Origin: Deltaproteobacteria bacterium
Lineage (GTDB): Bacteria; Desulfobacterota; Syntrophia; Syntrophales; Smithellaceae
Direction of reading: 5' to 3'
DNA: 34,238 nucleotides
Assembly: GCA_012729055.1 (NCBI GenBank)
Contig: JAAYDW010000046.1
Coordinates: 1 to 34,238, forward strand
The translations under genes were made by a program, and so were the position numbers. Each line of letters opens with the position of its first letter. Within the stretch, counting starts at the first letter, position 1. The notes under the pieces were generated by a model, which was not told the origin of the DNA, searched no databases, and worked only from the letters and a program-made list of their open reading frames with translations. Below are positions 1 through 34,238 of this stretch, piece by piece.

Positions 1-17
1 ATGGCTAAGAGGAAGGC

Positions 18-1025
18 ATGCCGAGAAGCGCAAGAATAGACGCCGCTGATGCCGTCCATCACATAATGGTTCGGGGCATCGAACGAAAGAAGATATTTGA
101 ATCGGACGATGACCGGAAGCACTTTCTTCATCGATTGGGGGAAATCCTTCAGGATACCGGCACGACCTGCTTTGCCTGGTCGTTGATGCCCAACCACTTT
201 CATCTGCTTTGCCGCACCGGCGCGGTCCCGATCTCAACCGTCATGAGGCGGCTGTTGACCGGCTATGCGGTGTGGTTCAACCGCAGCCGCCGTCGCCACG
301 GCCATCTGTTTCAAAACCGCTTTAAATCCATTTTATGCCAGGAAGAGGCCTACCTTCTGGAACTCGTGCGCTATATCCATCTCAATCCGCTGCGCGCCGG
401 ATTGGTGCAGGGGCTGGATGAGCTTGATTCCTATGATTATTCCGGCCACAGCGTCCTGATGGGCAAAAACAAAAACCCGTGGCAGGTGACGGAAGAAATT
501 CTCCGATACTTCAGCTCCCGACCGGCTCCGGCCCGGAAAGCCTATCGCAGCTTTGTTGAAGCCGGTATCGTACAGGGGAGACGATCCGACTTGGCGGGCG
601 GCGGTCTGATACGAAGCGCCGGAGGGTGGGACAGCTTAAGACAAAAAAGACGTGAAGGCGTCTATCAGCGCAGTGATGAGCGGATCCTGGGGGACAGCGA
701 GTTCGTCACAAGAGTATTGGCGCGGTCGAAGGAACAGATGAATCAACGCCACGTCCTGCGCTCGGCGGGAATGGATTTGGACAAAATTGCCAAACGTGTT
801 TCTCACATGACGGGACTGGCGCCGAAGGAAATTCTCACGGCAGGCAGGCAACGGCCGATTGTGAGGGCGCGGAGTCTCTTTTGTTACTGGGCGGTTCGCG
901 AGTTGGGCGTTTCGATGTCCAGCCTGGCCATCAGATTCGGAATATCCGTTGTTGCCGTGAGTAAAGCGGTTGTCCGCGGCCGCAAGATTGCAGAGCAGGA
1001 AAAGCTTTCCCTGCTGGAAAGTTAA
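18..1025 (+). CDS. REP-associated tyrosine transposase (Y1/HUH type) with DnaA-like C-terminal helix-turn-helix
   Basis: A single-strand DNA transposase of the IS200-like REP-associated (RAYT/TnpA-REP) type, 335 aa. The HUH motif is H60-F-H62 within MPNHFHLL. The likely catalytic tyrosine is Y119 in RYIHLNPLRAG, with N123 in the metal-binding YxxxN position. An Arg-rich patch (residues 89-93) lies between them. Residues about 217-229 (SDERILGDSEFV region) and a C-terminal helical segment (about 250-325, GMDLDKIAKR onward) look like the DnaA domain IV-like DNA-binding extension common in this subgroup. The start follows a GAGGAAGG ribosome-binding site. No IS ends or TnpB are visible. This family is usually single-copy, domesticated and associated with dispersed REP palindromes, and palindromes of that kind occur at 3567 and 6594. 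The family is confident; present activity is unknown. Confidence 0.9.
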   Translation: MPRSARIDAADAVHHIMVRGIERKKIFESDDDRKHFLHRLGEILQDTGTTCFAWSLMPNHFHLLCRTGAVPISTVMRRLLTGYAVWFNRSRRRHGHLFQNRFKSILCQEEAYLLELVRYIHLNPLRAGLVQGLDELDSYDYSGHSVLMGKNKNPWQVTEEILRYFSSRPAPARKAYRSFVEAGIVQGRRSDLAGGGLIRSAGGWDSLRQKRREGVYQRSDERILGDSEFVTRVLARSKEQMNQRHVLRSAGMDLDKIAKRVSHMTGLAPKEILTAGRQRPIVRARSLFCYWAVRELGVSMSSLAIRFGISVVAVSKAVVRGRKIAEQEKLSLLES

Positions 1026-1116
1026 ATAGTTAACAGCGTCCCTATCTACGCTGACTTCCGTCCGGTCTGTTTTCCTTCCGTTTCCTGAGTAAATCCAGAT
1101 GGATAGCGTTATTTAT

Positions 1117-1193
1117 TGACTGCCGACTATGATTATCTACTAATTTTCATAGTCCGACTATGGAATAAAATAATACTTGACAGTCTCACTATG
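1117..1193 (+). promoter_or_regulatory. Three operator-like sites on a 31-bp pitch in the TetR gene promoter
   Basis: The middle site, 1148-1162, is a perfect 7-1-7 palindrome, CATAGTCCGACTATG. Its right half recurs as GACTATG ending at 1131 and as CACTATG ending at 1193. The three sites therefore end at 1131, 1162 and 1193, exactly 31 bp apart, or about three helical turns. The left arms of the outer sites are degenerate (TGACTGC and GACAGTC). The third site overlaps the -35 hexamer at 1177. Autoregulation by the adjacent TetR protein is inferred from this geometry. Confidence 0.75.
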
Positions 1194-1205
1194 GTGATAT
1201 AGGTT
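1177..1205 (+). promoter_or_regulatory. Putative sigma70 promoter for the TetR gene
   Basis: TTGACA (1177-1182) is a perfect -35. A 17-bp spacer leads to TAGGTT (1200-1205), which keeps T1, A2 and T6 of the -10 consensus. The third operator-like site lies over the -35 and spacer, so bound repressor would block polymerase. Confidence 0.55.
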
Positions 1206-1232
1206 AAAGTCCAAGAGGAAGAAGGTGTCATC

Positions 1233-1979
1233 ATGACAGACCACGCCCGGCCCAAAAGCAGAAAAGACCGCATTATGGATGCGGCGCTGCGCATTTTTGC
1301 CGAGAAGAGTTTTCCGGAAGCCACCATCTCCGAAATCAGCAAGGAAGCGGGAGTGTCCGAAGCCACGATTTACGAATATTTCGGCACCAAGGAAGATCTC
1401 CTGTTTGCCATTCCCGAAAAAATCTCCAACGATACGTTTGAAGAATCCGAAGCCGTTCTGCCCTATATTAAGGATGTGGAAGGCCGGATGCGCGCCATCC
1501 TGTTCAGCTACATTCAGCTGTATCAGGACAATCCGCACTACTCCGCGCTGGTTCTGCTGCAACTGATGTCCAACAAGCGTTTCCGCCAGACCGAGGCGCA
1601 CGCCGCGATCCGGCGCTCCGCGCACCGTCTGCTGGACTGCATCCGCGACGGCATCGCCGACGGCACGTTTCGCGCCGACGCCGACGCCTATCTGATCCGG
1701 TCGCTGCTGATGGGGACGATCGAGCATCTCTTTATCCACTGGCACATGCAGGGAATGCCCAAACGCGAAAAAAGCATCATGGACATGCTCGATCCGTTTC
1801 TGGAAATCGTCTTAAGCGGCATCCGGGCGAAAAAGGATCCGCAGGGGCTGACGCTACGGCTCAACCTCGAAGACGCCCGCGCGCTGGGGCAGCTTCTGCA
1901 GGATGACGCAACCGTAAAATCGTCCGGCCGCGCTTCAGCAACGGCCGGGAAGAGCAAAAAAACAAAAAGTAAGAAATAG
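1233..1979 (+). CDS. TetR/AcrR-family transcriptional regulator
   Basis: A 248-aa regulator with an N-terminal TetR helix-turn-helix (residues about 12-60, AALRIFAEKSFPEATISEIS then GVSEATIYEYFGTKEDLL). An all-helical C-terminal ligand and dimer domain runs to about residue 205. The tail is basic and low-complexity, ending KSKKTKSKK, which is unusual for the family and may add nonspecific DNA contacts. The start has an AAGAGGAAGAAGG ribosome-binding region. It is the first gene of the catabolic island and ends 72 bp before the AbfD-type dehydratase start, so it probably controls itself and that gene set. TetR members near acyl-CoA genes (FadR/PsrA-like) often bind acyl-CoA; a ligand of that kind is inference only. 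Confidence 0.93.
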   Translation: MTDHARPKSRKDRIMDAALRIFAEKSFPEATISEISKEAGVSEATIYEYFGTKEDLLFAIPEKISNDTFEESEAVLPYIKDVEGRMRAILFSYIQLYQDNPHYSALVLLQLMSNKRFRQTEAHAAIRRSAHRLLDCIRDGIADGTFRADADAYLIRSLLMGTIEHLFIHWHMQGMPKREKSIMDMLDPFLEIVLSGIRAKKDPQGLTLRLNLEDARALGQLLQDDATVKSSGRASATAGKSKKTKSKK

Positions 1980-2051
1980 AGGATAGTGATCCGGATGACC
2001 TCCGGGTTTACGTTAAATTTTAAACCACATTGTAAAAGAAAGGATAAAATC

Positions 2052-3551
2052 ATGAGAACAAAGCAGGATTACATTAACGGTCTTTCCAAAATGAAACGGA
2101 ACATTTATTTTGACGGCCAGCTGATCGACCGCACCGACGAACTGCAGATGGATTGTCTCAATACCATCGGGACGACCTATGACGAAGCGGCCAAGCCGGA
2201 AAACGAAGCGCTGTGCACGGCCACGTCGCATTTGACGGGACAGAAGATCAACCGCTTCACCCACATTCACCAGAACACGGACGACCTGCACAAGAAGCAG
2301 GACATGACCCGGATGCTCTGCCAGAAAGTGGGCGGCTGCATTCAGCGCTGCATGGGCATCGACGGCACGAACGCGATGTACAACGTTTCCTACGAGGCGG
2401 ACAAGATCAAACCGGGCGAAACCAACTATCATGAGAACTTCAAGAAATGGCTGACCCGCTTCCAGACGGAAGACCTGATCGGCTGCTGCGCCCAGACGGA
2501 TACCAAGGGCGACCGGCTGCTCCGCCCCGCGGATCAGCCCAACCCCGGTTCCTATGTGCATATCAAGGAAAGAACCAAGGACGGCATCATCGTCGAAGGC
2601 TGCAAGGTTCACATTTCGGAAGCCTCCGTGGCCGACGAAGTGCTGGTTCTGCCGACTCGCGCGCTGCGTAAGGAAGACGCGAACTACGCCGTGGGCTTCG
2701 CCATTCCCGGCGACTGGGACGGTTTGAAGCAGGTCGTCACGATTCATAATCTGCGCAACCGCGAGCACTACAAACGCGGTTTCATGCCGGGCGCGACCGA
2801 TTCCTACATGATCTTTGAAAACTGCTTCGTGCCGTGGGAACGCGTGTTCCTGGCGGGCGAATATCAGCACGGCGGCGCGCTGGCGCTGCTGTTCGCTCTG
2901 TTCCATCGCCACTCCTACTCGGGCTGCAAGCCGGCGATCGGCGACGTCATCCTGGGCAGCGCCGCCCTGGCCGCGGAAGTGAACAACATCCACAAGGCCG
3001 AACATGTGCGCGAAAAGCTGGCGGAGATCATCATGACGATCGAACTGGGCTACGCGGCGGGTTACACGGCGTCCGACCTGGGTAAACCCGAAGTCTATAT
3101 GCCGGGTGTCGGCTTTGTGCCTTACGGACCCGGCTCGTACATTCCGAACTCTATTTACTGCAACGTCGGCCGCTGCCTGTCGGGCGAGGCGGTCTGGAGA
3201 GAAGCCGAAATTCTGTGCGACATTTCCGGCGGCGTCACGGCGACCTTCCCGCATGAAAAGGATTTCGCGAATCCGGCAACGGGCGAAGCGCTCTTGAAAT
3301 ACACCAAGCGCAATCCGAAGATGTCGGCCGAAGACCAGGCGCAGTTCTGGCGCTATCTGGGCGACGCCCTGTGCTCCGCCACCGGCGGGATCACGAACGT
3401 CGGCAACTATCACGGCGGCGGATCTCCGATCATGGAGCAGATCGCGATTACGACGCAGTACGACATCGAATCCCGCAAGAAGCTGGTGAAATACATTGCC
3501 GGCATGAGCGGCGGCGACCGTGAGGCGCTGGCGCCCAAAGCCAAGAAATAA
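2052..3551 (+). CDS. abfD: 4-hydroxybutyryl-CoA dehydratase / vinylacetyl-CoA delta-isomerase family protein
   Basis: A 499-aa member of the AbfD/HpaB flavoprotein family. The characterised enzyme dehydrates 4-hydroxybutyryl-CoA to crotonyl-CoA through a ketyl radical, using FAD and a [4Fe-4S] cluster. The unusual cluster ligand set is present: C96 and C100 (CIQRC), H285 and C292 (HRHSYSGC). The H-to-C spacing of 7 is as in the Clostridium enzyme (C99, C103, H292, C299), and the following Lys (K293) and Y289 are also conserved. The start is the ATG preceded by AAAGGA; an upstream in-frame ATG at 1986 would add 22 unlike residues. The cluster ligands argue for a true dehydratase rather than a flavin monooxygenase. 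The segment KVHISEA differs from the AHQTG-type substrate loop I recall for AbfD, so the hydroxyacyl-CoA substrate may differ. Confidence 0.88.
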   Translation: MRTKQDYINGLSKMKRNIYFDGQLIDRTDELQMDCLNTIGTTYDEAAKPENEALCTATSHLTGQKINRFTHIHQNTDDLHKKQDMTRMLCQKVGGCIQRCMGIDGTNAMYNVSYEADKIKPGETNYHENFKKWLTRFQTEDLIGCCAQTDTKGDRLLRPADQPNPGSYVHIKERTKDGIIVEGCKVHISEASVADEVLVLPTRALRKEDANYAVGFAIPGDWDGLKQVVTIHNLRNREHYKRGFMPGATDSYMIFENCFVPWERVFLAGEYQHGGALALLFALFHRHSYSGCKPAIGDVILGSAALAAEVNNIHKAEHVREKLAEIIMTIELGYAAGYTASDLGKPEVYMPGVGFVPYGPGSYIPNSIYCNVGRCLSGEAVWREAEILCDISGGVTATFPHEKDFANPATGEALLKYTKRNPKMSAEDQAQFWRYLGDALCSATGGITNVGNYHGGGSPIMEQIAITTQYDIESRKKLVKYIAGMSGGDREALAPKAKK

Positions 3552-3566
3552 GATTCGGTCACCCCT

Positions 3567-3613
3567 GTAGGGAACGGTTGCGAAACCTTCGGGTCATCAA
3601 GACCGTTCCCTAC
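3567..3613. repeat. REP-like inverted palindrome, copy 1
   Basis: The arms GTAGGGAACGGT (3567-3578) and ACCGTTCCCTAC (3602-3613) are a perfect 12-bp inverted repeat around a 23-nt loop. The same AGGGAACGGT core recurs in the same inverted arrangement at 6594-6642. It sits 15 bp after the dehydratase stop and lacks a T-tract, so it is not a standard terminator. A REP doublet mobilised by a transposase like the one at 18-1025 is the likeliest origin. Confidence 0.7.
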
Positions 3614-3697
3614 GACCGGCGGCCTCCATAAAAAGGCTTGCAAATTCCCGTTAAATCGTCTTTCTAAGAATCAAAAATATACAAAGGAGTTTTTGCC

Positions 3698-4495
3698 ATG
3701 TTTGATCTTTCCCAGTTTTCACTGAAGGGTAAAGTGGCCATCGTGACCGGCGGCAGCCGCGGCATCGGCCAGGGAATCGCCTATGGCTTCGCCAAAGCCG
3801 GCGCGAAAGTCGCCATCACCAGCCGCAAGGCGCAGGATCTGGAAGCCACCGCCTGCGAAATGACCGCTGTCGGTTGCGAGGTTCTCGTCGTTCCCGCGCA
3901 CTTAGGTAAACTTGAAGAAATTCAGCGGGTGGTGGACACCGTGGTCCAAAAATTCGGCCGCATCGACATTCTGGTCAACAACGCCGGCGCCAGCCCGGCC
4001 ATGGCGTCCGTTCTGGATGCCGACGAACGCCTCTGGGACACCATTATGAACCTGAACCTCAAGGGCGTTTATTTCATGAGTCAGGCCTGCGCCAAAGTCA
4101 TGAAGAAGCAGGGCGGCGGAAGAATCATCAACATCGCCTCCATCGACGGCGTCAATCCGGAGCCGTTTGTGAGCGTTTATTCCATTTCCAAGGCCGGCGT
4201 CCGCCAGGCGACGCGTGCGTTTGCCATGGAGCTGGCGCGCGACAACATCATGGTCAACGCGATCCTGCCGGGGCCCATCAGCACGAAAATGATGAATTCC
4301 CACTGGGGGCACCTGTCGCCGGAAGAAGCGCAGAAGCAGAAGGAAGAGCTGTGCAAGCATCTGCCCACCTGCCGGATCGGCGAACCGGATGAAATTGCCG
4401 GCGCGGCGGTTTATCTCGCTTCCGACGCGTCGAGCTACACCACCGGCGCCGAGATCATCATCGACGGCGGTCTGCTTCTGGGCTCGCACGTGTAG
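3698..4495 (+). CDS. Short-chain dehydrogenase/reductase (SDR, FabG-like)
   Basis: A 265-aa classical SDR. The cofactor glycine motif TGGSRGIG is at residues 17-24, NNAG at 94-97, and the catalytic set is S148, Y161 and K165 (YSISK). The C-terminus ends with the usual GAEIIIDGGL segment. These enzymes oxidise or reduce a hydroxyl/keto group with NAD(P)H; near acyl-CoA genes a 3-hydroxyacyl-CoA or related alcohol is the plausible substrate. The start follows AAAGGAG. A strong terminator lies just downstream (4543), so it may be the last gene of the TetR-dehydratase-SDR unit. The fold is certain; the substrate is not. Confidence 0.93.
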   Translation: MFDLSQFSLKGKVAIVTGGSRGIGQGIAYGFAKAGAKVAITSRKAQDLEATACEMTAVGCEVLVVPAHLGKLEEIQRVVDTVVQKFGRIDILVNNAGASPAMASVLDADERLWDTIMNLNLKGVYFMSQACAKVMKKQGGGRIINIASIDGVNPEPFVSVYSISKAGVRQATRAFAMELARDNIMVNAILPGPISTKMMNSHWGHLSPEEAQKQKEELCKHLPTCRIGEPDEIAGAAVYLASDASSYTTGAEIIIDGGLLLGSHV

Positions 4496-4542
4496 AAAAA
4501 CCGCGGACCGCTCGTCTGCCGGTCTGCAACGCTTAAAAATTG

Positions 4543-4586
4543 TGCGCCGCCGCCCGAAGCGGCGGCGCATCCCTTCTTTTTTTTTA
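4543..4586 (+). terminator. Strong intrinsic terminator or attenuator before the OYE-type gene
   Basis: The 11-bp GC stem TGCGCCGCCGC (4543-4553) pairs with GCGGCGGCGCA (4559-4569) around loop CCGAA. A T-tract of about ten residues starts at 4576. It ends only about 20 nt before the start codon of the next same-strand gene, so it could attenuate read-through into that gene. Confidence 0.85.
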
Positions 4587-4605
4587 TCTGCAAAGGAGAT
4601 CGTCC

Positions 4606-6564
4606 ATGAAAACACTTGAACACCTGTTGTCCCCTCTTGCCGTAAGATCGTTGACCCTGCCCAACCGGCTGGTGATGCCGCCGATGGGGACCGGCCTTGG
4701 CAATGAAGATTCAACGGTCAGCGAAGCCAACCTGGCTTACATCCGGCGGCGGGCGCAAAGCGGCGTCGGCCTCGTCATTACGGAAATCACCTGCATCCAT
4801 CCGTCCGGGCTGGTATCGCCCCATTCGCTGGGCGTCTGGGACGACAAGTTCATTCCCGGACTGACAAAGATGGCCCAGGCCATTCACGACGCGGGGGCCA
4901 AAGTGGCCATGCAGCTCCATCACTGCGGCCGGGAAAATTATCTTTTCCTCAAGCAGAAGCGGGCCATCGGTCCTTCGGCGGTGCCCAGCTTCGTTTTCGG
5001 CTTCCTGGGACCGCCCCGGGAGATGACGCTGGGCGAAATCCGGGAGATCATTGACGCGTTCGGCGCGGGCGCGGCGCGGGCGAAGGCCGCCGGTTTTGAC
5101 ATGGTCGAGCTGCACGGAGCCCACGGCTACCTGCTCATGCAGTTTCTGTCCGGCCTGTCCAATCGCCGGACGGACGAGTACGGCGGAGATTTCAAGGGGC
5201 GCGCGCGCTTCATGCTGGAATGCATCGCCTCCGTGCGCAAACAGGTGGGACCGGATTTCCCCGTTTCGATCCGCATCTCCGGCGAGGAATGCGTGAAAGG
5301 CGGCTATACGATCCAGGATATCCAGACCATCATTCCCGACCTGGTCGCGGCCGGGGCCGATCTCATCAACGTTTCCTTCGGCACGCACGGCTCGCCGGAA
5401 GTGAACACCGATACGCCCAACGCCAGCGCTCCGGTGGAGTACGATCCCGGCTTTAAGGCTTATCTGGCCCGCAAGGTCAAGGAAGTCACGAACGTGCCGG
5501 TGATTTCCGTCGGGCGCTACACCGATCCGTTTCTCATGGACGACGTGATCGCCCGCGGCGACGCGGACCTGATTGCCGTGGGCCGGCAGCATCTGGCCGA
5601 TCCGGACTTTCTGAAAAACGCCGTGGCCGGCCATCCGGAAGACACGCTGGAATGTCTGGCCTGCAACCAGGGGTGCATCGAGCGCGAGGCGCTGGAGCAA
5701 AAGCCGGTGCGCTGCGCGATCAATCCCGAAACCGGACAGGAACTTTTGCGGCCTGCCGGTCCGGCAAAGAACAAACAAAATGTCTGGGTGGTGGGCGGCG
5801 GGCCCGCCGGCCTTACGGCCGCGCTGGAAGCCGCGCGCCTGGGGCATCGCGTGACGCTGTTCGAACGCGAAAGCCGCACCGGCGGGAACGTGCGCTATGC
5901 CGCGCTGGCGCCGCATAAAAACGTTTACGACCGGTTTATCCGGACGCTTTCGGCGAAATGCGAAAAGCAGGGCGTGTCCTTCAAGCTCGGCACGACCGTC
6001 ACCGAAGCCATGATCGACGAGGCCAAGCCCGACGCAGTGATTCTGGCCATCGGCGCAGACAAAACCGCCTGCCCGGCGGAAGGCGCGAATGCGTCGGTGG
6101 TTTGCGACGCCTGGCAGATTCTGGACGGCAGCGTCAAACCCAAGGAGCCCGCCGTCATTATCGGCGCGGGTCTGGTCGGTCTGGAAACGGCGGATTTCAT
6201 GCGGGAAAAAGGCCTGAAGAACATCACGGTCGTCGAAATGCTGGCCAAACCGCCGGTCCTGGCGCAGGCGGCCCACGGCCAGATGCTTTACCGGCGGCTC
6301 GCGGCGCAGGGCGTCCGGCTCATGTACGGAACCAAGGTGAACAAAATCGAAGAAGATGCGGTCACCGTCGAGACGAAAGGCGAACAAACGAAGCTGGCCC
6401 CGGTGGCGCAGGTCATCGTCGCCATTGGTGTGACGCCCCGGTCCGAACTGCGGGAGGCCCTGGAGAAAAAAGGCATCCGCCACGTCGTGGTCGGCGACGC
6501 CGTTGCGCCCCGACGGATCATCGAAGCGACGACGGACGGTGCGAATGCGGCCTGGGAACTGTAA
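4606..6564 (+). CDS. OYE-family NADH:flavin oxidoreductase with C-terminal FAD/NAD domain (2,4-dienoyl-CoA reductase / enoate reductase type)
   Basis: A 652-aa two-part flavoenzyme that by family reduces activated C=C bonds (dienoyl-CoA, enoates or steroid enones). The N-terminal FMN TIM barrel (about 1-345) has the HGAHGYLLMQFLS segment with Y175 as candidate proton donor. Four cysteines, C350, C353, C357 and C370 (CLACNQGC then C), would hold the [4Fe-4S] cluster that links FMN to FAD. The C-terminal half (about 393-652) begins with the Rossmann motif VVGGGPAGL and has a second nucleotide-binding GAGLVGLE segment. The start ATG follows AAAGGAG; an upstream GTG-type start would include the terminator hairpin and is rejected. 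Length and layout match FadH/BaiCD-like enzymes, but the substrate is undetermined. Confidence 0.92.
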   Translation: MKTLEHLLSPLAVRSLTLPNRLVMPPMGTGLGNEDSTVSEANLAYIRRRAQSGVGLVITEITCIHPSGLVSPHSLGVWDDKFIPGLTKMAQAIHDAGAKVAMQLHHCGRENYLFLKQKRAIGPSAVPSFVFGFLGPPREMTLGEIREIIDAFGAGAARAKAAGFDMVELHGAHGYLLMQFLSGLSNRRTDEYGGDFKGRARFMLECIASVRKQVGPDFPVSIRISGEECVKGGYTIQDIQTIIPDLVAAGADLINVSFGTHGSPEVNTDTPNASAPVEYDPGFKAYLARKVKEVTNVPVISVGRYTDPFLMDDVIARGDADLIAVGRQHLADPDFLKNAVAGHPEDTLECLACNQGCIEREALEQKPVRCAINPETGQELLRPAGPAKNKQNVWVVGGGPAGLTAALEAARLGHRVTLFERESRTGGNVRYAALAPHKNVYDRFIRTLSAKCEKQGVSFKLGTTVTEAMIDEAKPDAVILAIGADKTACPAEGANASVVCDAWQILDGSVKPKEPAVIIGAGLVGLETADFMREKGLKNITVVEMLAKPPVLAQAAHGQMLYRRLAAQGVRLMYGTKVNKIEEDAVTVETKGEQTKLAPVAQVIVAIGVTPRSELREALEKKGIRHVVVGDAVAPRRIIEATTDGANAAWEL

Positions 6565-6593
6565 AGAAAGGTGCAAGGTCCAAAGTTCAAGGA

Positions 6594-6642
6594 GCAGGGA
6601 ACGGTCGCGGCCGCCCGTGTGGGCGCCAAGACCGTTCCCTGC
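6594..6642. repeat. REP-like inverted palindrome, copy 2
   Basis: The arms GCAGGGAACGGTC (6594-6606) and GACCGTTCCCTGC (6630-6642) are a perfect 13-bp inverted repeat. The loop can itself fold (CGCCC-GTGT-GGGCG). The core and orientation match copy 1 at 3567. It lies between the OYE-type gene and the next hydrolase gene, ending 24 nt before that start codon, so the transcript leader would be highly structured. Confidence 0.75.
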
Positions 6643-6666
6643 GAGAAACACATACGAGGTTTTTTT

Positions 6667-7548
6667 ATGCCGATGAATACGTACAAAATTACGGTGCCCA
6701 GAGGCACGTTCAACATCCGGGACCGGGGGAACAAAGACGGATTTCCCGTCGTCATGCTGCACGGCTGGCCGGAAAGTTCGTATTGCTGGGAGGCGGTCGG
6801 CGCTTTTCTGGATCCGTCTTTCCGGATCATTGCCCCCGATTTGCGGGGCCTGGGCGAAAGCGAACGGACGTTGAATAATGCTGCGGCGTACCAGAAGGCG
6901 GAACTGGCCAAAGACATGGTCGAGGTGCTCGACGCTCTGAAGGTCGATGCCTTCTTTCTGGTCGGCCATGACTGGGGCGGCATCGTTGCCCAGGAAGTGG
7001 CGCTCCTGGTTCCCGACCGGGTGAAAAAGCTGGCGATCCTGAACATTCCCGTCATCACGAACGCGAAAGGCTATGCCGAAGCGATCGAGGTGATTTACAG
7101 CCGCGGCGCCGTGCCTTTCTGGTATCAGCATTTCCAGCAGATGCCGGGGCTTGCGGAAGGCATGATTCCGGGCAATGAAGAGGTCTGGATCCGCTATTTC
7201 TTCGGACGGGCGGGCAAAGACGGCACGATCGATCCGCAGGCCATCGCCGAGTACATCCGCTGCTACCGCATCGCCGATACGCCCGCCGCGGGCGCGGCTT
7301 ATTACCGCGCCATGCGCGAGGACGCCAAACGCTGGAAGGCGCTGGCCGGAGTCAAGTTTTCCATGCCGGCGCTCTACATCCACGGCAACGAGGATCCCGT
7401 CATCGTTGCGGAAAACTTAAACCACATCGAAGAGTGTTTCGATGCGATCCGGGTCGAATCCGTCAAGGCGGGGCACTTCGTGCAGGAGGAAAAGCCGAAA
7501 GAAGTTGCCGCCTTAATGAATGCGTTTTTCAAGGAAGGAACGGTTTGA
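6667..7548 (+). CDS. Alpha/beta hydrolase, epoxide hydrolase/haloalkane dehalogenase-like
   Basis: A 293-aa alpha/beta hydrolase. The oxyanion motif is HGWPES (32-37). The nucleophile elbow GHDWGG carries Asp (D102) rather than Ser, as in epoxide hydrolases and dehalogenases. The acid is D243 (HGNEDPV) and the base H270 (AGHF). In the cap domain the second epoxide-hydrolase tyrosine is present (Y213 in YYRAM). The first is replaced by Phe (F156 in HFQQMPG, where the tandem neighbour has Y152 in YFQIPG), so epoxide ring opening is uncertain. The ATG is preceded by ACGAGG; the leader holds REP copy 2. It is the first of two tandem paralogues. Confidence 0.85.
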   Translation: MPMNTYKITVPRGTFNIRDRGNKDGFPVVMLHGWPESSYCWEAVGAFLDPSFRIIAPDLRGLGESERTLNNAAAYQKAELAKDMVEVLDALKVDAFFLVGHDWGGIVAQEVALLVPDRVKKLAILNIPVITNAKGYAEAIEVIYSRGAVPFWYQHFQQMPGLAEGMIPGNEEVWIRYFFGRAGKDGTIDPQAIAEYIRCYRIADTPAAGAAYYRAMREDAKRWKALAGVKFSMPALYIHGNEDPVIVAENLNHIEECFDAIRVESVKAGHFVQEEKPKEVAALMNAFFKEGTV

Positions 7549-7558
7549 AACCGTTTCC
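7537..7558 (+). repeat. Short palindrome over the hydrolase stop codon
   Basis: AACGGTTT (7539-7546) and AAACCGTT (7548-7555) form an 8-1-8 palindrome that contains the TGA stop at 7546-7548. The core GGAACGGT/ACCGTTTCC resembles the REP-like arms at 3567 and 6594 but with almost no loop. There is no T-tract, so it is not a classical terminator. Confidence 0.5.
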
Positions 7559-7648
7559 CGACAGCGATGATGAAGGGCGAAAAGCGCCCATGAAATAACC
7601 GAATCGGCTGGTCATTTCCGGCCTGTCAACCTTCTGAAGGAGGTTCCC

Positions 7649-8509
7649 ATGGATTTGCGCGAGCGTTTTATCGAAACCAACGGCGTCAAACTGCACGTCA
7701 TGGAAGCGGGCCCGGAAGACGGCCCGATGATTTTGTTCCTGCACGGCTTTCCGGAATTCTGGTGGGCCTGGCGCAAACAGCTGCCTTACTTTGCGGACAA
7801 GGGCTATCGGGTCGTGGCGCCGGATCAGCGCGGCTACAACCTGAGCGACAAGCCCGAGGGCGTCGCCGCTTACAATATCGACAAACTGGCAAAAGACATG
7901 ATCGGCCTTTTGGACGCTTACGGCCAGAAGCAGGTTTATTTGGTCGGCCACGACTGGGGCGCGTCCGTGTCCTGGTGGCTTGCGCTCAAGTATCCCGACC
8001 GTTTTCGCAAGCTGGTGATTCTCAACGTGCCGCATCCCAAGATCATGGCGAAAAACGTCTTCACCAACACGGCGCAGATGCAGCGCAGCTGGTACATTTT
8101 CTATTTCCAGATTCCCGGCGCGGTGGACCGTCTGGCTGCCGCCGGCGACTACGAGTGGGTCTTGCAGCTCATCACGACATCCGCCAATCCCGGAACCTTT
8201 TCGCCCGCGGAGCTCGAGGAGTACCGCAAGGCGTTCCGTCAGCCCGGCGCCTTTACCGCGATGGTCAACTGGTACCGCGCCATGATCCAGACGCAGTCCG
8301 AACCGCCCCGGAGCTTCGACGTCACGGTCCCGATGATCCTCATGTGGGGGGAAGAAGACGTCGCCATGCTCACGGAGATGGCGGATCAGAGCATGCGTTA
8401 CTGCAAAGAGGGCCGGCTCATCAAACTGTCCGGCGTCAGCCACTGGATTCAGCACGAAGCCGCGGACAAAGTGAACGCGCAGATTGCGGAATTCTTCGAA
8501 CAGAAGTGA
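7649..8509 (+). CDS. Soluble epoxide hydrolase-like alpha/beta hydrolase
   Basis: A 286-aa enzyme with the full soluble epoxide hydrolase signature. It has HGFPEFWW (32-39) and nucleophile D102 in GHDWGA. Two cap tyrosines are present, Y152 (YFQIPG) and Y209 (NWYRAM), which polarise the epoxide oxygen in the family. The acid is probably D237 (WGEEDV) and the base H265 (SHWIQHE). It would hydrolyse an epoxide to a vicinal diol through an Asp ester. The start has a strong AAGGAGG. It follows its paralogue by 100 bp and ends just before a bidirectional terminator. An epoxide hydrolase in an apparent anaerobe is unexpected; dehalogenase or other ester chemistry is the alternative. Confidence 0.88.
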   Translation: MDLRERFIETNGVKLHVMEAGPEDGPMILFLHGFPEFWWAWRKQLPYFADKGYRVVAPDQRGYNLSDKPEGVAAYNIDKLAKDMIGLLDAYGQKQVYLVGHDWGASVSWWLALKYPDRFRKLVILNVPHPKIMAKNVFTNTAQMQRSWYIFYFQIPGAVDRLAAAGDYEWVLQLITTSANPGTFSPAELEEYRKAFRQPGAFTAMVNWYRAMIQTQSEPPRSFDVTVPMILMWGEEDVAMLTEMADQSMRYCKEGRLIKLSGVSHWIQHEAADKVNAQIAEFFEQK

Positions 8510-8530
8510 TTTGATTTTTTAAGCTGAGAT

Positions 8531-8560
8531 AAAAAAGGCGTCCCGAGGGACGCCTTTTTT
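8531..8560. terminator. Bidirectional intrinsic terminator
   Basis: AAAAAAGGCGTCCC (8531-8544) is perfectly complementary to GGGACGCCTTTTTT (8547-8560) around a GA loop. It closes the two-hydrolase unit; the A and T tracts make it functional in both directions. Confidence 0.95.
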
Positions 8561-8779
8561 ATTGTGCGCCCGGCACTCCCCATTTTCTGCCGGAGGCCTG
8601 TCAGGGGAATCTTGGCCCGGAAGGATAAAAATGTATTTACGCCGACCTCTGCGTTCGCTATAATTCGCCGCGCCGCGGAGATCTGCGGCGGCGTTTCATC
8701 GCCAAGACTTAAAAGCGCGTTTCGGATGCCTTTGCCGACGTCCGGTGAAGATAACCGTCGAAGAAAAGAGGGAAAGGTA

Positions 8780-9709
8780 ATGAACGTCCAGCCCATCAGG
8801 CGGTGCAGCGCCCGCGGCCGGTTTCCGGCCGGGCGGCACCTGGTCCTCGCGTGCTTCTTTTTTTTCCTGGTTGCCGCCGGGCCGCCGGCCCAGGCCCAGC
8901 CTTCCTGGCCTGTGGTGGTTCTTTCGGCGGACGGAACGCCGATTTCCTGCGAGGTGTCCGGTGAGGGAGAACCGACGCTGATTTTTGTCCACGGCTGGAG
9001 CTGCGATGCGCGCTACTGGCGGGAGCAGGCGCCCTATTTTTCCCGGAACCATCGCGTCGTCCTGCTCGATCTGGCCGGCCACGGCCATTCGGGAATGGCG
9101 CGCCGGCGCTATACCATGCGGTCCTTCGGCGAGGATGTTCGCGCGGTCGCCGAAGCGGCGGGCGGCAAAAAAATCGTTCTCGTCGGCCACTCGATGGGCG
9201 GTTCCGTGATTGCCGAAGCAGCCCGGCTTCTCCCGGGGCGCGTGGTCGGCCTCATCGGCGTCGATACGCTGGAAAACATCGAATATCCGCTGACCCGCCG
9301 GGCATTTCAAAAGATGATCGCACCGCTGCGAAAAAACTTTCCGGAAGGGACAAGGCAGTTTGTCCAACCGATGCTGGCGCCCGACGGCGACCCGAAGCTT
9401 AGCGAGTGGATTCTTTCCGACATGGCGGCCGGGCCGCGGGCCGTGGGGCTTAGCGCCATGGAGGAGATGATGCGGCAGTACATCACCGGCGAGGCGGCGA
9501 AAATATTCGAAGAGGTCCGCGTGCCGGTCGTTTGCGTGAACGCCGATGCGTGGCCCGTCAACGCGGAAGCCAACCGGCGGCATATGCTTTCCTTTGACGC
9601 CATCATCCTGCCGAAAGCGGATCATTTCCTGATGCTGAACCGGCCGGAGGAATTCAACCGGGCGCTGGAAAAAGCCGTCCGCATGATTATGGAAAAAGCC
9701 GGCAAGTGA
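8780..9709 (+). CDS. Exported serine alpha/beta hydrolase
   Basis: A 309-aa protein with a long Sec-type signal peptide. A basic N-region precedes hydrophobic LVLACFFFFLVAA, with probable cleavage after AQA near residue 39. The mature part is an alpha/beta hydrolase with HGWS (71-74), the nucleophile elbow GHSMGG (S138), a likely acid D256 (VNADAWP) and base H282 (ADHFLML). By family it is an esterase, lipase or acyl-transferring enzyme acting outside the cytoplasm. The ATG after GAGGGAAAGG was chosen because it gives the signal peptide a clean N-terminus; an in-frame start at 8564 would lie before it. Its Ser nucleophile separates it from the Asp-type hydrolases upstream. Confidence 0.88.
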   Translation: MNVQPIRRCSARGRFPAGRHLVLACFFFFLVAAGPPAQAQPSWPVVVLSADGTPISCEVSGEGEPTLIFVHGWSCDARYWREQAPYFSRNHRVVLLDLAGHGHSGMARRRYTMRSFGEDVRAVAEAAGGKKIVLVGHSMGGSVIAEAARLLPGRVVGLIGVDTLENIEYPLTRRAFQKMIAPLRKNFPEGTRQFVQPMLAPDGDPKLSEWILSDMAAGPRAVGLSAMEEMMRQYITGEAAKIFEEVRVPVVCVNADAWPVNAEANRRHMLSFDAIILPKADHFLMLNRPEEFNRALEKAVRMIMEKAGK

Positions 9710-9776
9710 AACGCCGGATCTGAAAAAGCCGCGGTGGAAGAGCGAAAGCCGCGCCGCCGGCAAAGGGAGGCTTGTA

Positions 9777-11096
9777 ATGCCGCAGGAAAAGGATTTCCCC
9801 GATTTCGGAACCGATCTGGTCTACTTCAACCGGACCCGCCGGGAATTTCTCAAACTGGGATCGCTTGCCGTTGCCGGTTTGCTTCTGTCCGATGTCGTCC
9901 GTCCGTCGTTGTCCGCCGGCGCTTCTGTGCGGACGATGCGGTCCGATCGGGCCGTGGCGCTGGCGCTTAGGGACGCGGGCGCCCGCGTCGTCACGCACGT
10001 GCCGGCCACCGGCGCGGTGGCTGTTTTCGACGCGGTAAACGAGCTGGCGGGAACCAAGCCGGTCTATTCCTTTAACGAAGAGACCGCCTACAGCGTCGCC
10101 CACGGCGCGGCGCTTTCGGGCGCTCGTGCGGCCGCCGTGCTGAAAGCCCACGGCCTGGCCAAAGCGGCCAACAGCGTCATCGATTCCCTGACCCTCGGCA
10201 CGACGGGGGGCTTTGTCACGGTGGCGCTTGACGACCCGGAAGGCGCGCATTCCGACAATATCTTTCCGCTTCAGGATTTCCTGCGCGGCACGGGCATTCC
10301 GTTCAAGAGGGCGGGCCGCGAGACGATTTACGACGACGTGCTGGAATGCTTTTTGTGGTCCGAGAAGCTGACTGTTCCCGTGGTTCTTTTCGTCGATTCG
10401 CGCGAGCTTTCCCGCGAGCCGCCCGTTTTGCGCAAAACCCTGCCGCCGGTCAGCCGCCGGTACAGCCGCGACGCGCTGCGCCATGTGCTGTGTCCGCCGC
10501 TGGCGCCCTATCAGCGCCGTGTGCTGGAGGCAAAACTGGCCGGCAAAGACTGGCGAAGCATTTCCGAACCCGTCCTGCCGCCGGTTCCGCAGGGCCTGCC
10601 TGCCCTCTGGCGGCAGGCGGCGGCGCAGTTTGTCCCCGTTTTTGAGATCTTTCAGGCGCTGCGCGCGCAGATTGATTTTGTCGGCGGCGACACGGGGCTT
10701 TCCTCTCTGTTTGCCTTTCCGCCTTTTGCCTGCGTGGATGCGTGCAGCTACTACGGCGGCAGTCTGCCGCTCGCGATCGGCGCTTTTCTGGGCGGCCCAA
10801 AGCGGGTCTGGGCGGTGACGGGAGATTACGCATTTCTGGCCGCCGGCCATCTGGGATTGATCGAGGCGCAGGCGCACCGGATTCCCCTGAAAGTGCTGAT
10901 TCTGGACAACGGCCGCGCGATGGCCACCGGCGGCCAGCCTGTTCCCGAAGGTCTGCTGGAGCGGGTGCTGGGCGGCTGGACGTCCTTTGTCCGCCGCATC
11001 GACACGCCCGCCGACCCGAGCGCCGTGCGGGAAGCTTTGAGCCGCGCCCAGGCCTCGCAACGGCTGGAAATCGTGCACGCCGTATTCCGCGGTTAA
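9777..11096 (+). CDS. Thiamine diphosphate-dependent enzyme, indolepyruvate oxidoreductase alpha-like, with Tat signal
   Basis: A 439-aa ThDP-enzyme homologue. Residues 18-47 form a textbook twin-arginine signal: TRREFLK with R21-R22, a hydrophobic stretch (GSLAVAGLLL) and a possible cleavage near SAG (46-48). The mature protein has the N-terminal PYR-type domain, with the E101/E102 activating-Glu region in FNEETAYSVAHGAA. The C-terminal ThDP domain has GD (349-350, VTGDYAFLAAG) and ILDNGRAMATGGQP (375-388), close to the IorA ILDN...AMTGHQP segment. The C-terminal ferredoxin domain of IorA is absent and no beta subunit is nearby. It follows the exported hydrolase by 67 bp. Export of a ThDP enzyme with an intact cofactor motif is very unusual; a Tat signal would allow cofactor-loaded export. 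The reaction is unknown. Confidence 0.82.
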   Translation: MPQEKDFPDFGTDLVYFNRTRREFLKLGSLAVAGLLLSDVVRPSLSAGASVRTMRSDRAVALALRDAGARVVTHVPATGAVAVFDAVNELAGTKPVYSFNEETAYSVAHGAALSGARAAAVLKAHGLAKAANSVIDSLTLGTTGGFVTVALDDPEGAHSDNIFPLQDFLRGTGIPFKRAGRETIYDDVLECFLWSEKLTVPVVLFVDSRELSREPPVLRKTLPPVSRRYSRDALRHVLCPPLAPYQRRVLEAKLAGKDWRSISEPVLPPVPQGLPALWRQAAAQFVPVFEIFQALRAQIDFVGGDTGLSSLFAFPPFACVDACSYYGGSLPLAIGAFLGGPKRVWAVTGDYAFLAAGHLGLIEAQAHRIPLKVLILDNGRAMATGGQPVPEGLLERVLGGWTSFVRRIDTPADPSAVREALSRAQASQRLEIVHAVFRG

Positions 11097-11130
11097 ACGC
11101 GCGGACGGTTCGATTGCCGGATCAGCCGCC

Positions 11131-11153
11131 GCGCCGCGGCGCCCCGGTTTTTT
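11131..11153 (+). terminator. Probable intrinsic terminator after the ThDP-type gene
   Basis: A perfect 12-bp GC palindrome (11131-11142, GCGCCGCGGCGC) within a larger GC-rich fold is followed by CCCGG and six Ts (11148-11153). The stem geometry is not ideal, so efficiency is uncertain. Confidence 0.5.
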
Positions 11154-11218
11154 AAATTAAACGTCGACGGCAGGCGGGTAATGCCTGCGGACGAATTATC
11201 GCATTAAGGAGGATGCAG

Positions 11219-11800
11219 ATGAAAAAAGCGACAGGATTGATTGTGGTGGCGGTATTGCTGCTGGCAGCGGCGGCGCTGGCGGCCCCGCCGGCCAGGATTC
11301 CGGCGATGGGGCGGACGGTTTACTCGCAGATGGACGCCAACGGCGACGCTCTCGTGACGGTAGCGGAGCACGCGGCTTTCTGGCAGGGGCGCTTCAAGGA
11401 CATCGATGCGGATCATGACGGCAAAGTGACGGCGGCCGAGTTTGCCGCCGCGACCAAGGAATTTTTCGGCGACATGGATGCGGACAAGGACGGAAAGCTT
11501 GTCGCCAAGGAATATCTCGCCTTCTGGTGCGGCCCCAAGGCGACGGTTCCCGATAAAGTCAAGGCGTCGAAAAAGCCCAAAAAGCTGGATGCCGACAAAA
11601 ACGGTCAGATCGGCGACGATGAGTGCATCGTTTTCTGGCAGGCCAACTTTTTCGACATCGACTCCAATCATGACGGCAAGATCACCACGGAAGAATTTCT
11701 GGCGGCCATGTCCCGGCGATTCAAGGAAATCGACAAGGACAGAAACGGCTATGTTGCCATTGAAGAGCACACGATCTTCCAGGCGGGCCAGGTGAAATAA
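11219..11800 (+). CDS. Exported six-EF-hand calcium-binding protein
   Basis: A 193-aa protein with a Sec signal peptide (hydrophobic residues about 6-22, cleavage near ALAA). Six EF-hand loops start at D39, D63, D87, D124, D148 and D172, each with Asp at positions 1 and 3, Gly at 6 and Glu at 12 (for example DADHDGKVTAAE). The spacing is 24, 24, 37, 24 and 24, so the protein is an internal duplication of a three-EF-hand unit offset by 85 residues. Single cysteines C104 and C136 sit near the junction. The start chosen is the second ATG, 6 nt after AAGGAGG. A periplasmic or extracellular Ca2+ buffer or sensor role is inferred. A strong terminator follows. Confidence 0.9.
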   Translation: MKKATGLIVVAVLLLAAAALAAPPARIPAMGRTVYSQMDANGDALVTVAEHAAFWQGRFKDIDADHDGKVTAAEFAAATKEFFGDMDADKDGKLVAKEYLAFWCGPKATVPDKVKASKKPKKLDADKNGQIGDDECIVFWQANFFDIDSNHDGKITTEEFLAAMSRRFKEIDKDRNGYVAIEEHTIFQAGQVK

Positions 11801-11819
11801 GCGGAACGTTATCCGGACG

Positions 11820-11850
11820 GAAAGGCGGACGGGTTCCGCCTTTCTTTTTT
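11820..11850 (+). terminator. Intrinsic terminator after the EF-hand gene
   Basis: The stem GAAAGGCGGA (11820-11829) / TCCGCCTTTC (11835-11844) with a 5-nt loop is followed by TTTTTT. Confidence 0.92.
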
Positions 11851-12006
11851 GCCGCGGACCCGCCGGAGGCCCGCAGGCTTAACGAGACAGGCGCGTGTCT
11901 TGATGCGGCGCGCTTCGCAAAAGACTTCATTTGACTCGGAGGGGAGAAACGTCTATCGTAGGCGTCAGGCCGGCGGCAGCAGTGTAAAGAAGGAGGCGCA
12001 TCTCAC

Positions 12007-13443
12007 GTGAAAACCATTGTGGAACAGTTGGATCCCATTTTCAAACCCAGATCGATCGCGGTGATCGGAGCGTCACAAAGCCACGCCAAGTGGGGATTTC
12101 GGATGATGAACCGTCCGGCGCGCACCGGCTATCGCGGGGCGATTTACCCCGTCAACCGCACGGGAGAGGCCATCGGGCAACTGCCCGGGTATAAAAGCGT
12201 TCTGGATATTCCGGACGCCGTCGATCTTGCCGTCATTACGGTTCCCGCGCGACAGATTCCGTCGGTCATGAAAGAGTGCGCGGAAAAGGGCGTCCGGGGC
12301 GTCGTTCTGATCACCGCCGGATTTGCCGAGATCGGGCCGGAAGGAAAAATCCTGGAAGACAAAGTGGTCGCGGTCGCGCGGAAAGCGGGCATCCGTTTTG
12401 TGGGGCCCAACTGCATGGGCATCTGGAGCCGGGCGGGTCTGCTCTGCCTGTCTTTCGATAAAGCGCCCCAGGCGGGTCCCATTGCCTTTGTTTCCCAGAG
12501 CGGAACATTCGGCGTTTCTCTGTCGGAAATCGCCGGCGCCAAGGGATACGGCTTGAGCAAGTTCATCAGCATCGGCAATCAGGCGGATCTCACGGCGGCG
12601 GATTACCTGGAATACCTGGCTTCCGATGAAGAGACGAAGGTCCTGGTGTTTTACATCGAGGGATTCAAGGACGGCGAGCGGTTCATGAACCTGGCCCGGG
12701 AGGTGGTGAAGATAAAGCCCATCATCATTTACAAGGCCGGCCGCACACCGGCGGGGAGCAAGGCCACGCAGTCGCATACAGCCTCTCTGGCCGGCTCCGA
12801 CGAGATTTTTGACGCGGCCTGCCGGCAGGCAGGGCTGATTCGCGTACAAGAAACGCTGCACGCTTTCGATGTGGCGGAGGTCCTGGCCAGCCAGCCTCTT
12901 CCTCCCGGCCGGCGGGTTGCCATCCTGGGAAGCGGCGGACAGGGTGTGGTGACGGCCGATGCCTGCGCCGCCTTGGGGCTGGAAGTGCCCGAACTGGACG
13001 CCGACACGGTCCGGAGCCTGATGGAAGGCCTGCCGCCGCACGCGCCCCGACCGAACAATCCCGTGGATTTTGCGGGAAGCTCCCGCACCGGCCTGGAAGA
13101 AGCGGCGGTCGTGGAAAAACTGTTGCGCTGCGATTACATCGACGGCGTGATCTCCAACGTTCCGATCAATCCCGCGGCCTGGAGCGACATGTTCGGTTTT
13201 TCCGGTCTGCCCAGGCCGCTCCTCGACATGACCAGGAAGGCCATTGACGGCGCGGATTATTTCGCATCTCTGCCCGCGAAATACGGCAAGCCCATCATCA
13301 CGACGCGGTTTCGCAAGGTGGCCTACGACATGGTCATCGAGATCCTGCGGGGGGCGGGCATTCCGGTCTGCGATACGCCGGAAGAAGCGGCCCGCGCCAT
13401 GCACGCGCTGGTGCGATACGCGGAGATCAGAAAAAAAGCGTGA
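12007..13443 (+). CDS. ADP-forming acyl-CoA synthetase alpha-type subunit (CoA-binding and ligase-like domains)
   Basis: A 478-aa protein with the layout of the alpha subunit of NDP-forming acetyl/acyl-CoA synthetase. The CoA-binding Rossmann domain comes first (about 1-140, VIGASQS, FVGPNCMG). A succinyl-CoA-ligase-like domain follows, with SQSG (163-166), GNQAD (190-194) and the phospho-histidine loop SHTASLAG (H257). A third ligase-like domain spans about 300-478. These enzymes interconvert acyl-CoA + ADP + Pi with acid + CoA + ATP. The ATP-grasp (beta) half is absent from this ORF and from the window, so a distant partner is needed. The start is GTG with GGAGG about 11 nt upstream. The next gene begins 33 bp later and is probably co-transcribed. 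Confidence 0.87.
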   Translation: MKTIVEQLDPIFKPRSIAVIGASQSHAKWGFRMMNRPARTGYRGAIYPVNRTGEAIGQLPGYKSVLDIPDAVDLAVITVPARQIPSVMKECAEKGVRGVVLITAGFAEIGPEGKILEDKVVAVARKAGIRFVGPNCMGIWSRAGLLCLSFDKAPQAGPIAFVSQSGTFGVSLSEIAGAKGYGLSKFISIGNQADLTAADYLEYLASDEETKVLVFYIEGFKDGERFMNLAREVVKIKPIIIYKAGRTPAGSKATQSHTASLAGSDEIFDAACRQAGLIRVQETLHAFDVAEVLASQPLPPGRRVAILGSGGQGVVTADACAALGLEVPELDADTVRSLMEGLPPHAPRPNNPVDFAGSSRTGLEEAAVVEKLLRCDYIDGVISNVPINPAAWSDMFGFSGLPRPLLDMTRKAIDGADYFASLPAKYGKPIITTRFRKVAYDMVIEILRGAGIPVCDTPEEAARAMHALVRYAEIRKKA

Positions 13444-13476
13444 TCGCGCTGATTCGGCCGGCAGGGTACGGGGATC

Positions 13477-14367
13477 ATGATCGAGAAAATTAACGACAGA
13501 ATATCCATTTTTTTTACGGACGAGCCGTTCGGCCGGTCGAACGCCGTTTTGATTGACGACGACGTCCGCGTCATGATCGACAGCGGCGCGGGAAAAATTC
13601 TGGCAGAGGCAAGGCCCCAAAGCGTGGACGTGATGATCAATTCCCACTGCCACATCGACCACGTGTGGGACAACAGCCTGTTTGTCAATGCCCGGATCGT
13701 CGCTCATCCCCTGGAGAAGGAAAACTTCAAGGACCATGCGAAGATCGGGTCCATCGAAAACTGGAAGAAGTACATGCCGGAGGATCTGGATCAGATTCTG
13801 GCGCTCATGGGCGCGGCGAATCCCGCTTTTTTTGGCCGGTGGCGCATCGACGGCACCATCGACGAGGGAGACGTGATCGACGCCGGCCGGACGAAAATTC
13901 AGGTGCTGCACATGCCGGGTCATACAGCGGGCCACCTGACCTTCTTTTTTCCGGACGAAGGCCTGCTCTTCTGCGGCGACATCTGTCTGACCAAAGTCGG
14001 ACCCTGGTACGGAGACGGCGCCACGCCGGTCGATGCGTTCATTGCATCCATCGACCGAATCCTTGCGCTGAAGCCGGATCGCGTCGTTTCGGGGCACAAC
14101 AAGGAGGTTTTGTCCGCGCCCTTCATTCCCGGCGTGTTTGCCGAGTACCGGGAGCGGATTTTTCAGCGCGACGCCAGGATTCTTGCCGCGCTCCAGGAAA
14201 GCCCCGCCACGCTCGATGAGCTGGCAGCCCGCAAACTCATCTATCCCGCTCATCCATCGATTCTGGTCGTGTACTGGGAAAAGGCCATGATCGTGAAGCA
14301 CCTCGACCGGCTGATGACGCAGGGAGCGATCACCGGTGATGAACAGGGCCGCTACTTTGCGCTTTAG
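13477..14367 (+). CDS. MBL-fold metallohydrolase
   Basis: A 296-aa metallo-beta-lactamase-fold hydrolase with a complete dinuclear metal site: H57, H59, D61 and H62 (SHCHIDH), H149 (MPGHTAGH), D168 (CGDIC) and H207 (SGHN). A C-terminal helical, winged-helix-like part (about 210-296, TLDELAARKLIY onward) resembles the LACTB2-like subgroup. The family includes thioesterases, glyoxalase II and lactonases. Next to an acyl-CoA synthetase subunit, acyl-CoA or thioester hydrolysis is a reasonable but unproven idea. There is no signal peptide, so it is cytoplasmic. It converges with the Ntn amidase gene. Confidence 0.88.
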   Translation: MIEKINDRISIFFTDEPFGRSNAVLIDDDVRVMIDSGAGKILAEARPQSVDVMINSHCHIDHVWDNSLFVNARIVAHPLEKENFKDHAKIGSIENWKKYMPEDLDQILALMGAANPAFFGRWRIDGTIDEGDVIDAGRTKIQVLHMPGHTAGHLTFFFPDEGLLFCGDICLTKVGPWYGDGATPVDAFIASIDRILALKPDRVVSGHNKEVLSAPFIPGVFAEYRERIFQRDARILAALQESPATLDELAARKLIYPAHPSILVVYWEKAMIVKHLDRLMTQGAITGDEQGRYFAL

Positions 14368-14476
14368 CTGAAAACGGCCGGCGCTCTTGTGTGCCCCCGC
14401 GTAACTCCGGACGACGCCATGGCCGGCGACAATGCTGCTGCCGCGGACGAGCAGCTTTGCCGCAGGCGCGATCGGC

Positions 14477-15583
14477 TTATTTGGCTCTGTCCGTGATATC
14501 GATCACGAGTTCCTTGTCGGCGAACATGGCGATCGTTTTGACCTTGGCTGCGTCGAAATTCAGCTTTTTCAAATCGATTTTGCGCAGATTGAAATTATCG
14601 TAGGTGCGATAATAGTACACGCGGTTGGTCAGGTCGCGGAAGGCCGACCACTGGGTGGTTTCGCTGGCCGTGATTTTGCCGCTCTTGTCCCGGTCCACCG
14701 CCATGCCGCGGACGATGTGCAGCGAACTGATGACATGCTGGGCGAGATTGAGCAGACTTTCGGCGTTTTCCGCCTGATCGGCGAACTTCAGGGTGACGGC
14801 CATGCGGACAAAACGCGACGGCGGAGTGAGGTCGCCCGGCAGGCCGAACATGCCGGCGCCGTGTCCGGTTGATGCGTAGGTTTTTCCGCCGAACGCAGAA
14901 GGAGGAATCTGGTCGTTGGACATGCCGACGTAATTGCGCAAATTTGTAAGCATCCAGGGGAAATTGGGGGCGTTGGTCATAACGCCCAGGGGATTGTCGT
15001 AGATGCGGACCTCTCCCTGCTCGTACTCGATGACGGCGCAATCGCCTTTTGCGTCATGCAGGATGAAGTGGCCGGGCAGGACCGCGCCGCCCAGTTCCGG
15101 ATTCTTGTGGCCGAAAACTCTGACTTTGGCGATCGCCTGGACGGCTTCCCGGACGGTGCCGAAACTGCCCAGAACCCAGGAGCCGAAAACGATGTTGGCG
15201 AGCGCCGGTGCCTTATCCTTCGGAGCGACGGTCTGCCACTGCATGTCGCTGTCGTACCACAGGAGGCTGAAAGACAGCCCCGCTTCGTTAAGGCCGTCGC
15301 TGATGCCGTCTTCCTTGCCCATCACATTGTTCGCGACGTAGCCGTATTTCGTCCGCCATTGCAGGCCGGAAATTCCTGCGGGGGCCGGGCTCGTGAAGCT
15401 TTTATTGCGGGGAACAACGATCATTGCATAGCCCATGTCGTGGCCGAACTCCATGGTCCGGCCGCTGATGAGCGTTCCGTCCTTCGCCGCGACGCTGAAA
15501 ACGGAGCAGGCGCCGGCATCCGTTCCGACGGCGCAGACGGCGAGAAAAATCAACAGCATTCCAAAAATTTTAAATTTTTTCAT
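14477..15583 (-). CDS. Exported Ntn hydrolase, choloylglycine hydrolase/penicillin V acylase family
   Basis: A 368-aa linear-amide C-N hydrolase. A signal peptide (MKKFKIFGMLLIFLAVCAVG, residues 1-20, then TDAGA) is followed directly by C26. Cleavage would therefore expose the N-terminal cysteine nucleophile (CSVFSVAA), as in Gram-negative members of this family. Other conserved residues are R42 (GRTMEF), N204/N207 (NAPNF) and R257 (SRFVR). Residues 297-308 (DRDKSGKITASE) make a perfect EF-hand loop. The ATG at 15583 follows TAAGGAGGA; longer in-frame starts lack a signal peptide. The substrate could be a bile-salt-like, N-acyl amino acid or acyl-homoserine-lactone amide. It is oriented against its neighbours. 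Confidence 0.9.
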   Translation of the reverse strand: MKKFKIFGMLLIFLAVCAVGTDAGACSVFSVAAKDGTLISGRTMEFGHDMGYAMIVVPRNKSFTSPAPAGISGLQWRTKYGYVANNVMGKEDGISDGLNEAGLSFSLLWYDSDMQWQTVAPKDKAPALANIVFGSWVLGSFGTVREAVQAIAKVRVFGHKNPELGGAVLPGHFILHDAKGDCAVIEYEQGEVRIYDNPLGVMTNAPNFPWMLTNLRNYVGMSNDQIPPSAFGGKTYASTGHGAGMFGLPGDLTPPSRFVRMAVTLKFADQAENAESLLNLAQHVISSLHIVRGMAVDRDKSGKITASETTQWSAFRDLTNRVYYYRTYDNFNLRKIDLKKLNFDAAKVKTIAMFADKELVIDITDRAK

Positions 15584-15737
15584 AAGCTTATCCTCCTTAA
15601 ACAAATTGATGAACAATCCTTGACTTCTGTGTGTATCATCGGTTTGTCGTGAAAAAACATTAACCGTCTCCGCCCAATTGTTCAAGAGGATTTGACGGGG
15701 TGAAAATCGTTAAGGCGGCATCGATAAGTTGCTTGAC

Positions 15738-15761
15738 GCGTTATGGCAGGTATGATAACGC
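15738..15761. promoter_or_regulatory. Operator-like inverted repeat upstream of the thiolase gene
   Basis: GCGTTAT (15738-15744) and ATAACGC (15755-15761) form a 7-10-7 inverted repeat about 100 bp before the thiolase start. It overlaps a TTGACG hexamer (15733-15738). The size fits a regulator site. It shares no sequence with the CATAGTC sites at 1117-1193. Confidence 0.4.
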
Positions 15762-15860
15762 CTGACTCGGTTTTAAGATGCATCGTTGGATGGTGTAGGT
15801 CTTTAAGCAAGGTCAAAAACGATTTCATCGTTAAAAAACAAAAAATATACAGGAGGAGTT

Positions 15861-17069
15861 ATGAGCAGAGAAGTAGTATTCGTAGACGGTATGAGAACAG
15901 CGTTTGGAACCCTGGGGAAGACCCTGAGCAGTATTCTGGGCGAGGAAATGGCCGGCACGTGCATTAAAGCGCTTGTGGAAAGATCCAAGATTCTGGAAAA
16001 AGGCGGTGTCGTGGACTGCTGTTTCATGGGTTCCGCCATTGGGCCGTGCACGGCCATCAACGGCGCCCGCTGGCCTACCCTGGCGGCTGGTTTGCCCGAG
16101 AGCACCTCGGCTTCCTACATTGAAATGCAGTGCGGTTCCGCGATTGATTCGATCAACCACGCCGCCTGGAAGATTCTGGCCGGCCAGGCCGATATCATTA
16201 TTGCCGGCGGCTATGAGTCTTACAGCAGCGCCCCGGCCCGTTTTCCGATGAACACGCCTCCCTTCCGCATGATTCCCCCAATGCCGGTCATGCTGTCGCT
16301 GGCGCCGTCCCGCGACGCGGCCACCATGAACATGGGCCTCACCGCCGAAGCGCTTCAGAAAATGTACAACATTTCGCGCCAGGCGCAGGATGAATTTGCC
16401 TATCGCAGCCAGATGAGAACCAAAAAAGCCATCGAGTCCGGCTTCTGCGCGCGCGATATCGTTCCAATATCGGTTCCCCAGGGAAAGAAACCTCCGATCG
16501 AGTTCAAGGTGGACGAATTCCCCCGCCCCGAAACGACGATGGAAGGCCTGGCCAAACTGCCCCCCGCGTTCATCAAAGAGGGAACCGTCACCGCCGGCAA
16601 CGCGTCCGGCCGTAACGACGGCGCGGCTTTCGTACTCATGATGACCAAAGAAAAAGCCGAGCAGCTGGGCTACAAGCCCTGGGCCAAATGGCTGGCCGGC
16701 GGCGATCACGGCGTCGATCCCAAGATCATGGGCATTGCCCCGGCTTACGCGGTTCCCAAGGCGCTGAAAATGGCCGGCCTCAAGATGAGCCAGATGGACG
16801 TCATGGAGTGCAACGAAGCCTTCGCCGTACAGAACCTGGCGGTGGCCGCCGAACTGGAAAAACAGACGGGCGACAAAATCGACTGGGAAAAGTGGAATCC
16901 CAACGGCGGAGCCATCTGCTACGGTCATCCCAACGGCGCTTCCGGCGCGCGCATCGGCATCTTCACCATGCGCCAGCTGATGGACAAGGGCGGTAAGTAC
17001 GGCTGCTTCAGCTCCTGCTGCGGCGGCGGTTTGGGCGTGGCCTGTGTCGTTGAAAATCTGATGGTTTAG
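15861..17069 (+). CDS. Thiolase (acetyl-CoA acyltransferase)
   Basis: A 402-aa degradative-type thiolase that would cleave 3-ketoacyl-CoA with CoA, or condense acyl-CoAs. The nucleophile is C91 (EMQCGSAID). NEAFA is present, the His loop is GHPNGASG (H356; the usual Ile is Asn here) and the second active-site Cys is C386 in SSCCGGGLG. Length and motifs are complete. The start follows CAGGAGGAG. It ends before a strong terminator, so the acyl-CoA dehydrogenase downstream is likely a separate unit. A role in the last step of beta-oxidation in the same island is inferred from context. Confidence 0.93.
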   Translation: MSREVVFVDGMRTAFGTLGKTLSSILGEEMAGTCIKALVERSKILEKGGVVDCCFMGSAIGPCTAINGARWPTLAAGLPESTSASYIEMQCGSAIDSINHAAWKILAGQADIIIAGGYESYSSAPARFPMNTPPFRMIPPMPVMLSLAPSRDAATMNMGLTAEALQKMYNISRQAQDEFAYRSQMRTKKAIESGFCARDIVPISVPQGKKPPIEFKVDEFPRPETTMEGLAKLPPAFIKEGTVTAGNASGRNDGAAFVLMMTKEKAEQLGYKPWAKWLAGGDHGVDPKIMGIAPAYAVPKALKMAGLKMSQMDVMECNEAFAVQNLAVAAELEKQTGDKIDWEKWNPNGGAICYGHPNGASGARIGIFTMRQLMDKGGKYGCFSSCCGGGLGVACVVENLMV

Positions 17070-17125
17070 GCTTTTCATCGGAAGCTTGTACAAGCGCTTG
17101 GATAAAGCGCTGACGGAGATTTTGG

Positions 17126-17161
17126 ATGCCGCCAGGTTCATAAAAGCCTGGCGGCATTTTT
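17126..17161 (+). terminator. Intrinsic terminator after thiolase
   Basis: The perfect 11-bp stem ATGCCGCCAGG (17126-17136) / CCTGGCGGCAT (17147-17157) has a 10-nt loop and a T5 tail. Confidence 0.95.
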
Positions 17162-17184
17162 GTTGAACAGTTTACAACGGAATA

Positions 17185-17200
17185 TCGCGGCATGCCGCGA
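17185..17200. promoter_or_regulatory. Perfect 16-bp palindrome before the acyl-CoA dehydrogenase
   Basis: TCGCGGCATGCCGCGA is self-complementary with no spacer and lies 21 bp before the start codon, directly upstream of the AAAGAGGA ribosome-binding site. It could be an operator or an RNA hairpin that affects translation. No function is proven. Confidence 0.5.
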
Positions 17201-17221
17201 CGCCGGGAAAGAGGAAAACAT

Positions 17222-19030
17222 ATGGCCGAAAAGTTTATCAGCGAACGGAATTTGAAATTTTTGTTGTATGAGTTGAACGACATTGAATCATTGCTCAAGT
17301 ACCCCTATTTTGCCGATCACAGCAAGGAGGTCTTCGACATGCTCATGGATACGGCGATGCGGATGAGCAAAGACCTTTTCAAACCCCTCTTCGAAGAAAT
17401 GGACCGCAAGGCCCCCGAATACATAAACGGCGAAGTCAAGGTTCATCCCAAGGTCCGCGAAATCATGCGCGCGGCGGGAGAAGGCGGCTGGATCGCCTCG
17501 AGCTTTCCTTACGACCTGGGCGGCCAGCAGCTTCCTTTTACCGTCGGAATCATGCTGCCGACGGCAATTTTCGGCTCGGCCAACTACTCCGCTTCCGTTT
17601 ATCACGGCTTAACGCACGGCGCGGCGGGGCTCATCGTGTCCTTCGGAACGCAGGAGATGAAGGACGCCTACCTGCCCAGGATGATCGCGGGCGAATGGCA
17701 GGGCACCATGGCGCTGACCGAGCCGCAGGCCGGCTCTTCGCTTACCGACCTCACAACCACGGCGACGCCGACGGATCAGGGCTATTACAAAATCAAGGGC
17801 CAGAAGCTGTTCATCTCCGCCGGCGACCATGACGGATGCGATAACGTGATTCACCTGGCGCTGGTCCGGATCAAGGACGCGCCTCCCGGCATCAAAGGCA
17901 TTTCGCTGTTCATCATTCCGAAGAAGCGCATCAAGGAAGACGGATCGCTCGAGCCCAACGACGTCAATTGCGCGGGCATTTACCATAAACTGGGCTATCG
18001 GGGAGCCCCCATCACCCAGCTCGCCTTCGGCGAAAACGACGACTGCCGCGGCTGGCTGGTCGGCGAGGCCAACAAGGGCCTGGGCTACATGTTCCAGATG
18101 ATGAACGGCGCCCGCATCGACGTGGGGCTGGGAGCGACCGCCATTTCTTCCGCCGCCTACTACGCGTCTCTGGAATACGCCAAAGAAAGACCGCAGGGAC
18201 GAAAGCTGACCTCCAAGGATCCGCTGTCGCCGCAGATTCCGATCATCGAGCACGCGGATATCCGGCGCATGCTTCTGTTCCAGAAAGCCGTCGTGGAAGG
18301 GTCGCTGGCGCTCTTGTTCCAGTGCGGCATCTACGAAGATCTGGAGCATGTCACCGAAGGCGAGGAGCGCGAGAACTACAACCTGCTTCTGGAACTGCTG
18401 ACGCCGGTGGCCAAAAGCTATCCGTCGGAAATGGGCATCCTGTCCTGTTCCACGGGTCTGCAGATTCTCGGCGGCTACGGCTTCTGCGAGGAGTTTCCCC
18501 TCGAGCAGCTGTACCGCGACGTGCGCATTCACCCGATTCATGAAGGCACGACGGGCATCCAGGGCATGGATCTCCTGGGCCGCAAGATGATGATGAAGAA
18601 AGGCAAGGCGGCCCAGCTGTACCTGGCGGAAGTGCGCAAGGCCATAGCGGACGCCGAGGGCGACGCCGAATTAAAGCCGTTTGCCGACAAACTGACCGAA
18701 GCCGTCGCGCTTTTGGAAAAAGTGACGGCGCATCAGTTCGGCATCGCCGCCAAGCAGGGCCCGGAAATGTTCCTGGCCGACGCGACGGTCTATCTGGAAT
18801 TCTTCGGCGTCATCGCGATTGCCTGGCAGTGGCTGCGTCAGGCCACGGTGGCCCAAAAAGCGCTGGCCCATGGGCCCGGCGAAGCCGATGCGAATTTCTA
18901 CCAGGGCAAGCTTGCCGCGTTCCGCTATTTCTTCGGCTATGAACTGCCCAAGATTCAGGGACTCTCCGACCGCCTGCTCCACGGCGACGGCCTGACCGTG
19001 ACACTGAAAAACGAATACTTCGAAGATTAA
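17222..19030 (+). CDS. Acyl-CoA dehydrogenase, ~600-aa DmdC-like subfamily
   Basis: A 602-aa flavoprotein, longer than the usual ~380-aa acyl-CoA dehydrogenases and matching the DmdC (3-methylmercaptopropionyl-CoA dehydrogenase)-like subfamily. Features are TEPQAGSSL (166-174, FAD and substrate loop), GYRGAPITQLAFG, the C-terminal domain motif LQILGGYGF and the likely catalytic base E441 in HEGTTGIQGMDLLGRK. An extra C-terminal helical domain spans about 460-602. It would introduce a C=C next to the CoA thioester and pass electrons to ETF. The ATG follows AAAGAGGA; a 10-residue longer start falls inside the palindrome. It is transcribed separately from the thiolase. The substrate is unknown. 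Confidence 0.93.
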   Translation: MAEKFISERNLKFLLYELNDIESLLKYPYFADHSKEVFDMLMDTAMRMSKDLFKPLFEEMDRKAPEYINGEVKVHPKVREIMRAAGEGGWIASSFPYDLGGQQLPFTVGIMLPTAIFGSANYSASVYHGLTHGAAGLIVSFGTQEMKDAYLPRMIAGEWQGTMALTEPQAGSSLTDLTTTATPTDQGYYKIKGQKLFISAGDHDGCDNVIHLALVRIKDAPPGIKGISLFIIPKKRIKEDGSLEPNDVNCAGIYHKLGYRGAPITQLAFGENDDCRGWLVGEANKGLGYMFQMMNGARIDVGLGATAISSAAYYASLEYAKERPQGRKLTSKDPLSPQIPIIEHADIRRMLLFQKAVVEGSLALLFQCGIYEDLEHVTEGEERENYNLLLELLTPVAKSYPSEMGILSCSTGLQILGGYGFCEEFPLEQLYRDVRIHPIHEGTTGIQGMDLLGRKMMMKKGKAAQLYLAEVRKAIADAEGDAELKPFADKLTEAVALLEKVTAHQFGIAAKQGPEMFLADATVYLEFFGVIAIAWQWLRQATVAQKALAHGPGEADANFYQGKLAAFRYFFGYELPKIQGLSDRLLHGDGLTVTLKNEYFED

Positions 19031-19045
19031 TGCCGCAAACCGTTC

Positions 19046-19090
19046 AAGAATCAGGCAGCCGCACGCCGGGTCTGCCTGATTCTTTTTTTT
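19046..19090 (+). terminator. Intrinsic terminator after acyl-CoA dehydrogenase
   Basis: The perfect 13-bp stem AAGAATCAGGCAG (19046-19058) / CTGCCTGATTCTT (19072-19084) is followed by a run of Ts. It lies between convergent genes. Confidence 0.95.
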
Positions 19091-19128
19091 TGTGCGGAGC
19101 TGTTCAGTGAAAAACGCGCCGTGCCGGC

Positions 19129-20397
19129 TCAGGTTATCCAGTGAGGCCGTCCGGCCGTCCAGTTCGTTACCGTTTCCGTAAGCCAGGACGCGATTTCCGA
19201 AACCATGTAAAACGTCGGCGCCAGAAGATCGGCGCCCACCGGAATTCTGCCTTCCGCCGCGGCTATTTTTGCCAGGAGCGTATGCGGATAAATGCGGATG
19301 CCCCGGGACACCTTCACGGAATCCAGCGGAAGGGAATCGGCGAAGGCCAGGCTCTCCCGGACCGATTCCCGGGTTTCACCGGGGCCGCCCAGCATCAGAA
19401 AGCCCATTTGCCGGATAGCGTATTGAGCCAGAAGATGCGACGCTTTTCGGACCTGTTCGGGATTGAACCGCTTGTTCATGTTTTTGAGAATCCGTTCACA
19501 GCCGCTTTCAAAGCCGAGGCTCACCTCCCGGCAACCCGCGCCGGCCATGAGGGCGACAAGCTCTTCGTCAACCTTCCCCGGATAGAGAATGCAGCGCCAG
19601 GCGATATTCAACCCCTCCCGGATCATGAGCCGGCAGATTTCCTTGGCGTAGGACGACGGCAGGTTGAAAGTATTATCGACAAAATAAAACCGGTCAAAGC
19701 CCGCTGCTGCAAAGGCTTTCATCTCCTGCAGCGCCGCTTCCGGAGAACGTTTCCGGATACTTCGTCCTTCGATCGCGGCGGTGGAGCAATAGCTGCACTC
19801 CATGGGGCAGCCGCGCCTCGTCTGGAAGGGAATCCAGAGCTCGCTGCTGTAGGCGGATAAAAAGCGCTCGACGCCGGTGACGGCCAGCGCGTCGAGATTG
19901 CGGATGAAAACGCGCCTTCCCTGCAGGCCGCGGCCTTTCAGATGCAGGCCGGGCATGCCTGCGAGGTCGGCGCGCCGCGCAAGCCTGTCCAGCAGTTCCG
20001 GAAAGGCCTCTTCCCCCTCGCCTTCGATGCCCATATCCGCCTCCAGATAGCTGAGGGCCGCGTCGGGAAAGATGCTGAAGCCCGCGCCGCCCAGAACAAG
20101 GACGGCGTCCGACACGCTGCGGCAATAAAGAACGACATCCCGGACCGCGTCAAGCAGGAATCGGGGGGCGGTCATATTCTGGTCGTCGATATTTCTTACG
20201 GAAATGCCGATTACGTCGGGGCGAAAGGATTGCACCATGTCGCGGATGGGCAAGCGCGAATCCGGCTGCGCCATCAGATCCAGCACCCGGACGTCGTGCC
20301 CCTGGTTTTGCACGGCGGCAGCCACGTAAGCCAGGCCCAGCGGCATGGGCAGGAGATTGATCTTTTCCGTGTTGGCGGAAATGAAAAGGACGCGCAT
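19129..20397 (-). CDS. B12-binding-domain radical SAM protein
   Basis: A 422-aa radical SAM enzyme. The N-terminal half (about 1-165) has the Rossmann-like B12-binding layout of the BchE-like class (MPLGLAYVAAAVQNQGHDVRVLD at the start and EGEGEEAFPELL near 125-136). The [4Fe-4S] motif is C197-x3-C201-x2-C204 (CPMECSYC). It is followed by the EMKAFAAAGFDRFYFVDNTF segment and typical radical SAM barrel elements (LGFESG; GGPGET). No DxHxxG cobalamin motif is obvious, so cobalamin binding may be base-off or absent. It starts 33 bp after the alanine dehydrogenase stop and is surely co-transcribed with it. The reaction is unknown; this class performs methylations and C-C bond rearrangements. Confidence 0.88.
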   Translation of the reverse strand: MRVLFISANTEKINLLPMPLGLAYVAAAVQNQGHDVRVLDLMAQPDSRLPIRDMVQSFRPDVIGISVRNIDDQNMTAPRFLLDAVRDVVLYCRSVSDAVLVLGGAGFSIFPDAALSYLEADMGIEGEGEEAFPELLDRLARRADLAGMPGLHLKGRGLQGRRVFIRNLDALAVTGVERFLSAYSSELWIPFQTRRGCPMECSYCSTAAIEGRSIRKRSPEAALQEMKAFAAAGFDRFYFVDNTFNLPSSYAKEICRLMIREGLNIAWRCILYPGKVDEELVALMAGAGCREVSLGFESGCERILKNMNKRFNPEQVRKASHLLAQYAIRQMGFLMLGGPGETRESVRESLAFADSLPLDSVKVSRGIRIYPHTLLAKIAAAEGRIPVGADLLAPTFYMVSEIASWLTETVTNWTAGRPHWIT

Positions 20398-20430
20398 GTC
20401 TCCTCCGCGGGAAATGACGCGCGGCGCCGG

Positions 20431-21573
20431 TCAGACGGCGGAAGCGCATGACAGCGGATAGGACATGGCCTCATGGACGGGCGTATAGGGCATGCCCAGA
20501 CTGTCCGCCACGTTCTTGTTGGCGCATGTTCCTGAATAAATATTGACGCCTTTGGCAAGCCCCTCGTTGAACTCGCACGCTTTTTCCAGTCCCGTTTCGG
20601 CGATCATCAATCCGTAGGGCAGGGTGGTGTTCGCCAGCGCGACGGTGGATGTTCTGGGGACCGCGCCGGGCATGTTTCCCACGCAGTAATGCACGATGCC
20701 GTCCAGGATGAACACGGGATCGTCATGGGTGGTCGGCCGGGACGTCTCGCAGCATCCTCCCTGGTCGATGGCGATATCGACGATCACGGCGCCCTGCTTC
20801 ATAATTTTCAGATGATTGTGCCGGATCAGTTTGGGAGTGGTCGCTCCCGGAATCAAAACCGCGCCGATGACCAGATCGGCTTCCGCCAGGCTCCGGGCAA
20901 TATTCGTCTCGGAGCTGAAAAGCGTCGTGATGGAGGTGCCGAAGATATCGTCGAGGTATACCAGCCTCGTCAGGCTGATGTCCAGCAGCGTTACCTGCGC
21001 GCCCATGCCGACGGCCGCTTTGGCGGCATAGGTTCCGGCAATGCCTCCGCCGACGATGACGACTTTCCCGCGTTCGACGCCCGGCACGCCGCCCAGCAGA
21101 ATTCCCCGGCCGCCAAACGGTCGTTCCAGGTACTTGGCGCCCTCCTGAATGCTGAGCCGGCCCGCGATTTCGCTCATCGGGCGCAGACAGGGGAGGCTCC
21201 CCGTTCTGCCTTCAATCGTCTCATAGGCGACCGCCTTCACGCCGGACGAAAACAGGGCGTCGGCCAGCCGGCGGTTGGGAGCAAGGTGCAGATAGGTAAA
21301 CAGGATCAGGCCGGGGCGAAGATACTGATATTCTTCTTCCAGCGGCTCCTTGACTTTCACCATCATGTCGCATTTGGCCCACACGTCGGCGGCCGTCGGG
21401 AAGATCACCGCCCCGCACAAGCGGTATTCGTCGTCGGAAAAGCTGGCCATCTCTCCCGCTCCCGACTGAACAAACACCTGATGTCCTTTTTTGACGTAAG
21501 CCATAACGTTGTCCGGCGTCAATCCGATCCGGTATTCGTGGTTTTTCAGTTCTCGAACGGTTCCTATTTTCAT
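20431..21573 (-). CDS. ald: Alanine dehydrogenase
   Basis: A 380-aa NAD-dependent alanine dehydrogenase (L-alanine + NAD+ + H2O to pyruvate + NH3 + NADH). Conserved residues are visible: R15, K75 (KVKEPL) and H96 (YLHLAPN) for substrate, D270 (DIAIDQGG) for catalysis, and the NAD-binding GGGIAG (175-180) with acidic D198 at the end of the second strand. The start ATG follows AGGCAGG. An in-frame extension to 21702 runs through the promoter and is rejected. A near-consensus promoter precedes it. It is the first gene of a two-gene unit with the radical SAM protein. Confidence 0.96.
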   Translation of the reverse strand: MKIGTVRELKNHEYRIGLTPDNVMAYVKKGHQVFVQSGAGEMASFSDDEYRLCGAVIFPTAADVWAKCDMMVKVKEPLEEEYQYLRPGLILFTYLHLAPNRRLADALFSSGVKAVAYETIEGRTGSLPCLRPMSEIAGRLSIQEGAKYLERPFGGRGILLGGVPGVERGKVVIVGGGIAGTYAAKAAVGMGAQVTLLDISLTRLVYLDDIFGTSITTLFSSETNIARSLAEADLVIGAVLIPGATTPKLIRHNHLKIMKQGAVIVDIAIDQGGCCETSRPTTHDDPVFILDGIVHYCVGNMPGAVPRTSTVALANTTLPYGLMIAETGLEKACEFNEGLAKGVNIYSGTCANKNVADSLGMPYTPVHEAMSYPLSCASAV

Positions 21574-21673
21574 TTTGCCTGCCTCAGTGTTTCGCTGGAT
21601 TTGTATTGCGCAAGTTGGTCGGTCACGCCGTACGGGCCCGCGCTTATCGGAATGGATCGAAATGCGGGAGGGC

Positions 21674-21702
21674 AATATAGTAAAAGCTGTTTCGGATGTC
21701 AA
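21674..21702 (-). promoter_or_regulatory. Sigma70 promoter for ald
   Basis: On the minus strand, TTGACA (21702-21697) is followed by a 17-bp spacer and TATATT (21679-21674). This is the best promoter match in the window and implies a leader of about 95 nt before ald. Confidence 0.8.
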
Positions 21703-21907
21703 GGATATCCGAGGACGAATCGGAGGTTTTGCTGATGAGCGGCGGCTTCAGGCCGCCGGATGAAGAAATCCCGAAAATAGGATTGAACGATAAAAATATA
21801 CAATCATTGCGGGCCTGTTATGGAAACGGTTCCCTCAGATCTTCATTTCGCGGGCCGCCCGGAGGGACCGGAAAACCGGCTGCGGCGCAGCGCGGCGTAA
21901 ATTGCGC

Positions 21908-21936
21908 TTGACAGCCCGAAATAATTGCGTTAAACA
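21908..21936 (+). promoter_or_regulatory. Sigma70 promoter for rpsT
   Basis: TTGACA (21908-21913), a 17-bp spacer, then TAAACA (21931-21936). The transcript would start about 35 nt before the ribosome-binding site region. Confidence 0.6.
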
Positions 21937-21975
21937 GCCAAACCTTAAATAATTGATGCAGGGGAGGAACATCGT

Positions 21976-22242
21976 TTGGCAAATCATAAATCAGCAGAAA
22001 AACGCGATCGTCAAAGCAAAATACGCCGGGAGCGCAATGTCGCCGCCAAATCCGCCATTAAAACCAAAATCAAATCGGTTTTGACAGCGGTGGAAATCAA
22101 AGACAAGGATCAATCGTCGGCGGCGCTGAAAGCGACTGCTCCCGCGCTGGCCAGGGCGGCGGCTAAGGGCCTGATCCACAAGAAAAACGCGTCCCGCAAG
22201 ATTTCCCGTTTGACCAAAAAAGTTAACACCCTTCAGGGATAA
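21976..22242 (+). CDS. rpsT: 30S ribosomal protein S20
   Basis: An 88-aa small-subunit protein that binds 16S rRNA. The N-terminus MANHKSAEKRDRQSKIRR and the C-terminal KGLIHKKNASRKISRL are diagnostic of bS20. The start codon is TTG, preceded by GGGGAGG with good spacing; no ATG or GTG gives the conserved MANHKSA start. A UUG start is also known for E. coli rpsT, where it takes part in autoregulation. The gene has its own promoter and terminator and is monocistronic. Confidence 0.98.
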   Translation: MANHKSAEKRDRQSKIRRERNVAAKSAIKTKIKSVLTAVEIKDKDQSSAALKATAPALARAAAKGLIHKKNASRKISRLTKKVNTLQG

Positions 22243-22249
22243 TTCGTCC

Positions 22250-22290
22250 AGGCGCGGTCCCGCGCAGAAACCGCGCCTCACTTTTGTTTT
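22250..22290 (+). terminator. Intrinsic terminator after rpsT
   Basis: The 9-bp stem AGGCGCGGT (22250-22258) / ACCGCGCCT (22270-22278) is followed by a T-rich tail with two T4 runs. Confidence 0.85.
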
Positions 22291-22312
22291 CCTTTTTACA
22301 ATGATCAGCGTC

Positions 22313-22336
22313 GCGCCGGAAGGAGCCTTCCGGCGC
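22313..22336 (-). terminator. Hairpin directly after the metallophosphoesterase stop
   Basis: A perfect 11-bp stem, GCGCCGGAAGG / CCTTCCGGCGC, with a 2-nt AG loop abuts the stop codon of the minus-strand gene. There is no U-tract on that strand, so it may stabilise the mRNA 3' end rather than terminate. Confidence 0.45.
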
Positions 22337-23467
22337 TCACGGTTTTTGGCCGACCAGATCGATCACGGTGATTTCCGGCGGCGCAAAGATGCGCACCGGC
22401 GGACCCCAGGTGCCGGCGCCGCGGCTGATGTAGAGGCGTTTGCCCGGCGCAAGTTCGTGCAAACCGTAGTTGCGGGGAAAATACAGACGGGTCACGAGGC
22501 CGAAGGGGAACAACTGGCCGCCGTGCGTGTGCCCGGAGAGCTGCAAGGTGAAACGCGCGGCGGGATCGACGTACGGCTGGTGTTTTAAAAGCAGCATGAA
22601 GCCGTCGGATCCATCGGCCAGGGCTCTGGCGAAGGCTGCGCTTTTGGGCGTGGCGCCGGGTTTACGGCCGGTGATGTCGTCCTCGCCGAAAAGCGTGATG
22701 CCGGCGGCCCGGATCACATCGTCCCGCAAAAGCACAAAGCCCGCCTCCCGGGTGAATTCCATCGACCGCCCCAGCCCCGCGTAATATTCATGATTGCCCA
22801 GTACGGCAAACTTGCCGGCCGGCGCGGGAATGACGGCAAAGCGCCTGGCGTCCTCCATGATATTGTCGAGCTCGCCGTCCAGGAGGTCGCCCGTCGAAAC
22901 GAGCATGTCGGGGCGCGCTTCCCGGATCCGTTCCAGAAGCGGATCGAGTCGACTGTTGCGGAGGATGATGCCGACGTGTACGTCGGAGATCTGAACGATG
23001 CGCAATTTTCCGTTGCCGGGCAGCACCTGGTCCGTCTCAATGCGCAGGTTCCTCGTTCGGATGCGCTGGGCGTCGAAATAACCGTAAATCACCAGGCCGG
23101 CGGCCAGGAAAACGGACAGGCCGAACGTGGCGGCCTTGAGCGCGGTTGTTCCGGTGGCGGGAAAGATCAGCTTGTGCAGAACGCGGAGAAGCTCGAGTGA
23201 GACGCTGGCGAAAAAAAAGATGAAAACAAACGCCATCCAGATGTAGCCCACGCAGGCCAGGGCGCGCGCCGCCTGTTCGTAGTGCAGGGATTCCAATGTG
23301 CGGACGATGATCGGCGCCAGGATGAGCAGGATCAGGCAAACCAGGAGCAATCCCGAAACGACGCCGGAAAAATGGAGAATGCTGCGGGCGCGGCAAAACA
23401 AATAAAAGTTGATGCCGCCGTAAAGGCACAAAAATGTCAAAAGAAAAAGTATCATTCGGAGTTCCAT
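22337..23467 (-). CDS. Membrane-anchored metallophosphoesterase (YaeI/YkuE-like)
   Basis: A 376-aa protein. The N-terminal part has four hydrophobic segments (about 5-25, 34-56, 68-92 and 112-130) and is followed by a calcineurin-like metallophosphoesterase domain (about 153-376). The metal-binding motifs are complete: SDVHVG (D162, H164), GDLLDGE (G193, D194), GNHEYY (N225, H226), KHQP and SGHTHGG. Relatives act on lipid-linked or other phosphodiesters at the membrane, such as UDP-diacylglucosamine or cyclic nucleotides; the substrate here is unknown. The start is uncertain between 23467 and an ATG 12 nt downstream, as neither has a strong ribosome-binding site. Confidence 0.9.
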   Translation of the reverse strand: MELRMILFLLTFLCLYGGINFYLFCRARSILHFSGVVSGLLLVCLILLILAPIIVRTLESLHYEQAARALACVGYIWMAFVFIFFFASVSLELLRVLHKLIFPATGTTALKAATFGLSVFLAAGLVIYGYFDAQRIRTRNLRIETDQVLPGNGKLRIVQISDVHVGIILRNSRLDPLLERIREARPDMLVSTGDLLDGELDNIMEDARRFAVIPAPAGKFAVLGNHEYYAGLGRSMEFTREAGFVLLRDDVIRAAGITLFGEDDITGRKPGATPKSAAFARALADGSDGFMLLLKHQPYVDPAARFTLQLSGHTHGGQLFPFGLVTRLYFPRNYGLHELAPGKRLYISRGAGTWGPPVRIFAPPEITVIDLVGQKP

Positions 23468-23560
23468 ATTTTCCGGTTTCCGGGACGAAAGCTAAAGGAA
23501 AATGAGGTTAAAGTCAATCCTTAAAGGGAAAGCGGCCGGAATGCGGGATACAGATTGAGG

Positions 23561-23587
23561 TTGACAAGGGCAAAACGTTAATATAAG
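23561..23587 (+). promoter_or_regulatory. Promoter for tRNA-Thr
   Basis: TTGACA (23561-23566) and TATAAG (23582-23587) are separated by 15 bp, a short but usable spacer, about 20 bp before the mature tRNA end. Confidence 0.6.
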
Positions 23588-23608
23588 AACGTCATCTCTT
23601 CTGCGGAA

Positions 23609-23684
<76 letters not shown>

Positions 23685-23968
23685 GATTATCTTGTGTGTT
23701 TCAACTGCATCCGTCGCAGAATCTTTCTTAAAAAAATAGGCTTGACTCATTGTGCCGCCTGTGTTTATTTTGCCGATCAGTAATGTATGTTACTGAAATT
23801 CATTAATTCCATCTGTATTCCGGAATTGCAGACAGGTCGATCGTTATGGACGTACCACGGAAAGACGTCATGATGGTGAAGCCCCCCGGTGCCCGGCCTT
23901 TTCAAACCGTTCAAATTCCTGATCCGGCTGCGCCTTTTCCCGTGTCTGCAAACAAAGGATATTTGACC

Positions 23969-26266
23969 ATGAGCGACAATTCCGAACTTGGCGAGTTGCA
24001 GGAAATCCTCCGTCTGCAAAAAGGATTGCAGGAAATCACCAACGTCATCAATGCCGCGCCCAACGTCAGGCAGATCATTCTTGACGCCCGGCCGAAAATG
24101 ATCGCTTTGTTCAACGTCGAGGCGGCGCATATTTATGCCGTCTCCGGCAAAGACAAGAAAGAGATTTTCACCTTCGTCGTCTCCGGCGACCAGATCAAGG
24201 AGAGGAAAACGCCCGTCAGCAATCACACCATTCCCGGTTATGTCGCCAATACGGGAAAAATGATCAAAATCACCGATTTCAGCAACAACCTCCAGATCAA
24301 TAAATATTCGGACCTGCTGCTCGACTCCAACGTGGATGCCCGATTCGGCCTCGCGGTCAGACAGGTCATGGCCATGCCGATCATTTATGGCGGCGAAATC
24401 ATGGGCGCTCTGGAAGTCATCAATACAAAAGATCCAAGCGGACAGTTTATGGACGAGGAGCCGGTTCTGCTGCAGGAAATTGCGGAAGTGCTGGGCATCG
24501 CCCTCTACAATCAGCAGCGGATGGATCCGAAGGCGAAAAAATCCAAGTTCAGCTATCTGGTCAACAATGATCTGATTTCAGAAGAAGATCTGAACGCGGC
24601 CCGGGAGGAAGCGCGCAATTCCAAGGAGCCGATTGAGAGTATTCTCCTGAAGAAGTACAACATCAACAAGAGCGACATCGGTCAATCGCTGGAATATTTT
24701 TACCAGTGCCGTTTTGTCTCCTTCGACTCCAATACGCCCATTCCGGGCGACCTGCTCAAGAACCTGAAAAAGGAGTATCTGACCCGGGAAACCTGGGTTC
24801 CCTTCGAAAAAAGCGACAAGACGATTCGCGTCATCGTGGACGATCCGCAAAACATTCTCAAACGCGACGCCATCGAGAACCTGCTCAAATCGAAAACCAT
24901 CAAGTACGATGTCGCCCTGAAGGACGATATTTTGAAGTACATCGAATATTTTTTCCGGGAAACCAGCGAGGAAGCCACCTTTACCGATCTGCTGGGGCGG
25001 CTCGACAACATCGACAGTTCTCAGGACGAAGAGAGCGAGGAGGCCATTCGGGATTCCGACAGCGCCATTATCCAGCTCGTCAACAAAATCATCAATGACG
25101 CGTTCGTCCGCCGGGCGTCGGATATTCACATCGAACCGGACATCATCGATAAAAATGTGCTGGTGCGCTACCGGATCGACGGCGAGTGCATTCCTTATCA
25201 GACGCTTCCTTACAGCTACCGGTCTGCGATCATCTCCCGGATCAAAATCATGTCCAATCTGGACATTACGGTGAAGCGCCTTCCCCAGGACGGAAAGATC
25301 AAGCTGAAAAAACCGGGGGTGGGAGAAATCGAACTGCGCGTGGTGACGGTTCCGACGCAGGGCGATGTGGAAGATGTGGTCATGCGTATTTTGGCCAAGG
25401 GCGATACGCTGCCGCTGGAGGCCATGAGGATGACGCCGCGCAACTACCGCGACCTGCTTCGCATTTGCGAACAGCCCTACGGCATGATTCTGTGCGTCGG
25501 CCCGACGGGATCGGGAAAGACCACCACCCTGCACGCGGTCCTGAATTACATCAACAAGCCGGATCGAAAAATCTGGACCGCCGAGGACCCCGTCGAAATC
25601 ACCCAGCGGGGATTAAGGCAGGTGCAGGTGCAGCCCAAAATAGGCTTTGACTTTGCCGCGGCCATGCGGGCGTTTCTCCGCGCCGATCCGGATGTGATTA
25701 TGGTGGGCGAAATGCGCGATTTCGAAACCGCGAAGATCGGCGTTGAAGCGTCGCTCACGGGGCATCTGGTTTTAAGCACCCTGCATACCAACAGCGCCCC
25801 GGAAACCATATCGCGGCTTCTGGATATGGGCATCGATCCGCTGAATTTTGCAGATTCGCTGCTCGGCGTTCTGGCCCAGCGGCTGGTGAGAACCTTGTGC
25901 GAAAAATGCAAGGAACCGTACAACCCGACGCTCGAGGAGTACAACCGGATCGTCGAAAGCTACGGCGCCGAGCACTTTGCCAAGCAGAAAATTCCCTATT
26001 CCAAGAATCTTGTGCTGTATCGGCCGAAAGGATGCGACGCCTGCGACCGAACGGGGTATCGGGGACGGATCGGAATCCACGAGCTGCTCATCAACACGGA
26101 TGAAATCAAGAAACGGTCCATCGAGCGCAGGGAGAGCATCGACGTCATCCGCAACATCGCCATGTCCGAGGGCATGTTGACGCTTTATCAGGACGGCATT
26201 TTAAAGGCGTTTCAGGGACTCACGGACGTTAAGCAGGTGCACCGGGTCTGCCTCAGCAACCGCTGA
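23969..26266 (+). CDS. GAF-domain PilB/GspE-family secretion/pilus assembly ATPase
   Basis: A 765-aa AAA-type ATPase of the type IV pilus/type II secretion extension class. A GAF domain (about 10-185) is followed by a degenerate MshEN/T2SSE_N-like region (about 193-330) and the ATPase. Walker A is GPTGSGKTT (511-519), the Walker B region VGEMRD (579-584) and the His box HLVLSTLHTNSA (599-610). The zinc-binding cysteines are C644, C647, C689 and C692. The ATG after AAAGGAT was chosen; an in-frame ATG at 23846 would add 41 residues with no family likeness and a weaker ribosome-binding site. No pilin, PilC or PilM-Q genes are nearby, so it is an orphan motor. The N-terminal GAF suggests ligand or redox control, and the nearby MglA/Roadblock cluster is a possible partner. 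Confidence 0.92.
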   Translation: MSDNSELGELQEILRLQKGLQEITNVINAAPNVRQIILDARPKMIALFNVEAAHIYAVSGKDKKEIFTFVVSGDQIKERKTPVSNHTIPGYVANTGKMIKITDFSNNLQINKYSDLLLDSNVDARFGLAVRQVMAMPIIYGGEIMGALEVINTKDPSGQFMDEEPVLLQEIAEVLGIALYNQQRMDPKAKKSKFSYLVNNDLISEEDLNAAREEARNSKEPIESILLKKYNINKSDIGQSLEYFYQCRFVSFDSNTPIPGDLLKNLKKEYLTRETWVPFEKSDKTIRVIVDDPQNILKRDAIENLLKSKTIKYDVALKDDILKYIEYFFRETSEEATFTDLLGRLDNIDSSQDEESEEAIRDSDSAIIQLVNKIINDAFVRRASDIHIEPDIIDKNVLVRYRIDGECIPYQTLPYSYRSAIISRIKIMSNLDITVKRLPQDGKIKLKKPGVGEIELRVVTVPTQGDVEDVVMRILAKGDTLPLEAMRMTPRNYRDLLRICEQPYGMILCVGPTGSGKTTTLHAVLNYINKPDRKIWTAEDPVEITQRGLRQVQVQPKIGFDFAAAMRAFLRADPDVIMVGEMRDFETAKIGVEASLTGHLVLSTLHTNSAPETISRLLDMGIDPLNFADSLLGVLAQRLVRTLCEKCKEPYNPTLEEYNRIVESYGAEHFAKQKIPYSKNLVLYRPKGCDACDRTGYRGRIGIHELLINTDEIKKRSIERRESIDVIRNIAMSEGMLTLYQDGILKAFQGLTDVKQVHRVCLSNR

Positions 26267-26324
26267 CGCTCAAGTGTTTTCCTTTGCGTAAGCCACACCG
26301 GGGCCTGCCGTCGTTTTGCTGAAT

Positions 26325-26367
26325 AAAAAAACCGGTCCGGCGTTATCGCGCCGGGCCGGTTTTTTTA
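26325..26367. terminator. Bidirectional terminator between convergent genes
   Basis: A long stem with A/T flanks serves both strands. AACCGG (26330-26335) pairs with CCGGTT (26356-26361), a T-G wobble follows, then CCGGCG (26337-26342) pairs with CGCCGG (26349-26354). The loop is 6 nt, and A7 and T7 tracts lie on either side. Confidence 0.93.
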
Positions 26368-26376
26368 CAGGTGTCT

Positions 26377-27606
26377 TTATTTCAGCATTTTCTTGGGAAT
26401 CGTGATTTTTGAGATTTTATTGACCTGCTCGAATTCTTCAGGCGTCTTGGTCCACCAGATATAAACATCAGCCTGGGAGAATTTTCCTCCCTTAATGGAT
26501 TGCAGGACGGCGGGCATGATCATCCGTCCGGCGGGGCTAAGACCGAACATTTCCGCGGGATACTTGTCTCCCAGCATGGGCAGCGCCTTCGGAAAAGCGG
26601 CCCGGACGGCATAAACATTGTCCTGCGTTCCTGCCGCGGCGATGGCTTTGGCTAACGCGTGCATGGCGCCGTAATGCAGCATGGCTTCCCAGGTGTTGAT
26701 CTTCTTGTAGGTATCCCGGTATTTCTTGTCGAAAGAGGAGAGGATCGGCACCGTGACGGATAAAGCGTTGGCCGTTCCAATGGAATTTTCCATCAATTTG
26801 GTGCCGTCCAGCATTTGGGCGATCGCGTCCATTTTAGCCTGGTCGACGATTAAGAAGCCGCCTTTGAATCCCATTTCGCGGGCCTGGGCGATCACGAGCG
26901 CCGTGGTTCCGGAAGGGCCGCCGATCAGCATGACGTCCGGCTTGGTGGCTATTGCGGCGGACAGGGGAGCGACGAAATCGGTCCGGGTATAATAGTTGGC
27001 GGGTTTGTCGGCTGTGATTTTTCCGCCGAGTCTTTCCCAGTAGGATCTGAAGACCTGCCGCCACTCATCTCCGTAGGCACCGAGGGTGACGACCATGGCG
27101 GCTTTGCGCCAGCCTTTTTCCCATGCAAAATTGGCGTAAACCTTGGCGTAATCCGTGAGCAGGGGCGCGGAAATGATGAGGAGGTTGTTTTTTGTGGCGT
27201 CGGCTTTGGGTGAAGACGTGTAGCCGAAGACAAGAAACTCACCGCATTCCTCTTCGTTGATCTTGAGCAAGGCGGCCGCGGAACTGAAGACGGGATCGAA
27301 GATCGCAAGGGCGCCTTTGTCCAGGAGTTGACGGGCGTTGGCCACTGCCAGTTCGGGATTGGCCTTATCGTCCATTTTTTCCAGGCGGAAAGTGAACTTC
27401 CGGCCGTCGGCGGCGACGCCTCCCGCGGCGTTGACTTCCTTGATGGCCAGATCGATGCCGTTGACGCAGTCCTGACCGTACTCGGCCGCCGGACCGCTCA
27501 ACGGACCGGAGAAGCCGATGACGATTTCCGCCGCAAAACCGGAGACGCTCCACAAGACAGCAAAAGCCATGGCGACAAAACATAATAATTTTTTAAGATG
27601 CCTCAT
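26377..27606 (-). CDS. ABC transporter substrate-binding protein, branched-chain amino acid (LivK) type
   Basis: A 409-aa periplasmic binding protein. The signal peptide (residues about 1-25) has probable cleavage at GFAA-EIV. The mature start IVIGFSGPLSGPAAEYGQDCVNGIDLAIKE is typical of the Peripla_BP_6 family, which binds branched-chain amino acids, amides or aromatic acids. The family fold continues to the end. The start follows CGAGGAGG. No permease or ATPase genes accompany it. It lies 50 bp downstream of the chemoreceptor-like gene on the same strand and may be co-transcribed with it, which suggests a sensing rather than a transport role (inference). Confidence 0.9.
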   Translation of the reverse strand: MRHLKKLLCFVAMAFAVLWSVSGFAAEIVIGFSGPLSGPAAEYGQDCVNGIDLAIKEVNAAGGVAADGRKFTFRLEKMDDKANPELAVANARQLLDKGALAIFDPVFSSAAALLKINEEECGEFLVFGYTSSPKADATKNNLLIISAPLLTDYAKVYANFAWEKGWRKAAMVVTLGAYGDEWRQVFRSYWERLGGKITADKPANYYTRTDFVAPLSAAIATKPDVMLIGGPSGTTALVIAQAREMGFKGGFLIVDQAKMDAIAQMLDGTKLMENSIGTANALSVTVPILSSFDKKYRDTYKKINTWEAMLHYGAMHALAKAIAAAGTQDNVYAVRAAFPKALPMLGDKYPAEMFGLSPAGRMIMPAVLQSIKGGKFSQADVYIWWTKTPEEFEQVNKISKITIPKKMLK

Positions 27607-27656
27607 TTTTTCCTCCTCGTATGGTTATGACATTCATTTCCCGTGAGCCGAACGGA

Positions 27657-28640
27657 TTAAATATCCTGCAGTTTGTCAATGGCTTTTTTGGACGAGACGA
27701 CCAGTCTGTCCGCGTCTCTGGTCTGTTCCGGCCCCTTCTTGATCATGTCGGACAGGGATTTGGCCTTGTCTTCCGGCTTGGCGGGCGCCGGTTCCGGCGC
27801 GGCGGTTTTATGGGCCGGAGCGGTTTCGGGGGCCGAGGCTTTAGGGGCTGCGCCGGCGGCGGACAGTTTCGACCGCAGGGCGTTCACGGATTCCACAACT
27901 TCTCCGATCGCGTCGTCCGCTTCCCACGTCAGTGATTTGTTGTACCGGCCGCCGGCGTATTCCCGCAGAATGCCCGACGTTTCCTGCAGGGGTTCGATGA
28001 CGCTGGCGGTCAGCATTTTTTTGATGAAGGAAGGAATCAGGATGAAGGACAAAACCAGCAGCGCGACCAGCGCGACCAGGACGATATAAAAAACGACGCT
28101 GGCCGTTCCGTAAGCGCTCTCGGCGGCGTTGCCATCCAATTCCAAAAGCTGGGTTAAGAGCTGCGTGGTGGCCTCCATTTTGCCGTCGGCCGAACTCAGG
28201 TAGGCGGAGCCCGTGTTCATCGGCGCCAACCTGATCACCTGCACGGCGGCTTTCTCATATTCCGACAGATTGGCCAGGATGCCTTTGTAAAACTCCTGCT
28301 GTTCGGAGCTGATGCCGGAATCCAGGGTTTTCTTCACCAGGTTGATGTCCTCGGTCATGAGGGCGATCTGCTGGTCGGAGACCCGGGCGATTTCCTGCTT
28401 GTCCTGGCCCGAAGCCACCATGCCTTTGATGCGGGACAAGTTGGCATGTACGACGGTGAGATCTTTCAGCAGCTTCGAACTGGTCTGATAATTTTTAAAA
28501 CCAGTGTTGAAAATCGTGCTCGTTTTTGATTTCTGAATCAGTAAACCGATAAAAGCGATGAGGATGATGACGACGGTCAGAATGAACAACTGCATAAAAA
28601 GTGATTTTTGTCCGGATTTTAAGTTATTGCTTGAGTTCAT
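27657..28640 (-). CDS. Chemoreceptor-like membrane protein: two TM segments, HAMP-like linker, no signalling tip
   Basis: A 327-aa protein. TM1 is at about 16-35. A helical periplasmic domain spans about 36-178, like a four-helix-bundle MCP sensor (DLTVVHANLSRIKG; SDQQIALMTEDINLVKKTL). TM2 is at about 181-204 and a HAMP-like segment at about 205-260 (VIEPLQETSGILREYAGGRY). The rest is an Ala/Pro-rich linker (PKASAPETAPAHKTAAPEPA) and a short charged tail. The conserved methyl-accepting coiled coil and CheW-binding tip are missing, so it cannot signal to CheA in the usual way. It may be PilJ- or ligand-relay-like, handing information from the neighbouring binding protein. Frameshift decay is unlikely because the end is not abrupt and codon use is even. 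Confidence 0.75.
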   Translation of the reverse strand: MNSSNNLKSGQKSLFMQLFILTVVIILIAFIGLLIQKSKTSTIFNTGFKNYQTSSKLLKDLTVVHANLSRIKGMVASGQDKQEIARVSDQQIALMTEDINLVKKTLDSGISSEQQEFYKGILANLSEYEKAAVQVIRLAPMNTGSAYLSSADGKMEATTQLLTQLLELDGNAAESAYGTASVVFYIVLVALVALLVLSFILIPSFIKKMLTASVIEPLQETSGILREYAGGRYNKSLTWEADDAIGEVVESVNALRSKLSAAGAAPKASAPETAPAHKTAAPEPAPAKPEDKAKSLSDMIKKGPEQTRDADRLVVSSKKAIDKLQDI

Positions 28641-29096
28641 GATTCAATGGCTCCCCTTCCTGAATGCTGGTTATTTGATGATGATCCTCATACAAACACA
28701 ATCACAATCGTTTTTCCGTTGCTTTTACATATCTTGATGATTAAAAAATTGATTGCAACATCCGAGCCAATGCGCCAACGCGAGCCGGATCCGGCATCCT
28801 CCGGCGCATAAACCGTCAGACTTTTAGTGGTTGAAGATACTTATGGAGAAACCGGTTGTCAAGACAATTTTCATCAGCATTTTTAGCGCCGGATCGGGCG
28901 GACGTCAGACGCCCGCTAAACGGTCAACCGATCAAAATGAACAGGTCATCTTGCTTTGCCGCGAAAAAAAGCAGGGACGGCCAGGGCATGATCCTTTGCT
29001 GATCAAGGGGTTTGGCTTTTTTTGCCCCGGGCATGTCTTTTGCTTGACTTCGCTAAACAGGTCAGTATAGATGAACGAACCAAGCGATGGTGAATT
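28641..29096. other. Intergenic region between divergent units
   Basis: A 456-bp region, AT-richer than its surroundings. No gene is supported; the 79-codon ORF at 28831 has no family features. It holds a bulged hairpin (TTTAGC 28882-28887 with GCTAAA 28915-28920, inner GGGCG 28896-28900 with CGCCC 28910-28914) and the response-regulator promoter. Confidence 0.6.
29044..29071 (+). promoter_or_regulatory. Sigma70-type promoter for the Roadblock/MglA cluster
   Basis: TTGACT (29044-29049), a 16-bp spacer, then TATAGA (29066-29071), about 25 bp before the response-regulator ATG, giving a very short leader. Confidence 0.6.
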
Positions 29097-29666
29097 ATGA
29101 CAGATGGATTGAACGGGCCGACTGTGTGCAACGCTCGTCAAAGCTCGTCCGATGAAGGAAAAAGCGACGGACAGAAGATCCGGCGCGTGTGCGAAGTGTT
29201 GATTGTCGATGATGAAGAACCATTGCTCTTGACCATTACCGAGGGTTTGAGTATTTACAGAAAATATTTTCATCTGCACACGGCGACCAATGGCGCCGAT
29301 GCCGTCCGGATTTTGAAATCGCTTTCTCCGGTCGATTTGGTGCTGACGGATTTGAGTATGCCCAAAATGGATGGGTTTGAATTGTTGGCCTATATGAACA
29401 GAAATTATCCCAGAATCCCCGTTATTCTCATGACCGCCTACGGGACGCCCAAGATTGAAGAAATCTTAGGCAGCATGGGCACCTTCCGTTATTTGGAAAA
29501 ACCGCTGGACATCAATACCATCGCCGATACGATTTTCGAAGCCCTGGCGATTCCATCCGACCAGGCTGCTTCCCGGCCGAGCGGAATCATCGACGGCGAA
29601 GAAAGGGAAACCGGCCTCGCCGCGCTTTGTGATCGCCCGGAGTATTATAAGAAAACCATGCCGTAA
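29097..29666 (+). CDS. Receiver-only response regulator
   Basis: A 189-aa protein with one receiver domain (about 32-155). The acidic pair is D38-D39 (VDDEE), the phospho-acceptor D85 (LTDLSMPKMDG), the switch residue T113 (LMTAYG) and K135 (EKP). The first 30 residues and the last 35 are polar tails without a DNA-binding or enzymatic domain, so it acts by protein contact. The start is uncertain because the ribosome-binding site is weak and the N-terminal 30 residues are not conserved-looking. It opens the DUF4388/Roadblock/MglA cluster and is separated from the next gene by 37 bp. Its kinase is not in the window. Confidence 0.88.
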   Translation: MTDGLNGPTVCNARQSSSDEGKSDGQKIRRVCEVLIVDDEEPLLLTITEGLSIYRKYFHLHTATNGADAVRILKSLSPVDLVLTDLSMPKMDGFELLAYMNRNYPRIPVILMTAYGTPKIEEILGSMGTFRYLEKPLDINTIADTIFEALAIPSDQAASRPSGIIDGEERETGLAALCDRPEYYKKTMP

Positions 29667-29703
29667 TCATTTGCTTTTTTTAAGGGAAACGTAAGGGGGG
29701 GAC

Positions 29704-30534
29704 GTGAAAAAAGATTTCAAATTGATTATTGACAATGAGGGTTTGGAGAATCAATCCGCAACGGACGGCGGGAACAGGGATGAGTTGCAGCGCTGGCCCC
29801 TTTTCGGTCTCTCCGTGGGGAGTTTCCTTCAGGTCATTGCCATGGAGCGGCAGACCTGCATGATGGAAGTCTATCTGGATGCCGACCACTGGGGGCATTT
29901 CTGCTTCGTGGAAGGGGAACTCTACGATGCGGTCAGCGGCGCCCAGGGCGGAGAAAAAGCCGCGATGGAGATGATTTCCTGGGAAAACGTGCGCCTCAAC
30001 ATCAAGCAGATTCTCAATACCACCGGGCTGGTCAGAAGGATCGATAAAAACCTGATGCTGCTCCTCATGGAAAGCACCAGGCTGCGCGATGAAGTAAGCG
30101 ACGGCGAGGATCAGCAGGAGCTCGACGTCGCGGAGGATCTGGAGGACCGGGAGGTCGTCGTCGACGACGCGGATCGCGGGAAACTGAGCGCCTGCCTCAG
30201 CATCATGGTCAAGGATATGGGAGACGCTCTGACGGCCGCGAATATTGTCGATCTTGCCAAGGGAAAAGTTCTGGCGTCTTATCACGCAGCCCCGGAAGCG
30301 GCCGAAGCGTTTCTGCGGCTTACGAAATTTTTGAAAAGCGCTTTCCGGGACAATACCCAAGCCGAGCTGGGAGACTATTTGATCCTGGACTTGAAAAATC
30401 AGGAAACCCTGGTCCTGCTGATGATCGGAGAGCAGCAGTGGTGCATTGTCTTTAACAACGTCAAGTGTTCGCTGGGCCTGTTGCGCAATGTCGTCATGCC
30501 GAAGGTGATCAGGACCTATAACGAAATGCAGTGA
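29704..30534 (+). CDS. DUF4388 (PatA N-terminal-like) plus Roadblock/LC7-type protein
   Basis: A 276-aa protein. Residues about 33-110 (LFGLSVGSFLQVIAMERQTC, then FVEGELYDAVSG) match the DUF4388 domain, which occurs with two-component and MglA-linked proteins. After an acidic linker (about 125-155), residues about 158-272 look like a Roadblock/LC7 fold and resemble the next gene product (LSIMVKDMGDALTAANIVDL; KCSLGLLRNVVMPKVI). The start is GTG after AAGGGGGGG. A scaffold joining the receiver protein to the GTPase module is inferred. Confidence 0.78.
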   Translation: MKKDFKLIIDNEGLENQSATDGGNRDELQRWPLFGLSVGSFLQVIAMERQTCMMEVYLDADHWGHFCFVEGELYDAVSGAQGGEKAAMEMISWENVRLNIKQILNTTGLVRRIDKNLMLLLMESTRLRDEVSDGEDQQELDVAEDLEDREVVVDDADRGKLSACLSIMVKDMGDALTAANIVDLAKGKVLASYHAAPEAAEAFLRLTKFLKSAFRDNTQAELGDYLILDLKNQETLVLLMIGEQQWCIVFNNVKCSLGLLRNVVMPKVIRTYNEMQ

Positions 30535-30566
30535 AAATCGGACAAAAGTCGTCATAAGGAGGCCGA

Positions 30567-30938
30567 ATGAATATCCAGAAATTGAACGTGTGCATGGACA
30601 TCCTGAAAAAGGATTTGGGAGATGGGTTCGTCGCTTCATGTATTCTTACGACCGAGGACGGACAGGTGCTGGTGGCCACCGATCAGGCCAATATCGCCGA
30701 GGCGACGCTGTTAAATGACGCCACTGCGTTGATGCGCAACGCGCTGAAAACCTATCCGGCGGAGCTGGGCCAGTACTATTATATTGATGTGGCGGGCAAC
30801 ATGGCGATTCTGGTGATTCCGTTCGGCGATTATCAGTGGACGATCACCGTGAACAAAAAGCTCGTCAAGCTGGGCCTTTTGCTCAATGTTGTCCTGCCGG
30901 CCATCATCAACGCATTTGAAGACGCCGTTGTTTCTTAA
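30567..30938 (+). CDS. Roadblock/LC7 domain protein (MglB-like), first stand-alone copy
   Basis: A 123-aa single-domain Roadblock/LC7 protein (LNVCMDILKKDLGDGFVASC, TEDGQVLVATD and a C-terminal helix GLLLNVVLPAIINAFEDA). MglB-type dimers of this fold are GTPase-activating proteins for MglA. A perfect AAGGAGG precedes the ATG. It is 32 bp from the DUF4388 gene and 26 bp from the next, so clearly operonic. Confidence 0.85.
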   Translation: MNIQKLNVCMDILKKDLGDGFVASCILTTEDGQVLVATDQANIAEATLLNDATALMRNALKTYPAELGQYYYIDVAGNMAILVIPFGDYQWTITVNKKLVKLGLLLNVVLPAIINAFEDAVVS

Positions 30939-30964
30939 CGAGACATGGGGGAGAGAAGGGAATC

Positions 30965-31147
30965 ATGGGAGAAAAACTGGTTCGCATATTTGAAATCGTG
31001 CAGGAACAGTCGGGCCTCAGAGGCCGGATGGAGCTCGCCACGCGCTCGGGGATTTCACTCAACCGGGCGACGCAGATAAAAGATACCGAGGAACTTGTCA
31101 AAAGAATGAAAGATATCGCAAGTTCTATCCTTGAAAAAAATTCATAA
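30965..31147 (+). CDS. Small unrecognised protein (60 aa) in the Roadblock cluster
   Basis: A 60-residue, mostly helical, mixed-charge protein (MGEKLVRIFEIVQEQSGLRG at the start, KDTEELVKRMKDIASSILEK near the end). I do not recognise a family. It is likely real: a good AGAAGGGA ribosome-binding site, tight spacing after the upstream Roadblock gene, and no overlapping alternative. A small adaptor or regulator of the neighbouring proteins is possible but unproven. Confidence 0.7.
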   Translation: MGEKLVRIFEIVQEQSGLRGRMELATRSGISLNRATQIKDTEELVKRMKDIASSILEKNS

Positions 31148-31317
31148 ATATACTAATGGTTGACCCAACGATTGTAAACTATTCCCGTTTTTGTTGTCCC
31201 TGTTACATTGCATATGCGGTCAAGGCGACGAGCCGGACGGGAAATCATCTGTGGGGTTGAATATCCATGCGTTTTGGTTAGCGGGTACACACTTTATGGA
31301 TAAAAGGAAATACGGAT

Positions 31318-31704
31318 ATGATTTTAGGCCAAAAGCAACTCGACAAAATCCATGATACTTTAACTCAAAATCTTATTGGCTCCGGCGTCCAGAGTGTGAT
31401 GCTCATCGACACGGCCGGCAACGTGATCGCTTCGATCAACAACGGAACCGAAACCATCGATCTTTATTCGCTGGCGGCGCTGGCCGCCGCCAATTTCGGC
31501 GCGATGAGTTGCATGGCCAGAATTGTCGGCGAGGACGAATTCTCTCTCTTGTTTCATAAGGGCGAAAAGGAAAACATTTATTTCTGCAAGGTCAATGAGG
31601 AACTTCTGCTGGTCAATATCTTCAATAACCAAATCTCCCTGGGTTTTCTCAGGCTGAAGATGTCGAAAGTGGTGGAGGAGTTGCTTGAGCTGTTGACGAT
31701 ATAG
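31318..31704 (+). CDS. Roadblock/LC7 domain protein (MglB-like), second stand-alone copy
   Basis: A 128-aa single-domain Roadblock/LC7 protein. It has SGVQSVMLIDTAGNVIASIN in the first strands, SLAALAAANFGAMSCMA in the central helix and ISLGFLRLKMSKVVEELLEL at the C-terminus. It is diverged from the copy at 30567. It lies 68 bp before the MglA-type GTPase and is the best candidate for the cognate GAP (MglB). Ribosome-binding site AAGGAAA. A 170-bp gap precedes it with no convincing promoter or terminator. Confidence 0.87.
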   Translation: MILGQKQLDKIHDTLTQNLIGSGVQSVMLIDTAGNVIASINNGTETIDLYSLAALAAANFGAMSCMARIVGEDEFSLLFHKGEKENIYFCKVNEELLLVNIFNNQISLGFLRLKMSKVVEELLELLTI

Positions 31705-31772
31705 CCCAAACGGATTGGCGGAACCGGAACAATGCCTGCTCATGGGTAAAACGATGTCAGGGGGTGGTAGGT

Positions 31773-32387
31773 TTGGCGTTTATTAATTTGAAAGACAAAG
31801 TCATTCAGGCCAAAATCGTCTATTACGGTCCAGGCCGATGCGGCAAGACAACCAATCTCGAATATATTTACGATAAGTGCCGCCTGCAGGTGAATTCAGA
31901 AATGGTCACCGTGAAAACACAGGGGGACCGCACCCTGTTTTTTGATTTCTTCCCGTTCGATATGGGAAAGATCAGCGGTTATGATGTCAAGATTCAGTTG
32001 TACACCGTTCCCGGTCAGGTGAAATATAATTCGACCCGGCGCCTGGTCCTGAAAGGCGTGGACGGCGTGGTGTTTGTCGCGGATTCCGCCGTGGAACGCC
32101 GGAATAAAAATATCATTTCCATCCGCAATCTGGAAGAAAACCTGACGCTGTACAACAAGAATATCCGCGAAATTCCCCTTGTGATTCAGTACAACAAGCG
32201 CGACCTTGCCAAGCAGGGAATTGAGATCCTGGATGTTGAGACTCTGGAAAATGACATTAATGCCGAGTTGAAAGCTCCCGCATTTGAAGCCAGCGCCGTA
32301 GAAGGGCACAACGTGATTCTGACCCTTAAAAAGATCATATACTACACGATGTCGTCTCTGGAAAAGCAACTGAAACAGGAGCCATAA
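31773..32387 (+). CDS. mglA: MglA-type small Ras-like GTPase
   Basis: A prokaryotic Ras-superfamily GTPase of the MglA family, which sets cell polarity and pilus or gliding-motor position in myxobacteria. The P-loop is GPGRCGKTT (Arg where Myxococcus has Leu). Other features are the RTLFFDFFPFDMG segment, switch-II LYTVPGQVKYNSTRRLVLKG, VVFVADS and the G4 motif QYNKRDL. I chose TTG as start because it gives MAFINLKDKV, like the MSFINY start of Myxococcus MglA, with AGGGGGTGG just upstream; a GTG 9 nt earlier (31764) is the alternative. The stop is 1 bp from the next ATG, indicating translational coupling. Confidence 0.92.
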   Translation: MAFINLKDKVIQAKIVYYGPGRCGKTTNLEYIYDKCRLQVNSEMVTVKTQGDRTLFFDFFPFDMGKISGYDVKIQLYTVPGQVKYNSTRRLVLKGVDGVVFVADSAVERRNKNIISIRNLEENLTLYNKNIREIPLVIQYNKRDLAKQGIEILDVETLENDINAELKAPAFEASAVEGHNVILTLKKIIYYTMSSLEKQLKQEP

Positions 32388-32388
32388 C

Positions 32389-33582
32389 ATGAAAACGAAA
32401 GAAGAGTCGTCATTTCTTCAGGGAGTGGAAAGCCGTCTCGACAGTTTGTTTGCCGAAGACACGCCGCCGGTCAGGGAAAAAGACGCTCCTTTGCCCCAGA
32501 CGGCCGCAGCCGACATCAGAGAGGACATCCCGGCGCCCCAGGATAGCGACGAACCGGCAGGCAGCGCCGCCGGCGCTCCGAATCTCATTCCGCCGGAGGA
32601 TAAGTCCTCCTTCATCGCAGAAATTGAAAAACGGTTTTCGGCGATATTCGGCGAAGACGACAAGGCGAGCAGCGCCCTCCAAGCGGCGGAGAATCCCGAC
32701 GAGGGTGCCGCCGCGGCGATTGCGGAAGAAGTCGCCGCCGCGCCGCCGGTGAAGGACCAGCCTTCCGCCCCGTCCTCCATTCTCCATTCTCCGCTCAAGG
32801 ACATGAAGAGCATCATGCTGTCCATCGAGTGGGAAATCAACGATGCCATTCTGGAGCAGCTGGAGGAGGAGGTCAACAAGCTGTACCTGCTGTACACCGG
32901 CAACCGCGTTCTTCAGGGGTTTCTGCGTCTTCTCCGATTTCTGGGCCGGTACATCCGGGTCAAAGGGGTTCAAACCAACCAGGAGTCGATCAATCTGCTC
33001 TTGTCCGTCTACGACAATCTGGAAAATGTGATGGTTTCCGAAGCAATGACCGAGGCGCAAAAGCAGGGTATTTTGCTGGACAATATTAAAAAGTACAGAA
33101 ACTGGGTGGAAAAAACCGATCTTTCCGAACCTGAGGAAGCAGCGCCCGCTTCCGCGGCGGCCGACGACGCGAAGCCTTTCTTTTCGGAACTTCCGGAGCA
33201 ATTGCCGCCGGCGCAGCGGGGCGCCGCCATCCAATTTCCGGAAGCGATGCGCGGCGTCGCTGAGGAACCGTCCGCCGCCGCCGGGGCGTCCGGAATCGTC
33301 GCTGAAAAGACCGCCGATGAAGCGCTCCTCCGGCTGGAGCTTCCGGCGGAAGAGCGGCTGGAAGCCGGTTTGCAGGAGGCGCATCCGCGTCCGGAACCGT
33401 CCGCCGCGGGTGAGGCGGCGATCTCCCGTTTCGACCAACAGGTTCAGGAGGTCGCGTCCTCTTTGAAAAATCTGCCGCCTGACGAGGCCTTTGCCCGCGC
33501 GGCCTTCGAACTGAAACACATTTTCGGCGCCGAACTGCAGGCCCTGAAAGAAGAAATCCGGGTTCTGAAGAGTGCGCGGTAG
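32389..33582 (+). CDS. Unrecognised Ala/Pro-rich protein with a repeated 18-residue motif, coupled to mglA
   Basis: A 397-aa protein of no family I recognise. Residues 7-24 (SSFLQGVESRLDSLFAED) and 73-90 (SSFIAEIEKRFSAIFGED) are clear copies of one amphipathic motif. They are separated by disordered, Ala/Pro/Asp-rich sequence. A helical domain at about 130-245 (IEWEINDAILEQLEEEVNKL, GFLRLLRFLGRYIRVKG) is the only folded-looking part. Another low-complexity region follows, then a C-terminal coiled-coil-like helix (about 345-397). It lies 1 bp after mglA, so a direct partner or effector of the GTPase is likely (inference). There is no signal peptide or TM segment, so it is cytoplasmic. Confidence 0.8.
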   Translation: MKTKEESSFLQGVESRLDSLFAEDTPPVREKDAPLPQTAAADIREDIPAPQDSDEPAGSAAGAPNLIPPEDKSSFIAEIEKRFSAIFGEDDKASSALQAAENPDEGAAAAIAEEVAAAPPVKDQPSAPSSILHSPLKDMKSIMLSIEWEINDAILEQLEEEVNKLYLLYTGNRVLQGFLRLLRFLGRYIRVKGVQTNQESINLLLSVYDNLENVMVSEAMTEAQKQGILLDNIKKYRNWVEKTDLSEPEEAAPASAAADDAKPFFSELPEQLPPAQRGAAIQFPEAMRGVAEEPSAAAGASGIVAEKTADEALLRLELPAEERLEAGLQEAHPRPEPSAAGEAAISRFDQQVQEVASSLKNLPPDEAFARAAFELKHIFGAELQALKEEIRVLKSAR

Positions 33583-33681
33583 CCATCTTCCGGCTGGAAA
33601 GGCGTTTTTGGCAAGACGGCAGCCGGCAAAAGGCCCTGAACAAAAAATTTGAATCGGAACGGCAAGGGCGGTATTCTGAAG

Positions 33682-33855
33682 ATGATGGTGTTTTGTGAGG
33701 AGTGCGGAGAAAGGTACATTATTGAAGACGACGATCTTCCGGGGACATCGATCATCTTCATCTGTCGTGTCTGCAATGAAATCATTCGCATTCCGGCCGG
33801 ACAGACGCACCGCCAACCGGAAACAGAAAAGCTAATCAAGTCTGAAGAGGGGTAG
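33682..33855 (+). CDS. Small zinc-ribbon protein
   Basis: A 57-aa protein with two CxxC knuckles, CEEC (residues 5-8 region) and CRVC, about 20 residues apart, followed by IRIPAG. This matches the MJ0042-type zinc-ribbon domain common at the N-terminus of deltaproteobacterial signalling proteins, here standing alone. The start is the ATG (33682) after AAGGGCGG; a longer start at 33649 is possible but unlike the family. It is part of the mglA-linked cluster. Confidence 0.75.
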   Translation: MMVFCEECGERYIIEDDDLPGTSIIFICRVCNEIIRIPAGQTHRQPETEKLIKSEEG

Positions 33856-33912
33856 GTTCTTTTTAGGAAGAATGTTTTAGATTCGGATCAAACCGCCGAG
33901 AGGGACGCTTGA

Positions 33913-34238
33913 ATGGATAATAAAATTGACATATTCGATTTAAAGCGGGAGAAGCAGGAGCTGGATGCCTTCTTGTCCACCATCGTGGAAACAGAATCAT
34001 CGGCATCGCCGGTCAAAGGGGCCGTTTCCTCCAGGGATTTTCTTTCCTCTGCCGAAGACGGTCCGGTTCCATCCGATGCCGGTCGCCACAGTCCGGCCGG
34101 ACCGGCGGACGCTTCTTACGGCATCCGGGAGTCGGCCGCCGCGAAACCCAGGCCCCCCGCGCCGAACGTCAACGAATTTCTTCCCCGGTTGGGTGATCTG
34201 GATCTGCGGGAAGAACCGGAGTCCCGGTTGGAGAAGGC
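33913..34238 (+). CDS. Unrecognised protein, 3' end beyond the window
   Basis: An open reading frame from the ATG (ribosome-binding site GAGAGGGA, 8 nt spacing) runs to the window edge: 108 codons with no stop. It starts MDNKIDIFDLKREKQELDAF and continues as Ser/Pro/Ala-rich, probably disordered sequence, with an acidic helical patch near the edge (RLGDLDLREEPESRLEK). The style resembles the N-terminal part of the coupled protein at 32389. A continuing member of the same cluster; function unknown. Confidence 0.75.
   Translation, partial: MDNKIDIFDLKREKQELDAFLSTIVETESSASPVKGAVSSRDFLSSAEDGPVPSDAGRHSPAGPADASYGIRESAAAKPRPPAPNVNEFLPRLGDLDLREEPESRLEK

Follow-up and report, generated by a model that had tools for sequence, protein, structure and literature searches.

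A predicted Tat-exported thiamine diphosphate enzyme related to IorA but lacking its iron-sulfur parts

Introduction

A gene from a member of the Smithellaceae (contig JAAYDW010000046.1) encodes what is probably a folded two-domain thiamine diphosphate (ThDP) enzyme, a descendant or sister of IorA, that is exported through Tat and performs non-oxidative 2-oxoacid chemistry in the periplasm. The signal of this protein, its start site, its motif residues and the parts it has lost can be read from the DNA, and its fold is predicted by a structural model (Table 1). That it works outside the cytoplasm as a non-oxidative ThDP enzyme is putative, with chances that lie around even or somewhat above. 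ThDP enzymes are treated as intracellular, given that the cofactor is synthesized and retained in the cytoplasm. The stretch of DNA analyzed, referred to here as the window, is 34,238 nucleotides long.

Table 1. Features of the ThDP gene and its immediate neighbors, in window positions
Feature	Positions	Strand	Basis
Upstream alpha/beta hydrolase; Sec-type signal peptide when read from ATG 8780 (by eye), GAGGG ribosome binding site	8780..9709	+	Pfam, SD duplex
Shine-Dalgarno sequence AGGGAGG of the ThDP gene	9764..9770	+	Read directly, 6 nt upstream of ATG 9777
Tat-tagged two-domain (Pyr+PP) IorA-related ThDP protein, 439 aa, ATG start	9777..11096	+	ORF, Pfam, NCBIfam, model, alignment
Tat signal region, residues 1-49 (approximate): n-region, TRREFLK (20-26), hydrophobic stretch, AxA-like site at 47-49 (by eye)	9777..9923	+	TIGR01409
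Pyr domain with activating Glu101 in SFNEE and family-specific KAHGLAKAAN	9936..10409	+	PF02776, TIGR03336, alignment
PP domain: GGDTG, TGDYAF...ILDN, TGGQ	10683..11093	+	PF02775, alignment
Downstream EF-hand protein with signal peptide (by eye and hydropathy)	11213..11800	+	Pfam

ThDP Domains, Motifs, and Predicted Fold

Profile searches assigned the PP domain to PF02775 (TPP_enzyme_C), with 42.3 bits against a cut-off of 21.9, while the Pyr domain scored 21.4 bits with PF02776 (TPP_enzyme_N) and did not reach the cut-off of 26.8. The original prediction of an intact GD...DN cofactor motif and an activating Glu was borne out by alignment: the Glu, matched to the NE of IorA, is E101 in SFNEE (residues 98-102), and the GD...N motif extends from TGDYAF at residue 348 (GD at 349-350) to ILDN at residue 375 (N378), followed by TGGQ at 384. 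E101, GD...N and TGGQ are retained across the family, in which a conserved K[AGS]HG[LF]AKA.N replaces the K[HQ]VG[VL]NVAAD of IorA.

A search of the PDB by sequence found nothing strong (best E 0.019). AlphaFold2 was run on an alignment of seven rows (A2) and gave five models, the best of which has a pTM of 0.80 and a mean pLDDT of 77.6, the other four ranging from 73.4 to 64.6. Foldseek returned 606 PDB matches to the model at E<=0.001. In VIA-align comparisons, with rows within 1 Z treated as tied, 350 residues aligned with plant acetohydroxyacid synthase (7stq) at Z 31.6 and rmsd 3.8, and values near Z 30 were obtained for pyruvate oxidase (3eya, Z 30.7), benzaldehyde lyase and decarboxylases. 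The predicted fold of residues 49-439 thus resembles acetolactate synthases and aligns with ThDP enzymes; it points to a ThDP enzyme and does not discriminate among reactions.

Relationship to IorA and Loss of the Iron-Sulfur Parts

The best NCBIfam match of the protein was TIGR03336 (IOR_alpha), at 100.4 bits and far below the cut-off of 650.9, with residues 54-254, in the Pyr sequence, matching profile positions 5-211. Further likenesses to IorA include the NE motif of the activating Glu, a DDP...HS region, the GD...DN motif and TG[GMN]Q. Unlike IorA, the window protein has no domain II, no CPGC/GDIGC cysteines and no ferredoxin domain, and it carries a Tat signal. A MAFFT alignment of five full-length family members with eight IorAs extended these differences to the family, which has no middle domain, no CPGCPHR motif before the PP domain and no ferredoxin domain. 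The position of GDIGC in IorA is occupied by GDTGL in the window protein and by G/A-D/E-TG-x in other members, none with Cys; the ferredoxin domain and the CPGC/GDIGC cysteines are accordingly found in none of the five family members and in all eight aligned IorAs. No CxxCxxC motif occurs in the window protein, and no IorB-like neighbor was found among the 19 other open reading frames of the window that were scanned with Pfam. Earlier claims that the protein is without a ferredoxin domain and without a beta subunit agree with the alignment and with these scanned neighbors, while its description as an IorA-like ThDP enzyme needs qualification: the likeness in the Pyr domain and motifs stands, but domain II and the CPGC/GDIGC cysteines have gone as well.

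Among 27 distinct IorA-like open reading frames, which were picked from the fetched loci by two IorA motifs, 26 have CPGC or CAGC, 26 a ferredoxin-type CxxCxxC, and all 27 [GSC]D[IV]GC. A related oxidoreductase is reported to have three conserved cysteines in its HpdF subunit, which serve the catalytic 4Fe-4S cluster, and eight in its ferredoxin subunit (PMC13285125). One IorA in the present set (L050) has the variants CAGC (in CAGCPHR) and SDIGC in place of CPGC and GDIGC. From alignment and general knowledge, we take the CPGC and GDIGC cysteines of IorA to be the same three catalytic 4Fe-4S cysteines. The exception among the 27 is a 521-aa open frame with neither CPGC nor CxxCxxC (L013, genome G084), perhaps a second kind of cluster-poor relative of IorA.

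Because domain II and the CPGC/GDIGC cysteines are lost in addition to the ferredoxin domain, the window protein is unlikely to be a 2-oxoacid oxidoreductase, and the absence of these three elements suggests that the chemistry of the family on 2-oxoacids is likely non-oxidative.

Distribution of the Family and of the Signal

At E<=1e-22, the family was detected in eight genomes: that of the window, G011, G056, G088, G134, G310, G399 and G650, the last of which contains the same sequence as locus L039. The sets searched, which overlap, comprised 99 relatives; an order-level and then a class-level set of 155 genomes each, which gave identical tallies; 395 genomes of the phylum; 389 of the order of G379; three of the family of G650; and, for G310, three genomes of its order and 17 of its class. 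Counting the window's own genome where it was sampled, the family was represented in 5 of the 155 class genomes, in 3 of the 395 sampled from the phylum and in 1 of the 389 from the order of G379. A scan of the genome contigs found one locus, and a plasmid search gave three records with partial, weak matches.

A Tat signal is present in two of the eight genomes, those of the window and of L039 (G650), the latter being the sole additional Tat-bearing orthologue in all sets searched. It is absent from G056, G088, G134, G310 and G399, where 4 to 24 residues of open frame precede the probable start and contain no RR. The remaining genome, G011, belongs to the same genus as the window and holds only a 3' remnant, so that its N-terminus is missing. 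The original prediction had looked to orthologue N-termini for its refutation, and the result is mixed, since the roughly 50 N-terminal residues are lacking in five of the seven other genomes and present in one, the seventh holding the remnant. From this distribution, the signal belongs to one branch and does not mark the whole ThDP family. The five signal-less orthologues are 42-49% identical to the window protein, and the four that are full length share its two-domain layout (the G088 gene is a fragment whose 3' end is cut by the contig end); they differ from it in having no Tat signal and other neighbor genes.

In an unrooted family tree of seven rows, two of them partial, the window and L039 proteins grouped together (99/99). 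An IorA-rooted tree of 218 columns used six of the seven intended IorAs, L013 having given no row, and recovered the five signal-less genes as a clade (94/94). The two Tat genes were not resolved at the base, since no more than 18% of 200 bootstrap trees united them in a clade, and one gain and one loss of the signal both fit.

The condition of the other copies in this branch raises the question of whether the exported protein might be decaying or inactive, in a branch that is losing the gene. At L039:7956-8856, the residues equivalent to 13-236 lie in one frame and those equivalent to 356-438 in another, with the middle missing; the gene, whose open piece is 52% identical to the window protein, is broken, or misassembled, in that one MAG. 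The G011 remnant (L047:2823-3071) comprises the last 82 codons at 89% identity, the value by which G011 is counted in the branch, and lies alone inside a contig of 6990 bases. Broken or truncated copies in two of three branch genomes suggest that the gene is dispensable and favor decay, as does the rarity of the family in its class. The window copy, in contrast, is intact, its activating Glu, GD...N motif and TGGQ all preserved, and its body shows pN 0.319 and pS 0.810 against L039 (codons 54-235), which makes decay an unlikely account of the window gene. The first 53 codons (pN 0.395, pS 0.538) are less constrained than the body, a point against the exported-enzyme reading. The G011 remnant adjoins HicA/HicB-like open reading frames, named by eye.

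The Tat Signal

The N-terminus of the ThDP protein, MPQEKDFPDFGTDLVYFNRTRREFLKLGSLAVAGLLLSDVVRPSLSAGAS, contains DLVYFNRTRREFLKLGSLAVAGLLLSDVVRPSLSAGA. In its first 64 residues, TIGR01409 (TAT_signal_seq) scored 17.9 bits against a curated cut-off of 16.7, while Pfam TAT_signal, at 13.2 bits, was below its cut-off of 22.7. Across the genome, TIGR01409 gave 16 matches at E<=1, of which 15 were marked as over the cut-off; the ThDP gene is among these 15 and ranks thirteenth by score of the 16. The genome encodes TatC (E 1.7e-75). A comparison of coordinates revealed that, of 13 TPP_enzyme_C (PF02775) loci in the genome, only that of the window overlaps a Tat match. The signal of L039, DLTYFNRSRREFLKLTGL...ALA/A (the slash marking a site placed by eye), scored 16.0 bits with TIGR01409, just under the cut-off, and was also below that of Pfam TAT_signal; 12 of 22 residues are identical between the two proteins at positions 19-40.

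The Tat signal is well supported because a strong ribosome binding site precedes it, a curated Tat model recognizes it, TatC is encoded in the genome and the signal is conserved in one distant orthologue. Judged by its sequence, the window protein is very probably a Tat substrate, in keeping with the signal originally proposed from TRREFLK, a hydrophobic stretch and a cleavage-like site. The segment could instead be kept uncleaved as a membrane anchor. The putative cleavage site, SLSAGA in the window protein and TALA/A in L039 (by eye), offers no clean match, yet AGA at residues 47-49 supplies an AxA site, and residues 1-48 have pLDDT < 50 and are separate from the folded body in the AlphaFold2 model; an anchor accordingly seems improbable.

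Translation Start

Directly 5' of ATG 9777 lies AAAGGGAGGCTTGTA, for which the anti-SD duplex energy is -10.0 kcal/mol, as compared with -3.2 kcal/mol at the inner ATG 9936 (residue 54) and -1.7 at GTG 9927. The strong ribosome binding site at 9777 and the weak one at 9936 speak for translation of the signal region. If translation began at ATG 9936, the product would be a cytoplasmic protein like its relatives and the upstream stretch would be unused, an arrangement suggested by the signal-less orthologues, which begin at about the equivalent point, so that the inner ATG is near their starts. Against such a start, nothing comparable to AGGGAGG precedes 9936, and the Tat motif is kept in L039 with the identity at residues 19-40 described above. 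The Tat-like pattern is, moreover, scarce outside loci selected by the Tat model: RRxF[LIVM][KR] followed by an uncharged stretch occurred in 13 of 994 distinct six-frame segments of at least 100 aa in the fetched loci, and these were the ThDP gene, the orthologue L044 and 11 segments from loci fetched by a Tat-model match, among which genes in overlapping loci are counted twice. Initiation at the inner ATG is therefore given only a small probability.

Genomic Surroundings

The signal peptides that the products of both flanking genes appear to carry fit a shared location with the ThDP protein, as far as position goes. A terminator-like stem and T-run at 11819-11845 lies 3' of the EF-hand gene; with 12 such sites in the stretch and 8.2 in shuffles, little rests on it. 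The EF-hand protein has six EF-hand loops (by eye) and scored 69 bits with the lanmodulin model NF053806, under the cut-off of 135. Lanmodulin has Pro at loop position 2, which this protein does not (by eye). At 18-1025, the window also contains a Y1/REP-type transposase (PF01797), part of whose C-terminus resembles the DnaA helix-turn-helix, at 26.2 bits and below the cut-off of 31.5.

A conserved operon was rejected, as the scanned neighbors differ among orthologues and none is common. In G134, an upstream GhrA-like 2-hydroxyacid dehydrogenase (306 bits, under the cut-off of 403) and an ABC transporter are found, the former hinting, in that genome only, at a small 2-oxoacid substrate. G310 has an adenylate cyclase with a C-terminal EF-hand, a downstream CDF transporter and Thy1; the cyclase, an adenylate/guanylate cyclase domain protein at L048:9777-10829, is directly upstream of the ThDP gene. 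The neighbors in G399 are a hydrolase with Ig/cadherin-like domains, an exonuclease and an aminotransferase; G056 and G088, of one genus, have an RtcB-like open reading frame upstream of the ThDP gene (named by eye), and L039 has a tRNA-like sequence upstream (named by eye) and GDPD downstream. The EF-hand link between the window and G310 was left as coincidence, being found in two of six contexts, the other four of which were only partly scanned.

Pfam was applied to four of the 15 other Tat-matching places of the genome, and three proved to be FAD_binding_2 proteins and one an amidohydrolase. Tat-tagged FAD_binding_2 proteins of this genome have an LPKKW motif after the signal (G000 C105, C68 and C51; L056, L058 and L063). 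An exported oxidative enzyme, whose ThDP adduct would be oxidized by an extracytoplasmic flavoprotein or heme protein rather than by ferredoxin, would draw on these FAD proteins and on the shared fold of pyruvate oxidase, but it is very unlikely, given that the ThDP protein has no flavin domain and that the one nearby FAD-type gene (OYE-like, 4540-6564) is not adjacent and has no signal peptide by hydropathy.

Proposed Mechanism and Significance

On the preferred reading, of an exported non-oxidative enzyme, a two-domain ThDP protein that derives from the IorA alpha subunit, or is its sister, has lost what oxidative, ferredoxin-linked chemistry requires, namely domain II, the CPGC/GDIGC cysteines and the ferredoxin domain, and in the branch of the window it carries a Tat signal. 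The protein may fold, dimerize and take up ThDP and metal in the cytoplasm, after which it would be exported in folded form through the Tat system and either cut near residue 47-49 or left anchored. In the periplasm, it could act on a 2-oxoacid much as 2-oxoacid decarboxylases do, by decarboxylation or carboligation that needs no iron-sulfur acceptor. In its fullest form, this proposal of an extracytoplasmic, Tat-exported ThDP decarboxylase or carboligase, from one branch of a cluster-free side line of IorA that is so far undescribed, and possibly associated with the flanking secreted hydrolase and EF-hand protein, is tentative, its chances falling a little short of even.

If the proposal is correct, ThDP joins the cofactors carried out by Tat, and the question arises of which 2-oxoacid chemistry pays in the periplasm. 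Comparison with the signal-less sisters offers a natural way to test the contribution of the signal, and the family, as an IorA relative without iron-sulfur parts, may illustrate how oxidative ThDP chemistry can become non-oxidative by simple means.

Comparison with Known ThDP Enzymes

Searches of a library of open-licence papers turned up no account of an exported ThDP enzyme. Acetolactate/acetohydroxyacid synthases and 2-oxoacid decarboxylases are proteins of about 520-610 residues with a central domain. The ThDP protein shares their fold (Z 29-32 over 323-359 residues among the matches listed) but is without the central domain and is 11-19% identical to them. Phosphonopyruvate and sulfopyruvate decarboxylases, which carry out non-oxidative 2-oxoacid chemistry in the cytoplasm, likewise have a Pyr and a PP domain and no middle domain. 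Their models TIGR03297 and TIGR03845/03846 scored about 18 bits each, against cut-offs of 312.5, 147.95 and 221.5, which places the protein outside these families; the IorA profile gives it a much higher score than they do.
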